From Candidatus Ghiorseimicrobium undicola (lineage in GTDB: Bacteria > Omnitrophota > Gorgyraeia > Ghiorseimicrobiales > Ghiorseimicrobiaceae), in assembly GCA_002796125.1 (NCBI GenBank), contig PCWA01000045.1, forward strand, positions 1 through 54,237: a DNA stretch of 54,237 nt, given 5' to 3'. The notes beneath the pieces are model-generated. The model made no database searches and was not told where the DNA came from. It saw only the letters and a program-made list of their open reading frames with translations. Position 1 is the first letter of the stretch; each line of letters starts with the position of its first letter. A program made the position numbers and the translations under genes. Shown here piece by piece: positions 1 through 54,237 of this stretch.

Positions 1-226
1 CGGCTACCGTAGGTTCAACAAACTCCTCGTTTACCGCTATCTCAAGCTGGATTTTTTTCAAGAGATTGACTTCGTGGATTACGCCTCTGTATGTCTCGGT
101 AAAACCCTTCTGCTGGCCGCAGCCCAATACATTACTCACCGTCATTTTATGCACATCAGCTTCAAAAAGGGCCTTCTTCACATCAGGCAGTTTATGCGGC
201 TGAATCATCGCGATTATTAGTTTCAT
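1..226 (-). CDS. glnB: Nitrogen regulatory protein P-II, 5' part (cut by window edge)
   Basis: P-II trimers sense 2-oxoglutarate and ATP/ADP and control ammonium channels and nitrogen enzymes. The visible 75 residues match the family from the first residue: an [20 protein letters not shown]-type start, then the T-loop segment with [12 protein letters not shown]. Start ATG at 226 is preceded by a strong GAGGAGGT ribosome site. It follows amtB on the same strand, the classic amtB-glnB pairing, so it probably gates that channel. Oddity: aligned without gaps to E. coli GlnB, Tyr46 is kept but residue 51, the uridylylated Tyr in proteobacteria, is His. The C-terminal third lies outside the window. 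Confidence 0.93.
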
Positions 227-247
227 TATAACCTCCTCAATGACGAC

Positions 248-289
248 ACAATTTACGGAATGAAGCATAGTTTCAATGACGTAAATTGT
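248..289. repeat. 10-bp perfect inverted repeat ahead of glnB
   Basis: The word ACAATTTACG (248-257) recurs as its exact reverse complement CGTAAATTGT at 280-289, 22 bases away, just upstream of the glnB ribosome site. It could be a hairpin in the amtB-glnB message or a regulator site. There is no U-run after it, so it is not a standard terminator. Confidence 0.5.
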
Positions 290-358
290 AAGTCGGAATT
301 GATCCCGCAGCCTGCCCACAAGGGCGGGCCATCCTAACACCTTTTAAGGATGAGCCCT

Positions 359-389
359 ATCGGGTAAATATCGCAGAGATTTACCCGAT
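359..389. repeat. Perfect 11-bp hairpin between amtB and glnB
   Basis: Arms ATCGGGTAAAT (359-369) and ATTTACCCGAT (379-389) pair perfectly around a 9-base loop. It lies 25 bases after the amtB stop. There is no U-run on the minus strand, so it may be an RNA processing or stability element that separates amtB from glnB expression. Its layout resembles the hairpin at 15267-15299, which also has a 9-base loop ending in AGAG. Confidence 0.55.
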
Positions 390-413
390 GCTTAGGCAAG
401 GGATAATATTAAT

Positions 414-1784
414 CTATTGTGTCGTGAATATCTCAAATCCGGCGTATGATTCCATGCCGTGTTCGCCGATATCAAGGCCTTTTAATTCTTCTTCTCCGGA
501 TACCCTTAAGCCGATAACCGCTTTGATTATACTGAAGATAATAAGCATGCTGATAAATACCCAGAAAAACACGGAAGTTACGCCAACTGCCTGCTTAAAA
601 AACTGGCCTAACCCTCCGCCGAAAAATAAACCGTTAACCGCGCCTACGCCGCTTGCCTGCCCGTAAGCAGCCTCCGCAAAAAGGCCTACAGCCAAGGTTC
701 CCCAGGCGCCGCATACGCCATGCACTGAAACCGCGCCCACAGGGTCATCTATATGTAAAACCTTATCTATAAATTCAACGCTTAAGACCACCAGGATGCC
801 TGCTATGGCGCCGATGATGATCGCAGACAACGGAGAAACACTGGCGCATCCGGCAGTAACCGCCACCAGCCCTGCCAAAGCTCCGTTTAATGCCATGCTG
901 GTATCGGGCTTGCCAAACCTTATCCAGGCAGCAAACATTGCCAAAATCGCCCCCGCGGCCGCTGCCAGATTCGTGGTTACGGCGATCGTAGCGATACTTA
1001 AGTTTGTCCCTGAAGTTGTGCTTCCGGGGTTAAAGCCGAACCAACCGAACCAAAGAATAAATACGCCGAGTGCCGCCAAAGGAATATTATGGCCGGGAAT
1101 CGCGTTTGATGACCCGTCACGATTATATTTGCCTAATCTGGGGCCCAGCAATATCGCCCCTGCCAAAGCAGCCCATCCACCCACTGAGTGAACCACGGTT
1201 GATCCGGCAAAATCAATCATGCCTAATTTCGAAAGCCATCCGCCTCCCCATATCCAATGGCCGGCCACAGGATAAATTACGGCAGTAATAAACACGCTAT
1301 ACCAAAGATAAGCACTGAATTTTGTGCGTTCTGCCATAGCGCCTGAAACAATCGTCGCGGAAGTTGCCGCGAAAACAGCCTGAAACATCCAAAAAGCAAA
1401 CTGCCACAGCCCTTCATTTGTGGAAGGATTTGCCGCTGACAATAAAAATCCATCAGTACCAAAAAGCCCGAAAGCGCTTGCCCCAAACATAATGCCGAAC
1501 CCGATAATCCAGTAAACGATTGAGCCGATGGCAAAATCCATAAGGTTTTTCATCATTATGTTGCAGGCATTTTTTGCGCGGGTAAAACCCGTCTCCACCA
1601 TGGCAAAACCCGCCTGCATGAAAAATACAAGGAAAGCCGCGATAAGCGTCCAGACCGTATTAATCGCCGTCGTGTTCGCCTCCACGCTTAATTCTTCAGC
1701 ATAAGCCAAACTCCCCAACCCCAAGGTAAGAAACAAAACCGGCAGCACCAATCCAAATTTTCCTTTACGTAGTTTAGTAAACAT
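414..1784 (-). CDS. amtB: Ammonium transporter AmtB
   Basis: Inner-membrane channel for NH4+/NH3 uptake, 456 residues. An N-terminal signal peptide ends near AYA (residues 27-29) and is followed by the usual string of hydrophobic segments. The pore twin histidines are visible: His199 in VVHSVGG and His355 in VSVHGVCGAWG. The segment MVETGFTRAKN is also typical of the family. The start ATG has an AAGGGGTG ribosome site. The gene begins 11 bases after the stop of the upstream porin-like gene and is followed by glnB, so the three look like one nitrogen operon. Regulation may occur in the leader upstream of the porin gene (2601-2710). Confidence 0.96.
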   Translation of the reverse strand: MFTKLRKGKFGLVLPVLFLTLGLGSLAYAEELSVEANTTAINTVWTLIAAFLVFFMQAGFAMVETGFTRAKNACNIMMKNLMDFAIGSIVYWIIGFGIMFGASAFGLFGTDGFLLSAANPSTNEGLWQFAFWMFQAVFAATSATIVSGAMAERTKFSAYLWYSVFITAVIYPVAGHWIWGGGWLSKLGMIDFAGSTVVHSVGGWAALAGAILLGPRLGKYNRDGSSNAIPGHNIPLAALGVFILWFGWFGFNPGSTTSGTNLSIATIAVTTNLAAAAGAILAMFAAWIRFGKPDTSMALNGALAGLVAVTAGCASVSPLSAIIIGAIAGILVVLSVEFIDKVLHIDDPVGAVSVHGVCGAWGTLAVGLFAEAAYGQASGVGAVNGLFFGGGLGQFFKQAVGVTSVFFWVFISMLIIFSIIKAVIGLRVSGEEELKGLDIGEHGMESYAGFEIFTTQ

Positions 1785-1795
1785 TTTATCACCCC

Positions 1796-2539
1796 TTAGA
1801 ATGCATATCCCAGGCTAAAGCCGGCATAAAAACGTTCTTTCTGGTTGCCATCATTTGTATCCTCTAAGTCGCCGAAGGGAACCGAATAGTTTATGCTTGG
1901 CGAAAAAGTTAAATTTTCTTTTAATGGGATAGTAAGCCCGGCGCTAAATAAACAGTCGCCGCCCTCTCCGGCAATAAATAACTCATTGTTATAGGCCAAG
2001 TGCGCGCCCAAGTCCAAAGTGATTTCCGGATCATCCACTACGGTAAAACTTTTAGAAACATCAAGTACCAGATAATCACCATCTCCGCCGCCGTTATCCT
2101 CATCGCCATAATCGTGATAATAGGTAAGGCTTGGTGAGAGGAAAAAATCCGGCAGAGCAAAACCCGCGTAAAATTCCCTGCTATAGCTGCCCGTACCCGG
2201 AAAATCATAATAAGTATGACCCAATGATAAGCTAAAGTTATCAAATTCCTTCGTGTAATCAATTATCACATCAGATTCGTCGGAATTTAAGCTATCATTG
2301 TTATCTACATCAAAACTCCCCCACCAGCTAAGCGTGAACCCATATTTACTCAAACTAAAACCCGGCTGGATGACAGGATCGGTATCCAGGGCAAACCCCC
2401 GCCAGATATATTGAGAATAGAAATCTAACGTTCCGGAAACTTCAATATCCAGGTTATCCAATACTCCCTCGCTGCCAAAAACCGCACCTGACACGCACAA
2501 AACCAATAAACCAACCGCTAAAACCAATACCTTTTTCAT
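1796..2539 (-). CDS. TorF-type (Gcw_chp) outer-membrane porin-like protein
   Basis: Predicted outer-membrane beta-barrel of 247 residues. It has a signal peptide (MKKVLVLAVGLL...VFG), then a segment with FYSQYIWRGFALDTDPVIQPG that is typical of the Gcw_chp/TorF family, alternating aromatic strands, and a C-terminal Phe as usual for barrels. The open frame extends 19 codons further up to 2596. I choose the ATG at 2539 because it begins the signal peptide and has GGAGAGGAGCG about 8 bases upstream. Directly upstream of amtB, it may admit ammonium or other nitrogen compounds to the periplasm. The substrate is inferred from context only. Confidence 0.8.
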   Translation of the reverse strand: MKKVLVLAVGLLVLCVSGAVFGSEGVLDNLDIEVSGTLDFYSQYIWRGFALDTDPVIQPGFSLSKYGFTLSWWGSFDVDNNDSLNSDESDVIIDYTKEFDNFSLSLGHTYYDFPGTGSYSREFYAGFALPDFFLSPSLTYYHDYGDEDNGGGDGDYLVLDVSKSFTVVDDPEITLDLGAHLAYNNELFIAGEGGDCLFSAGLTIPLKENLTFSPSINYSVPFGDLEDTNDGNQKERFYAGFSLGYAF

Positions 2540-2600
2540 TTCTTTCGCTCCTCTCCAGGCGCCAGTAATTTTCCCATAAGGTTCAAAGTTCCGCACTCAG

Positions 2601-2665
2601 TAAAAAACAAAAGGCGCCCATTTAATTTTAAGCCTTCCCGGCTTAACACATTAAATAGACGCCTT
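2601..2665 (-). terminator. Intrinsic terminator or attenuator in the porin-amtB leader
   Basis: On the minus strand AAGGCG...CGCCTT (2611-2616 with 2660-2665) closes a long stem. TTAAGCC/GGCTTAA forms its tip, and TTTTGTTTTTT follows. It lies about 60 bases upstream of the porin start and downstream of a possible promoter (TATAAT at 2718-2723). It could attenuate the nitrogen operon, or simply end transcription arriving from the lhgO/small-ORF unit. Confidence 0.75.
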
Positions 2666-2684
2666 AGTCTAATCTCGATTTTTA

Positions 2685-2710
2685 GCTATGTGCCAGCTTT
2701 GCACTATAGC
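2685..2710 (-). promoter_or_regulatory. 5' leader hairpin of the porin-amtB-glnB operon
   Basis: On the minus strand GCTAT-A-GTGC, a 7-base loop AAAGCTG, then GCACATAGC form a 9-bp stem with one bulged A. It would be the first structure of the transcript if the -10 at 2718-2723 is used, and it precedes the terminator hairpin by 20 bases. This two-hairpin layout is what an attenuation or riboswitch leader looks like. I do not recognise the motif class. Confidence 0.45.
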
Positions 2711-2717
2711 CTACACT

Positions 2718-2748
2718 ATTATAAGTAAAAAAAACCGCTTCTTGGTAA
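2718..2748 (-). promoter_or_regulatory. Possible promoter for the porin-amtB-glnB operon
   Basis: A perfect minus-strand TATAAT occupies 2718-2723. The -35 side is weak: TTACCA at 2743-2748 with a long 19-base spacer. Transcription would start near 2711, at the foot of the leader hairpin. Confidence 0.4.
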
Positions 2749-2753
2749 CCGCC

Positions 2754-2858
2754 CAGATTTTTGTTTCTCAAAAATCTGCCCGCGGGGCCGGCTATTTAAA
2801 TCTGTCAAGATTTAAATAGTTTTGCCGGGGCGCTCAAAATTGCTCTTTAATTTTGAGC
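2754..2858. repeat. Cluster of three perfect hairpins with GC-rich linkers
   Basis: The 2540-2897 gene-free stretch contains, besides the leader, three consecutive perfect hairpins: 10 bp (2754-2763/2769-2778), 12 bp (2792-2803/2808-2819, loop GTCA) and 10 bp (2832-2841/2849-2858). Each stem uses a different AT-rich word. Linkers are GC-rich, including the palindrome CCCGCGGG at 2779-2786. No U-run follows on either side. I see no coding sequence in it. Similar arrangements lie at 11933-12138 and 15120-15299. Confidence 0.6.
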
Positions 2859-2897
2859 CATAATTTTCCTATCTTGCAGAAAAACTTCCCTAATCTT

Positions 2898-3044
2898 CTA
2901 TTCTTTAACCTTATGTTCGGCTATATAAGAATTCCCTCTAAAAAAATCATCGGGGTTAAGCCCCTTTTTCTCCAGCTTTTTCCTTTTTTTGATTCTTTTT
3001 ACTTTTTGGCCGAATTTTATCTTTTTCTTTTTCAAATAACCCAT
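2898..3044 (-). CDS. Small highly basic protein (48 aa), unassigned
   Basis: A short open frame with an excellent AGGAGG four bases before its ATG at 3044 and a TAG stop at 2898-2900. It encodes 48 residues. The first 30 are mostly Lys/Arg (MGYLKKKKIKFGQKVKRIKK, then RKKLEKK), followed by GLNPDDFFRGNSYIAEHKVKE. It begins about 40 bases after the lhgO stop. The basic N-half suggests RNA or ribosome binding. It faintly recalls the small basic proteins of Verrucomicrobia/Chlamydiae/Planctomycetes, but I cannot assign it to that family. Confidence 0.7.
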   Translation of the reverse strand: MGYLKKKKIKFGQKVKRIKKRKKLEKKGLNPDDFFRGNSYIAEHKVKE

Positions 3045-3082
3045 CTATCCTCCTTTTAGATTTCTGGCTTTTTCCAGAAATT

Positions 3083-4204
3083 TCATTTACCTTTTTTAAT
3101 GAAGGTGTTAACTATTTCGGCTATGGCCAGGCAACCAGTCAAACCGGGAGATTCTATACCGATTAAGTTAATAAAGCCGTCAAGGCCTTCGGCGCCCTCT
3201 TCCCTTATGACAAAATCGCGAAAATCTTCTCCTTCTTCCTGTAATTTTGGCCTTATGCCGCAGGTATCACTTATCAAATCGCCTATTTCAAGAGCCGGTA
3301 AAAACCTTTTAGCTGAATTCAGGAATATTTTTTTATCTTCTTCGTTTACGCTGTAATCAATATGGTCTATGTATTTGGCATCAGGCCCCAGCCGCAGGGA
3401 ACCTGCCAAATCAGGAGTAATATGGATACCTAAATCTATTTTAGTTGCCGGAGGATATATTAGCCGTTTTATGGAAAATTTTCCGGAATTTTTTATCCTA
3501 AAATACTGGCCTTTGCAATAGGATATTTTATAACCAAGTTTCTCTATGTCCATACCGGCGGCTGCCGCCACTTTATCGGATGAAAGGCCTGCCGCGTTTA
3601 CAACAAACCTGGTTTCAAATTTGAATAATTCCCCGCCGGGTTCTTTTACCGTTACCGCGTATCCGCCGCTTTTTTTCTCTATACCCGCCGCCTCGCTTGA
3701 AAAAGAAAAGATCACACCGTTAGCTTCAGCTGCCTTATAAAAGAACTTCATCAAACCGTGGGTATCAATTATACCAGAATCAGGAGAAAATAGCGCTTTT
3801 TTTACTCTTATATCAGGCTCTAAACCGCTAATTTCGCCCGAGCCTAAAAACTTCAGATCCCGAACACCGCTTTTTTGCGCGTTTTCGTAAATAGATTCTA
3901 TCTTCTTAATTTCATCATCGCCGCTGGCCACTACCAGCTTACCTAATTTTTTATGCGCGATGTCATGTTTTTTACAAAGTTCATATAAAAGGCGGTTTCC
4001 TCTTATGCAGGTATCCGCTTTTAAGGAATGCGGCGCGTAATAAAGCCCCGCGTGTATAACTTCTGAATTTCGCGAGCTTGTTTCCCTTCCAAAAGAATCA
4101 TGGCGCTCTAAAACAAGAATGTCTTTATTATGCTTCGACAGCTCATAGGTAATTGCAAGGCCCACTACCCCTGCGCCGATTACAGTAATGTAAGTTTTCT
4201 GCAT
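3083..4204 (-). CDS. lhgO: L-2-hydroxyglutarate oxidase-like FAD protein (LhgO/YgaF)
   Basis: FAD-dependent oxidase of the DAO family, 373 residues. LhgO-type enzymes oxidise L-2-hydroxyglutarate to 2-oxoglutarate and pass electrons to the membrane. The N-terminal dinucleotide motif is VIGAGVVGLA (residues 8-17). The family hallmark SSRNSEVIHAGLYYAP follows at about 43-58, and the C-terminal GIESPGLTGCLAIAE closes the FAD domain. Length is slightly below the E. coli enzyme (about 420). The product 2-oxoglutarate is the ligand of P-II encoded downstream, which may or may not be coincidental. The upstream neighbour is yajQ, 59 bases away. No strong ribosome site is visible. Confidence 0.85.
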   Translation of the reverse strand: MQKTYITVIGAGVVGLAITYELSKHNKDILVLERHDSFGRETSSRNSEVIHAGLYYAPHSLKADTCIRGNRLLYELCKKHDIAHKKLGKLVVASGDDEIKKIESIYENAQKSGVRDLKFLGSGEISGLEPDIRVKKALFSPDSGIIDTHGLMKFFYKAAEANGVIFSFSSEAAGIEKKSGGYAVTVKEPGGELFKFETRFVVNAAGLSSDKVAAAAGMDIEKLGYKISYCKGQYFRIKNSGKFSIKRLIYPPATKIDLGIHITPDLAGSLRLGPDAKYIDHIDYSVNEEDKKIFLNSAKRFLPALEIGDLISDTCGIRPKLQEEGEDFRDFVIREEGAEGLDGFINLIGIESPGLTGCLAIAEIVNTFIKKGK

Positions 4205-4263
4205 CTTGAATATAAAAGGCTATATGCGGAGATTACGGGCCTAAGGCAAACATTTTTGGGCTA

Positions 4264-4758
4264 TTACCGATAATTGCAAAAATTTAAAGGCAGGGAAAAA
4301 TCCAAACCCCTGAGGTGCGCAATAACCACCTGCAAGTCATCCTTTTTCGGCGAACTGACCTTTATTTTTTCGCCTTCAATCTGCGCCTGGACTTTTAACC
4401 CTAATTTCTTTATGATTGCCACCAGTTCTTTAGCTTTTTCCTTATCAATGCCGGTGCAGATGTCTAATTTCTGGCGCAGATAACCTTCAAAAGCTTTTTC
4501 CGGATCATTAAACTTAAGGGATTTTGGAGAAATGCCTCTTTTTCCCATGCGCGTAAGCAGGATATCGCTAAGCGCCTTTAGTTTAAAATTATCATCGGCG
4601 ATTAAAACAATCCGCTTCTCTTTACGGTCATAATCAACGGAGGCTTTGCTGTTCTTAAAATCATAGCGCTGAGCCAATTCCTTCCTTGCCTGGTTTACGG
4701 CATTATCCATTTCCTGCAAGTCAACTTCCGAAACAATATCAAAAGAAAAATTTGCCAT
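4264..4758 (-). CDS. yajQ: YajQ family nucleotide-binding protein
   Basis: YajQ (UPF0234) proteins are about 160 residues with two RNP-like domains. Members bind cyclic di-GMP, tRNA or nucleotides. This one has 164 residues and the signatures FSFDIVSEVDLQEMDNAVNQ at the start, RYDFKNSK near 37, and LRGLDFSLPLNFCNYR at the end (family: R..DFPLPLQF.NFR). The open frame extends five codons upstream to a TTG at 4773. I choose the ATG at 4758 because the family begins there and AAAGGT lies 6 bases before it. It lies 38 bases downstream of the receiver gene, probably in the same transcript. Confidence 0.92.
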   Translation of the reverse strand: MANFSFDIVSEVDLQEMDNAVNQARKELAQRYDFKNSKASVDYDRKEKRIVLIADDNFKLKALSDILLTRMGKRGISPKSLKFNDPEKAFEGYLRQKLDICTGIDKEKAKELVAIIKKLGLKVQAQIEGEKIKVSSPKKDDLQVVIAHLRGLDFSLPLNFCNYR

Positions 4759-4796
4759 CTCAATACCTTTCAATATACATTTTTAAAAAATATTGC

Positions 4797-5177
4797 CTAT
4801 TCCTTACGCCCTAAAAAATTATCTATTTTACTTATTAAGATTTCTTTCGTTACCGGCTTTGCGATGAAATCATCGGCGCCCGCCTCAAATGCCCGTTTTT
4901 TATCTTCGTCTCTGGACATCGCCGAAAGCATTATGACCGGGATATCCTTAATATAAAGCTCATTTTTTAGCTTACGGCATGCTTCTATACCGTCCGCCTC
5001 AGGCATCACAATATCCAAAAATATAATGTCCGGCTTAAAATCATTTATGCGCTTGACTAAATCATGCGTATTTATCAGCGTCATAACTTCATAGCCGCCT
5101 ATACGCTTGAGCATTGAATCAATCAGCTGCAAGAAGAATATCTCATCATCAACTATTAATATTCTTTTATTTTCCAT
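4797..5177 (-). CDS. Single-domain response regulator (CheY-like receiver)
   Basis: A receiver domain of 126 residues without an output domain. The acidic pocket is Asp10-Asp11, the phospho-acceptor is Asp55 in IIFLDIVMPEADG, the switch Ser/Thr lies in VIMLSAMSR, and the conserved Lys lies in AKPVTKEIL near residue 107. It would be phosphorylated by a histidine kinase not present in this window and would act by protein contact. It sits between the TPR gene and yajQ on the same strand. The ribosome site (AAGGT) is unusually close to the ATG. Confidence 0.9.
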   Translation of the reverse strand: MENKRILIVDDEIFFLQLIDSMLKRIGGYEVMTLINTHDLVKRINDFKPDIIFLDIVMPEADGIEACRKLKNELYIKDIPVIMLSAMSRDEDKKRAFEAGADDFIAKPVTKEILISKIDNFLGRKE

Positions 5178-5257
5178 ACCTTGATTGCGCCTGGCAGCCT
5201 AAAACTTTTTTACCATTATAATACAATTTTGTAAAATTACCCTAATAAATTTATAAT

Positions 5258-6154
5258 TCAGAAATCCCTGCCGGAGCTATTTTTTAATCTGCCCAGAAAA
5301 CTTTCGGGTATCTTATACCCCAGGGACTCAGCCTTATGAATGTCCTGCCAGCATTTGTCGTATTCTTCCCGCATGAAATATACAACCGCGCGATTATAGT
5401 AGGCGAGGGCAAAATCAGGCGACATTTCTATAGCCTTGTTATAATCAGACAGCGCCTTCTCAATATCTCCCTTTCTAAGATACGCATTGCCTCGGTTACA
5501 ATATTCTACTACACGGCTTGGCTCAATCTCAAGAATCCGGCTATAGTCAAGAATGGCCTCATCAAACATGCCTTTGCTAAAGTATGCCTTTGCCCGGTTA
5601 TAATAAGCGGATATATCTTCGGCGTTATATTCTATGGCTTTGCTGAAATCTAATATCGCCATGTCAAAATCATTCTTTTTAAAGTAGGCGCTGCCGCGGT
5701 TATAGAATGCCGCGTAAAATTCAGGGTTAATTTCTATCGCTTTGCTATAATCGGCAATGGCCGAATCTAAATCGCTTTTTTTAAAATATGTGCTGCCGCG
5801 GCTAAAATAAGCCTCTGCGTAAGCGGGATTATCTTCTATAACCGAAGTAAATTCAGAAATCGCCTCATTATACATCCCTTTATTATCGTATGCCTGCCCT
5901 TTCTCCAGCAGGGCGTCTGCGTAGGCACATAGCGCTGTAAAAAATATGGACGCGATAAGAACAATGGCAAGCTGTTTATTCATGGCATTTCTCTTATTTT
6001 TTTTATCCAGATAATCCCCGCAAAGCTTATTCTTCTCTACAAGCATTTTCTTTTTGGCGCAGAATAAAGCCAAAAAAGTCCTGCAGGAGGCAGAGCCGTC
6101 TACGGCCTCCTCCTTGGGAAATTCAGCGTATTTACAGGTTAAATCACAAAACAT
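5258..6154 (-). CDS. Cys-rich N-terminal module plus membrane segment and six TPR repeats
   Basis: A 298-residue frame in three parts. Residues 1-50 carry five cysteines (3, 7, 24, 32, 45) in FCDLTCKYAEFPKEEA, SCRTFLALFC and NKLC, like a small metal-binding protein. From Met58 there is a secretion-signal-like stretch (MNKQLAIVLIASIFFTALCA). From about residue 80 come six TPRs of 34 residues (repeated AYYNRGxAYxxKGDxxxAIxDYxKAIEINP). The first ATG lies 2 bases after the pgi stop, which suggests translational coupling. The alternative start at 5983 (Met58) would yield a simple secreted TPR protein and leave the Cys module as a separate or relict gene. Function is not known; TPRs usually hold protein partners. 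Confidence 0.75.
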   Translation of the reverse strand: MFCDLTCKYAEFPKEEAVDGSASCRTFLALFCAKKKMLVEKNKLCGDYLDKKNKRNAMNKQLAIVLIASIFFTALCAYADALLEKGQAYDNKGMYNEAISEFTSVIEDNPAYAEAYFSRGSTYFKKSDLDSAIADYSKAIEINPEFYAAFYNRGSAYFKKNDFDMAILDFSKAIEYNAEDISAYYNRAKAYFSKGMFDEAILDYSRILEIEPSRVVEYCNRGNAYLRKGDIEKALSDYNKAIEMSPDFALAYYNRAVVYFMREEYDKCWQDIHKAESLGYKIPESFLGRLKNSSGRDF

Positions 6155-6156
6155 TT

Positions 6157-7809
6157 TTAAGAAGAACGCATATTTTTTAACGCGTTTATTAATCCGTTAG
6201 TAGAAGAATCATGCGAAGTAATTTCTTCATTGCCTGACAACTCGCTTAGTATATTCTTTGCTAACTTTTTCCCCAGCTCTACTCCCCACTGGTCAAAACT
6301 GAATATATTCCAGATTATCCCCTGACTAAAAACTTTATGTTCATACAGGGCAATAAGAGCCCCTAAATTATAAGGCGTTATCTTTTTAATCAATATGGAA
6401 TTGGAAGGCTTATTGCCCTCAAAAACCTTAAAAGGGGCAAGTTTTTTTATCTCTTTGTCAGATTTTCCTGATGCCCGAAGTTCATCTTGCGCCTCTTTTA
6501 ATGTCTTGCCCTTCATTAACGCTTCTGTCTGGGCGAAAAAATTGGAAAGCAGCATGTTGTGATGCGCGTCTATCGGATTATGCGAAACCGCGGGGGCTAT
6601 AAAATCACAAGGGATAAGCTTTGTACCCTGATGTATCAATTGATAGAAGGCGTGCTGGCCGTTGGTTCCGCATTCCCCCCAAATAACAGGGCCGACCTGA
6701 TAATTAAAGCGCCTGCCTTTTCTATTCACGCATTTTCCGTTGCTTTCCATATCGGCCTGCTGAAGATACGCGGGAAACCTGTGCAGGTATTGGTCATAAG
6801 GCAGAATCGCCTCTGTCTGGACGCCGAAAAAATTATTATACCAGATACTGATTAATGCCATTATCACCGGCATATTTTTATTAAAAGGGGCTTCTCTGAA
6901 GTGCTTGTCCATTGCGTGCGCCCCCTCAAGCATATGGATAAAATTCTCAAATCCGATAACCGCGGCGATGGAAAGCCCGATAGCCGACCAAAGAGAAAAC
7001 CTGCCGCCTACCCAATCCCAGAATCTAAACATATTCTCCGGCGCTATACCGAATGCTTTTACTTTTTCCTCATTGGTTGAGACGGCGGCAAAATGCCGCT
7101 TGATATGCGCCTCGTCTTTGGCTGATTCCATAAACCATCTTCTGGCGGTATGAGCATTGGCCATGGTCTCCTGCGTAGTAAAGGTTTTTGAGGCTACGAT
7201 AAATACGGCGGTCTCATGATTAATCATCTTTAATGCTTCCGCTATGTTGCTGGCATCAACATTAGAGACAAAATGCGCGTTAATACGCTTCTTATAAGGC
7301 CTTAAAGCTTCTGTTACCATTGCCGGACCCAGGTCAGAGCCTCCTATGCCGATATTGACAATATCGCTTATCGGCTTATTTGTATAACCTTTCCAATTTC
7401 CCGAAATAAGATCATCGCAAAACTGCCGCATTTGCCCTAATACGGAATTGACTTCTCCCATCACATCTTTTCCTTCCGTAACCACGGGAGAATTTGAACG
7501 GTTTCTAAGAGCGGTATGCAGCACGGCGCGGCCTTCGGTTTCATTAATTTTTGCCCCGCTAAACATCTGCTCTATAGCGTCTCTCAGGCAAGTTTCCTGC
7601 GCAAGAGACAAAAGCAACTTTAACGTTTGCTCCGTTAGAATATTCTTTGAATAATCAAAAAGCATATCTTCAAATCGAAGCGAAAATTTAGAGAACCTCT
7701 CCGGATCGTCTCTAAACATATCCGCCATATGCCTGTTTTTTATATCACGATAATGATTTTTTAGGGCAAGCCATGACTTGGTCCTTGCCGGATTAATTCT
7801 TTTAAGCAT
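6157..7809 (-). CDS. pgi: Glucose-6-phosphate isomerase
   Basis: Interconverts glucose-6-phosphate and fructose-6-phosphate, feeding glycolysis and sugar-nucleotide synthesis. At 550 residues it is the long E. coli-type enzyme. Visible signatures are [13 protein letters not shown] near residue 150, [13 protein letters not shown] (PGI signature 1) near 267, the catalytic Glu region [12 protein letters not shown], His in AHHNMLLSN, and Lys in [18 protein letters not shown] precedes the start. A strong terminator (7856-7903) just upstream separates it from the sigma-factor gene, so it should have its own promoter. It precedes the Cys-rich/TPR gene without a gap. Confidence 0.97.
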
Positions 7810-7855
7810 AACTTTTTTCTCCTTTCAGCTATTATATCAGAAGGTAACCATTTGC

Positions 7856-7903
7856 AAACAAAAAATTACGGCTTTCAGGATATTTTCTTAAAAGCCGTAA
7901 TTT
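7856..7903 (-). terminator. Intrinsic terminator after the sigma-factor gene
   Basis: A perfect 13-bp stem (7863-7875 with 7891-7903) is followed on the minus strand by TTTGTTT. It lies 12 bases after the stop of the sigma-like gene and 46 bases before pgi. Confidence 0.85.
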
Positions 7904-7915
7904 ATAAATTTTTAT

Positions 7916-8428
7916 TTAATGGTTTATTTTATGCCTTGTTTTTTCCCAAATGTTCTTCTCAAGCTTAACTACCCTGACATGGGAAATTCCCAGCCTTTCG
8001 CCAATCTGCCTGGTATTTAAACCCTTAAGAAAATGCTCAAAGACCTCTTTTTCTCTTTTAGTCAGCCCGTCGTTACGTATGGTATCTATTAACAATGCCG
8101 CGTCCCTGCCTCTCTCATCTACGGCATTTTTATCCGTCACTGTTTCTCCTAAAGCCGTACCGTCCTCGTCAATCGGCATGCTTAAGCTGATATGGGTTGT
8201 GGAATCCATTGCTTTGCGTAAAAAGTTTTTTATATCAAAGTAACATCCTTTTATAATGTAGCTTTTAGTTTTGTCGTTTAATTCTCCGCTTCTCCACTTA
8301 ATCCATAAATAAATCAGGGCTTCCTGAAAAAGGTCATCCTGATCCACAAAACCGCACGATGGAGCATGCTTCCTGGCAAGTGCCTTGATTTTCGGGCTGA
8401 GTTGTTTGGCGAATTCTTCAAAACTCAT
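7916..8428 (-). CDS. Small sigma-70 family RNA polymerase sigma factor (ECF-like)
   Basis: A 170-residue protein with sigma region 2 at the N-half (GFVDQDDLFQEALIYLWIKW, the helix that binds core and the -10 element) and region 4 at the C-end (LTKREKEVFEHFLKGLNTRQ followed by an HTH with GERLGISHVRV). A region 3 is lacking, as in ECF-type factors. The frame could begin at a GTG (8437), but GAGGTGG lies 5 bases before the ATG at 8428, which I prefer. No anti-sigma gene is adjacent. It stands alone between terminators, with its own consensus-like promoter at 8593-8620 and two terminator hairpins in the leader, so expression is probably controlled by termination. Confidence 0.85.
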   Translation of the reverse strand: MSFEEFAKQLSPKIKALARKHAPSCGFVDQDDLFQEALIYLWIKWRSGELNDKTKSYIIKGCYFDIKNFLRKAMDSTTHISLSMPIDEDGTALGETVTDKNAVDERGRDAALLIDTIRNDGLTKREKEVFEHFLKGLNTRQIGERLGISHVRVVKLEKNIWEKTRHKINH

Positions 8429-8441
8429 TATATCCACCTCA

Positions 8442-8471
8442 TAAAAAAACAGCGCTCTCTCTTGAGAGCGC
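8442..8471 (-). terminator. Second terminator hairpin, touching the sigma-gene ribosome site
   Basis: Stem GCGCTCTC/GAGAGCGC (8452-8459 with 8464-8471), then minus-strand TGTTTTTTT, immediately followed by ATGAGGTGG and the start codon. Its position right at the ribosome site suggests attenuation or control of translation rather than the end of a gap transcript. Confidence 0.75.
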
Positions 8472-8527
8472 CATCACTCTTATTCACTCTGCCTGCCTCA
8501 TGGCAGGATATATTTTTAATCTTATAC

Positions 8528-8556
8528 AAACAAAAAGTCCGCTTTTTCCGCGGACT
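8528..8556 (-). terminator. First intrinsic terminator between gap and the sigma gene
   Basis: Stem AGTCCGC/GCGGACT (8536-8542 with 8550-8556) followed by TTTTTGTTT on the minus strand. It ends the galT-gap transcript, and would also cut short a transcript begun at the promoter at 8593-8620, giving an RNA of roughly 55-60 bases. Confidence 0.85.
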
Positions 8557-8592
8557 TCATTGTCTTTTTAACACTAACGTTGTGTCAAAATA

Positions 8593-8620
8593 AGTATAAC
8601 ATAAAACCTGAAATTGTCAA
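8593..8620 (-). promoter_or_regulatory. Consensus-like sigma-70 promoter facing the sigma-factor gene
   Basis: On the minus strand TTGACA (8615-8620), a 16-base spacer, then TATACT (8593-8598). The expected start is near 8586. The -35 lies inside a small inverted repeat (GAAATTG/CAATTTC at 8610-8616/8622-8628). Both terminators lie between this promoter and the sigma start codon. Confidence 0.65.
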
Positions 8621-8646
8621 GCAATTTCTCGGCCCGGCTATTTAGA

Positions 8647-9726
<1,080 letters not shown>

Positions 9727-10728
9727 TTAAATTTTGGCTTCTCTTAAATATCTGGCGGCTATTTCCGGGGGAGTTGAAACCATATAAAAACCAGTGCCCC
9801 ATTCAAAACCGGCAATACGGGTAAGCTTCGGCATGATCTCTATATGCCAATGATAACCTTCTTCCATGTCCGGCGTATTCACGGGAGTCGTATGAATTAT
9901 ATAGTTATATGCCGGATTAGATAAAACGGCCTTCACGCGCGCCAATACATTCTTTAGAATACCAGCCATCTCGGGAAGCTCTTCATGCGTCGCATGGCAA
10001 AAATAACCATTATGCTTCTTCGGCATAATCCATACTTCAAAAGGAAAACGCGAAACATAAGGGCATAAAGCGACAAAATATTTATTTTCTACAATAATCC
10101 TGTCTTTATCGTTAATCTCCTGCCTAAGAATATCGCAAAATATACACCTATCCTTATAATGAAAATAGCTGCAGGCACCTTTAAGCTCTTCAAGAACATT
10201 CTTAGGAATCATGGGTAAGGCAATTAATTGAGTATGCGGATGTTCAAGGGATGCGCCCGCTGAAGGCCCGTAATTTTTAAAAATCATTATGTACTTAAAC
10301 CTTTTATCATTGGCAAGATCTATAGATCTACGGCAATACATGGAAAGCATATTCATTACTTCGCCGTCTTCCAAATCCGTTATTTCCTTATCATGCTGCG
10401 GGCTCTGGGCAATTACCTCATGAGCGCCTACGCCGTGAGACATATCGTATATGCCAAAACCGCGCCTGTCCAAATCCCCCTCGATGATTAATGCCGGAAA
10501 CTTATTGGGGACCGCGCGGATGTGCCAACCGGGAGAATTAGGCATTGTATTTTCATCCCTTATTACATCCACCTCAGGAGGGGTCATGTGTTCATTTCCC
10601 GGGCAAAAAGGACAGCTCATCGGCTTAAACTTATGCTCTTCCTTGATAAAGTCATCCGGAAGCATAGGGTGTTCAGTATTTACTATAACCCACCTGCCTC
10701 CTATTGGATCTCTTCGTAATTGTGCCAT
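9727..10728 (-). CDS. galT: Galactose-1-phosphate uridylyltransferase
   Basis: HIT-superfamily nucleotidylyltransferase of the Leloir pathway that swaps UMP between UDP-glucose and galactose-1-phosphate. It has 333 residues, close to family length. Zinc-type cysteines CPFCPG are at 39-44. The catalytic motif is intact, HPHTQ at 163-167 (His165 is the nucleophile position), within NYGPSAGASLEHPHTQ. A second Cys pair appears in RCIFCDIL. The C-terminal HWHIEIMPKL is conserved. It is followed by gap and preceded by a paralogue. This copy looks catalytically competent, unlike its neighbour. Confidence 0.9.
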   Translation of the reverse strand: MAQLRRDPIGGRWVIVNTEHPMLPDDFIKEEHKFKPMSCPFCPGNEHMTPPEVDVIRDENTMPNSPGWHIRAVPNKFPALIIEGDLDRRGFGIYDMSHGVGAHEVIAQSPQHDKEITDLEDGEVMNMLSMYCRRSIDLANDKRFKYIMIFKNYGPSAGASLEHPHTQLIALPMIPKNVLEELKGACSYFHYKDRCIFCDILRQEINDKDRIIVENKYFVALCPYVSRFPFEVWIMPKKHNGYFCHATHEELPEMAGILKNVLARVKAVLSNPAYNYIIHTTPVNTPDMEEGYHWHIEIMPKLTRIAGFEWGTGFYMVSTPPEIAARYLREAKI

Positions 10729-10776
10729 ACTTACCCTCTAAGCTGTTGATTCATTACGGAAAAATTTCATTCTCCG

Positions 10777-11799
10777 CTACACTTGCACTTCCCTCAAAAA
10801 TTTAGCCGCGCTTTCCGGAGGAAGAGGGCAAATGTAAAAACCCGTGCCCCATTCAAAACCGGCTACACGCGTAAGCCGCGGTATAATTTCGATATGCCAA
10901 TGAAAATCTTCATGTATTGTTTTCCAATAGCCTAATTTCGGCCTTCTAAACGGTGCCGTATGGATAATATAATTATAGGGCGGATCATTTGCCGCTTTTT
11001 TTAATTTTAATAAAACCAGCTTTAACATCTCCGCAAGCTCTTTCTGGTGGCCGGCAGTTATTGTGCTGAAATCACAATTATGGTCTTTCGGCAAAATCCA
11101 TATTTCGAACGGAAAACGCGAAGCAAAAGGGACAATCGCTACAAAGCCGTCAATTTCCGCGACTACGCGCTCTTTAAAATCAACCTCCTGCTTTATCAAA
11201 TCGCAAAAAATACAACGCTCATGATAATCGAAATATTTTTTAGCTCCCGCCAGCTCCTCTTTTACGCGTTTTGGATTAACAGGGGTAGCAATAAGCTGTG
11301 AACGGGCATGTTTGATCCTGCCTCCGCCGGCGGCCCAGCCGTAATTCTTAAACACGAGTAAATATTTAAAACGCTCATCTTTTTCCAAATCCGTAAACCT
11401 ATGCATATATACGTTTATTACGTTATTAATCTGCTCGACAGGCAAATCTGCCATATTAGCAACGTGCTGAGGAGTTTCAATAATGACTTCATGGGCCCCT
11501 ACACCATTGACAACATCAAATATCCCTTTTCCATGCCTATCAAGGGCCCCTTCTATGGAAAGCATGGGTTTGAGGCTGGGGACAACCCGGACCTGCCAGC
11601 CGGCGGTATTGGGCTGGGTATGCGCTGTGCGTACCGCATAAACTTCATGCGGAGTATCGTATTCAGAACCTTCGCAAAAAGGGCATTTCCCCTCATGAGG
11701 GCTTTCATCGTGCCCGGTAAATTGATCAGGCCTTTTAGCGCGCTCTGTCGCGATAATAACCCAACGCCCGGTAATAGGATCTTTTCTTAATTCAGGCAT
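10777..11799 (-). CDS. GalT paralogue with altered active site
   Basis: A second GalT-fold protein of 340 residues, clearly related to the downstream copy (shared KDPITGRWVI start, CPFCEG at 39-44, VFKNYG near 149-154, RCIFCDLI, HWHIEIIPRL and GFEWGTGFY). The motif that carries the nucleophilic histidine reads HARSQ at 164-168 rather than HPHxQ, so the His166 equivalent is Arg. The bases are unambiguous there (CAT GCC CGT). It may have another nucleotidyl-transfer activity, may use a different residue, or may act as a partner subunit. GAGG lies 4 bases before the ATG. It is the first gene of the galT2-galT1-gap unit, behind the promoter at 11877-11904. Confidence 0.85.
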   Translation of the reverse strand: MPELRKDPITGRWVIIATERAKRPDQFTGHDESPHEGKCPFCEGSEYDTPHEVYAVRTAHTQPNTAGWQVRVVPSLKPMLSIEGALDRHGKGIFDVVNGVGAHEVIIETPQHVANMADLPVEQINNVINVYMHRFTDLEKDERFKYLLVFKNYGWAAGGGRIKHARSQLIATPVNPKRVKEELAGAKKYFDYHERCIFCDLIKQEVDFKERVVAEIDGFVAIVPFASRFPFEIWILPKDHNCDFSTITAGHQKELAEMLKLVLLKLKKAANDPPYNYIIHTAPFRRPKLGYWKTIHEDFHWHIEIIPRLTRVAGFEWGTGFYICPLPPESAAKFLREVQV

Positions 11800-11817
11800 A
11801 GCGCCTCGCTCCGCTCG

Positions 11818-11859
11818 GAATTATAAATTAAAAATGGAAATTCATGAATTAAAAATAAA
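11818..11859. repeat. Degenerate 7-base tandem repeat in the galT leader
   Basis: Six consecutive 7-base units read GAATTAT, AAATTAA, AAATGGA, AATTCAT, GAATTAA, AAATAAA. They lie in the untranslated leader between the probable promoter and the galT2 start. The tract contains the 12-base palindrome AATTCATGAATT (11839-11850). The period matches the other heptad tracts at 13125, 22665, 32368 and 32642, though the unit sequence differs. Confidence 0.55.
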
Positions 11860-11876
11860 TTACCCTTAGAAAATTA

Positions 11877-11904
11877 ATTATAGCACTGTTTTATTTCTAT
11901 GCAA
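11877..11904 (-). promoter_or_regulatory. Possible promoter for galT2-galT1-gap
   Basis: A perfect minus-strand TATAAT (11877-11882) lies 16 bases from a weak -35 TTGCAT (11899-11904). Transcription would begin about 70 bases before the galT2 ATG and run through the heptad tract. Confidence 0.5.
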
Positions 11905-11932
11905 GAGAAAAATGAAAAAAGCAGCATATTAA

Positions 11933-12138
11933 AAATTGCCTAAATTCACCTGCCGTCTTGGCCTGATTTTGAGCAGGGCCTAACGCAGGCCGAGCGGGCA
12001 CGGCTGACCTTTGATTGCCTGTCGGCCAGAGCGAGGCCGAGTAGCGGAGCATAATTTTCCACGCCGGGGAAAATTATGCGTCCCCGCGAAAAATCGGGCC
12101 AAAGCGGCCATGCTAATCCAACGCAGTTTAGGCAATTT
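11933..12138. repeat. 206-bp intergenic element with 12-bp inverted ends and internal hairpins
   Basis: This fills most of the 371-base gap between galT2 and fmt. The ends AAATTGCCTAAA (11933-11944) and TTTAGGCAATTT (12127-12138) are perfect inverted repeats. The inside is much richer in GC than the flanks. It contains a perfect 12-bp hairpin (12049-12060/12068-12079, loop ACGCCGG) and several short GGCC-type stems. I see no open frame that looks like a gene. It could be a non-autonomous mobile element or a member of the same hairpin family as 2754-2858 and 15120-15299. Confidence 0.55.
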
Positions 12139-12170
12139 ATTTTGCGCGACTAAAAAAACGGCTGATTATG

Positions 12171-13118
12171 CTATCCGAGCATATCTCCCTTTTTTATATC
12201 ATGGCCGGCAATAAAATCACGGACAGGCATGCGCCTTCCGCCTTCACATTGTAATTCTTTAATCGCGATTAACCCGTCAAAACAACGCACACATATTTCT
12301 CCAGAATCAATAAACACAATCTGCCCGGGCAACTGGTCAAACTGGCTATTAAAATTATCTTTAATACCTTTATGCGCTGCCTTATAAATCTTAAATACCC
12401 TGCCTTTAAAATAAGTATAAGCAACAGGCCAAGGAAGGAGCCCCCTAATCAAATTATAAATATCTTCTTTAGGCCTATCCCATCTTATCAAGCCGTTTTT
12501 CTTGGACAATTTAGGGGCATAAGAAGCCAACACATCTTCCTGGGGCGTCAGTTTGAACATTTTATTCTGTATCAAAACTATTGCCTCGATAATCATTTTT
12601 TTCGCCAGCTCTGAAAGCGCCACACTCAGGGTTTGGGCGTCATCATTTTCGGATATCGGGAGAGATTTTTTTAAAATAATCTCTCCCGTATCCACAAACT
12701 CATCCATTTTTATTATGCTAATCCCGGTTTCCTTCTCACCATTGATTATGGCCCAGTTAATCGGGGCAGCCCCCCTATATTTAGGAAGCAGCGAGGCATG
12801 GATATTAATCGAAAAAATCTTCGGCAGACTGATTATTCTTTCGGGCATAATAATACCGTACTGAACAACAATAAATAAATCCGCATCCAATGCTTTCAAA
12901 TAATTAAAAGCTGAGCTTCCGTTAAGGCCTGAGGGCTGGAATAGCGCAAGATTGTTTTCCAAGCAATAATCTTTTACGGGCGTCGCTCTCATCTTCAGGC
13001 GCCTTCCAGCTTTTTTATCCGGCTGGCTAACAACACAGACGATATCATGCCCGCAGGACAAAAGCTCCCGCAAGATTGGTATGGCGAATTTTCCGCTTGC
13101 AAAAAAAACAATACGCAT
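12171..13118 (-). CDS. fmt: Methionyl-tRNA formyltransferase
   Basis: Formylates initiator Met-tRNA using 10-formyltetrahydrofolate. The N-terminal domain is typical: MRIVFFASGKFAIPIL start, a PDKKAGRR segment, and NIHASLLPKYRGAAPINW with the catalytic His-containing motif. The C-terminal domain begins near LIRWDRPKEDIYNLIRG. From the ATG at 13118 it has 315 residues, the normal length. The open frame extends 22 codons upstream to 13184, but that extension consists of the heptad repeat and lacks homology, so I reject it. There is no clear ribosome site at 13118. It follows priA, a common pairing (priA-def-fmt), here without def. Confidence 0.95.
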   Translation of the reverse strand: MRIVFFASGKFAIPILRELLSCGHDIVCVVSQPDKKAGRRLKMRATPVKDYCLENNLALFQPSGLNGSSAFNYLKALDADLFIVVQYGIIMPERIISLPKIFSINIHASLLPKYRGAAPINWAIINGEKETGISIIKMDEFVDTGEIILKKSLPISENDDAQTLSVALSELAKKMIIEAIVLIQNKMFKLTPQEDVLASYAPKLSKKNGLIRWDRPKEDIYNLIRGLLPWPVAYTYFKGRVFKIYKAAHKGIKDNFNSQFDQLPGQIVFIDSGEICVRCFDGLIAIKELQCEGGRRMPVRDFIAGHDIKKGDMLG

Positions 13119-13124
13119 TTTTGG

Positions 13125-13196
13125 GTATTGAGTATCAAGTATTGAGTATTGCGTATTTTGAACTTCTTGGTACACGATACTCATTACTCAATACTT
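13125..13196. repeat. Heptad repeat tract forming an inverted pair between priA and fmt
   Basis: The left arm holds five 7-base units (GTATTGA, GTATCAA, GTATTGA, GTATTGC, GTATTTT at 13125-13159). The right arm holds three units in reverse orientation (GATACTC, ATTACTC, AATACTT at 13176-13196). The arms pair over 21 bases with three mismatches. The tract fills the whole priA-fmt gap and ends 6 bases before the fmt start, so it must form part of the fmt leader if the genes are co-transcribed. Confidence 0.65.
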
Positions 13197-13198
13197 TC

Positions 13199-15112
13199 TT
13201 ATAATGGATCGATATCTACCGTTATGATTATTCCCGATTTTTTAAAATTACGCAATTTATTGTTTAAAAACCTGGCCATACGCGTGCGCGACTTAGATTT
13301 TACTAAAATATTATACCTGAAATTGCCCCTCAACTTCAAGGGCATGGCAGCTGCCGGGCCGGATAATTCAATATGCTTATCTTTCTCATTATTTTCAATT
13401 GAAGAAATTTCGCGCTTTAAATAACCCAGCAACTCATCCGCGGCAAGCCTTACTTTCTCTTCGTGCCTTCCTCTCAAATTTATGCTAGCCAGATGCGCCA
13501 GCGGCGGAAAAAGCAGCTCTTTGCGGTATTTTAACTCTTTTTTATAGAAGGCGCCGTAATCATTGGCGGATAACGGCCTTATCATGTAGTGCTCAGGAAA
13601 ATTTGTTTGTATTACTACTTTTTGCCTGGCGCAGGAAACCAGGCGTAATAACAGCTGATATGTTTTTTCTGCCGCCCTAAAGTCAATGCGGTTTAACAAG
13701 GCATCTAAAGAAAGAATACCCACCAAGGCGACATCTTTTAAATTATGTAATTCATTAATTATAACCTGTGTGGTTATGAGTATATCAAACTTCTTATTTT
13801 TTAATCCAATATCCTGTTGCCGGCTCTTGGCATATTTTGCGCTTAACCGGTCGTAACGCAATATTATTTTTTGCGGGAATAGCCTGTAGATTTCGCTCTC
13901 TAATTTTTCCGTGCCAAGCCCCGAATACCTGATATAGTCAAGCCCGCAGGCAGGGCAAAGTTCGGGCAGGCCGGCCTTAAAATTACACGAACCGCAAAAC
14001 ATCTCTTTTTTTTCATAGAAAAAGATGAGGCTCTTGCTGCAGCGGGTACACTTCATCACAAAACCACAGCTTTTACAAGCGGCATAGGTCGCAAACCCCA
14101 CGCGGTTTAAAAAAAGCATCACCTGCCCGCCGCCTGAAAGCGAGCTTCTGATATTATCTTCCATGGCTCTGGATAAAATAATGTTTTTTTTCTTCTGTTT
14201 TCTGTACTCATCGGAGGTGTCTACTATCTGCAGGTTAAACGAAGGCCTGAAATCTCCACTAATACCCGCCAGCTTATATTTTTTCTTTTTTGCCTGATAA
14301 TACGACTCCAGAGACGGAGCCGGGCTTGATAAGACCATATCCGCTTTTTCCCGTTTTATACGCAACAAAGCTATGTCCCGGCAGTGGAAAAACGGTGACT
14401 GCTCCTGTTTATAAACGATATTATCTTCATCATCTATGATAATCAGGCCGAGATTGACTAAAGGAGCAAATACGGCAAAAGAAGTCCCCACCACAACACG
14501 TATTTTTCCACTTTTAACTTTCAGCCAATTCGCAAGCTCATCGCTATCTTTATTACGGCTATGCAGCAGGGTAACTGAGACGCCGAATTCCCGCTCTATC
14601 AAATCCTTGGCTACCAAGCATAGGTCTATCTGCGGCGCCAAGAATATCACTCCTTTATTTTCACTTAAAGTTTTTGCCATTTTTTCCTTAAAAAACTGCC
14701 ATTTTTTCCCGGAAATATCATGGAATAAAACAACCTGTTCTTTCACTTTAGGCAATACTTCTTTCCGCGGCGGCTCCAGCGGCTGCTCTAACCTCCTGCC
14801 CTTTTTTAAAAGAGACGGCATCATTTTATCAATCGCTTCTCCCAGTGAGCAAAAATAATTAGCTGATATCTCTTCGGCGAGCTTAAAAAAAGGAACGCTC
14901 AAAACGGGTGTTTTATCCAGCACTGAGGTTATGAATTTAAGCTCTTTAATATTAGAAGTAGGGGAAATTTCTACGACATAGCCGACTAATGATAAATTCC
15001 TAAAAGGCACCTTTACCCGCATGCCTTTTAAAATTTGATCCGTTAAACTTTGCGGGATGGAATAATCAAACAGTTTGTTTATAGGTATGGGCAGGGCTAC
15101 TTGGGCTATCAT
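13199..15112 (-). CDS. priA: PriA-like primosomal protein with eroded helicase motifs
   Basis: PriA recognises stalled forks and reloads the replisome. This 637-residue homologue keeps the DNA-binding start (VALPIPINKLFDYSIP, GMRVKVPF) and all eight zinc cysteines (346, 349, 355, 358, 373, 376, 386, 389). Its ATPase motifs are damaged. Walker A, normally GVTGSGKT, reads HDISGKKW (131-138). Walker B DEEH reads DDED (227-230). The GTQMIAKGHDF block reads TTQVIINELHN (448-458). The GRAGR arginine motif reads SCARQ (493-497). No frameshift is visible, so it looks like a maintained, helicase-dead protein. A Deinococcus PriA lacking ATPase activity has been reported, as I recall. It lies upstream of fmt. 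Confidence 0.88.
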   Translation of the reverse strand: MIAQVALPIPINKLFDYSIPQSLTDQILKGMRVKVPFRNLSLVGYVVEISPTSNIKELKFITSVLDKTPVLSVPFFKLAEEISANYFCSLGEAIDKMMPSLLKKGRRLEQPLEPPRKEVLPKVKEQVVLFHDISGKKWQFFKEKMAKTLSENKGVIFLAPQIDLCLVAKDLIEREFGVSVTLLHSRNKDSDELANWLKVKSGKIRVVVGTSFAVFAPLVNLGLIIIDDEDNIVYKQEQSPFFHCRDIALLRIKREKADMVLSSPAPSLESYYQAKKKKYKLAGISGDFRPSFNLQIVDTSDEYRKQKKKNIILSRAMEDNIRSSLSGGGQVMLFLNRVGFATYAACKSCGFVMKCTRCSKSLIFFYEKKEMFCGSCNFKAGLPELCPACGLDYIRYSGLGTEKLESEIYRLFPQKIILRYDRLSAKYAKSRQQDIGLKNKKFDILITTQVIINELHNLKDVALVGILSLDALLNRIDFRAAEKTYQLLLRLVSCARQKVVIQTNFPEHYMIRPLSANDYGAFYKKELKYRKELLFPPLAHLASINLRGRHEEKVRLAADELLGYLKREISSIENNEKDKHIELSGPAAAMPLKLRGNFRYNILVKSKSRTRMARFLNNKLRNFKKSGIIITVDIDPL

Positions 15113-15119
15113 ATAATGA

Positions 15120-15299
15120 GCGCATAATTTACAACAGCAAAGCTGGTGTAAATTATTTGCGCGAATTATCTCCTTGCTTAAGCAAGGGGTAAATTCTCTT
15201 CGAGAATTTCCCCCTTTAAGCTTCGGAGTAGGCTAGAACTTATTAAGCTTGAACCTACCCGCGGAGTATCGTAAAAATGTCGAAGAGATTTTTACGATA
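15120..15299. repeat. Hairpin cluster upstream of priA
   Basis: Four strong hairpins are packed into the 189-base gap before priA: gcgca-taatttaca-cagc with its complement (15120-15162, 18 bp with small bulges); the 16-base palindrome CCTTGCTTAAGCAAGG (15172-15187); an AAATTCTC/GAGAATTT stem capped by GGGG/CCCC (15186-15213); and a perfect 12-bp stem TATCGTAAAAAT/ATTTTTACGATA (15267-15278/15288-15299) with loop GTCGAAGAG. None ends in a convincing U-run. No coding sequence is seen. Confidence 0.6.
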
Positions 15300-15301
15300 T
15301 T

Positions 15302-16393
15302 TTACGACGCGGGGTTAGCTAAAGATACATCCAATATCTTGACGGCCGCGTCCGGATGAGACAGGCTGCCTGCGTTATTTTTAAAGTTAAGCAACTTTTC
15401 CTTATTGTTTCTGAATTCCGCCACTAAATCCTTGATTTTACCGGCATCTTTTAAAATTATGCCTGCTCCTGATTCCTGGATGATTTCGGCATTAACTAAT
15501 TCCTGGCCCGGAATAATAGAAAAAAATATCATCGGCAGGCTTTTCGTAAGCGATTCAGAAACACTCATGCCGCCCGGTTTTGTAATTATCAAGTCGGAGA
15601 CGCTCATCAGTTCGTAAACATTATCCACTAAAGCAAAAAGTTTTAAATTCGGCGATGAGATATTTTCCAATTGAGCATAGAGTCTTTTATTACTCCCGCA
15701 CACAACAAGCAGCTGGTTATCGTTTTTTAATGCCTCAATAATTTCCCTTATCGGGCCCATGCCTATCGCGCCGGTCATAATCAGTATTGTAAATAGATTG
15801 TTGCTTACTCCAAGCTTTTCGGATAACTCCACCCTGTCATAGTTTTGGGAAAATTTTGAATCAATAGGTATGCCTGTTACGCTGATAATATTTTCCGCGA
15901 TACCGTAAGATACTAATATATCCCTGGTAAAATTTGAGGCGACAAGATATTTATCCGTTTTAAGGTTAAGCCAAAGGCGGTGCACGCCGTAATCAGTTAC
16001 AACATTAACAAGCCTCATAGCTAAATCATCTTTTAGGCGCGAAGTCATTTCAGTGCTCATGAAATGAGTGGAAATCACCAAGTCAAAACGCTCCTGCCTT
16101 AAAAAATCAAAATAGCGCCCGCAATTCAAACTGTCAAAAAATGCGATTATTTTCCTGATCAGCGTGCTTCTGGAATGATGCGTTATATAAAAAATTAGGC
16201 GCCAGAGAAAGCTAAAATTCTTTATTAAAAAAATATACCCGCAAGAATAGAGATATTTAAAAAAGGGGTTGGCGTAATCTAAGATATCGATAATTTTTAC
16301 ATCAAGTTTTTTTTGCTTTGCGGCTTGATAAACCGCCTCCGCTGCTTTCTTATGCCCGGCACCTGCAGTAGCATAAACTATGAGAATCTTCAC
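15302..16393 (-). CDS. MGDG-synthase/MurG-like glycosyltransferase
   Basis: Member of the MGDG synthase / processive diacylglycerol glucosyltransferase family (GT28-like, GT-B fold), 363 residues. The acceptor-binding N-domain starts MKILIVYATAGAGHKKAAEA. The C-domain has the donor-binding loop TKPGGMSVSESLTKSLP near residues 275-291 and IIPGQELVNAEII. Such enzymes transfer a hexose to diacylglycerol or a similar lipid at the cytoplasmic membrane face, so a membrane glycolipid product is likely; the exact acceptor is unknown. It starts with GTG, preceded by AAAGGA. It lies 18 bases downstream of the GmhB-like gene and is followed by a hairpin cluster rather than a clear terminator. Confidence 0.87.
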   Translation of the reverse strand: MKILIVYATAGAGHKKAAEAVYQAAKQKKLDVKIIDILDYANPFFKYLYSCGYIFLIKNFSFLWRLIFYITHHSRSTLIRKIIAFFDSLNCGRYFDFLRQERFDLVISTHFMSTEMTSRLKDDLAMRLVNVVTDYGVHRLWLNLKTDKYLVASNFTRDILVSYGIAENIISVTGIPIDSKFSQNYDRVELSEKLGVSNNLFTILIMTGAIGMGPIREIIEALKNDNQLLVVCGSNKRLYAQLENISSPNLKLFALVDNVYELMSVSDLIITKPGGMSVSESLTKSLPMIFFSIIPGQELVNAEIIQESGAGIILKDAGKIKDLVAEFRNNKEKLLNFKNNAGSLSHPDAAVKILDVSLANPAS

Positions 16394-16411
16394 GCAGTTT
16401 TCCTTTCTTAA

Positions 16412-16975
16412 CTAATGCGCGTTTAATCTTAAAATTAATCCTACCGCTGAAAATAAATCCTTAGCCGTATAATCAGGCATTATTTCCCAGCCGCTCCTGT
16501 TGGAGGGTTTTTCTTTGCCGGAAAAAACAAGTATTGATTTTATTTTCGCGCGCTTTGCCGTTATAACGTCTCTTATGCTGTCACCAATGAAGAATGCATT
16601 TCTTGCGGCGGCCTTACCGATGGCCGCTTCCTTAAGCGCATTACGTATCAGGCCTGTCTTAGGTTTACGGCAGGCGCATTTATGTTTATCCTGATGGATA
16701 CAGTAATACACCCTGGAAATATTGCCCCCCGCCGACTCAATGCCTTTAAGCATATGCCGCGTTATTTTATCTAATTCTTTGTACGAATATAGCCCCTTGG
16801 AAACTCCCGCCTGATTAGAAATAATGAAAATATCAAAACCTTCTTCTGTAAGCCTTGCTATCGCTTTTTTAGCCCCGGGCAAAAATCTGAATTCAGCCAT
16901 TTTAGTAACATATCTTCCATCTCCGGGATATCCGTTAATCACTCCGTCTCTGTCTAAAAATATAATTTTTTTCAT
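16412..16975 (-). CDS. gmhB: HAD phosphatase, GmhB-like (heptose-1,7-bisphosphate 7-phosphatase family)
   Basis: HAD-superfamily IIIA phosphatase of 187 residues. The catalytic motif I is FLDRDGVIN (residues 5-13), motif II is FIISNQAGVSKG, and motif IV is FFIGDSIRDVITAKRA. A Cys/His cluster (CIHQDKHKCACRKPK) resembles the zinc loop of GmhB, which dephosphorylates D-glycero-manno-heptose-1,7-bisphosphate on the way to ADP-heptose. A heptosyltransferase-like GT9 gene downstream (27011-28117) would fit. The related histidinol phosphatase has the same fold, so the substrate is inferred. It overlaps the upstream glycosyltransferase stop by one base. Confidence 0.85.
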   Translation of the reverse strand: MKKIIFLDRDGVINGYPGDGRYVTKMAEFRFLPGAKKAIARLTEEGFDIFIISNQAGVSKGLYSYKELDKITRHMLKGIESAGGNISRVYYCIHQDKHKCACRKPKTGLIRNALKEAAIGKAAARNAFFIGDSIRDVITAKRAKIKSILVFSGKEKPSNRSGWEIMPDYTAKDLFSAVGLILRLNAH

Positions 16976-18102
16976 TATTTTTTTCCGAAAGATTCTTTTT
17001 GCGAAGCTTCAATCGCGCGCTCCAGGTGCGGGCTAAACATAATCTTCGCTTTATGAATAAAGGCAAACCACTTTAGGATGTGGTAAAAAATTAAGCCGTC
17101 AATAAGGATCAAATTGAATCTTTTGGTGTGTTTTTTGGTGATAATTTTTAAAAAACTGGCCAGAGGATAAAAAATATCGTTGAAAGGAAAAATCAGTATA
17201 TTGGAATGTTCGGGCAGGTTAAATTCAGAAACTAACTTCTTTCTTATATAAACATAGACCCTGTGGTTATCCTTGGCGGAATTCATTATAATCTGGTCCA
17301 TTTCGTCTTTATCAATTATATCTTTCGGCGGCTTGGAAATCAGGCATAATATGCGCAGTGATCTACCCCAGCGGCTCTCAAATAATTTCCTGTTTTTATT
17401 AAATATCTTTTCCTTATCGGAGAGATTTTTAAAACTAGCCCTTTCAATATGGTATACATATGCCGCCTTTGCCCGCGCAAATTGATAGCCGGCCCGCTGG
17501 GCCCTTCGGCAATAATCCGATTCTTCGAAATATCCGACTTCATAAGTTTCATCAAACAGGCCGATCTTATTTATCACCTCCCGCCTGATCAACATACAGA
17601 ATCCGGAACACTGGCCTAATTCAGCCCACTGTCCTTTAAATATATTGAGGCTTTCGGCATACGCCTCAAGAGTATACTTTTTAGGCAAAGCTTGCGCAAG
17701 GGTATTGCTGGAAGGATTAATTATGCCGAGCTGAAAATTATTAACCGCGATATTAAGCATTTCTCCTAACCATCCGCGGCAGACTATGGTATCATTATTA
17801 AGCAAACAAACAAATTCCGATGAGCTAAGTTTTATTCCCTGATTTACCGCTTTGACATAGCCTAAGTTTTCTTCATTTCTTACTATGGTCAAATCTTTAA
17901 ATTTTTCTCTGAGCCCGGCAAGATAATCGCGCGCCTCAGGTTGGCTGGCATTATCAATAATTATTAAACGGTAGGGAGTTTCCGTGTTTTTAAGAATACT
18001 GCTTATGCAATCCTTTGTCGCCTCTAATTCGTTCCAAACCAGAATAATGATATCACACTTAGCAGTATTTGATATCTTATTTGTTGTATTTTTATCCGGC
18101 AT
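16975..18102 (-). CDS. Family 2 glycosyltransferase
   Basis: A 375-residue GT-A enzyme. The N-terminal catalytic domain shows IIILVWNELEATKDCI, the nucleotide-binding RLIIIDNAS, and LLNNDTIVCRGWL (the NND serves as the DxD-type metal motif), followed by GLFDETYEVGYFEESDYCRR. The last 130 residues are not catalytic and have no motif I recognise. Domain plan and length match the gene at 21535-22656, suggesting paralogues. It starts with ATG behind AGGTAG. Sugar donor and acceptor cannot be read from sequence. It lies between the WaaE-like gene and gmhB. Confidence 0.9.
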   Translation of the reverse strand: MPDKNTTNKISNTAKCDIIILVWNELEATKDCISSILKNTETPYRLIIIDNASQPEARDYLAGLREKFKDLTIVRNEENLGYVKAVNQGIKLSSSEFVCLLNNDTIVCRGWLGEMLNIAVNNFQLGIINPSSNTLAQALPKKYTLEAYAESLNIFKGQWAELGQCSGFCMLIRREVINKIGLFDETYEVGYFEESDYCRRAQRAGYQFARAKAAYVYHIERASFKNLSDKEKIFNKNRKLFESRWGRSLRILCLISKPPKDIIDKDEMDQIIMNSAKDNHRVYVYIRKKLVSEFNLPEHSNILIFPFNDIFYPLASFLKIITKKHTKRFNLILIDGLIFYHILKWFAFIHKAKIMFSPHLERAIEASQKESFGKK

Positions 18103-18151
18103 ATCGATCTACCTATTTTTAAACTTCTTCTCAAAAACTATTTCCTTGTTT

Positions 18152-18922
18152 TCATTTTTCAATTTGACTTGCCTCTTGTTTCATCTGCCGATATTTAGCA
18201 TAACTTAAAATCTGATACCAGGAAGCAAACAAAGCCACCATAAAACCTACCAGGCCGTCTTTATAACCTTTTTTGCCGATAAAAGCACGGAAAAACCTGT
18301 CTATGGTGCGCCACATCGCCTTGCCAAAAGACATCTTACGGTTTGTATTAACCCACTTACGCGCCTCAAGAGTAGTCTGGCGGTTTACACTGGCTAAAAA
18401 ATGCTCAAAATCAGGATACCCCTTATGAATAATGTCCGATTTTAAAAAACCGCATCTGCCCTCTGTGAATACCCTGGGATGGACTTCTACTTCTTCGTAT
18501 TTAAATTTACTTCTCTTAAAAAGCCTGACTTTGCCGGCTGGATACCACCCTCCGTAACGCACCCAATGCTTACCTATAAAGTTGCGTAGGGGGATAGAAA
18601 AACAAACGCAATCGGTATCAGCCAGGGCTCTATCTATTTCATTTTTTAGTTCAGGGCTAACCTGCTCATCGGCATCAAGACTTAAAACCCATTCATTTCT
18701 TGCTTGCGCGTATGCCCAATTCCTATGCGCCCCTTCGACTTTCATTTTATTCAACAATACTTTATCCGCGTATTCATTGGCAAGTTCAACCGTCTTATCT
18801 TTACTTTCATCGTCTACGACTATTATTTCATCCGCCCAGCCTTTTACGCTGGATAAACAATCTATAATATTAACCTCTTCATTCTTAGTTAGTACTACCA
18901 CCGATACCGGAACCTTATCCAC
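18152..18922 (-). CDS. Family 2 glycosyltransferase, WaaE/KdtX-like
   Basis: A 256-residue enzyme of the class that includes the LPS-core beta-1,4-glucosyltransferase WaaE. Visible: VSVVVLTKNEEVNIIDCLSS at the start, VVDDESKDKT, LSLDADEQVSPEL with the DxD motif near residue 85, then WVRYGGWYPAGKVRLFKR and the amphipathic C-terminal region. It starts with GTG. It lies 60 bases downstream of the carbamoyltransferase. A close relative lies at 20820-21584, so the two flank the carbamoyltransferase. LPS-core or O-antigen assembly is the likely role. Confidence 0.88.
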   Translation of the reverse strand: MDKVPVSVVVLTKNEEVNIIDCLSSVKGWADEIIVVDDESKDKTVELANEYADKVLLNKMKVEGAHRNWAYAQARNEWVLSLDADEQVSPELKNEIDRALADTDCVCFSIPLRNFIGKHWVRYGGWYPAGKVRLFKRSKFKYEEVEVHPRVFTEGRCGFLKSDIIHKGYPDFEHFLASVNRQTTLEARKWVNTNRKMSFGKAMWRTIDRFFRAFIGKKGYKDGLVGFMVALFASWYQILSYAKYRQMKQEASQIEK

Positions 18923-18982
18923 TCCGCCCTGCCTTTCCCATTCCTAACCCGGTTTTTTTAAAAAAGGCCGGGCCAATACTAA

Positions 18983-20686
18983 TTATTTTTTTATCAGATA
19001 ATCTCCCATAGCCAGATACTTCAGCCCGCTCTCTTTAAACATAACAAATGCGTCCTGAGGCGAACAAACCATCGGCTCACCTCTTCGATTAAGCGAAGTG
19101 TTAATTAAAACAGGTATCCCCGTTTTATCACAAAAACGCCTGAGCAATCTATAATAACGAGGGTTTGTAATTTCTTCCACTATCTGCGGGCGGGCGGTCC
19201 CGTCAACATGGACTACTTCCGGGATCTTATTGCGCCATTTATCGCTTACCTTAAAAGAAAAAGTCATAAACGCAGAAGGGTGCTTACTTTCTATGATCTC
19301 CTCGGCGTATTCTTTTAATATTGACGGACAAAAAGGACGCCACTTTTCCCTGAATTTTATAATCTCGTTTATCCTATCCGCCGTGCCTTTTATAACCGGA
19401 TTGCCCAAAATACTTCTGTTGCCTAAAGCGCGCGGCCCCCATTCCATCCTGCCTTGAAACCAACCCACTATATTATCATTTTTTATTAAATCGCTCGCTG
19501 TATCCGCTATATCCTTTTCCTTAGTGAAAGAAAATCCGTTTTCTTTGACCGCTCTCTCTATTTCCGAATCATCAAATTCCGGCCCTAAATAAACATGTTC
19601 CATGGGCTTGATTTTATCCCCCGCTTCGTTAGCGGCGAAAACTGCCGCCCCCAAAGACGTGCCCGCATCATGAGAAGCCGGCTGAACCCATAAAAATTTA
19701 ACCAAAGGATGTTCCAAAAGTTTTCTGTTTAGGCTTACATTAAGCGCGCAACCTCCAGCAAAAACCAAATTACCGCACTTTTTCAAAATATCTCCGAGAT
19801 AGGCATCCAAAAGGAGCAGCGTCATATCTTCAAGCTTCTTTTGCGTTATCGCGGCAATATTTATATAAGGCTCGCTTAGGCCGTCACCGCTTCTCTCGGG
19901 GCCAAATTCGTTAACCATTTTTTTTGAATAAACTTTATCGAAGCGGGCCCGCCTGCTCCGCGTGACCCAGACATAGCCATCGTTGCAGTGGTAACTTTTA
20001 TTTTTCCAGTAAATAATGTGGTCAAAGTTTATTTTAGCAGTATCGCCGAACGGAGCCATGCCCATTACTTTATATTCGCCGTCTTCCCTTTCAAACCCCA
20101 GGTAATCCGTCATGGTTGAATAAAAATTACCCAGCGAATCAGGCGCGGGTATCTCCTTAATTTTATTTATCCTGCCGTCTTTGGCATGGCCTAATAAAGT
20201 CGCGGTAATCTCTCCTCCCCCGTCAATAGACATGACCGCCGCCTCATCCGCTCCTGATAAATAAAAACTTGAAGCCGCGTGCGCCAAATGATGCTCAACC
20301 CATTTAACGGATACTTTATCCATAACAATACCCGTCTCTTCTAAAGTGCTTTTAAGAAACCTTTCCTGCCCTGCCAGCTCGCGCCGGCAATTAAAAAATT
20401 TCTTGTAAGCCCGCGACGGCTTGGTAAAAATCGTGCGCCAGAAATACTCGGCCCTTTTCTCAAGAAGTGCCTGATATGACCATGGATAAGCAACCATTTC
20501 TATATCCGAAGGCTTAATGCCGGCCTGTTTCAAACAAAACCTGATAGCATTGACAGGCGCCTGCCCCACGGCATGTTTTGAGCGCGTAAACCTTTCCTCT
20601 TCTGCGGCAGCAACCACTTCACCGTCGATTAATAAGGCTGCTGATGCATCGTGGCCAAAAGGCGAACCTATGCCTAATATCTTCAC
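18983..20686 (-). CDS. Carbamoyltransferase (NodU/CmcH family)
   Basis: A 567-residue NodU/CmcH/TobZ-type enzyme that uses carbamoyl phosphate and ATP to place a carbamoyl group on a sugar or other hydroxyl. The N-terminal Kae1-like domain carries GIGSPFGHDASAALL, the metal histidines in VEHHLAHAASSFYLSG (about 130-145) and SIDGGGE. The C-terminal domain carries GRMEWGPRALGNRSILG and RRGEPMVCSPQDA. Start is GTG at 20686 with AAGGAG six bases before it; this ribosome site abuts the REP-like repeat. Between glycosyltransferases, it most likely O-carbamoylates a glycan sugar. Confidence 0.93.
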   Translation of the reverse strand: MKILGIGSPFGHDASAALLIDGEVVAAAEEERFTRSKHAVGQAPVNAIRFCLKQAGIKPSDIEMVAYPWSYQALLEKRAEYFWRTIFTKPSRAYKKFFNCRRELAGQERFLKSTLEETGIVMDKVSVKWVEHHLAHAASSFYLSGADEAAVMSIDGGGEITATLLGHAKDGRINKIKEIPAPDSLGNFYSTMTDYLGFEREDGEYKVMGMAPFGDTAKINFDHIIYWKNKSYHCNDGYVWVTRSRRARFDKVYSKKMVNEFGPERSGDGLSEPYINIAAITQKKLEDMTLLLLDAYLGDILKKCGNLVFAGGCALNVSLNRKLLEHPLVKFLWVQPASHDAGTSLGAAVFAANEAGDKIKPMEHVYLGPEFDDSEIERAVKENGFSFTKEKDIADTASDLIKNDNIVGWFQGRMEWGPRALGNRSILGNPVIKGTADRINEIIKFREKWRPFCPSILKEYAEEIIESKHPSAFMTFSFKVSDKWRNKIPEVVHVDGTARPQIVEEITNPRYYRLLRRFCDKTGIPVLINTSLNRRGEPMVCSPQDAFVMFKESGLKYLAMGDYLIKK

Positions 20687-20698
20687 CGCTATCTCCTT

Positions 20699-20827
20699 AA
20701 AAATAGGGACACATCCTATTTTTCTAAACCATAAATAAACTCAATTTAAAATGAACTACCTATTTCACGCATGGACTCAACAAACAATAATCATGGATCT
20801 GCAAAAATGGGATGTGTCCCTATTTTT
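20699..20827. repeat. REP/MITE-like element with 18-bp perfect inverted ends
   Basis: Ends AAAAATAGGGACACATCC (20699-20716) and its exact complement (20810-20827) bracket 93 bases. Each end also folds alone: a 9-bp stem with 7-base loop GACACAT on the left, and a matching hairpin with loop ATGTGTC on the right. This pair of REP hairpins in inverse orientation resembles sequences moved by REP-associated (Y1, IS200-like) transposases. No transposase is present here. Its right end supplies the TAG stop of the upstream glycosyltransferase. Confidence 0.75.
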
Positions 20828-21584
20828 GTTTAATAATTTCCCAATATTTCGTCCAAATCATAATATGCCTGAAAGCTAATAAAACACACCAGATCAGACC
20901 ATGCATCCCGTCTTTATAACCATTTTTTTTAATATAATTTTTCCAAAAAATCTTAAGCGGTTTTATCTTTATATTATATCTAATTACCTTTTCCGGCAAG
21001 GCGCCTTCCCGCACAAACATTGCTTGCGCCTCAAACGAACTGTAGTGATTCTGCCGCGCGATAAACTGCGAAATAGAAGTAAAAGCAAAATGTTCCATAT
21101 CAGCTTCGATAACCCCCGTCTTGCCATCAATTTTAAGTTTTTCGTGAATATCCGCTCCTATGTAACGGCCGTTTTCCTTCCTAAAAAGCCTTAGCCAATA
21201 GTGATACTGCTCAGCATAACGCATAAAATGGCCTAAAAAATAATTCTTCCGCCTAAATTGAAAAGCAGCAAAATCTTCCGGGCTGCTTATCGCCTCAACT
21301 ATTTTACTGCCGAGCTTATCCGTTACAACCTCATCGGCATCCATTTGAAGAATCCATTCTCCAGAGGCATTGTCTATGCCGATATTACGCTGGTTATCAA
21401 AATTGCCATTTGATTTATTGACAATGACTCGCGCGCCTGCGCCTTTTGCGATTTCCCTAGTTCTATCCATGCTCTCATCATCAATAACCAAAACCTCATC
21501 CGCCCATTTCACCGATTCAATGCACCGGGAGATTTTATCTTCCTCGTCTTTGGTTAAAATAACCACCGTCAATTTTGCGCTCAT
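20820..21584 (-). CDS. Family 2 glycosyltransferase, WaaE-like
   Basis: A 254-residue GT2 enzyme. LTVVILTKDEEDKISRCIES begins the nucleotide-binding fold, followed by VIDDESMDRT and LQMDADEVV (DxD motif near residue 87). The C-terminal NGYKDGMHGLIWC segment matches the end of the WaaE-like gene at 18152. It overlaps the preceding glycosyltransferase by 50 bases, and its start lies inside that gene. Its last codons (KQK-stop) run into the REP-like repeat: the TAG belongs to the repeat's AAAAATAGGG, so the native C-terminus may have been altered by that insertion. Confidence 0.88.
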   Translation of the reverse strand: MSAKLTVVILTKDEEDKISRCIESVKWADEVLVIDDESMDRTREIAKGAGARVIVNKSNGNFDNQRNIGIDNASGEWILQMDADEVVTDKLGSKIVEAISSPEDFAAFQFRRKNYFLGHFMRYAEQYHYWLRLFRKENGRYIGADIHEKLKIDGKTGVIEADMEHFAFTSISQFIARQNHYSSFEAQAMFVREGALPEKVIRYNIKIKPLKIFWKNYIKKNGYKDGMHGLIWCVLLAFRHIMIWTKYWEIIKQK

Positions 21585-22656
21585 TTTTTATGTTTTCCAC
21601 CTGCTTTATTATATCCGTTCCTATGCCGATGCTATTAAAATCCCTTAAAAAGATATTTATCTTTTTATCTAACCCAAGCAATAAAAATAAACGAAATATA
21701 CCTGACTCATTTAAAAATATAGCATTATATTTTTTGGCAATATTGCGCCCAAGGTTATTTAATAATCCAAAGGTTGCAAATAAGCTAAAAAATACCTTAG
21801 GGAAAAAATTTATCCTGACATTGGTATGCTCTACCAAGGGAACATCTTTGCTCAATGCCCAGATATAAAGATGGTGCTGCTTTCGCGCCAAAGAATAAAG
21901 CATATCTTCAGCCACTTTCTTATCAACTATTTTTTCGGTAAAAATAAAAACTAACCTCAAGGGCCTGCCCCAGCGCCTGTAAAATAATTGTTTTTTTGCT
22001 TCTAATAACTCGTTCCACCTTTTATCTTTTAATATGGCCTTATAACTAATATTCCTGTAGTGGTAAACATAGGCCGCTTTTGCGCGTACGCAGCGAAAAC
22101 CCTCTTTAATCGCCCTCATGGAAAAATCACAGTCGTCAAAGCATCCCGGGCTATAAGCCTCATCAAGGCCGCCTATTTTATTCAAAACTTCCCGTTTTAC
22201 TAAAAAGCAAAATCCGCGCACCCAGTCGGTTTCTATGTATTCTCCCCTAAAACGCTTACGTCCTGCGGCATAATCTGATATTGAAATTTTCTCCGGCTTC
22301 TCCCACTCAGGGTTAACCAATCCGATATCCGCTTCTTTCTCAGCAACGGCAATCATCTCCGGCAGCCAGCCACCAGATACTATAGTATCGTTGTTCATTA
22401 TACAGACATATTCGGCGCCGGATTCCTCCAAGCCGCGGTTAACCGATTTTACCCATCCAAGGTTTTGTTCATTCCTGAGGATTTTTATGTTTTTATCGCT
22501 TATGGCGCCTAAAAATTTAACGGTATCGGCGTCATTACTGTTATCATCAACAAATATGATGCGATAATCTATATCGGTATTAGCTTTAATGCTTGCAAGG
22601 CATTCTTTAGTGTATTTATCCTGGTTAAAAACCGGTATAATTATATCGCAGGACAT
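21535..22656 (-). CDS. Family 2 glycosyltransferase with C-terminal extension
   Basis: 373 residues; the GT-A domain covers about the first 230. IIIPVFNQDKYTKECLASIK, IIFVDDNSND and CIMNNDTIVSGGWL (metal motif) are clear, and GGLDEAYSPGCFDDCDFSMR is a family hallmark. The C-terminal 140 residues have no recognised motif. Length and plan resemble 16975-18102. The 3' end overlaps the next gene by 50 bases, an arrangement typical of coupled expression. The heptad repeat at 22665-22685 sits in its leader. Confidence 0.88.
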   Translation of the reverse strand: MSCDIIIPVFNQDKYTKECLASIKANTDIDYRIIFVDDNSNDADTVKFLGAISDKNIKILRNEQNLGWVKSVNRGLEESGAEYVCIMNNDTIVSGGWLPEMIAVAEKEADIGLVNPEWEKPEKISISDYAAGRKRFRGEYIETDWVRGFCFLVKREVLNKIGGLDEAYSPGCFDDCDFSMRAIKEGFRCVRAKAAYVYHYRNISYKAILKDKRWNELLEAKKQLFYRRWGRPLRLVFIFTEKIVDKKVAEDMLYSLARKQHHLYIWALSKDVPLVEHTNVRINFFPKVFFSLFATFGLLNNLGRNIAKKYNAIFLNESGIFRLFLLLGLDKKINIFLRDFNSIGIGTDIIKQVENIKNERKIDGGYFNQRRGR

Positions 22657-22664
22657 GATTATTA

Positions 22665-22685
22665 AGTTTACAGTTCATAGTTAAC
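22665..22685. repeat. Short heptad tract upstream of a GT2 gene
   Basis: Three 7-base units AGTTTAC, AGTTCAT, AGTTAAC in perfect phase, in the 46-base gap between rfbD and the glycosyltransferase gene. The unit differs from those at 13125 and 32368 but the period is the same. Confidence 0.45.
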
Positions 22686-22702
22686 ACTAATACGATTATA
22701 AT

Positions 22703-23680
22703 CTAACCTTTATTGACTTTTGCTTTAGTAATGGCATTAAGGTGGTCAATATTTCGCTTATGTTTCCCGGAATTCTTACCATTAGCTGCACAAAGCTCGA
22801 TAAGATAGGCGCTAAGCGCGTCTTTCCAATTGCGCATCGGTTTTTTAACCAAACGCTTAAACTTATTATTATTTAAAACAGAGTTAAGCGGCCTTTTTGC
22901 CGGCCGCTTTAATTCCTTTGATTTTATTGGCTCAGTCTTGACGCCAAGATTCATCTTTTTTACTATCTCCTTAGCCATGCTATACCAGCTGCAGCTTCCG
23001 CTGTTGGTGATATTGTAAATTCCTTTATATTGTTGCGGCCGGGCAACGGCTTTTTCCAATAATCTGCCTATGGATTCGGCCAAATCCATGACATTCGTAG
23101 GCGCGCCTTTCTGGTCGTCAACGATTTTTATCATCCGCCTATCACGGCTTAGCTTAATTACCGTATTTATAAAATTCTTCCCGCCTTTTCCGTAGAGCCA
23201 GGTAGTGCGTATTATAAAATACTTGTCCAGATTTCTGCGTATAAAATTCTCCGCCAAAAGTTTTGTCCTGCCGTAAAAATTCAACGGGCGCGGCTTATCC
23301 GATTCTAAATATGGGCGCTTTTTCCTGCCGTCAAATACATAGTCCGTGCTTAAAAAAACAAAAATACTTCCCATCTTCCCGGCGATCCTGGCAAGATTGA
23401 TAGTGCCGCCGGTATTGATAAGCTTTGCTTTTTTGCGCCGGCTTTCGCAGGCGTCAACGTCAGTAAAAGCAGCCGCATGAACGACAACATCAGGATGGTG
23501 GGCCGAAAAAACTTTCCTAACTTCATTGCGCTTTGTAATATCACATTTAACAAACTTTTTAAATCCGCTGCGATTTTCTAAATCTATCCCAAAAACTTGA
23601 TAATCTTTATCTAAAACGCCACACAATGCCCTGCCCAGCATCCCGCTCGATCCGGTAACAATAACTTTTTGCTTAGACAT
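22703..23680 (-). CDS. rfbD: dTDP-4-dehydrorhamnose reductase (RmlD)
   Basis: Last step of dTDP-L-rhamnose synthesis: NADPH reduction of dTDP-4-keto-L-rhamnose. SDR fold with VTGSSGMLGRAL at the N-terminus, VVHAAAFTDVDACE near residues 66-79, and the catalytic Tyr-Lys pair in PLNFYGRTKLLAE. The C-terminal RPLNSVLNNNK is typical of RmlD. At 325 residues it exceeds the usual 285-300 because of a charged C-terminal tail of about 30 residues (AANGKNSGKHKRN...). It overlaps rfbB by 8 bases. All four rhamnose genes lie within 4.3 kb. Confidence 0.92.
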   Translation of the reverse strand: MSKQKVIVTGSSGMLGRALCGVLDKDYQVFGIDLENRSGFKKFVKCDITKRNEVRKVFSAHHPDVVVHAAAFTDVDACESRRKKAKLINTGGTINLARIAGKMGSIFVFLSTDYVFDGRKKRPYLESDKPRPLNFYGRTKLLAENFIRRNLDKYFIIRTTWLYGKGGKNFINTVIKLSRDRRMIKIVDDQKGAPTNVMDLAESIGRLLEKAVARPQQYKGIYNITNSGSCSWYSMAKEIVKKMNLGVKTEPIKSKELKRPAKRPLNSVLNNNKFKRLVKKPMRNWKDALSAYLIELCAANGKNSGKHKRNIDHLNAITKAKVNKG

Positions 23681-24650
23681 TTTTGCTCTTTAATTTTTGC
23701 CACCACGGCTTATTATTCTTATACCAATCAATGGTTAAATCCAGCGCTTGCTTAAAATCATATTTAGGCCTAAAACCCAATTTTTTGATTTTAGCGCAAT
23801 TTAAGCTATACCGCCTGTCATGGCCGGCTCGATCGCTAACATAGCTGATAGACTCTTCCCCCTTGCCCATTTTTTTAAGAATTAAACGCGTTAGTTCTAA
23901 ATTCGTAATTTCGCTGCCGCCGCCAATATTATAAACTTCCCCTGCTTTTCCATTACGCATAACCAAATCAATTCCCGCGCAATTATCTAAAACAAAAATC
24001 CAATCCCGGACGTTTAAGCCATCCCCATACAACGGCACTTTCTTGCCTTCTAAGAGATTAGTGATAAAAAGAGGAATGACTTTTTCAGGGTATTGCCAAG
24101 GGCCAAAATTATTACTGCTGCGGGTTATAATTACAGGAAGCCCATGAGTAACAAAATAAGACCTGGCCAATAAATCAGCCGCGGCCTTACTAGCCGAATA
24201 AGGGCTATTAGGAAGAATGGGGCTATTTTCAGTAAATGAGCCCTTTTTAATGCTACCGTAACATTCATCTGTTGATATCTGAATATAGCGGCTTACATTA
24301 TGCCTTTTAGCCGCCTCCAAAAGCACGTGCGTTCCAAATACATTAGTCCTGACAAACGCGTCCGAACAGAGAATTGACCTATCCACATGGGATTCCGCGG
24401 CGAAATGAACTATTATATCGCAGCCTTTAACAATTTTATCCACAACAGGCGCCTCACAGATATCACTATGGATAAACTTATACCTGCTATCACCTTCTTT
24501 ATCTTTTAAGTTCTCTCCCTTGCCTGCGTAAGTTAATTTATCAATATTAATAATATTGTAATCCGGATATTTATCCAGCATATAGCGGATAAAATTAGAG
24601 CCGATAAAACCACACCCGCCGGTGATGAGAATTTTTTTCTTCATAGTCAT
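23673..24650 (-). CDS. rfbB: dTDP-glucose 4,6-dehydratase (RmlB)
   Basis: NAD-dependent dehydratase making dTDP-4-keto-6-deoxyglucose. The start is ILITGGCGFIGSNFIRYML. Then come VHFAAESHVDRSI (RmlB hallmark), the catalytic STDECYGSI (with the Thr-Asp-Glu triad) and the YSASKAAADLL Tyr-Lys pair, then TRSSNNFGPWQYPEKVIPLF and YNIGGGSEITNLEL. Its 325 residues are the usual length. It lies between the paratose-epimerase-like gene and rfbD. Confidence 0.95.
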   Translation of the reverse strand: MTMKKKILITGGCGFIGSNFIRYMLDKYPDYNIINIDKLTYAGKGENLKDKEGDSRYKFIHSDICEAPVVDKIVKGCDIIVHFAAESHVDRSILCSDAFVRTNVFGTHVLLEAAKRHNVSRYIQISTDECYGSIKKGSFTENSPILPNSPYSASKAAADLLARSYFVTHGLPVIITRSSNNFGPWQYPEKVIPLFITNLLEGKKVPLYGDGLNVRDWIFVLDNCAGIDLVMRNGKAGEVYNIGGGSEITNLELTRLILKKMGKGEESISYVSDRAGHDRRYSLNCAKIKKLGFRPKYDFKQALDLTIDWYKNNKPWWQKLKSKNV

Positions 24651-24672
24651 ATCTTCAATTTATTTATTGGCT

Positions 24673-25710
24673 CTATCCAAATATCGTTTTATTAGCCTTT
24701 ACCCAATCACATAATCTGGCTATGCCTTCTTCCACCCCTACCTTCGGATACCAATTTAACACTTTTTTTACCTTTTCCGTATCGGTGATATAAACCTTTT
24801 GATCAGACGGCCGCCAATCCTTAAAAGTAAATTCCGGTTTTTTGCCTAAAATTTCATATACCTTATCTAAAAACTCCAAGAGCGACGTTGTATTCTCCGG
24901 CCCTCCTCCAATATTAAATATTCCCGCGCCAAGTGCGCTTTCAATAAAAGCCTCATACGCCCTTACTAAATCTTCAGCATAAAGTAAATCTCGCACCTGT
25001 TTGCCATTGCCATATATCACAACCGGTTTATTTAACAAAGCGGCGATGATAAACCAAGCAACCCAACCTTGGTCCTCAAAACCAAACTGCCGTATTCCAT
25101 ATATACAAGACATACGAAAAACACAGGTACGCATTCCATAGATGTGGCCATATTCTTGCGTATACAGGTCCCCAACAAGCTTGCTTACTCCATAAGGGGT
25201 ATGCCCCGTTAAATCCGTAAGCATTGATTCATCTACGCCTTTAACTCCTTTATAAGCATACCTTTTTGTAAGTTCATCTAAAGGAATTTTATCCACATTT
25301 TCCCCGTAAACTTTGTTAGTAGAACAATAAACAAACGCGGCATTCTTTGATTTTTGCCTCAAGCACTCCAACACATTCAACGTGCCAAACGCATTTATAC
25401 TAAAATCCTCCTTGGGATCCCGTACGCTTGAAGGGACTCCAGGTTGGCCGGCGGCATGTATTACCGCGTCTACACCACTGCCAATCGCTTTTAGAACGTC
25501 TTTTTCATTTCTTACATCAGCTTTTATCCTTTTTATATTTTTATAATTAGCCAAATATTTCCAGTTAAATTCAACCGTCGCTATATCACTCCCGAAAATC
25601 TCAGAACGCATAAGGTTATCCAACGCTATCACTTGGTAATTTTTCTTCGCGAAATATTCCGCACAGTGCGATCCTACCATCCCTGCCCCACCAGTAACCA
25701 AAATTCTCAT
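24673..25710 (-). CDS. CDP-paratose 2-epimerase-like SDR (TyvE type)
   Basis: Extended SDR epimerase of 345 residues. The sequence follows the CDP-tyvelose/paratose 2-epimerase pattern closely: GGAGMVGSHCAEYFA, HAAGQPGVPSSVRDP, CSTNKVYGENVDKIPL, GHTPYGVSKLVGDLY (Tyr-Lys pair), FRMSCIYGIRQFGFEDQGWV, and a C-terminal YNWYPK-like segment (LNWYPKVGVEEG). The known enzyme inverts C2 of CDP-paratose. No CDP-sugar genes (rfbF, G, H, S) are in the window, and the gene sits among dTDP-rhamnose genes, so the true substrate may be different. Confidence 0.85.
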   Translation of the reverse strand: MRILVTGGAGMVGSHCAEYFAKKNYQVIALDNLMRSEIFGSDIATVEFNWKYLANYKNIKRIKADVRNEKDVLKAIGSGVDAVIHAAGQPGVPSSVRDPKEDFSINAFGTLNVLECLRQKSKNAAFVYCSTNKVYGENVDKIPLDELTKRYAYKGVKGVDESMLTDLTGHTPYGVSKLVGDLYTQEYGHIYGMRTCVFRMSCIYGIRQFGFEDQGWVAWFIIAALLNKPVVIYGNGKQVRDLLYAEDLVRAYEAFIESALGAGIFNIGGGPENTTSLLEFLDKVYEILGKKPEFTFKDWRPSDQKVYITDTEKVKKVLNWYPKVGVEEGIARLCDWVKANKTIFG

Positions 25711-25714
25711 TTCC

Positions 25715-26446
25715 TTAACCCCTTTCTTTATTATGCAGCTTCGCGGCTAAATTATTCGCGTACAATAGAGATTCATGAGTTCCACAATCTGTCCAATACC
25801 CCTGTAAAATATTATAATAAAGATCGCCTCTTCTTAAATAAGCGTTATTTACATCGGTAATTTCAAGCTCTCCTCTATGAGACGGCTTAAGCGTTTTTAT
25901 GATATCAAAAACATGCGGGTCATACATATATATCCCGCAAACCGCATATTCTGATTTTGGCTTTTTAGGCTTTTCTTTAATGGATATAACCTTATTGCCG
26001 AGAAATTCCGCAACGCCAAAACGCTCAGGGTCTTTTACTTTTTTCAACAGAATTCTAGCCCCTTCATCCTGCCGCCGAAACTCATCTACATATTTTTTAA
26101 TTGATTTTTCTATTAAGTTATCCCCTAATATAACCACTATTCTGTCATTATCCGCGAAGTGCTCGCATAAACCCAAGGCCTCAGCAATACCTCCCTCTCC
26201 CCGCTGATAAGTATAATTAATATGCTTTAAGCCAAAATCGCGGCCATTACCAAGAAGGCGCAGAAAATCTCCGGCGTTATTTCCTCCAGTAACAATCATA
26301 ATATCGTCTATCCCGGCGTCTACTAAAACACCAAGCGGATAATAAATCATCGGCTTATTATATACCGGAAGCAAATGCTTATTTGTGATACGCGTCAATG
26401 GTTCCAATCTCTTTCCCAATCCGCCTGCCAAAATTATCCCCTTCAT
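25715..26446 (-). CDS. rfbA: Glucose-1-phosphate thymidylyltransferase (RmlA-like)
   Basis: Joins dTTP and glucose-1-phosphate to dTDP-glucose. The nucleotide-binding start GIILAGGLGKRLEPLTRITN is followed by KHLLPVYNKPMIYYPL, VTGGNNAGDF and VILGDNLIEKSI. At 243 residues it is the short form without the C-terminal helical extension of the E. coli enzyme (about 290). It lies 4 bases before the TyvE-like gene, and is preceded by the RmlC-like gene. The order rmlC-rmlA-tyvE-rmlB-rmlD is compact and probably one transcript. Confidence 0.92.
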   Translation of the reverse strand: MKGIILAGGLGKRLEPLTRITNKHLLPVYNKPMIYYPLGVLVDAGIDDIMIVTGGNNAGDFLRLLGNGRDFGLKHINYTYQRGEGGIAEALGLCEHFADNDRIVVILGDNLIEKSIKKYVDEFRRQDEGARILLKKVKDPERFGVAEFLGNKVISIKEKPKKPKSEYAVCGIYMYDPHVFDIIKTLKPSHRGELEITDVNNAYLRRGDLYYNILQGYWTDCGTHESLLYANNLAAKLHNKERG

Positions 26447-26476
26447 ACCGCCCTTCCTTTCATAGCTTTATTCCCA

Positions 26477-26493
26477 CCCGCTAGAAGAGCGGG
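26477..26493. repeat. Small CCCGCT hairpin after the RmlC-like gene
   Basis: CCCGCT (26477-26482) pairs with AGCGGG (26488-26493) around a 5-base loop, 2 bases after the stop codon of the RmlC-like gene. There is no U-run. The flanks GGGATTC and ATTCCCAC look like the edges of a REP-type repeat. Confidence 0.4.
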
Positions 26494-26495
26494 AT

Positions 26496-26966
26496 TCATT
26501 TTACATTCTCCTGTTTTTCCAGAGGGCGTAATTTATCCCAATCATAATACTTATTTTCAATCCTGAACTCATCAGGGTTATTTCTATCATACTCATGGTC
26601 TATGCAGTTTATGATAAACGACTCTCCGCGCATGCTCTTAAACGCATGAAGCACCTTTTTGGGTATCATGAGCAGACAGGGATTATCATCTCCGATCTCA
26701 AACTCGTTAATCTCGCCCATAGTCCGGCTTTTTTTTCGCGTATCAACCAAAACAAGCTTTATTTTCCCTTTAATGCAGCAAAAAGAATCATTCTGTTTCT
26801 TATGCATGTGGAAATTGTTTTTATCCTTTACCACGTTTTCATAAGCGGTTGTCAGATAGACCTGCCTAGGGCGGACCTCAGTTTCGGAAACCCTAAATAT
26901 CTCCATTAGCCTTCCCCGCTCATCAGCGATAATCTTTAAATTTTTAACCTTTACCCCCTCAATCAT
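26496..26966 (-). CDS. dTDP-4-dehydrorhamnose 3,5-epimerase family cupin (RmlC-like)
   Basis: A 156-residue cupin of the RmlC family, which epimerises dTDP-4-keto-6-deoxyglucose at C3 and C5. Visible: ADERGRLMEIFRVSE at the start, MHKKQNDSFCCIKGKIKLVL with the catalytic-His region, VDTRKKSRTMGE and LMIPKKVLHAFKS. It is shorter than typical RmlC (about 180) and lacks the usual RGLHYQ wording (FHMHKKQ here), so it could be a 3-epimerase or a FdtA-like ketoisomerase. Position directly before rfbA favours rhamnose synthesis. Confidence 0.75.
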   Translation of the reverse strand: MIEGVKVKNLKIIADERGRLMEIFRVSETEVRPRQVYLTTAYENVVKDKNNFHMHKKQNDSFCCIKGKIKLVLVDTRKKSRTMGEINEFEIGDDNPCLLMIPKKVLHAFKSMRGESFIINCIDHEYDRNNPDEFRIENKYYDWDKLRPLEKQENVK

Positions 26967-27010
26967 AATATCTCCTTAAATAAACGCATGGGCCTCTTAA
27001 AGCCATACAT

Positions 27011-28117
27011 CTACACCGCATGTTGCGGCAATGATAATTTTAATAGATCCTTAACCGCGCACAAGACTTCATCAACCGCAATGCCGCTTAAACATTCCTT
27101 AGCATTCCGGCATGGCGGCATACGAAATTTATTATAGCAAGGCCGGCAGGATAAATTTTTCATAATAATTTTATGGACATTTGGATCATTGGGATACTGG
27201 CCATAGACCCGCTCATCAACCGGGCCGAATAATGAAACTGTCTTAACTCCGGCAGCAACGGAAAGATGCAGAGGCCCTCCGTCATTGGCAACAACCACAT
27301 CGCACATAGACAAGAGAGCGGCAAACTGCATCAGCGTTGTCTCGCCGGCTATCTGAATAGGCTGATGTTTCATCATCGCTGCCACTTCCTTGCATAAATT
27401 AACTTCCGAGGCACCTCCAAAAATAATAACATCGGCCGGAAATTTATCGATTATCGCATCGGCCAATTGGGAAAATTTATCTTTTGACCAGCGACGGATA
27501 TCTACCGCCTTGCCCCAGCTCACCCCCCCGCCCGGGACAATCCCTATCAAACAATTCTTGCTCACTCCTCTTTTTTTCAAAAATTCCTCCGCCCATAAGC
27601 GGTCCTGCCGGTTGATATAGACCTTAGGCTTGGTTTCCACGGGTTCCAAATTCATAAAGCGCAATAAATCTAAATAATACTCTATGACATGCTTTTTCTG
27701 ATAACCCTCCATACCTATCTTATCCGTCAAAAAAAAGCCTCTTTTTTTGTAGTTAAAACCATACCTTTTTTTAACCCCGAGAAGCCACAAAAAGAAACTA
27801 TAATGCCTGCCTAACGATAAATCAATGGCTAAGTCAAAGTTGCATTTCTTGATTTGCCACAAAAATTTTATGAAGGCTATAACACACCTAAATTTTGACT
27901 TATGCCAAAGGCTGCGCCAGTCATCTTTTTCATAAATAAAGACTTTATCGACTTTGGGGTTACTATAAAATATGGGGGCGGTACGGGCATTGCAAACATA
28001 CCCGATAAAACTATCGGGATAACTTATTTTGACATTCTCGATAACGGGCGTAGAAAAAAGGACATCCCCTATACCGAATGGATTTATGATAATGACTTTT
28101 TTAAACTTTTTCTTCAT
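27011..28117 (-). CDS. Family 9 glycosyltransferase (heptosyltransferase-like)
   Basis: GT9 family, GT-B fold, 368 residues. Members transfer heptose from ADP-heptose to the LPS core. Signatures: IINPFGIGDVLFSTPVI at the start, IGIVPGGGVSWGKA for the donor domain, and VVANDGGPLHLSVAAGVKTV then LFGPVDERVYG near the end. A C-terminal cysteine cluster (LSCRPCYNKFRMPPC and AKECL) is common in this family. Overlap of 17 bases with the ligase gene suggests coupling. A GmhB-like phosphatase in the same region supports an ADP-heptose pathway. Confidence 0.9.
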   Translation of the reverse strand: MKKKFKKVIIINPFGIGDVLFSTPVIENVKISYPDSFIGYVCNARTAPIFYSNPKVDKVFIYEKDDWRSLWHKSKFRCVIAFIKFLWQIKKCNFDLAIDLSLGRHYSFFLWLLGVKKRYGFNYKKRGFFLTDKIGMEGYQKKHVIEYYLDLLRFMNLEPVETKPKVYINRQDRLWAEEFLKKRGVSKNCLIGIVPGGGVSWGKAVDIRRWSKDKFSQLADAIIDKFPADVIIFGGASEVNLCKEVAAMMKHQPIQIAGETTLMQFAALLSMCDVVVANDGGPLHLSVAAGVKTVSLFGPVDERVYGQYPNDPNVHKIIMKNLSCRPCYNKFRMPPCRNAKECLSGIAVDEVLCAVKDLLKLSLPQHAV

Positions 28118-29345
28118 CCTTGATTATCCTAGAAACTGCCTGTTGCAAGCCCAAAATAAACCAGAATAACACAGCTATGGGAAGCGAATAAAAATTAGTA
28201 TCAACAAAACTATTCAAGAGATAGGCGATTAGGCCGACAGTCAAGCCTAAAAGAGAAAAATAAAAGAATGATTTTTCCGGCTTCGCTAAAATTTGTAGGG
28301 TATTTTTAAGCCAGATATATAAAAATAGTAAAAATGTTAACAGGCCGAAGATGCCTGTTTCCGCCAAAGTCTGCAGATAGCAATTATGGGTATATGCTAT
28401 TTCAGTGGTTGGCCTAAGCCAAAATTTTGGATAATTTTCCATAAACGTCCCCAGCCCCACCCCAAAGGCCGGCTTGTCTATAAACATCCGTATTGCCGCC
28501 TGCCATAGAAACTTTCTGTCCATCGCTCCGACATCGTTTGAAAAAAGCATCATGCGTTTTATCAAATCAAAGGAAGAAAATTTAAAAAATACCGGCAAGG
28601 CAAACCCTATTGCTAATATGCCCGCTAAAACATACAGAAGATAGCGCTTTCGGCTAAATCGCCCCCAAAATAATAAAGCGAGCAAGAAGGCAAGCCAGGC
28701 GCCCTTAGAAAGCGTAAACATTAATATCGAGACGGCGCTTATCGCCAAAACTGCCAATGCCGTTTTTATTTTTTTACCAAGCCCGGAAAAAGCCAAGGAT
28801 AAGGCAAGCGGTATCGCGGTAATTAAATATGAACCAAGGTCATTAGGGTTGATAAACGAAGCAGTAACCCGCCCCTGGAATAATTTTCTGTGGCGGAATA
28901 AATCATACTTAAAAATGGCTTGAAAAAAGCCATCTAAACTTATAAAGAAAAGAGAGGATAAAAACGCATAAATGATAAATTTACACTGTGATTTTGACCT
29001 GATTGAATCCTTGGCAATAATAAAAATCAGGATATATTCGCTTAGCTTAAAAATTAAGGCGTTTACGCTTAGTTTCATGTTTGAACTGAATACGACAGCC
29101 AGAATATTCGCCAAAAAAAATAGAGTTAACGCGCCACCCAGCGAAAAATCCCCAAAGAGCATATTTGCCGCGCTTTTAAGCGGAATGGCTTTCCTGCCGG
29201 AGGTAAAAATAAAAACCTGTTTTAAAAACCAGGTAATTATGCAGACAACAGCCGAGAACTCGATGACCGCCTTGGAAATCGGCAGGAAAAAAATCATCAG
29301 TCCAAAAAAGAACGTAATAATTTTATCAAAAACGCTTAAGCCCAT
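28101..29345 (-). CDS. O-antigen ligase/polymerase family membrane protein
   Basis: A 414-residue protein of the Wzy_C/WaaL superfamily with about ten to twelve hydrophobic segments. The large periplasmic loop contains GVGLGTFMENYPKFW and AYTHNCYLQTLAETGIFGL, in which the H-NxYLQ-L-ETG pattern is the superfamily hallmark. It either joins O-units to lipid A-core or polymerises them; sequence alone cannot separate these. The open frame extends to a TTG at 29381, but the ATG at 29345 begins at the natural N-terminus (MGLSVFDKI) and overlaps the upstream gene by only 10 bases. Confidence 0.87.
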   Translation of the reverse strand: MGLSVFDKIITFFFGLMIFFLPISKAVIEFSAVVCIITWFLKQVFIFTSGRKAIPLKSAANMLFGDFSLGGALTLFFLANILAVVFSSNMKLSVNALIFKLSEYILIFIIAKDSIRSKSQCKFIIYAFLSSLFFISLDGFFQAIFKYDLFRHRKLFQGRVTASFINPNDLGSYLITAIPLALSLAFSGLGKKIKTALAVLAISAVSILMFTLSKGAWLAFLLALLFWGRFSRKRYLLYVLAGILAIGFALPVFFKFSSFDLIKRMMLFSNDVGAMDRKFLWQAAIRMFIDKPAFGVGLGTFMENYPKFWLRPTTEIAYTHNCYLQTLAETGIFGLLTFLLFLYIWLKNTLQILAKPEKSFFYFSLLGLTVGLIAYLLNSFVDTNFYSLPIAVLFWFILGLQQAVSRIIKDEEKV

Positions 29346-31177
29346 TTTTCTGTATCCATGATTTTTGCCAAGCTCCTGCAAGGGATTTTTAAAGACGCGC
29401 AGGCCTCCACTATATCTTTACAGTCTTCTTTTTTTAAAGACGGTACCGCTATAATGACTTCTTCCGCCCGGCTCTCTTTAACATAATACGCTAAATCCTG
29501 GCGCGCGCCTAAAATCTTTACGCCATGAATTTGCTTACCCTTCTTCTTTTTGTCATCATCGATAAATCCCACCGGTTTGTAATTCAAGTTTTTATTCGAT
29601 TTTATCTCCCGCAAAAATAACTCTCCGCAGGCGCCGGCGCCAAAAATCAAAATTTTACGCCCGGGCCTGTATTGCTGGAAATATTCCTCCAAAAAACGGA
29701 ACATAAATCTTGAAAAGGCGATAAAAAGAAGCGTAAGCAGCCAATCGATTATAAACACCACCCGCGAATGGTCTTTAAAACGGAAGATAAAGGTAATGAA
29801 TAATATGCTTAGCACGGAGCCGCCGCCTACCGCCTTAAAAACCGAAATAAAATCGCTGACACTCGTAAAATGCCGCATCCCCCTGTAAAGGCTGAAATAA
29901 TAAAAAACCGCAAGCTTAATCACGATAATCCACGGCAGGGAAGTTTTCAAAAGATTGTAATTATGATCGGATATAATACCATCGAAACGCAACAAGTATG
30001 CCGAGTAATAAGCTATACAAATCAGTAAAAAATCAATTATTATTGTTGCGATCTGGGCTTTATAAAGCAACAAGGTATTTAAAATCACCTTGCCTTCGGA
30101 TATTTTTTTCCTGCGCGCCGCCTCTATTTCCCGCTCGTTCGAATAGGTCTTCACTTCAGATAAAAACATTCCAAAGAAAACCAAGACAACTATAACCAAG
30201 GTCACTAAAACAGTCACGACTAAAATATTTAATCTTGAATAGGCAAGCGCGACCGATCCGAATATTATACTTATCGCGTATAACAACAGCACTGTCTTTT
30301 TTTCGCTTAAGCCCAAAGATACGAGGCGATGCGAGGCATGATCCTTGCCGCCTTGCAGTATTGAGCGGCCGTTAATACTGCGCATAAAAGTTACCAAGGC
30401 GGTATCGAATATAGGTACCGCCAAAATCAAAACCGGCACCGCCAAAGTAACCAAGATGTTGGAAAATGTCCTGGCACTCGTTCCCATCAAAGCGACCGAT
30501 GAAATAGCGAAGCCCAAAAACATACTCCCTGAATCCCCCATGAAAATTTTAGCCGGATTAAAATTAAAAGGGATAAACCCTAAACAAGCCCCTGCTAAAA
30601 CGACGGCCAAGAAAGGAATCGTGATATTGCCGATTAGAATCCCCGAGGAAAATAACATAATCGAAGTAATCCCGGCAATCCCGGCGCAAAGCCCGTCCAT
30701 ATTATCCAAAAGGTTAAAAGCGTTGGTAATGCCGATAATCCATAGTATTGTAACGGGAAAAATCAATAAATCTATCGGCTTAGATAACGCCTGCGGAAGG
30801 AGGGCTAGATAATCCGGGTTTGGTTTAATGAGAATCCCAAAATAAACCACAATACAACTTGCGATTATTTGAAATAATATCTTTACCTGGGGGGGTAATT
30901 TCTTAAGGTCATCGATAATACCGCAAATAAATATTATGGAAGAGCCGATGAGAAAACCGATAATCTGCCTATTACTAAAACCAAAAATATATATCAGCGG
31001 AATAATCACCGCCAGAAATATCGCTACCCCGCCAAAAATAGCCGTTGGATTCTTATGCCAGCGGTCATCTTTGGGAAAAGACACAAAATTTAACCTTAAG
31101 GCAATCTTTCTGACCAAGGGTGTCAATAAAAATGAAATACAAAACGCGCTTAAAAATAATTCGATATATCGATTCAT
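29336..31177 (-). CDS. Fusion: WecA-like sugar-phosphate transferase + CapD/FlaA1-type membrane and Rossmann domain
   Basis: 613 residues in two halves. The first (about 1-340) is a polyprenyl-phosphate sugar-1-phosphate transferase of the MraY/WecA family: ITNAFNLLDNMDGLCAG (NxDG motif), KIFMGDSGSMFLG (metal Asp) and GGKDHASHRLVSLGLS. It would start glycan synthesis on a lipid carrier. The second half has four further hydrophobic segments (near LRFDGIISDHN) and a Rossmann domain starting KILIFGAGACGELFLREI, as in the N-part of CapD/FlaA1/WbpM, but it ends before any catalytic SDR domain. It is followed by the ligase and preceded by an epimerase with 4-base overlap. Confidence 0.88.
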   Translation of the reverse strand: MNRYIELFLSAFCISFLLTPLVRKIALRLNFVSFPKDDRWHKNPTAIFGGVAIFLAVIIPLIYIFGFSNRQIIGFLIGSSIIFICGIIDDLKKLPPQVKILFQIIASCIVVYFGILIKPNPDYLALLPQALSKPIDLLIFPVTILWIIGITNAFNLLDNMDGLCAGIAGITSIMLFSSGILIGNITIPFLAVVLAGACLGFIPFNFNPAKIFMGDSGSMFLGFAISSVALMGTSARTFSNILVTLAVPVLILAVPIFDTALVTFMRSINGRSILQGGKDHASHRLVSLGLSEKKTVLLLYAISIIFGSVALAYSRLNILVVTVLVTLVIVVLVFFGMFLSEVKTYSNEREIEAARRKKISEGKVILNTLLLYKAQIATIIIDFLLICIAYYSAYLLRFDGIISDHNYNLLKTSLPWIIVIKLAVFYYFSLYRGMRHFTSVSDFISVFKAVGGGSVLSILFITFIFRFKDHSRVVFIIDWLLTLLFIAFSRFMFRFLEEYFQQYRPGRKILIFGAGACGELFLREIKSNKNLNYKPVGFIDDDKKKKGKQIHGVKILGARQDLAYYVKESRAEEVIIAVPSLKKEDCKDIVEACASLKIPCRSLAKIMDTEKWA

Positions 31178-32142
31178 CTGGAATCTTGCTTGATATGCGC
31201 GACCACGCTTTTAATTATTTCGTTTAAATCGACGGTCGGCTTAAAGCCTATAAGCTTATTTATTTTTTTAATATCCGGAACGCGCCTTTGCATATCTTCA
31301 AAGCCCTTTTCATACGCCTTATCATACGGTATGAAAATAAGCCCGGAATTACTGCCGGTGGTTTTTATAATGCGCTCTGCTAAGTCTTTTATCGTAATCT
31401 CCTCCTGGCTGCCGATATTAAAAACCTCACCCACCGCTTCTTCTGTATTGATTAATTTAACCAGTGCCTCAACAACATCCCGCACGTGCAAGAAGCACCT
31501 GGACTGCTTTCCGTCGCCGTAGACCGTTATATCTTTATTAGATAGCGCCTGCGATACAAACCTTGGAATAACCATCCCATATGCCCCGGTCTGTCTCGGC
31601 CCCACAGTATTAAACAGGCGCACTATCACCGTAGGCAGGCCCTTCTCTTTGCAGTAGATATACGCTAAAATCTCATCTACCGCCTTAGCGGTAGAATAAC
31701 TCCAGCGGCTTTTTAAGGGAGAGCCTAAAATTCTGTCGTCTTCTTCTTTCAGCGGGCCGTTTACATTTTTGCCGTATATTTCCGAAGTTGAAGTAATGAG
31801 TATTTTTTTACGGTACCTGTGCGCCGCTTCAAGTACTACTTCGCTGCCCTTTATATTGGTCGTCATAGACTCAAGGGGCTTCTTAACGATTAAATCTACG
31901 CCTACGGCGGCAGCCAAGTGGAACACGCCATCCGCTTCATCAACCAATTTATCGACCAATTTTTCATCTAATATATTACCTTCCACAAACTTAAATCCTG
32001 GATTATGCGTTAAATGTGCCAGATTACCATACCTGCCGGTTGATAAATTATCCAATATAATGACTTTATTGTTCTTCGCAATCAGGCTATCTGCCAAATG
32101 GGAACCGATAAACCCTGCGCCGCCGGTAATCAAATATTTCAT
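31174..32142 (-). CDS. NAD-dependent sugar-nucleotide epimerase/decarboxylase (UXS-like SDR)
   Basis: Extended SDR of 322 residues. The start is YLITGGAGFIGSHLADSL, followed by NLSTGRYGNL, VFHLAAAVGV, STSEIYGKNVNGPLKE (catalytic Ser/Thr), WSYSTAKAVDEILAY (Tyr-Lys pair), RLFNTVGPRQTGAYGMVIPR and VYGDGKQSRCFLHVRDVVEA. The GPRQ...VIPRF and DGxQxRxFxxV blocks are shared by UDP-glucuronate decarboxylases and UDP-glucose 4-epimerases. I lean to the former because of TSTSEIYG, at moderate certainty. It overlaps the fusion transferase gene by 4 bases. Confidence 0.83.
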   Translation of the reverse strand: MKYLITGGAGFIGSHLADSLIAKNNKVIILDNLSTGRYGNLAHLTHNPGFKFVEGNILDEKLVDKLVDEADGVFHLAAAVGVDLIVKKPLESMTTNIKGSEVVLEAAHRYRKKILITSTSEIYGKNVNGPLKEEDDRILGSPLKSRWSYSTAKAVDEILAYIYCKEKGLPTVIVRLFNTVGPRQTGAYGMVIPRFVSQALSNKDITVYGDGKQSRCFLHVRDVVEALVKLINTEEAVGEVFNIGSQEEITIKDLAERIIKTTGSNSGLIFIPYDKAYEKGFEDMQRRVPDIKKINKLIGFKPTVDLNEIIKSVVAHIKQDSR

Positions 32143-32174
32143 ATATATCCCTTTCTTAATCTATAGTTACTGGG

Positions 32175-33359
32175 TTAATTTAACAAAATATTATACAGCA
32201 TTTCCATGTCTTTGATTAGTCTTTTCTTGTCAAATCTTTCCCGCACAAACTCCCTGCCATCCTCCGCCATCTTTTTGCGTAATTTAATATCTTTCGCCAA
32301 AGCTATCAACCCCTGTGTGAAACTTTCTGTATCCTGCGATTTAACTAAAACGCCCCGCTCACAAATTTCGTAACTCGTAACTCGTAAGTCATAAGTCGAA
32401 AGTAAATCTTTCACTCCTCCTACATCGCTGGCGATTACCGCCCGTGCCGATGCCAAGGCCTCGATTATCGAAACCGGCGTGCCTTCATTTAGCGAAGTAA
32501 GAGCGATGATATCTAAGTTTTCATATACGGCGGCTAAATCGCTCTGCCAACCCGAGAATTCAACTTTATCCGCGATACCCAGCTTTTTAGCATATGATTC
32601 TAACTGCGGCCTTAACTCGCCATCGCCAATAATAAAAAATTGTATTGAGCATGGAGTATTGGGTATTGAGTTCAAAAATAACCTCGCGGCATCAAAGAAC
32701 ATCTCGTGGTTTTTTATCGGGACCAACCTGCCGACTATGCCAATATTCAACTCCTGATTTGCCTCCCTGGGCTTAATGACAAGGAATTTATCTAATTCAA
32801 ATCCCAAATGAACGACTTTAATCTTTGCTTGATCAGAGATACCCAATGATAATATGTCTTGCTTGACTCCTTCGCTGACAACTATGATTAAATCGGTAAA
32901 TCGCGCCAGGATTCTTTCAACCCAAATAAAAAATATTGTCGAAACCCTGCTAAAATACCCGCTTAAGACATGCCCGTGGAAGGTGTGGACTGTTTTTATC
33001 TTTTTTCTATGCGTTAAGTTAAACAAGGCTGCGGATAAACGCCCAAGTGTTCCGGCTTTTGCGGTATGTGTATGGACAATATCAGGGCGATACTCATTTA
33101 TCTGTTTATATATTTTATAAAAAGCAGCGATATCGCTAAAGAGGTTGATATTGCGCCCAAGCTGCGGAATAACCACCGGCTGTATATTTTTTTCCTGCGC
33201 GAGATAAGACATATCGCCTTCATCCTTATCTATCCTGCCAACGATAAGGCGCGAATTGAATCTATCCTTGCCTAAACCGTCTGTCAGCAGTATCGCGTTT
33301 ATTGCCGGGCCTCCGATGTTAAGACGGGCGATTATCCTTAAGATTCTTATTTTCTCCAT
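32175..33359 (-). CDS. Family 4 glycosyltransferase carrying two heptad-repeat insertions
   Basis: A GT-B enzyme of 394 residues. The N-domain includes IGGPAINAILLTDGL and VHTHTAKAGTLGRL; the C-domain includes IGIVGRLVPIKNHEMFFDAA, DIIALTSLNEGTPVSIIEAL (the E-x7-E-type donor motif) and VIASDVGGVKDLL. Two stretches look foreign: residues about 228-239 (NSIPNTPCSIQ, in place of a short turn before FFIIGDGEL) and about 320-331 (TYDLRVTSYEI, within the loop after the VGG motif). Both are encoded by perfect 7-base-period tracts. The reading frame survives, so these insertions were tolerated or repaired. It follows DUF4330-type genes and precedes the SDR gene. Confidence 0.9.
   Translation of the reverse strand: MEKIRILRIIARLNIGGPAINAILLTDGLGKDRFNSRLIVGRIDKDEGDMSYLAQEKNIQPVVIPQLGRNINLFSDIAAFYKIYKQINEYRPDIVHTHTAKAGTLGRLSAALFNLTHRKKIKTVHTFHGHVLSGYFSRVSTIFFIWVERILARFTDLIIVVSEGVKQDILSLGISDQAKIKVVHLGFELDKFLVIKPREANQELNIGIVGRLVPIKNHEMFFDAARLFLNSIPNTPCSIQFFIIGDGELRPQLESYAKKLGIADKVEFSGWQSDLAAVYENLDIIALTSLNEGTPVSIIEALASARAVIASDVGGVKDLLSTYDLRVTSYEICERGVLVKSQDTESFTQGLIALAKDIKLRKKMAEDGREFVRERFDKKRLIKDMEMLYNILLN
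32368..32402. repeat. Intragenic heptad repeat (TCGTAAC type)
   Basis: Five units in phase: TCGTAAC, TCGTAAC, TCGTAAG, TCATAAG, TCGAAAG. On the coding strand they give TYDLRVTSYE in the GT4 gene. The unit differs from the GTATTGA type. Confidence 0.7.
32642..32676. repeat. Intragenic heptad repeat (GTATTGA type)
   Basis: Five units in phase: GTATTGA, GCATGGA, GTATTGG, GTATTGA, GTTCAAA. The unit is the same as in the priA-fmt gap (13125-13196), 19 kb away. It is read as NSIPNTPCSIQ in the GT4 gene. Confidence 0.7.
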
Positions 33360-33900
33360 AGCGTAAAATAAAACTTGTCTTCTTTAGTGTTTGCCAATCC
33401 GCGTTGCAGGTTATGGCGAAAAACGCCGGAACTAAAAATATCAAACGGGCCCACAATCCCCATAAACTTACACCTGCGCCCAAGATAATAATCAGGATAA
33501 AATTAGCAAAAACTGCCGTAACCGCGATGATACCCATTGCTCTTAACGGAACATAACAAAATATTCCCCGGGCATGCACGGCGCCAGAGGCAAAAAAACT
33601 ATCACGAAAATAACCGCGGCTTTTGAGCTTTGCGTTTTTGACCGATGCGGCCAGGCTGCTATTATTTAAAATTAAAAGGTTGCCATCATCTTGCCTTATC
33701 CGGCTGATTCTTTCAAAAAAACTATATTTAATATATATTTTTATATTTTTGAAGAAAACCCGCGCGGTTTTAAAAATACGGCTTCCTGAACTTAGTCGCC
33801 CGGATACCTGTTCTATTTTATCAGGATAAATTTTAAACAGGTATTTAGCGATATTAAAAGAAACGCTGGTATTTAAAATCTGCTCTTTACTATATTTCAT
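33319..33900 (-). CDS. Unassigned small membrane protein (193 aa)
   Basis: I do not recognise the family. The N-terminal 110 residues are polar and basic. Two hydrophobic segments follow (about 119-142, AMGIIAVTAVFANFILIIIL, and about 147-165). The C-terminal tail ends in polar residues. Its start codon overlaps the stop of the DUF4330-like gene in a TAATG arrangement, and its end overlaps the GT4 gene by 41 bases, so all three are probably translated together. A membrane role in glycan export or assembly is a guess from context. Confidence 0.7.
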   Translation of the reverse strand: MKYSKEQILNTSVSFNIAKYLFKIYPDKIEQVSGRLSSGSRIFKTARVFFKNIKIYIKYSFFERISRIRQDDGNLLILNNSSLAASVKNAKLKSRGYFRDSFFASGAVHARGIFCYVPLRAMGIIAVTAVFANFILIIILGAGVSLWGLWARLIFLVPAFFAITCNADWQTLKKTSFILRYGENKNLKDNRPS

Positions 33901-35120
33901 TATTTCGCTTCCATGCCGGTTACTGTTCCTGTGATAGAATATAAGTCCGTGCTAAAGGCGATAGCATTCCCCAATTTTATCGGGTAGTTTTTGAAATAAA
34001 AAACCCCGTCCCTTTCAACGCAATATAAATCTAATGAGGCGATTATATCTTTATAGAAAGGATGGCTAAGCGTAATAAATTTATCATCTTTTAATACCAA
34101 TATCCCCGCCGGTTTAATCACGATTGAATTTATCTTTGCCGCTACTTTGCCAAAAGCGTCTTTTTCCGTATCTCCTTCCTGGATAAACTTAACAACCTCC
34201 GGGATGATACCGTCAAACTTTACCTGCAGTTTTATCAGTCTCTCTTCGATTAATGGAGGCTTCTTAAATGTTTTAGATAGCAACCCGCGCACGGAATATT
34301 TATCGGTCTTAAACTCAATAAGAGCGTCTTTTGCAAGTTTATCGCCCTTAAAATATAATTCACCATCAATAATTTGACACCTTAAACGCATATTTACCGA
34401 GAGCTGCTTGTTATCCGTATCGTCAGCGGTTATAAAATTACCGCCGCCTAAATTAACCTCTAAAGAACGCGGCTCCAATTCGCCAAGGTCGATAATCTCG
34501 GCAATTGTTTCGCCTTTTTCATCCACATCCTTATCTCCGACAGAAATTTTTCTCGCCGTCTCCGCGCCTAAATCAACCAACGCCAGGCTTAAAGTCAAGT
34601 ACCTCTCTTCACTTTTTACAGGCTCCTTAAACGGTACAAAAATTAGGGAATATCTATCGGTTTTGAATTCTAAAGGCGCCTCTTTATGAATTTTCTTGTT
34701 TTTATAAAATATCTGGTTTTCTTTTATCTCTGCCGTTAATCTAAGCTTGGCGTAAAACTGCCTAAGATCCGCAAATTCTTTTGTCAGCTGGTACTTTTCC
34801 CCAACATTAATATAGTATTCATAAGGCTCATCTTTATCAAAACTAAGTAATTCTCCTATTTTCCTGCCGTCTTCATCCAGCTCTTTATCGCCAGCGCTAA
34901 CCAATTTCAGGATCTCGGGTTTTACTTTTATAAATTGCCCTGCTATTTCTATTTCGGCGGTAATTCTGGGTTCTTCCGCTATCACTTGCGGATTTCCCCG
35001 ATGAAATATTTTATAACCAAAATAAAACATCGGCAAAAGAAAAACCAGGAATACAACCACAGAAAGATCTATAATATTGATCTTTCCGAATACCCTGCCC
35101 TGCTCATCAATCATTTTCAT
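33900..35120 (-). CDS. DUF4330-like membrane-anchored protein with three repeats
   Basis: 406 residues from the ATG at 35120, which has AAGGAG five bases upstream; the frame extends to 35171 without a better start. The N-terminus MKMIDEQGRVFGKINIIDLS, followed by a single hydrophobic segment, matches DUF4330. The rest contains three related units of about 120 residues, each with a GDKxxDExGxxIxEI-type core (AGDKELDEDGRKIGE, VGDKDVDEKGETIAE, EGDTEKDAFGKVAA) and each ending in EFKTDxYS or AFSTDLYS. The repeats should lie outside the membrane. Function is unknown; the family is often near polysaccharide genes. Confidence 0.75.
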   Translation of the reverse strand: MKMIDEQGRVFGKINIIDLSVVVFLVFLLPMFYFGYKIFHRGNPQVIAEEPRITAEIEIAGQFIKVKPEILKLVSAGDKELDEDGRKIGELLSFDKDEPYEYYINVGEKYQLTKEFADLRQFYAKLRLTAEIKENQIFYKNKKIHKEAPLEFKTDRYSLIFVPFKEPVKSEERYLTLSLALVDLGAETARKISVGDKDVDEKGETIAEIIDLGELEPRSLEVNLGGGNFITADDTDNKQLSVNMRLRCQIIDGELYFKGDKLAKDALIEFKTDKYSVRGLLSKTFKKPPLIEERLIKLQVKFDGIIPEVVKFIQEGDTEKDAFGKVAAKINSIVIKPAGILVLKDDKFITLSHPFYKDIIASLDLYCVERDGVFYFKNYPIKLGNAIAFSTDLYSITGTVTGMEAK

Positions 35121-35230
35121 CTTGTCTCCTTCATAGTTAATGAATACTTGCGCAATACCATATAAGCGCAAGGTATATCACAGTTAGTGAGCACCGGCCA
35201 TTCCCATTAAGGCCGGGTGTAAATACAGTT

Positions 35231-37102
35231 TTAGATATATTTTTTAAACCAATAATAACATATCGCTATATATTCATGAATAATCCCTTTGATCTGCCGA
35301 AAGGTAATTTTGCTTAATATTTTTTTGCCCTTTGCGTCAAAATCAAGGCGGCTATAAAACTGGCTTTGGGAAGGCGAATAGATCACTTTTTTCGTGCCTG
35401 CCACCTTTTTAAAAACTAAAGATACCCTGCGCATATGATAGGGAGAACTAATCAAAATAATCCGCCTCCAATTATTCGCGTCCAATATTTTATCGGTGAA
35501 TTTTACGTTTTCATAAGTACTTGCCGCCTTATCTTCGAGGATTATCTTGTCTTCCGGCACTCCCAAAGAAACCGCCAGCGCCTTCATTACGTATGGCTCG
35601 GGGAACGTGCTTACCGCCCCGGAAGAAAATATGATATTATCGGAAAACCCCCTCTTATATAACTCAACAGCATAATTTACCCGCTCCTCATAACCCTGGC
35701 CGGGCTGGCCGCTCTCGCCAACGCCGCCGGCAAAAACAACTATCGCATCCGAAACTTTAGGCTCTTGATAAAATCTTAACGGCTCAGCCAAAAACCACAC
35801 TAAAGGCGTATAGAATACTAAAATCCACAGCAGGACAATTACCGCGGAAAACTTAATTATTTTTGCACGGGATACAGCGTAGGACCCGATGAACTTCTCG
35901 CGCCAATTGAGCGGCTCCTGCATGGGCTTTTTATTTATAGCGCCTTCTATCATCCCGCTCATTTCTTCTATTCTATTATGCCAAGAGTCCTTCTCGGCAG
36001 ATTCAATCCTTACAGCTGAGGCATCCTTGTTTTTAGCTATTTCTAACGCCTTTTTTATAAGGCCGTTAAATTCTTCGTGGTTTTTAGCGATAAAAATTAA
36101 ATTTTCAGGATTATGTTTAATAACTTCCGGCAGGCTTGTCGAGACTACCGGTTTTCCCATAATATGATATTCATTTATCTTCGTCGGATATACCGTATTG
36201 GTATATTCGCTTAATATATACGGCACAATACAGGCATCGAAATAATTTATATAAGCGGGTAACTGCGCAAAATCTTTCTTGCCTAAACAATGCACATTTT
36301 TTAAATCTTTTATATCGTCTAAGGCGGCCTGGACCGGGCCGATTAAAACTATAGACCATTGCGGATTAGACTGGGCGACATAACGGATAAGCCCAAAGTC
36401 TATATGGCGATGCAATCCGCCTACATATCCAATAATCGGGCCTTTCATATCCTGTAAATCAGGTGGAAAAATTTTATCCGCCTTGTTTTTAAAATTATCA
36501 AAGATCTCTTTACTTACGCCGAAAGGAAAAATAAACACATTTTTATTGAATTTAAGGCATTTTTTGCGAAAATACTCACCTTGGGCGAAAATGACATCGC
36601 ATTCCCGCATTAATCTCTCTTCGCTCTTCTTTAATTTTTTAGAATCATGGGTCAACTGGTCAAAATCAGCGATGTAATAATAAACTAAGGCTTTTTTTTC
36701 TATATTAGCGATAATATCCAAGGCAGTTCCTGTCGGCAGGAATGTCCATATAATAGGGTTGTCAAACTTCATCAGCTTAAGCCAGCGCTTAAGATGAGAT
36801 AAAATCAAATATCTATTTACCCATCGGGCTAATCGTGAATAGGGAAAGGGAATAAATATGGGAGAATAGATGTAAAGATTATCCCTTTCTTCCCGAAAAC
36901 CTTTTACGCTTTTAAACCAATTAATGATACGTTTTTTTATTCTGGGAATATCCCTTAAGGCAGGCGGCCTTATTCCGGTATTCTCTATAAACAATACACG
37001 GTTTCCCTCCTTGGCAAAGGTAGACATTATCTCCTGATGCCCCTGCCAGATGAAATCCCAGTCTATAGAAGATATACAGATTATATTTTCATTCTTAAGC
37101 AT
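35231..37102 (-). CDS. Fusion: glycosyltransferase + membrane segment + YdcF-like DUF218 domain
   Basis: 623 residues. Residues 1-400 form a GT-B glycosyltransferase: SIDWDFIWQGHQEIM at the start, GPIIGYVGGLHRHIDFGLI for the second domain, and NTVYPTKINEYHIMGKPVV for the donor motif. A strong hydrophobic segment follows (about 415-440, IIKFSAVIVLLWILVFYTPL). From about 450 comes a DUF218/YdcF domain with DAIVVFAGGVGESG, RGFSDNIIFSSGA, EDKAASTYENVKF and SSPYHMRRVSL. With this plan the DUF218 domain would be periplasmic and the transferase cytoplasmic. ElyC/SanA/YdcF relatives are linked to envelope lipid-carrier metabolism. Start overlaps the deacetylase stop by 8 bases. Confidence 0.85.
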   Translation of the reverse strand: MLKNENIICISSIDWDFIWQGHQEIMSTFAKEGNRVLFIENTGIRPPALRDIPRIKKRIINWFKSVKGFREERDNLYIYSPIFIPFPYSRLARWVNRYLILSHLKRWLKLMKFDNPIIWTFLPTGTALDIIANIEKKALVYYYIADFDQLTHDSKKLKKSEERLMRECDVIFAQGEYFRKKCLKFNKNVFIFPFGVSKEIFDNFKNKADKIFPPDLQDMKGPIIGYVGGLHRHIDFGLIRYVAQSNPQWSIVLIGPVQAALDDIKDLKNVHCLGKKDFAQLPAYINYFDACIVPYILSEYTNTVYPTKINEYHIMGKPVVSTSLPEVIKHNPENLIFIAKNHEEFNGLIKKALEIAKNKDASAVRIESAEKDSWHNRIEEMSGMIEGAINKKPMQEPLNWREKFIGSYAVSRAKIIKFSAVIVLLWILVFYTPLVWFLAEPLRFYQEPKVSDAIVVFAGGVGESGQPGQGYEERVNYAVELYKRGFSDNIIFSSGAVSTFPEPYVMKALAVSLGVPEDKIILEDKAASTYENVKFTDKILDANNWRRIILISSPYHMRRVSLVFKKVAGTKKVIYSPSQSQFYSRLDFDAKGKKILSKITFRQIKGIIHEYIAICYYWFKKYI

Positions 37103-37877
37103 TGCTTTTTTGCTTCCTAAAATTATTTATCCGATCAATCCAATTATAGGCCCCCGCTATTTTCATCTTAAAACGCGGCATAATATCATCAGCATAGATA
37201 CGTATACGCCTTAACGCGTATTGATCGCTGTCTCTACGGTTAAAACCCATTATATTAACATAAGCCTTCTTATATCCGGCAGCCATGGCCATTTGTTTTA
37301 AACGATCATCAAATGCTGCCCTTGAACCATAAGGGTATGCGAAATATTTAACAGCCCTGCCTATTTTATCTTCAATTATTTTCTTTGATTCGGATATCTC
37401 CCTGTGCGCCCCTTTTATATCCATGCTCGTTAGATTTCGATGCGATATCGCGTGAGAACCTATCTCTATCCCGCTATCGGCTATCTCCTTAACCTGTTGC
37501 CAGCTCAAAGGTTTTAAGCCGCAATTATTACCAAATAAATGGTCAAAAGAAAATTTCCCTTCAATAAAATCCGTACTGATAAAAAGCACAGTTTTAATAT
37601 TATACCTCAAGATTGCCCGAAAGGCATTAGAAAAAAAATTTTCAAATCCATCATCGAATGTTAATATGAGATTTGTAATTTTCGCTTTAGAAATAAACTC
37701 AAGATGCCTGGCGAAAAGTTGTGTCTGTATATTAATTTTATACAAATCATCCCGCGGCTTCATATCGGAAATAGAATGATAAACCAAAACAGCCTCATTA
37801 TCCGGATTAGCACCCTGAAAAACCCTGCTACAGGCATAAAACCCCAAACTTATAAAATCTTTCATCAGCGTAATCAT
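37095..37877 (-). CDS. Polysaccharide deacetylase (NodB homology domain)
   Basis: Removes acetyl groups from amino sugars or acts as a related carbohydrate esterase. The NodB motifs are visible: LTFDDGFENFF (motif 1, catalytic Asp pair), GSHAISHRNLTSM (motif 2, the metal His pair) and FAYPYGSRAAFDD (motif 3). From the ATG at 37877 it has 260 residues. The frame extends to 37976, but the first 33 codons overlap the neighbouring gene and read like out-of-frame sequence (MLFCPAFERLFFWCASGG), so I reject them. No strong ribosome site. It follows the GNAT-like gene by 4 bases. Confidence 0.87.
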   Translation of the reverse strand: MITLMKDFISLGFYACSRVFQGANPDNEAVLVYHSISDMKPRDDLYKINIQTQLFARHLEFISKAKITNLILTFDDGFENFFSNAFRAILRYNIKTVLFISTDFIEGKFSFDHLFGNNCGLKPLSWQQVKEIADSGIEIGSHAISHRNLTSMDIKGAHREISESKKIIEDKIGRAVKYFAYPYGSRAAFDDRLKQMAMAAGYKKAYVNIMGFNRRDSDQYALRRIRIYADDIMPRFKMKIAGAYNWIDRINNFRKQKSNA

Positions 37878-37881
37878 ATTC

Positions 37882-39051
37882 TTATTCAAAGCGCCTGTAT
37901 TTCCCCGTCTTTCTGCGCATAAACCGCCAGAGGCGCACCAAAAAAACAATCTTTCGAAGGCGGGGCAAAATAACATACGCGTATCCGGCCCTTATGGCGG
38001 AGAGCATTTTTATGATAAATACCTCCGGCCTATTGCGCTTTGAAAATATATGAAAGGTATAAAGCTCTCTATTTTTAGGCGACCACTCCAATTTATACGC
38101 TTCATTTCCGATACCAAAATCAAATTCACGCATACCGCTTTCAATGGCCTTATCGATCAACAGGCTCACCAAGATTTTTCCCGGTGAATAAACGGCGTAT
38201 TCCGAATCATAGCTCGGCGCATAATAAATAAAGCGTCCATTCATGGAATATGCAAAACAAACGGCTATTTTTTTATTATTATGCTCAAGATAATACATCT
38301 TCGCTATTTTTTCAGGGAAAAGGCTTTTTAATACCGAGCGCATTAGATTACGCATATATTCAAACTTATAGGCGCTGTAACCTTTATTGGATTCCCATCT
38401 TTTTATATGTAAGCTAAAAAAATCTTCCAGTGCTGCGAGCGCTTCGTTTAATTCTACGCACTCTATTAATTTCAGCTCCCCTGCCTTTTGGAGGCGGCGC
38501 TTTTGCCGTTCTATGTCCGAACGCAATTTTGCTTTAACACCGGCATAAAAATCTTCTCTACTGGAAAGTAATTCTAAATATGGAACGCCATCCTGCAGGT
38601 ATCTACGGACGCATAATTTAGCGGATACCATATCCTTAGCAATAGCCTTAGTTGATAACGAAGAACTAAAGATATTCCGCAATTCAATCTCAAAATTCTT
38701 TAACCTACGGGTGATCTCATCAACAAAAGCACCGATAACCGCCTCTTCCAATCCTGGCTTTATGATAAAATCAAAATAATCGGAATATCCCGTGCCGATG
38801 AAGGAAATGCGGCTATGCGCAGGGAAAAAAATATCGCGCTTAATAAACGGGGCTATACCTACCAATTCATTATCACTAACAGCAAGCAAGATAAATAATT
38901 TCCCCCCTCTCAATAGCCGCCTTCCCAGGCAACATTTAACCCATTCATGGCGCTGAAAAGGCAACGGATTGGCAGCCAAATCAAGGAGATTATTCCATTT
39001 ACGCCCCAAGGATGGCTCATCGATATCATTGGTGATAGTAATTTTAATCAT
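37882..39051 (-). CDS. GNAT-like acyltransferase (Acetyltransf_6 / BcsL-CelD type)
   Basis: A 389-residue protein of the FemAB/GNAT-related family found in exopolysaccharide loci. The N-terminal part shows WNNLLDLAANPLPFQRHEWV, and the C-domain has DIERQKRRLQKAGELKLIE, HIKRWESNKGYSAYK, IAVCFAYSMNGRFIYYAPSY and ESGMREFDFGIGNEAYKLEW, which match the CelD/Acetyltransf_6 pattern. It probably transfers an acyl or aminoacyl group to a sugar or lipid-linked glycan. The acceptor is unknown. It lies 2 bases downstream of a radical SAM gene. Confidence 0.82.
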   Translation of the reverse strand: MIKITITNDIDEPSLGRKWNNLLDLAANPLPFQRHEWVKCCLGRRLLRGGKLFILLAVSDNELVGIAPFIKRDIFFPAHSRISFIGTGYSDYFDFIIKPGLEEAVIGAFVDEITRRLKNFEIELRNIFSSSLSTKAIAKDMVSAKLCVRRYLQDGVPYLELLSSREDFYAGVKAKLRSDIERQKRRLQKAGELKLIECVELNEALAALEDFFSLHIKRWESNKGYSAYKFEYMRNLMRSVLKSLFPEKIAKMYYLEHNNKKIAVCFAYSMNGRFIYYAPSYDSEYAVYSPGKILVSLLIDKAIESGMREFDFGIGNEAYKLEWSPKNRELYTFHIFSKRNRPEVFIIKMLSAIRAGYAYVILPRLRKIVFLVRLWRFMRRKTGKYRRFE

Positions 39052-39053
39052 AG

Positions 39054-40556
39054 CTAACGCGGCACAGACAAATTTTTAAAAATGTTGTATCTCAACATAA
39101 CCTTGTAATAAATAAATTTTACTACTTGCCACTCAATCGGAAATATTAAAATATTTTTCTCAATCCTAAATTTTGCTATCCTGTGCATTATTCTGTAAAA
39201 ATAACCTGAAACGCCTTTTTCCATACGTTTACGTAAAGAATCAGATGGATAAGCAAACGGCAGATAGAATTTAACCAAGCGATTCACGCGGTCTAAATAG
39301 CTTTTGTCAATCCAGGGGCTGATCGGAGCCAGCAAGCTCCAATTCCCCCACGCGCGAAGGCTGCCCGGAGGACGCAGGCCATAATTCTTTGCCAAATCAA
39401 ACAACTTTGTGCCCGGATACGGCGTATAAAGAAATGGCGTTGCCTGATGATTAGGATAATTTCTTTTTATCCCGCTTATCATCTTTAAAGTTTCATTGAG
39501 GTCCTTTTTGGGGTTCAAAGGGAAGCCAACCATAAGGAAAAGTTCGGCTTTAATATTATGGCGGCCCAATAAATCAACCGCTTTATATGTATCCTCCCTC
39601 TTTATTTTCTTATCTATCAGGTTTAATACATCCTGGTCTCCGGATTCAGCGCCAAGATATATCTTATGGCAGCCGCTTTCGTTCAACAGGGAAAATAATT
39701 CAGGTTCAAGGCGCAATATCTGGTCTATCCTGCCGTCAGTAGACCAATGGAATTTTAGCTTCCGTTTCACTATCTCGGTACATATCGCGCTCACCCGTTC
39801 TCTGTTGGTAAAAAAATTATCTTCGGCAAATAATATGCTATCAACATTAAAACGGCTAATTAGGGTTTCTATCTCGCCCAATATCCTTTCTACGCTAAGG
39901 CTTGCCCAATTGCGCCCGTACAATACGGGGGTACAGCAGAAACCGCAGCAAAAAGGGCAACCCTGGCTGGTATTCCAGGATATCGTCCTTTTGCCCAATT
40001 CAGATTCGTTAATATACTTATCGATGTTTATTGCCTCAAAATTAACAGGGGCAAAGTTATCAATATCTTCAAACCTTCTGCATGTATTCTGGATAACGGC
40101 GCCATTTTGATCCTTGAAAGCAATTCCGCTGATATTCTTAAAATCTCCGCCGTTTGCTAAAACCCCGAGTAGTTCGCTCAGGGTGCGCTCTCCCTGCCCT
40201 ATTACCGCGATATCGATAAAGTCGTTTTCCAGCGTCTGGCTCGGCAAAAGCGAAGCATGCCATCCTCCCCAGACAACGGGAATATCATGATTTATGCGTT
40301 TTGCAATCTCTGAAGCTTTGATCCCATGATTAATCTGAAAACCGGTCATCGCCGATACGCCAAAACACAATGTTTCTCCGGCTATCTGCCTGATAACAGG
40401 CTCATAATCCTCTTCAATGCGTGAATCAACAACCCTTACCCTGTATCCGCTGGCTATAACTTGCGAAGCAAGTTTCAATATGGAAATCGGCAGATTCCGG
40501 TAGATATTATCGGGTTCCGTTTTAGGGTAAAATAAAACTACTAAATCTTTTTTCAT
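39054..40556 (-). CDS. B12-binding radical SAM protein
   Basis: A 500-residue protein with an N-terminal cobalamin-binding domain (VVDSRIEEDYEPVIRQI, VVWGGWHASLLPSQTL, AVIGQGERTLSELL) and a central radical SAM domain with the cluster motif CPFCCGFC (C-x3-C-x2-C), then FAEDNFFTNRERV and IYLGAESGDQDVL. This class carries out methylations and ring rearrangements on unactivated carbons, including of lipids and sugars. The C-terminal 100 residues are basic with no known motif. A second member lies at 47906-49294. Confidence 0.9.
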   Translation of the reverse strand: MKKDLVVLFYPKTEPDNIYRNLPISILKLASQVIASGYRVRVVDSRIEEDYEPVIRQIAGETLCFGVSAMTGFQINHGIKASEIAKRINHDIPVVWGGWHASLLPSQTLENDFIDIAVIGQGERTLSELLGVLANGGDFKNISGIAFKDQNGAVIQNTCRRFEDIDNFAPVNFEAINIDKYINESELGKRTISWNTSQGCPFCCGFCCTPVLYGRNWASLSVERILGEIETLISRFNVDSILFAEDNFFTNRERVSAICTEIVKRKLKFHWSTDGRIDQILRLEPELFSLLNESGCHKIYLGAESGDQDVLNLIDKKIKREDTYKAVDLLGRHNIKAELFLMVGFPLNPKKDLNETLKMISGIKRNYPNHQATPFLYTPYPGTKLFDLAKNYGLRPPGSLRAWGNWSLLAPISPWIDKSYLDRVNRLVKFYLPFAYPSDSLRKRMEKGVSGYFYRIMHRIAKFRIEKNILIFPIEWQVVKFIYYKVMLRYNIFKNLSVPR

Positions 40557-40573
40557 TAATCTCGCCTATCTCT

Positions 40574-42379
40574 TCAAAACACGGCTAAGTTATCTTCCGT
40601 AGAAGGATAAATATATTCACAGGCATAACTACGCGCTTTGTTTTTAGCTAGATTAAAACGCTCTATCGGCATTTGTTTTATCCGGGTAAGCGCATCTAAG
40701 ACTTTTTCGGGCTTTGAAACCCGCCATTTAAAATCACTTAGTTCAAATAAAGGGTCGGGGCATAAATCCTCGCCGAAATCAACATATACGATGGGTATCC
40801 CGCGTTGAATTGCTTCTATGCTGACCGTACTTGAACAATAAAAAACAATATCAGCCCACGATAGGGAATTTACCAAATTTTTATCATAGTCAAACTCAAA
40901 ATTAACCGATGAAAAATTATATTCTTTAGGCGCGCCCTCTAAATAAGCCAAAGGATGCGGCCTAATCCTTACCTTAAAATAATTATCCGCGGAAAAAGCT
41001 TCTTTTATAAAACCCATCATTTTGCGATACTCATCGGTATCGGTAGTCATGGCGACCAGGATATTACGCATGCCGGATACATCTTTTTGGCAGACGCCTT
41101 CTGCGACGATTTCCTGGCGGAGGGCCGGGCCGGCCTCTAAAATTTCAGGCGGAAAACTGCCATAATTTTCCATTATACCCTTTGTTATTTTGCCCATAGA
41201 AATAATCCTATCAGGCAGAATAGCATTTTTCCACTCATTCTTGCCTAAGATGAAATTTGTATGTTTTGGCGCGATCGATGTATGCTGGTAACCAATGACA
41301 GATGAAGGAAATCGCGCTTCTCTTATGGCAAAAATAAGCATAGATTCCCAGGAACGGTGCTCGAACGGATAAATAACTTTGTTAAATTTGACATTTTTTA
41401 TAAACGATTTCATCGAATAATATTCCAACAGGTTTAAAAAAAAATCTTTTGAGGCGCATTCTTTTTGGATCTCTGAGGCGACAAGCGATGAGAGATCAAC
41501 GTTGCCAATCAAGAGCCCGCTTTTTATGTCAAATTTTCCGAAAAATCTTCGCAAGGAAACTAAAAAGCATTTTATTATATCCAGATAAGATAAATATGCT
41601 TCCCGCGGAATAATAATAAAATTTTTTCTTTCCCTTTTAACTTTAATAATATTCCTGAGGTAAGGCTTAAAAATTGTGGCGTCAATAATAAAATTAATCT
41701 GCTTCTTTTTGAAATAATTAACCAGCCGATGAAAATAAATATCCTTAAAATCGCCATTTGTATCGAATGAATAATGGCTTAGCAACGTTTTAATTAAATA
41801 ACCATTATGCTCTCTTTTCACCCGCGGGCTCAGCATAATCTTTGCGGCAAAGGCATAAAATAATGTCCGCAAGAATACAAAAAAAACGCTAACGGGCAGG
41901 AAAAAACACAGCATAGAAATATACCGCTTACCGCTAACACGCAATGCTAAATTAAAGGAATGGCCGCTTTGCCGGGAAAACATTTTCACCTGTTGCGCGA
42001 GGGCATAATCGTCTGATACGACTATGAGGTTATCGTAACCACCGGTGTCGATCACACCTTTAATGATAGACGCATAGAATAAACGGTAATAAAAATCAAA
42101 GGATAATCGGCTCTTAGTGGAAAGATTTAACGCATTCCAATCAAAGGCCTCTTGGGCTTGATTGAGGCGAGCGATAAATTCTATATAGTCGGCCTTAAAA
42201 GTATAGTTTTTCAAAAAAGCATTCTTATCAATACATCTTAGCCCTTTTATATTGCTTAAAAAAGATTCGATTCTTTTTATATTTACGCTATCGCTTAAGA
42301 TAAAATACGCAGATATGCCTTTTAAATTCCTAGCAAAGAATTCTATTTTTTTAGGGATATTAGAGAAAAATATCTTCAT
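40574..42379 (-). CDS. Unassigned surface-carbohydrate protein, GT-B-like C-terminus
   Basis: 601 residues. I cannot name the family with confidence. There is a hydrophobic segment near 155-180 (ISMLCFFLPVSVFFVFLRTL). The C-terminal third looks like a capsule or teichoic-acid transferase: FKVRIRPHPLAYLE, LVNSLSWADIVFYCSSTVSI and EAIQRGIPIVYVDFGEDLCP have the usual pattern of the donor-binding half of a GT-B enzyme, and GYQHTSIAPKHTNF also recalls surface-carbohydrate proteins known from Leptospira-type loci. It overlaps the upstream methyltransferase gene by 4 bases, so they are coupled. Confidence 0.75.
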   Translation of the reverse strand: MKIFFSNIPKKIEFFARNLKGISAYFILSDSVNIKRIESFLSNIKGLRCIDKNAFLKNYTFKADYIEFIARLNQAQEAFDWNALNLSTKSRLSFDFYYRLFYASIIKGVIDTGGYDNLIVVSDDYALAQQVKMFSRQSGHSFNLALRVSGKRYISMLCFFLPVSVFFVFLRTLFYAFAAKIMLSPRVKREHNGYLIKTLLSHYSFDTNGDFKDIYFHRLVNYFKKKQINFIIDATIFKPYLRNIIKVKRERKNFIIIPREAYLSYLDIIKCFLVSLRRFFGKFDIKSGLLIGNVDLSSLVASEIQKECASKDFFLNLLEYYSMKSFIKNVKFNKVIYPFEHRSWESMLIFAIREARFPSSVIGYQHTSIAPKHTNFILGKNEWKNAILPDRIISMGKITKGIMENYGSFPPEILEAGPALRQEIVAEGVCQKDVSGMRNILVAMTTDTDEYRKMMGFIKEAFSADNYFKVRIRPHPLAYLEGAPKEYNFSSVNFEFDYDKNLVNSLSWADIVFYCSSTVSIEAIQRGIPIVYVDFGEDLCPDPLFELSDFKWRVSKPEKVLDALTRIKQMPIERFNLAKNKARSYACEYIYPSTEDNLAVF

Positions 42380-43479
42380 CTTTGCGCAACTATCGTTAAA
42401 CCGTTAGGCGTTTGCCCATTCTCGTTATCAACCGGCCAGGCTAAAATGTCTTTATCAAACCTAAGATCATTTTTCATTGTTTGTTTCATTTTTTTAATTT
42501 TAAAGCGATTTTTTCTCAGCAGGTATTCCAGGCCAAACAAGGTAAAGGCGTAAAGGTGGTTATTCCCCAAGGCATCCATCCAATAATACGGCCTGCCATT
42601 TCCATTTAAAAAATAGTTGCTCAGCAATTCGTTATCCTTCTCGACAGGATTGATTAACGCATAATGGCATAGCCTCAGCGAAAGAATATAAAGCTGCATC
42701 TGAATAGAGATATCCGGGACCTGAATGACCAATAAACCGTTTTCCTTAAGCAAATTTTTTGCCAAAATAAAAAACGAAGCGGGATCGCTAAAATGTTCCA
42801 ATACATGGTGCAAATATATGCAATCGAAACGGCCTTTAGGCAAGCTATTAATATCGCCGCATACGGCAATATCCTGATTCTGCATTACAATTTCGCGAAA
42901 ACCGGAGGGTTCAACTACCGTAACTTTATGCCCACGCATAGCCAAATAATTAGCCGCGTATCCTTCGGCAGAACCAAATTCCAGGAGATGACTATTCTCC
43001 CCCACCAGCGAATCAACATATTTTGCATAGGGTTCTTTGGCCGCCCTTCTTTTCGGGCTGGGTTTAGCCAGCCTTTTATAATACTTTGCATAGTATTCAT
43101 TAAGATGGCTATCGGAAAACTTAGTTGCGAAAATCACATTACGGCACTTCGGGCAAAAATCCCAGCGCGTGCGCAGAAAAAAACCGGCCGTCCTAAATAA
43201 CAGATTCCTCGCTTTTAAAACCTCGCTAAAACGATCGTCTGAATATTCGTAATATAAAAGATGGTCATTTTGGGGCATTGGCCAACCCAAGGGAAAATTT
43301 ATAAGTAATTGCGGCCTAGCTTCTCCGCAAAGCGGACAGGGAGTTTTTTCTTGGATTGACCTCGAAAATAAAAGAGACTTTTCCGCAATCTTTTTAGCGC
43401 GGCGGTAATTAAAAAGAAGATTTATCAAATCCCCCGCCATTTGTAATAGTTTTAATATTCTATTTATAAGCTTGTCCAT
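42376..43479 (-). CDS. SAM-dependent methyltransferase with N-terminal zinc-type cysteines
   Basis: A 367-residue class I methyltransferase. The N-terminal region carries two Cys pairs (TPCPLCGEARP and WDFCPKCRN), as in the sugar C- or O-methyltransferases of glycan loci. The SAM-binding core is HLLEFGSAEGYAANYLA followed by VTVVEPSG and CIYLHHVLEHFSDPASF. A C-terminal region includes YYWMDALGNNHLYAFT. Typical targets are sugar nucleotides or glycan chain ends. It lies 9 bases downstream of the flippase gene. Confidence 0.87.
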   Translation of the reverse strand: MDKLINRILKLLQMAGDLINLLFNYRRAKKIAEKSLLFSRSIQEKTPCPLCGEARPQLLINFPLGWPMPQNDHLLYYEYSDDRFSEVLKARNLLFRTAGFFLRTRWDFCPKCRNVIFATKFSDSHLNEYYAKYYKRLAKPSPKRRAAKEPYAKYVDSLVGENSHLLEFGSAEGYAANYLAMRGHKVTVVEPSGFREIVMQNQDIAVCGDINSLPKGRFDCIYLHHVLEHFSDPASFFILAKNLLKENGLLVIQVPDISIQMQLYILSLRLCHYALINPVEKDNELLSNYFLNGNGRPYYWMDALGNNHLYAFTLFGLEYLLRKNRFKIKKMKQTMKNDLRFDKDILAWPVDNENGQTPNGLTIVAQR

Positions 43480-43488
43480 CTAGAAATA

Positions 43489-44766
43489 TTAGGCATTAGT
43501 CTGTTTTTTCATAAAATAAAACCATGGCATCGCGTATGCCTTCTGCGCGAATATCCATGCAAGCACAAACGAAACAAAATAGGCCCAGAAAGTTGCCTGG
43601 GCCGCTCCAACAGTTCCATGCTCCTTAATTAAGATATAATTCAGTATTATATTAATCAACGCGGCGGCGGTTGTAATTATCGGTATAAAAAATGTTTTTT
43701 TTGCATAAAAAATATAGCCGGCGACAATACGGTACATCCACTGAAAAGCGTATCCAAAAGCAACCCAGGAAATATATTTTTCTGCCCCATGAAATTCTTT
43801 GCTAATCAATAACTTCAGAAAATAAGGGGCCAATAAAATAAAAACAAAAGTCAGCAATAGAATAACGGCAAAAGAAATAAATATTAATTTGACAATTTTT
43901 TTATTTACGCGCGCGTCGTGCTTGTTTAAATTATCGAATAAAACCGGGCCCCAGGCTAAACCGTATGCACCTCCCAAAACAGCGATAAAAGAACCCATGG
44001 TATAGCCAACATTATATATGCCAGTGGCGGAAACCCCAACCATTTTATTTATAAAAAACCTGTCGATGCCGAATAAAACCCAGATATTTAAAGAGTGCAC
44101 CACAAGCGGCAGGCCATATTTTAAGATATCTTTTATGTATTCGAAATTTAAATGAAGTTTTATCAGGCGCCACTTAAGAAAAAAAAGCGTTGCGATTAAA
44201 CAAAATACCACCTGCGAAATTCCAGTTCCCAATATCCTACCCTGCCATTTATGACCAAGTAGAAATATCAGGGCGATTGATAAGGAAAGCTCAAAAATCG
44301 ACTGGGATATACGAAACAAGCCATTAAACAATGGTTTTTGCCGAGATATCCATATGCGCACCGCGCTCTCGATTATCGCAGTCGATAAAGCGACGACAGG
44401 GATAAATAAAATAAAATTAGGCGGAAAAGATAATAGCCCAGAAATGCTATCATTAAAAATCATAAATAAAAATAGTATTACGATAAATCCGCCGCATATG
44501 ACTGCCAAAGCAGAAGTTACGTATTCTGAAAAATTGAACCTTAAATCTTTATTAAAATAACCTCTGGCTATGGCGGCACTGGCGCCCAATTCGACAAACG
44601 GCGAAGATATCCCTAAGGCTGCCTGGAAAGAAGCTACAACCCCGAAATCAAACGGAGAAAGTAGGCGGGTAAATAACGGCAAAAATAGAAAACTAATCGC
44701 CTTATTTAATACGTTTGTTCCAGCATAGGCCGCTGTCGAAGTAAGTATCTTTTTTACCGGGCTCAC
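43489..44766 (-). CDS. Wzx-type polysaccharide flippase
   Basis: A 425-residue MATE/MVF-superfamily membrane protein with about 12-14 hydrophobic segments, for example ISFLFLPLFTRLLSPFDFG near the start, the hallmark of Wzx/RfbX lipid-linked oligosaccharide flippases. It would carry undecaprenyl-linked repeat units across the inner membrane, fitting the initiating transferase at 29336 and the ligase/polymerase at 28101. Its start overlaps the stop of the pyruvyl transferase gene by 4 bases. Confidence 0.9.
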   Translation of the reverse strand: MSPVKKILTSTAAYAGTNVLNKAISFLFLPLFTRLLSPFDFGVVASFQAALGISSPFVELGASAAIARGYFNKDLRFNFSEYVTSALAVICGGFIVILFLFMIFNDSISGLLSFPPNFILFIPVVALSTAIIESAVRIWISRQKPLFNGLFRISQSIFELSLSIALIFLLGHKWQGRILGTGISQVVFCLIATLFFLKWRLIKLHLNFEYIKDILKYGLPLVVHSLNIWVLFGIDRFFINKMVGVSATGIYNVGYTMGSFIAVLGGAYGLAWGPVLFDNLNKHDARVNKKIVKLIFISFAVILLLTFVFILLAPYFLKLLISKEFHGAEKYISWVAFGYAFQWMYRIVAGYIFYAKKTFFIPIITTAAALINIILNYILIKEHGTVGAAQATFWAYFVSFVLAWIFAQKAYAMPWFYFMKKQTNA

Positions 44767-45956
44767 GGAAAGGCCTCCGGTATGTTCTTAGACGCGAGTT
44801 CTTGCATATACGGAATCCTCCCGCCCAATAATTCGCGTAATGATTGCCGGTTCTTCAATAGATAATTAAAATTAGCAAGCATTTCCGGTTCGTTGTAACG
44901 TAAAAAATCCATCGTTCTTAAGGGGTAGCCAAGCTCATCTACTAAGCCCTCTATTTTATCGGTGTTTGACTTGAAGGGCAGGAACGGGGCCCTTGCCAAA
45001 ACCGAAAATATACAGTAATGAAACCTTCCGCTGACTACGAAACTTGCCCGCGCCAAAAAATCCAATAAATCCCTGATGGAATAATTAAAATCCACCACTT
45101 TTGCCTCCCGCCGAAAATTCCTTAAAAAGATGCTTTCGGAATCGGTAGTCGGCATTAAAATCACTTCCTGGTTAAGGGTATTTTTTATTAACTTAATCAT
45201 GCCCGATAAGTTAACTTCGGGAATTTCCGCGACATTTGTTTTTAAAAAAATGACCGCGTATTCTTTCCTAACCCCAATTTTTTTCATTAAGTGATCCCTG
45301 CGCCTTACGTCGGTGCTATAAGAAGTTAAGAAGGCTGCGTCCGCGGATAAGCTAACTTGGCTAATCCCCAACTCCATCAGCCTGTCATATGAGCGGCGGT
45401 CCCTGACGATCAGCGCATCTAATTGCGGATATATGAGTTGTATATATTCTCTAAAGCTGCCGCCGCTATTACGAATAAAATCAAACGAATGATTCGTAAT
45501 TAATACTTTTTTGTTATACTTTTTCTTGGCAATATATGCCTGTAATAACAATTCCACTGGCACTATGCCGTTTTTCCAATCGGCGTATTCATAAATATTG
45601 CCTTCGCCGTTTAGCACTACGACATCGCAAATCGCGACCAAGAACCCAAATAAGATATTTTTTTTAAGATAATTTTCGGCAAATAAATCTATTCCGCTTG
45701 CGGCAGGCAAAGCATTAAGTTTATATTTTCCGTATATTAAGGGAAACGGAAAGACAACAGACCCGCCCTTTTGTTGGATCAGCCTGATAAGAGAAGCACT
45801 GGTCATGCGGCATCCCAAATGCCGGGCCAAAGCGGTATAGTTCAACAGCAATACTCTTTTTCTGAATAGCCCGATTATAAGGTAAGCGGCTAAATAGTTA
45901 AAATAGAGCGCTGCGGTAAAAAACCGTTTTAAATAAGTGTAAAATTTTAAAAACAT
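44763..45956 (-). CDS. Polysaccharide pyruvyl transferase family protein
   Basis: From the ATG at 45956 it has 397 residues. CsaB/WcaK family members add pyruvate ketals to sugars. Seen: VVLNGEGNIYEYADWKNGI, VLITNHSFDFIRNSG, DALIVRDRRSYDRLMELGI (the family RD-x-S motif), LSADAAFLTSY, and FVVSGRFHYCIFSVLARAPF (the G-R-x-H motif near the C-terminus). The frame extends to 46076, but those 40 residues overlap the upstream gene and have no homology. The selected ATG lies 5 bases past that gene's stop codon. Confidence 0.85.
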   Translation of the reverse strand: MFLKFYTYLKRFFTAALYFNYLAAYLIIGLFRKRVLLLNYTALARHLGCRMTSASLIRLIQQKGGSVVFPFPLIYGKYKLNALPAASGIDLFAENYLKKNILFGFLVAICDVVVLNGEGNIYEYADWKNGIVPVELLLQAYIAKKKYNKKVLITNHSFDFIRNSGGSFREYIQLIYPQLDALIVRDRRSYDRLMELGISQVSLSADAAFLTSYSTDVRRRDHLMKKIGVRKEYAVIFLKTNVAEIPEVNLSGMIKLIKNTLNQEVILMPTTDSESIFLRNFRREAKVVDFNYSIRDLLDFLARASFVVSGRFHYCIFSVLARAPFLPFKSNTDKIEGLVDELGYPLRTMDFLRYNEPEMLANFNYLLKNRQSLRELLGGRIPYMQELASKNIPEAFP

Positions 45957-45960
45957 AGCC

Positions 45961-47898
45961 TCATCGTGACAGTAACTTTCTAAAGCGGGTAACAGCCATC
46001 CCATCAAAGAAAGGCTCGATTTTACCCTTTGCCTGTGTATCGAGGTATTTGTTATACGCCTCTTCATCGGTCTCAAATAATAATTCTTTTACCCGCTTGG
46101 TGAAATTCTGATAATCATGAATGACTAACCCGGGGACCTGATCCAAAATAGAGCCGCGGTACTTATCAAAGACATCGTAATATATCGCCTTCTTTCGCGC
46201 ACAAAGAGCCTCAAAAGCAGGGCTGGTAAAAGGCACAGCAACAATTAAATCGCTAAAGGCGATGACTTCTGAAGGGCTTATATATTCCGGTAATACGCAA
46301 CAACGTTTATGACTAGAAAATCCATCATAAGCATCAAGGATCTCCGGGCAAAACTTCACCATTGACCGGCGGGTCTTCTTCGGTTTAAAAATAACAAAAA
46401 TATCCGACAGGTCTTTAAGCAGCGATTCCACATGTTTAAAAAATTCCCTGCCTTCATCATAGCCCTGCATTAAATCATCGCCAAAAGTGGTATCAAACAC
46501 AGAAACAAATTTATAATTGCCGGCTGCGGCCTTAATCTTGCCGATATCGAGAATGCGCGAGGCAATCATGCCTTTTGCGATATTTGCCGTATGCTCAGCC
46601 CATAAACAACCGACGGTAATATATTCCTTGATATGCTGTAAATGATTTCTAAAATATTGTGTTAGTAAATCCGACCAGATTATGTAGTAGTCGTAAAAAA
46701 TAAAACCTATGCTATGATAGCGCAGGCTCATTAAAGGTTTATCGGCTGTTGCAGCGAAAATTCTGTGGCTTATCGAGTGTTCGTAATGCCACGCCCGCAT
46801 GGCGGGATTTTCGTTTTTTAAGATTACGTTACGGCCGATAGATTTTATGCCAACATCGTTAAAAGCAACAAGATTGGCTATTTTATAATTTTGACAAAAA
46901 CCCTTCCATGCCGCATAAATAAAGATTAATTTCAAATATGCTTCCATTATCGGTAAAAATGATGGTTTCTTCATGAATAAAAGGGAAAGAAAACCAAACA
47001 ATTCGGATATCGCTTTTGGTCCGATATTGGCATAGATATCATCTACAAAAAATAATTTATTGTCATCCATATATTTCCTGAATTCTTTTTTCAGCTTATG
47101 TTCAGAGATAAAAATTACGTCTTTTCGCAAAATTAGCGCATCGTCTACCAGAAAATCAACTTTCTGTACCTTATTTGCAAACTGCACTCCGGGATTTATC
47201 AGCATAACCGCATACCTAAAATCTTTACGCGCGGCTTTAACAGGAAAGAAAAATCCAAGCAAGAACCTAGCCGTAAACCATAACTGCAAGGCTGCCGCCT
47301 TTGAATAAAGCAATGCCGCTTCCCGCTGCCAACTGATAAAACTAAGAGCAATCAGCAGTTTTGGAAAGGGACATCTTCCGTTATGCTTATATTTAAGGCT
47401 ATTTTCCTGCAATATACGTCGCGTACAAAGATAAAAATAAGCCTCATCTCCTGCCGACCTGACTCTTTCTGTGCCGTTAGAGGGAATAACAAAAAGTTTG
47501 GCTTGAGGGAATTTTTCCCGCAACTGAAAAAGCATATCATCAAGATAATAAAATCTCGCCAGTTTTTCGTTTAATACTTTCTTAAAAGCTAATTCAATAT
47601 TATCATCAGCATATAACTCCTTCGCCTTTAATATAAGCTGGTCTTTGACAAAAATTTTATATAATTCGTTTATATTATCAAAGGCCTCATCCGTGTTCAT
47701 TCCGCAAAAACTCGTAATTCTTTGGTTTAAATCTATTTGCTGAATTATGCCCTTGTCGCATGCGCCCTTAAACGCAGCGCTTCTTTTAACCTTTTGCGTA
47801 GCCCTGATATAAAAAATCTTATACCTTAAAAGGCGATAAAACCTGATAAGCATCAACCATAAGGGAGAAATTTCTTCTACGACGATAACCTTTTCCAT
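45961..47898 (-). CDS. Large unassigned surface-glycan protein (645 aa)
   Basis: I do not recognise the family firmly. The N-terminal 200 residues are mostly helical and polar; a hydrophobic stretch occurs near 215-235 (WFTARFLLGFFFPV). The C-terminal third resembles the donor half of a GT-B transferase (FVSVFDTTFGDDLMQGYDEG, FVIFKPKKTRRS, VIAFSDLIVAVPFTSPAFEA), similar in layout to the gene at 40574. The frame reaches 47946, but the ATG at 47898, placed 7 bases after the preceding stop, is more likely. Probably a transferase for a rare or charged sugar. Confidence 0.75.
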   Translation of the reverse strand: MEKVIVVEEISPLWLMLIRFYRLLRYKIFYIRATQKVKRSAAFKGACDKGIIQQIDLNQRITSFCGMNTDEAFDNINELYKIFVKDQLILKAKELYADDNIELAFKKVLNEKLARFYYLDDMLFQLREKFPQAKLFVIPSNGTERVRSAGDEAYFYLCTRRILQENSLKYKHNGRCPFPKLLIALSFISWQREAALLYSKAAALQLWFTARFLLGFFFPVKAARKDFRYAVMLINPGVQFANKVQKVDFLVDDALILRKDVIFISEHKLKKEFRKYMDDNKLFFVDDIYANIGPKAISELFGFLSLLFMKKPSFLPIMEAYLKLIFIYAAWKGFCQNYKIANLVAFNDVGIKSIGRNVILKNENPAMRAWHYEHSISHRIFAATADKPLMSLRYHSIGFIFYDYYIIWSDLLTQYFRNHLQHIKEYITVGCLWAEHTANIAKGMIASRILDIGKIKAAAGNYKFVSVFDTTFGDDLMQGYDEGREFFKHVESLLKDLSDIFVIFKPKKTRRSMVKFCPEILDAYDGFSSHKRCCVLPEYISPSEVIAFSDLIVAVPFTSPAFEALCARKKAIYYDVFDKYRGSILDQVPGLVIHDYQNFTKRVKELLFETDEEAYNKYLDTQAKGKIEPFFDGMAVTRFRKLLSR

Positions 47899-47905
47899 AA
47901 TAAAC

Positions 47906-49294
47906 TTATGTTTGCCGGAATCCGCGGAAATTAACGTTTCTTCCAAGATAAAGGCTTTTGGCTTCGTTTATCCGCTCGCCTGACTTCTTTTTGAAATAAT
48001 TGTTCAATAATTCAGTATTTGCTTCAAGTAGGCATTTATGGAATTCTGAATCGCTCATTTGCGTAAAATTTACGGAGACTAAATCTGAATTTACGTGCTT
48101 ATTTTCGTAAAAATCCCCGCAATCCTTCAGGAGGCCATTTTTTATGGCATGATAATACAAAGGAGACCCCGGATACGGAGTAACCGGCCTGATGGTACGC
48201 AACTGAGAACAATCATCGTATTTTACGAGAAACCTCACTGCTTTTTTAAGGGTTTTTTTTGTATCTCCGATATTACCGAAAATCATATTAAATCCGGGGC
48301 TTATGCCTGATGCAAGCGTTGCCTCTATTCCTTTAACTATCATCTCGGCAGTCAGGCCTTTTTTCATATTTTTAAGCACATTATCATCCATAGATTCAAT
48401 ACCGTAATTAATAAACAAGCAGCCCGCCTTTTTCATTAAGCCTAATACTTTCGGCAAGGCGAAATTAAGCCTTCCATTGCAGCACCACTTTATGTTAAGC
48501 CCTGCCTTTAAAAAAGCCTCACAAATATCCGTAACTCTTTTAGATGACGACATCAAAAGTTCATCAGAGAAAATAACATAGGTTATCCGGTACTTATTTT
48601 TCAGAAACTCTATTTCCTCGATAATCGCCTCGGGCTTACGCGGCCTAAAACCCTCGTCCATCCTGTAGCAAAAAGTACACTTAAAAGGACACCCTCTTCC
48701 TGATACCACCGGCATAACAAAATCCCGGTTATCAGCGTGAGGCGCCCTTAATAACCTGTAATAATCCAACGGGAATAACTCAAAGGCTGGAAACGGCAAA
48801 GAGTCTATGTCTTTGATTAACTCCCTTCTGGGATTAATTACGACCTTGCCTTTATCGCAAAAAGCGACCCCTTTTACAGAGCCCAAATCCCTCCGCTTAT
48901 TTAACGCCTCCAATAATTCAACTATTGTCGCATCACCCTCGCCGATGACAGCCGCATCTGCGTTGGTTTTTTTTAAGAAATATTCCGGCTCAGGAGATGG
49001 TCCATGCCCGCCGATTATAAAATACGGCCTATGCTTTGTATTATTTACCGCCCGCGCAATCTTTAAAAGCTGCCGATATTGGTAATAGCCGGCGATAACA
49101 CCGACTCCTGCCACGTCGAATTTATTTTTATTTAAGAAATCCGTGAGGTGCTCATCGGGATAATGGAATTTATCCTGATTATAAATCGCAACCTCATGTC
49201 CTGCGTTTTTTACGGCCGCGGCAATATAGGCTAAGCCATGGGGAAACCAGCTTATGTAGGAACCATTATCGTAGGCGATAAGAAGCACTTTCAT
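47906..49294 (-). CDS. B12-binding radical SAM protein
   Basis: 462 residues. The cobalamin-binding domain (LIAYDNGSYISWFPHGLAYI, FIIGGHGPSPEPEYF, AVIGEGDATIVELLEAL) is followed by the radical SAM core with CPFKCTFC (C-x3-C-x2-C) in VVSGRGCPFKCTFCYRMDEG, then FSDELLMSS and INYGIESMDDNVLKNMKKGL. Such enzymes often methylate or rearrange carbons of complex substrates. It overlaps the CMP-sugar synthetase gene by 4 bases, so it may act on the nonulosonic acid or on its carrier glycan. Confidence 0.9.
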   Translation of the reverse strand: MKVLLIAYDNGSYISWFPHGLAYIAAAVKNAGHEVAIYNQDKFHYPDEHLTDFLNKNKFDVAGVGVIAGYYQYRQLLKIARAVNNTKHRPYFIIGGHGPSPEPEYFLKKTNADAAVIGEGDATIVELLEALNKRRDLGSVKGVAFCDKGKVVINPRRELIKDIDSLPFPAFELFPLDYYRLLRAPHADNRDFVMPVVSGRGCPFKCTFCYRMDEGFRPRKPEAIIEEIEFLKNKYRITYVIFSDELLMSSSKRVTDICEAFLKAGLNIKWCCNGRLNFALPKVLGLMKKAGCLFINYGIESMDDNVLKNMKKGLTAEMIVKGIEATLASGISPGFNMIFGNIGDTKKTLKKAVRFLVKYDDCSQLRTIRPVTPYPGSPLYYHAIKNGLLKDCGDFYENKHVNSDLVSVNFTQMSDSEFHKCLLEANTELLNNYFKKKSGERINEAKSLYLGRNVNFRGFRQT

Positions 49295-49998
49295 TTATTT
49301 TTAGCCCTCACAGAAAGAATGAGTTCGGCCAGCGCGAAATCATCCGCCGTGTCGATATCGACCGCGTTTTCCCATTTTAGAGTAAAAATTTTATAATTCC
49401 TGCTGTAAAACGTTTTTTCCCTTTCAAGCGCTCCCGTTTTAGCAATCCATACCGCGCCACTTGGGCAATATAATTCTTCTAAATCCTGAGAGCGCATCTT
49501 TATCTGCCGGGGAAATAGCGGCCGCGGAGGGCCGTTATCTTTACCTGCCATTAACGCCCACCAAGGGTTCATCCAGCCAAACTTAAAAACGCTTACCTGA
49601 AATTCAGTGCCGGTTTTATTGAAATTATCCAACGCCATAGTTATGTCATTATCGGTCCGGGTGGGGCAATTCGGCATGAGCTGGACAACTATATTATAAT
49701 TCTTCTTTTTATATTCCTGCATTCTCAACATGGCATTAAACGTGGCTATCGCGATTGGCGCAGAATCCGTGGCATCTTCGGGATCGCGTAAAAAAGGCGC
49801 CTGTGCCCCTAACTGCCTGCTTAAAGCGGCGATTTCTTCGCTGTCGGTGCTGACAAGGACATCTTCGAAAATACCGCTGGCAAGCGCTGCCTCAATTGTC
49901 CAGGCAATCATCGGTTTCCCAGCCAATGGGATAATATTTTTTTTGGGTATTCTTTTAGAGCCCGCGCGAGCGGGAATCACCGCTAATATATTTTTCAT
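49291..49998 (-). CDS. CMP-nonulosonic acid cytidylyltransferase (NeuA/PseF-like)
   Basis: Activates a sialic-type sugar with CTP. 235 residues, the standard length. The nucleotide-binding start is ILAVIPARAGSKRIPKKNII, followed by PLAGKPMIAWTIEAAL, VSTDSEEIAALSRQLGAQ and VVQLMPNCPTRTDNDI. The C-terminal VDIDTADDFALAE is typical. Sequence does not reveal whether the substrate is neuraminic, legionaminic or pseudaminic acid. It is downstream of the aminotransferase fusion and NeuB. Confidence 0.92.
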   Translation of the reverse strand: MKNILAVIPARAGSKRIPKKNIIPLAGKPMIAWTIEAALASGIFEDVLVSTDSEEIAALSRQLGAQAPFLRDPEDATDSAPIAIATFNAMLRMQEYKKKNYNIVVQLMPNCPTRTDNDITMALDNFNKTGTEFQVSVFKFGWMNPWWALMAGKDNGPPRPLFPRQIKMRSQDLEELYCPSGAVWIAKTGALEREKTFYSRNYKIFTLKWENAVDIDTADDFALAELILSVRAKNK

Positions 49999-50025
49999 AA
50001 TTATCCGATATGCATCAATTAGAAA

Positions 50026-51843
50026 TCAATGTTTGTTGGGCTTTCTCACGCGATAAATAGCGTAGCATATCTTCTCCAAGGTATCGACAGTCATATGAGA
50101 ATAAATAGGAAGACAAAGTATATTATTCGACAAAAATTCTGTATTGCTTAACTTTTCTGCCCTATGTTTTATTGCCCTATAGGCGGCCATCTTATGTAAA
50201 GGGGGATGAAAATATTTTTTAGTAAATATCCCTTCTGCGGAAAGACGCTCTGCCAATTCATCACGGCCCATCCCAAACTTACGCCTGTTAATTACAATGG
50301 AAAAATCCTTAAAGGTGCTTACGCGCCCATCTTTAATGTGCTGGAAGATTATGCCGGGAATCTCCGACAACCTTTTCCGGTAAAGATTGACTAAATCATT
50401 ACGCATGCGCACAAATTTATCCAATAAAGGCATACCCTCCAAGGCAATCGCGGCATGGAATTCAGACATTTTACCGTTAAGGCCGATAAACTGGCAGTCA
50501 TAATTACTGCCTGAGCCGTAATTTCTCCCAAGGCTTAGCTTTTCCATAAATTTTTTATCATTTGAGGTTACGGCTCCGCCTTCTGCGGAAGTAATAACCT
50601 TGGTTCCGGAAAATGAAAAACATTCCGCATCTCCAAATGAACCTATTGGCTTATCTTTATACCTTGAACCTAACGCATGCGCGGAATCAAAAATTAACTT
50701 TAAATTATGTTTTTTTGCGATTGCCTCAAGCTTTTCAACATCAGCAGGATTACCGAATATATGCACTGCCAAGATCGCGGAGGTTTTTGCGGTAATCTTA
50801 CGTTCTACATCTTCCGGGCTGATATTAAAAGTATCGGGGTCGATATCGGCAAACACCGGCATAAGCCCATTCCAGACCACTGCATGGCCCGTAGCGGAAA
50901 AAGTAAAACTGGGCAATATCACCTCACCAGTTAGGTTCATAGCCTTTAAAACCAACATCAAAGCGCTTGTGGCATTCGGAAAGGTTAATGCCGCCTTCAC
51001 GGACAGCCTTTTTCTCAATTCAGCCTCTAGTTCTTTTGAGTATTTCGCGAAATTTGATAAAAGCAAACTCTTGGCAATATCTCTGAATCTTCCATCTAAT
51101 AAAGGGTAATCCGGGAGCGTTGGCTGAGCCACATATATCTTATCGGCTATGGAAACGTCGGGGTTAGCCTCAACGTAGATATTTTTAGTATGTTTTTTTT
51201 CTCCGTATTTAATAACCGTGGATTTTTCCGGCAGATCTTTGTCTACAATCGCCCCCGGCCCTATTAATGCGGCAGAGCCGATATGTATATCCGGTAAAAC
51301 AGCCGCCCCTAACCCAATAAAACAAAAATCATCAATTTTTACCCTCGCCTCAGTCTTTGCCCCCTGGCCAAAATAAACAGAAAAACCAAGCTTTGTATCA
51401 TGTTCGACAATCGCGCCGGTATTAATAATGTTTACCTTATCAATAATAACGTTATTTCCTATCACCGCGCGCGCGCCGATAAAACTTCCTTCGCCGATAA
51501 CCGCGCGCTTGCTAACCGTAGCCGAGGGATGAATAATCGTGGCTATTTTAAGGTTCCTTTTCTTAAGAAGGTTAAAAAGCCTGCCTCTGGCAGCGTTATC
51601 ACCTATCGCAATATGCACGTAATCAGCGTTTATTTTCATCCTGCCCAAATCATCCGTTAAGCCCAAAACCGGTATCCCGTTGATTAAAGAATCCTGTAAA
51701 TTACGGGCATTATCAATAAAACCTATTACCTTATAGCCGCCGATTGACTGAAGAGCATCCAAAACCACTCCGGCATGGCCGTCAATCCGCGCCCCAATAA
51801 TTACAATCTTTTGTTTTTTCTTTTTAGTTATCATTTTATCCAA
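50026..51843 (-). CDS. Fusion: NeuD-like sugar acyltransferase + DegT/DnrJ aminotransferase
   Basis: 605 residues. Residues 1-215 form a NeuD/PglD-type O- or N-acyltransferase: IVIIGARIDGHAGVVLDAL start, then left-handed beta-helix hexapeptides (VIGEGSFIGARAVIGNNVII, IGSAALIGPGAIVDKDLP). Residues 250-600 form a PLP aminotransferase: LTFPNATSALMLVL, AVHIFGNPADVEKLE, IFDSAHALGS, and CFSFSGTKVITSAEGGAV with the Schiff-base Lys. Together they could install an amino group and then acetylate it on a nonulosonic acid precursor. Start is TTG, preceded by GGAG; an in-frame ATG lies 3 codons on. Confidence 0.87.
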   Translation of the reverse strand: MDKMITKKKKQKIVIIGARIDGHAGVVLDALQSIGGYKVIGFIDNARNLQDSLINGIPVLGLTDDLGRMKINADYVHIAIGDNAARGRLFNLLKKRNLKIATIIHPSATVSKRAVIGEGSFIGARAVIGNNVIIDKVNIINTGAIVEHDTKLGFSVYFGQGAKTEARVKIDDFCFIGLGAAVLPDIHIGSAALIGPGAIVDKDLPEKSTVIKYGEKKHTKNIYVEANPDVSIADKIYVAQPTLPDYPLLDGRFRDIAKSLLLSNFAKYSKELEAELRKRLSVKAALTFPNATSALMLVLKAMNLTGEVILPSFTFSATGHAVVWNGLMPVFADIDPDTFNISPEDVERKITAKTSAILAVHIFGNPADVEKLEAIAKKHNLKLIFDSAHALGSRYKDKPIGSFGDAECFSFSGTKVITSAEGGAVTSNDKKFMEKLSLGRNYGSGSNYDCQFIGLNGKMSEFHAAIALEGMPLLDKFVRMRNDLVNLYRKRLSEIPGIIFQHIKDGRVSTFKDFSIVINRRKFGMGRDELAERLSAEGIFTKKYFHPPLHKMAAYRAIKHRAEKLSNTEFLSNNILCLPIYSHMTVDTLEKICYAIYRVRKPNKH

Positions 51844-51881
51844 CTGACGCTCCTTTTAGGCGTTACGATTCTTCTTAATCC

Positions 51882-52943
51882 TTAACGCAGCATATTCCAA
51901 CAGATAACTTCGTCTTGGGCAATGTCCACGGCAGTTTTTTTACCGATAACCCTATCAAGATATTTAGGAGCTATCCCTGTCCCCGGACGCTTTAATTTAA
52001 GCATCTCGGATTTCAGTATTTCTCCGGATGCGATATCTCTTGCGGCGACCAGGCTACGCCGATGAACCAACCTCTGCTTAAGCTCAATCGGCATAATCCG
52101 CTTTGTGCCGTTACCAAGGCATGCCCCCACCTCCCTTATCCCCTTTACCATGTTTTTCAAATCTTCGGGACTAAGAGAAGCTTTGTGGTCAGGCCCGAAA
52201 TCAGCGGTATTAAGCGTAAAATGTTTTTCAAATATCTTAACACCTTTCGCCCTTGCGGCTAAAGGAACCGCTATACCCAAAGAATGGTCAGAAAGCCCAA
52301 CAGGAAGGCCGGACATTTTATGCAGCGTATCTATTACCCTGATATTCATATCTTTAATACGAGATGGGTACCAAGAAACACAGTGCATAAGGATAATCCG
52401 CCTTGCCCTATTTTTCAAAAGTAATTTATACGCCTCTTTAATCTCCGCATAAGATGCCATGCCTGTAGATAAAATTACCGGTAGACGCGTCCGTGAAACT
52501 TTTTCTAAAAAAGGAAAATTTGTCAAATCCCCGGAGGCAATTTTTATCGCCTCGACCCCAAGATCAACCAAAAAATCAAGCGACTTCTCATCAAAGGGGG
52601 TAGATAAGAACTTTATTTTATTTTTTTTGCAATAATTAAAAATATCCTCCTGTTTATCAAAAGTTATTTCGAGCCTCTTGGCTAAATCCAAAAAGTTTTC
52701 ACCTTTATGGCTCCCTTCTTTTATATAAGAAGATGAGATCGCCTGCCTAGAAATAACCTCGGCTGGTATAAAAGTCTGGAACTTAACCGCGTCTGCCTTC
52801 GCCACAATAGCAACATCAACTAATTTAAGGGCCTTTTTGAAATTACCGTCATGGTTAATCCCTGCCTCGGCGATAACTAAGGCCTCTCCTGGAGAATCGT
52901 TCGATACATCTTTGCCAAAAAGCATAAATCTTTTTTTCCTCAT
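51882..52943 (-). CDS. neuB: Nonulosonic acid synthase (NeuB-like)
   Basis: Condenses a six-carbon amino sugar with phosphoenolpyruvate to a nine-carbon nonulosonic acid. 353 residues: an NeuB barrel (ALVIAEAGINHDGNFKKAL, AVKFQTFIPAEV, FLSTPFDEKSLDFLV, IKIASGDLTNFPFL, PVGLSDHSLGIAV and FEKHFTLN) and a C-terminal antifreeze-like SAF domain (LVAARDIASGEILKSEML). This resembles NeuB, LegI and PseI equally. It lies downstream of the formyltransferase gene by 4 bases, suggesting joint use. Confidence 0.93.
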   Translation of the reverse strand: MRKKRFMLFGKDVSNDSPGEALVIAEAGINHDGNFKKALKLVDVAIVAKADAVKFQTFIPAEVISRQAISSSYIKEGSHKGENFLDLAKRLEITFDKQEDIFNYCKKNKIKFLSTPFDEKSLDFLVDLGVEAIKIASGDLTNFPFLEKVSRTRLPVILSTGMASYAEIKEAYKLLLKNRARRIILMHCVSWYPSRIKDMNIRVIDTLHKMSGLPVGLSDHSLGIAVPLAARAKGVKIFEKHFTLNTADFGPDHKASLSPEDLKNMVKGIREVGACLGNGTKRIMPIELKQRLVHRRSLVAARDIASGEILKSEMLKLKRPGTGIAPKYLDRVIGKKTAVDIAQDEVICWNMLR

Positions 52944-52947
52944 TGTC

Positions 52948-53820
52948 TTAGCTCCCTGAATGATTGCGTAAAAAACGCTTAATTTTTATTATCCCGTCTT
53001 TTGTCTTGAAAAGGATTTTCCCTTCATATTCCAGCAATATCTCCCCTGCCTTAGCACGTGAAAAATTACGCATTAGATATTCATTATGTATCGCCTCAGC
53101 TTCGAATATGCTAAAGTCCATGCCGTTGAGGCGACAGCGCGCACCTTGGCCGCCTACTCCAAATGCCCTTATCCTTGAAAGCATTTCCTTGCTGGACATC
53201 GCAAGGCTTAAGCGCATATCCTTTAAAGAACGTGTATAATAATCACCTTGCAGGCGCTTTTGTCTTAGCCCTTTATAACGGAAGCGCGAACGGATTAATT
53301 TACGCATCCCTGCCGCAAAAACCTTTCCTTCAAGCGTAAAAACAAGGCGATAAAGCAAGCCGGCATCGATATCGGCGCTAAGGCGAAATTTTTCCCTATG
53401 AATTATATTCCCGGTATCTATGCCATCGCTAATAAAATGCATGGTTGCCCCGGCATAAGGAAAACCTCTTAATAAAATACCGTTTACGGGATGCATGCCG
53501 CGAAAATAAGGCAAATATGACGGATGGATATTTAAGAAAATTTTACCCGGACGGGATATTATGGATCCGGGAAACACAAAAGGGCATCCATTGGATATCA
53601 ATATGTCAAAATTTAAACGCGAGATGCCTGAAACCACCTTTTCTTTATCTTTTTTACCAAACACCGTGTAACGGCAGGGGATTTCATGACGGTTTTTGTA
53701 AAGAAAACTATTCTTAAGGATAAAAACATGCGCCAATTGCAATTCCTTTATGCGCATGATTTCCTGTAATATTGCGGGCCTATTTCCGATAAAGACACAA
53801 ATTTTTCTTTTTTCCGGCAT
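52948..53820 (-). CDS. Sugar N-formyltransferase-like protein
   Basis: A 290-residue protein of the formyltransferase fold (Fmt, ArnA N-domain, WlaRD/QdtF-type sugar formyltransferases). The motif NIHPSYLPYFRGMHPVNG carries the Asn and His of the active site, and HFISDGIDTGNII supplies the conserved Asp. The N-terminal part KICVFIGNRPAILQEIM is diverged. The C-terminal 110 residues form a separate domain (GARCRLNGMDFSIFEAEA). It sits between an aminotransferase and NeuB, so an N-formyl nonulosonic acid or amino sugar is plausible. It starts with ATG. Confidence 0.83.
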   Translation of the reverse strand: MPEKRKICVFIGNRPAILQEIMRIKELQLAHVFILKNSFLYKNRHEIPCRYTVFGKKDKEKVVSGISRLNFDILISNGCPFVFPGSIISRPGKIFLNIHPSYLPYFRGMHPVNGILLRGFPYAGATMHFISDGIDTGNIIHREKFRLSADIDAGLLYRLVFTLEGKVFAAGMRKLIRSRFRYKGLRQKRLQGDYYTRSLKDMRLSLAMSSKEMLSRIRAFGVGGQGARCRLNGMDFSIFEAEAIHNEYLMRNFSRAKAGEILLEYEGKILFKTKDGIIKIKRFLRNHSGS

Positions 53821-53832
53821 CCCACACCTCTT

Positions 53833-54237
53833 TTAAGTTAATAATCGGCGGATTTTGCCTGCCATAAAGGCCATCTCGCTTATACCATAGCGCTGATCAA
53901 TCGGCAGCGGAAGTAAACCGCGTATAAAAGCCGCTTCAAATTCCGGCAGCCTTATCGTTTTCGGCATCTTCCAGTAAGTCGGGACAAAAATACCGCTTTT
54001 ATGCAAAATTTTTTTATTAATCGCTTTTTGAGGGAAAAATGGGTAGCATAAAGGCACGCTTTTTACCGGCAAGGTAAAGCTAAAATTATTGAGTTTTCTC
54101 AACCTTTGATGTAAAAATAAAAAATTCTTCCTGCGTCTATCAGCTACTTCCTTAAAATTTACGGTTTTTAATATCCCTGCCGAAATCTCAGAGATTCCCC
54201 GCAACTTTAATCTTACTTCCCTTTCGGCGCGCAGAAA
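53833..54237 (-). CDS. DegT/DnrJ/EryC1 aminotransferase-like protein, C-terminal part
   Basis: The open frame continues beyond the window edge; 134 residues are visible. The C-terminal pattern PLCYPFFPQK, KSGIFVPTYWKMP and GLLPLPIDQRYGISEMAFMA is that of the PLP-dependent sugar aminotransferases of the DegT family, whose members end with a similar PIDQRYxxxDM segment. The catalytic Lys lies outside the window. Its stop lies 12 bases before the formyltransferase gene. It may make the amino sugar used by the formyltransferase. Confidence 0.75.
   Translation of the reverse strand, partial: FLRAEREVRLKLRGISEISAGILKTVNFKEVADRRRKNFLFLHQRLRKLNNFSFTLPVKSVPLCYPFFPQKAINKKILHKSGIFVPTYWKMPKTIRLPEFEAAFIRGLLPLPIDQRYGISEMAFMAGKIRRLLT

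Follow-up and report, generated by a model that had tools for sequence, protein, structure and literature searches.

How do two stretches of heptameric repeat come to lie in frame within a single glycosyltransferase gene, when seven is not a multiple of three? The question is posed by a 54,237-nucleotide stretch of DNA from Candidatus Ghiorseimicrobium undicola (Omnitrophota), which was analysed at its full length (hereafter, the window) and corresponds to C47, one complete contig of a draft genome of 1.83 Mb in 115 contigs. Three features on the minus strand define the locus.

32175..33359, minus strand: gene of a GT4-family glycosyltransferase, 394 aa (ORF; Pfam; solved GT4 homologues)
32368..32403, minus strand: heptad tract A, about five degenerate units, encoding most of TYDLRVTSYEI (TRF; insertion relative to orthologues)
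32640..32676, minus strand: heptad tract B, degenerate TACNCAA-type units, encoding NSIPNTPCSIQ (unit match; loops of sister genomes)

The glycosyltransferase gene and its two tracts

The GT4 protein has two Pfam domains, Glyco_transf_4 (residues 16–190) and Glycos_transf_1 (residues 199–370). Both peptides singled out in the first-pass annotation are indeed encoded in this one gene, TYDLRVTSYEI at residues 322–332 (codons 32364–32396) and NSIPNTPCSIQ at residues 230–240 (window positions 32640–32672), and the comparison with orthologues confirms that they occupy short, variable loops of the family and that the orthologues do not share their residues. The description of each segment as the product of a perfect 7-base tract fails: tract A is degenerate, with offset-7 self-matches at 25 of 29 positions, and tract B is weak (18 of 28, at 32642–32676). 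The AlphaFold model of the GT4 protein alone had a mean pLDDT of 40 and was left unused. Two other ORFs with glycosyltransferase-type domains have domain arrangements of their own: ORF 29336–31177 joins a Glycos_transf_4 domain to CoA_binding_3, an unexpected fusion, and in ORF 35231–37102 matches to the GT4 C-terminal domain are followed by a DUF218 domain.

Period 7 is nowhere stronger in the window than in tract A (TRF: period 7, 5.1 copies, 86%), whose sense units are ACTTTCG, ACTTATG, ACTTACG, AGTTACG and AGTTACG. The tract is beyond chance: five order-5 Markov resamples of 785 kb of this genome each contained 0 or 1 period-7 tracts at score 12. In the alignment of 17 GT4 orthologues, it is an insertion of approximately 10 residues relative to the bare loops of class-level orthologues, and of 4 residues relative to the two closest sister genomes.

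Tract B, with the sense units AACTCAA, TACCCAA, TACTCCA and TGCTCAA, is weak as a repeat when taken on its own, and chance could account for its periodicity: it falls under the tract score threshold, and it does no better than the best stretches of several other periods in the window. It is accepted here because its TACNCAA unit belongs to a genome-wide family and because the sister genomes carry a perfect tract of another unit at exactly this loop. Tract B contains two overlapping matches, with 1 mismatch, to a tandem TTGNGTA pair, a pattern with 73 matches in the genome at no more than one mismatch, compared with 21 for the reversed pattern; in both closest orthologues (65–66% identical), the loop is encoded by a perfect 32-nt CCGAACC tract of 4.5 copies.

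A genome-wide excess of period-7 tracts

The period scan covered 785 kb in 11 contigs (43% of the genome) and yielded 55 period-7 tracts at score 12, whereas every other period, the harmonics 14 and 21 excepted, gave 1 to 7 tracts; the counts of this period spectrum included two runs of N, both of which were dropped from the 55. No period-7 tract was detected in 200 kb of Escherichia coli K-12. Three relatives have 11 such tracts (in 280 kb), 5 (in 120 kb) and 8 (in 400 kb), respectively, and the genomes with an excess include the single-contig G026. Additionally, 80 named loci, chosen for carrying a TACTCAA run, have 43 further period-7 tracts in their masked flanks, distributed over 29 of the loci, as compared with 0 to 11 tracts for each of the other periods from 3 to 13. 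Among the matches listed, the records with a TACTCAA run come from Bacteroidetes, Ignavibacteria, Omnitrophota, Patescibacteria, Akkermansiaceae, Planctomycetota and others; TACTCAA runs are present in many Bacteroidota. Given its recurrence in the relatives and in the flanks of the named loci, the excess of period 7 is a general feature of the lineage.

The tracts are far from uniform in sequence but fall within a restricted range of lengths, 18–39 nt with a mode near 31 nt and none longer than 39 nt in the sample of this genome; the usual tract has some four and a half units (25–39 nt). This distribution is narrower than simple slippage would suggest. Intergenic tract lengths concentrate at residues 3–4 modulo 7 (21 of 29, the residue having been chosen after the data were seen), and genic lengths do not cluster there (8 of 30); the corresponding numbers are 14 of 28 in the relatives (p 0.015) and 19 of 54 in the named genomes, the latter not significant. 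Such clustering, replicated only in part, is suggestive of growth from a microhomology of 3–4 bases.

Tracts within genes

The set at score ≥11 comprises 59 tracts, of which 30 lie entirely within called genes and the other 29 are intergenic in whole or in part, the gene calls coming from a simple script that missed at least one ORF (33319–33900). Genes contain 43 tracts per Mb versus 327 per Mb outside, a density 7.6 times lower. The curated families with a tract inside include PrmC, ArgS, HisF, HemB, GltA, PurL (with three tracts), PurM, RnfC, YggS, RecG, TruA, fumarase and NAD(P)H-hydrate dehydratase; other genic tracts lie at N-termini, where two of them form hydrophobic leader segments. 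Two tracts in one gene are unexceptional in this genome: apart from the three in PurL, two other genes have two.

Whichever of the three frames of a strand is read, a heptad array encodes, as a matter of arithmetic, one and the same seven-residue peptide, and therefore, the phase of an inserted tract is irrelevant and its orientation matters. The orientation is indeed biased: the sense-strand consensus unit is free of stop codons in 26 of the 30 genic tracts, and where only a single orientation is stop-free, it is the sense orientation in 18 cases and the antisense in 1. The mean tract length is virtually the same in genes and outside (30.2 and 30.1 nt, respectively). The net change in protein length relative to solved homologues ranges from 0 residues in fumarase and PrmC, through +3 in YggS and +7 in TruA, to +9 in HisF and +10 in HemB; a tract thus often replaces loop sequence instead of purely adding to it. 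A fixed 21-nt insertion rule was considered and rejected, given that the lengths of all 30 genic tracts differ from any multiple of 21 by more than 1 nt and that the net changes vary.

Because the lengths are equal, genes are depleted and the sense orientation is favoured, survival in frame needs nothing beyond purifying selection, and purifying selection acting on random events explains the genic pattern without an insertion rule. The earlier argument that two in-frame tracts in one gene imply either selection or an insertion rule is partly supported, the insertion rule being unnecessary.

A third tract in the window was counted as genic and illustrates the dependence of these numbers on gene starts.

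13121..13157, minus strand: third heptad tract (TACNCAA-type units), a few bases 5' of the probable fmt start (period-7 scan)
13177..13195, plus strand: inverted heptad partner of the 13121–13157 tract, a possible stem-loop (TRF; inverted-partner scan)

The Pfam domain Formyl_trans_N starts at residue 23 of the called ORF 12171–13184, and the tract probably lies upstream of the actual start; moving it would give 29 genic and 30 intergenic tracts. The position of the tract with its partner (13116–13195) resembles that reported for the TAACTGA repeats discussed below.

The loops that carry tracts in this genome also carry them, with other units, in orthologues. The orthologues examined, out of the other genomes with a match, numbered 17 of 38 for GT4, 18 of 32 for PurL (the set L288–L305, more distant PurL matches being left out), 29 of 38 for RecG and 29 of 37 for ArgS; PurL was picked for its three tracts, and RecG and ArgS, with one tract each, were added as further tests. 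In PurL, 12 of the 14 orthologue tracts fall in the three loops that bear tracts in this genome, which make up 7.1% of the protein; the same holds for 2 of 3 tracts in RecG (3.3% of the protein), the only tract in ArgS (4.2%) and both tracts in GT4 (9.4%), these last representing one event common to two sisters. Pooled over the four genes, 17 of 20 orthologue tracts are in loops used here. Periods 5, 6, 8–11 and 13 gave no tracts in the RecG and ArgS orthologues. Many GT4 and PurL orthologues have bare loops at the tract sites. In the PurL of genome G001 (L288), the third loop contains a period-8 array, with AAAGAGTC repeated about four times, where the relatives have period 7. The PurL at L081:8751–11678 has PurS-like matches at its N-terminus (residues 4–73 and 83–149), which suggests that this protein may be a PurS–PurL fusion.

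Origin of the tracts and their place among known repeats

The two GT4 segments are best interpreted as coding members of a genome-wide population of degenerate heptamer repeats that results from a period-7-specific process and selection, with no insertion rule involved, a reading to which we assign a probability of roughly 0.7. The short, degenerate heptameric tandem repeats arise by a process strongly specific for period 7, most plausibly strand slippage or tandem duplication that would be seeded at short microhomology and proceed for a few rounds, and the units would drift after the repeat has grown. The process would strike everywhere, with gene-breaking tracts removed by selection. An array with a stop-free sense unit stays open in any phase because 7 and 3 share no factor, and the surviving genic tracts are in frame and in the stop-free orientation, at sites that tolerate them: loops, termini, signal peptides or transmembrane segments. 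Related species have these loops hit anew, with a different unit, and neither a gene-specific insertion rule nor a loop-diversifying function would be required.

The distribution of the units is a difficulty for the version of this process that operates in place. When unit sharing is counted with one tract per kb and the expectation is obtained by letter permutation, 38 of the 1128 tract pairs in this genome have identical units compared with 3.7 expected (maximum 9 in 100), and these pairs involve unlinked loci, so that in-place slippage leaves the shared exact units unexplained. In G026, 4 of 28 pairs are identical versus 0.08 expected; G003 (11 tracts, 1 of 55 pairs versus 0.16) and G001 (4 tracts, 0 of 6 pairs) are samples too small to tell. 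Between genomes, there are no identical pairs with G026 (0 of 384) or G001 (0 of 192), and 4 of 528 with G003 (0.9 expected, maximum 4). The sequence TACTCAATACTCAATAC occurs in 10 of the 384 genomes of a phylum-wide sample, 5 times in this genome and 19 times in G364, and is absent from all three same-family genomes. Units are thus shared within genomes and hardly between them: the period is general, and the word looks private.

These observations, along with the narrow length distribution, are what would be expected if a few heptad words per genome were templated into many loci in trans, by the copying of a repeat-bearing RNA or DNA at breaks or by template switching between tracts, with only the tolerated copies remaining in genes. 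However, neither a template nor an enzyme nor a target-site signature was identified; constraints of base composition, codons or hairpins could bias the choice of units, and G003 and G001, with their few tracts, provide no clear internal sharing. Copying in trans is, accordingly, a serious possibility but an unlikely one. Its fullest formulation, in which each genome would possess a private heptad vocabulary that trans-acting machinery writes, about four and a half copies at a time, into many unlinked loci, including frame-compatible loops of essential enzymes, such that the period and length are conserved across species and the word is not, is more tentative still.

Two further observations concern the units themselves. 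Across 83 copies of TACNCAA, the main unit, the third base is constant and any of the four bases occurs at the fourth position, and 19 tracts in this genome have at least three bases at one phase (7.9 expected); a hypervariable position in every unit was nevertheless rejected as a general property, being absent in the relatives (2 versus 2.4) and in the named genomes (13 versus 10.5). The intergenic array L076:8134–8215 (C34:28134–28215) passes from GTATTGA through AATTAAA to AATCAAG units in an unbroken 7-base register, and looks as if unit families arise from one another along arrays.

An inverted heptad partner is present within 120 nt of 15 of the 29 intergenic tracts, compared with 4 of 177 random flanks, and such partners point to hairpin-related synthesis or function. 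They would also fit mobile palindromic mini-elements, with single arms left in genes, along the lines of the Rickettsia palindromic elements, which, in the accessible part of the literature, are 105–150 bp long, belong to defined families, and are found in frame in conserved genes, where they are thought to be tolerated. The tracts described here are likewise in frame in conserved genes but are heptad arrays of about 31 nt and are not palindromic in genes; only 4 of the 30 genic tracts have an inverted partner (one of these being the tract that is probably upstream of fmt), no conserved element is seen beyond the heptads, and the arms differ in unit and length. An origin from mini-elements is accordingly improbable.

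Selection for loop diversity, which the first-pass annotation had raised, or on/off switching by ±7 nt as in contingency loci, is compatible with the different units in the same loops of orthologues and with the arithmetic by which each gain or loss of one unit would shift the frame. Among the relatives searched, the nearest are of the same family, and none is a second genome of the genus. The hosts, however, are housekeeping enzymes (PurL, ArgS, RecG, HemB, TruA and HisF), not surface antigens, the tracts are depleted in genes, and many orthologues manage with bare loops, which makes this explanation quite improbable: diversification of loops between species literally occurs, and an adaptive value for it finds no support here. 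Finally, the draft state of the genome in 115 contigs and the weakness of tract B alone, which persists, would agree with an assembly or annotation artefact or chance periodicity, but for the population as a whole this reading is refuted by recurrence across genomes, including the single-contig G026, and by the tracts in orthologous loops of independent assemblies, and is barely credible.

The preferred reading, a period-7-specific process filtered by selection, places these tracts close to several known repeats. The STRR heptamers of heterocyst-forming cyanobacteria are seven-base units present in a few tandem copies at many dispersed loci, mainly outside coding sequence, and were reportedly located inside a structural RNA gene by Vioque in 1997. 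The tracts analysed here resemble STRR in that the unit is exactly seven bases in two or more tandem copies, a few as a rule, and in that many dispersed loci have common units. They differ in the units and in the lineage, and in-frame use of STRR in many conserved enzymes was not found in the accessible portion of the STRR literature. With respect to the lineage, RecG is 55% and 46% identical to the proteins of two named Omnitrophota versus no more than 41% for the nine genomes tested from other groups, none of them cyanobacterial; this makes Omnitrophota the likely phylum and speaks indirectly against a cyanobacterial lineage.

In most genomes of an earlier survey, as described in PMC4679880, heptanucleotides are the most frequent class of long repeats. 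The same source, to the extent accessible, reports the TAACTGA direct repeats of marine Beggiatoaceae, with 2–6 copies per set, often just 5' of start codons and patchy across phyla, as a single conserved, mostly intergenic unit that reads forward as LITDN-stop, related heptamers being rare as repeats (PMC4679880). By contrast, the present tracts have many units, with a variable position in the main one, and half of them are in genes; no rotation or complement of TAACTGA is among the 59 consensus units. The GGGAATC and GGGGA(C/T)T repeats of Xanthomonas and Nostoc, as presented in the accessible part of their description, have variable positions and 2–26 units and are dispersed near gene ends, but are G-rich, form G-quadruplexes and are under-represented in coding regions (PMC4692102), whereas most of the present tracts are A/T-rich, and those between genes are hairpin-like. 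The tandem repeats of Borgs, according to the accessible sections of their report, occur both inside genes and between them, reappear in homologous proteins and are genome-specific, with all units in ORFs divisible by three (PMC9879509), unlike the unit of seven in 30 genic tracts here. Titles and abstract openings, with subscription journals mostly outside the search, yielded no description of conserved enzymes with heptad tracts in this lineage. Overall, these tracts look like a variant of heptameric short tandem repeats in which the recurrent coding use and the genome-specific words look new.

Heptamer repeat formation would then represent a common and little-studied mutational process that repeatedly rebuilds the loops of conserved enzymes. 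The same loop, filled in several species with different words, provides natural replicates, and two questions become testable: why the unit is seven, and how unlinked loci in one genome come to share units. There is also a warning, which bears on annotation, on structure prediction and on the reading of insertions in conserved domains: where a protein of an uncultured bacterium has a loop insertion, this can be repeat DNA rather than a functional motif.
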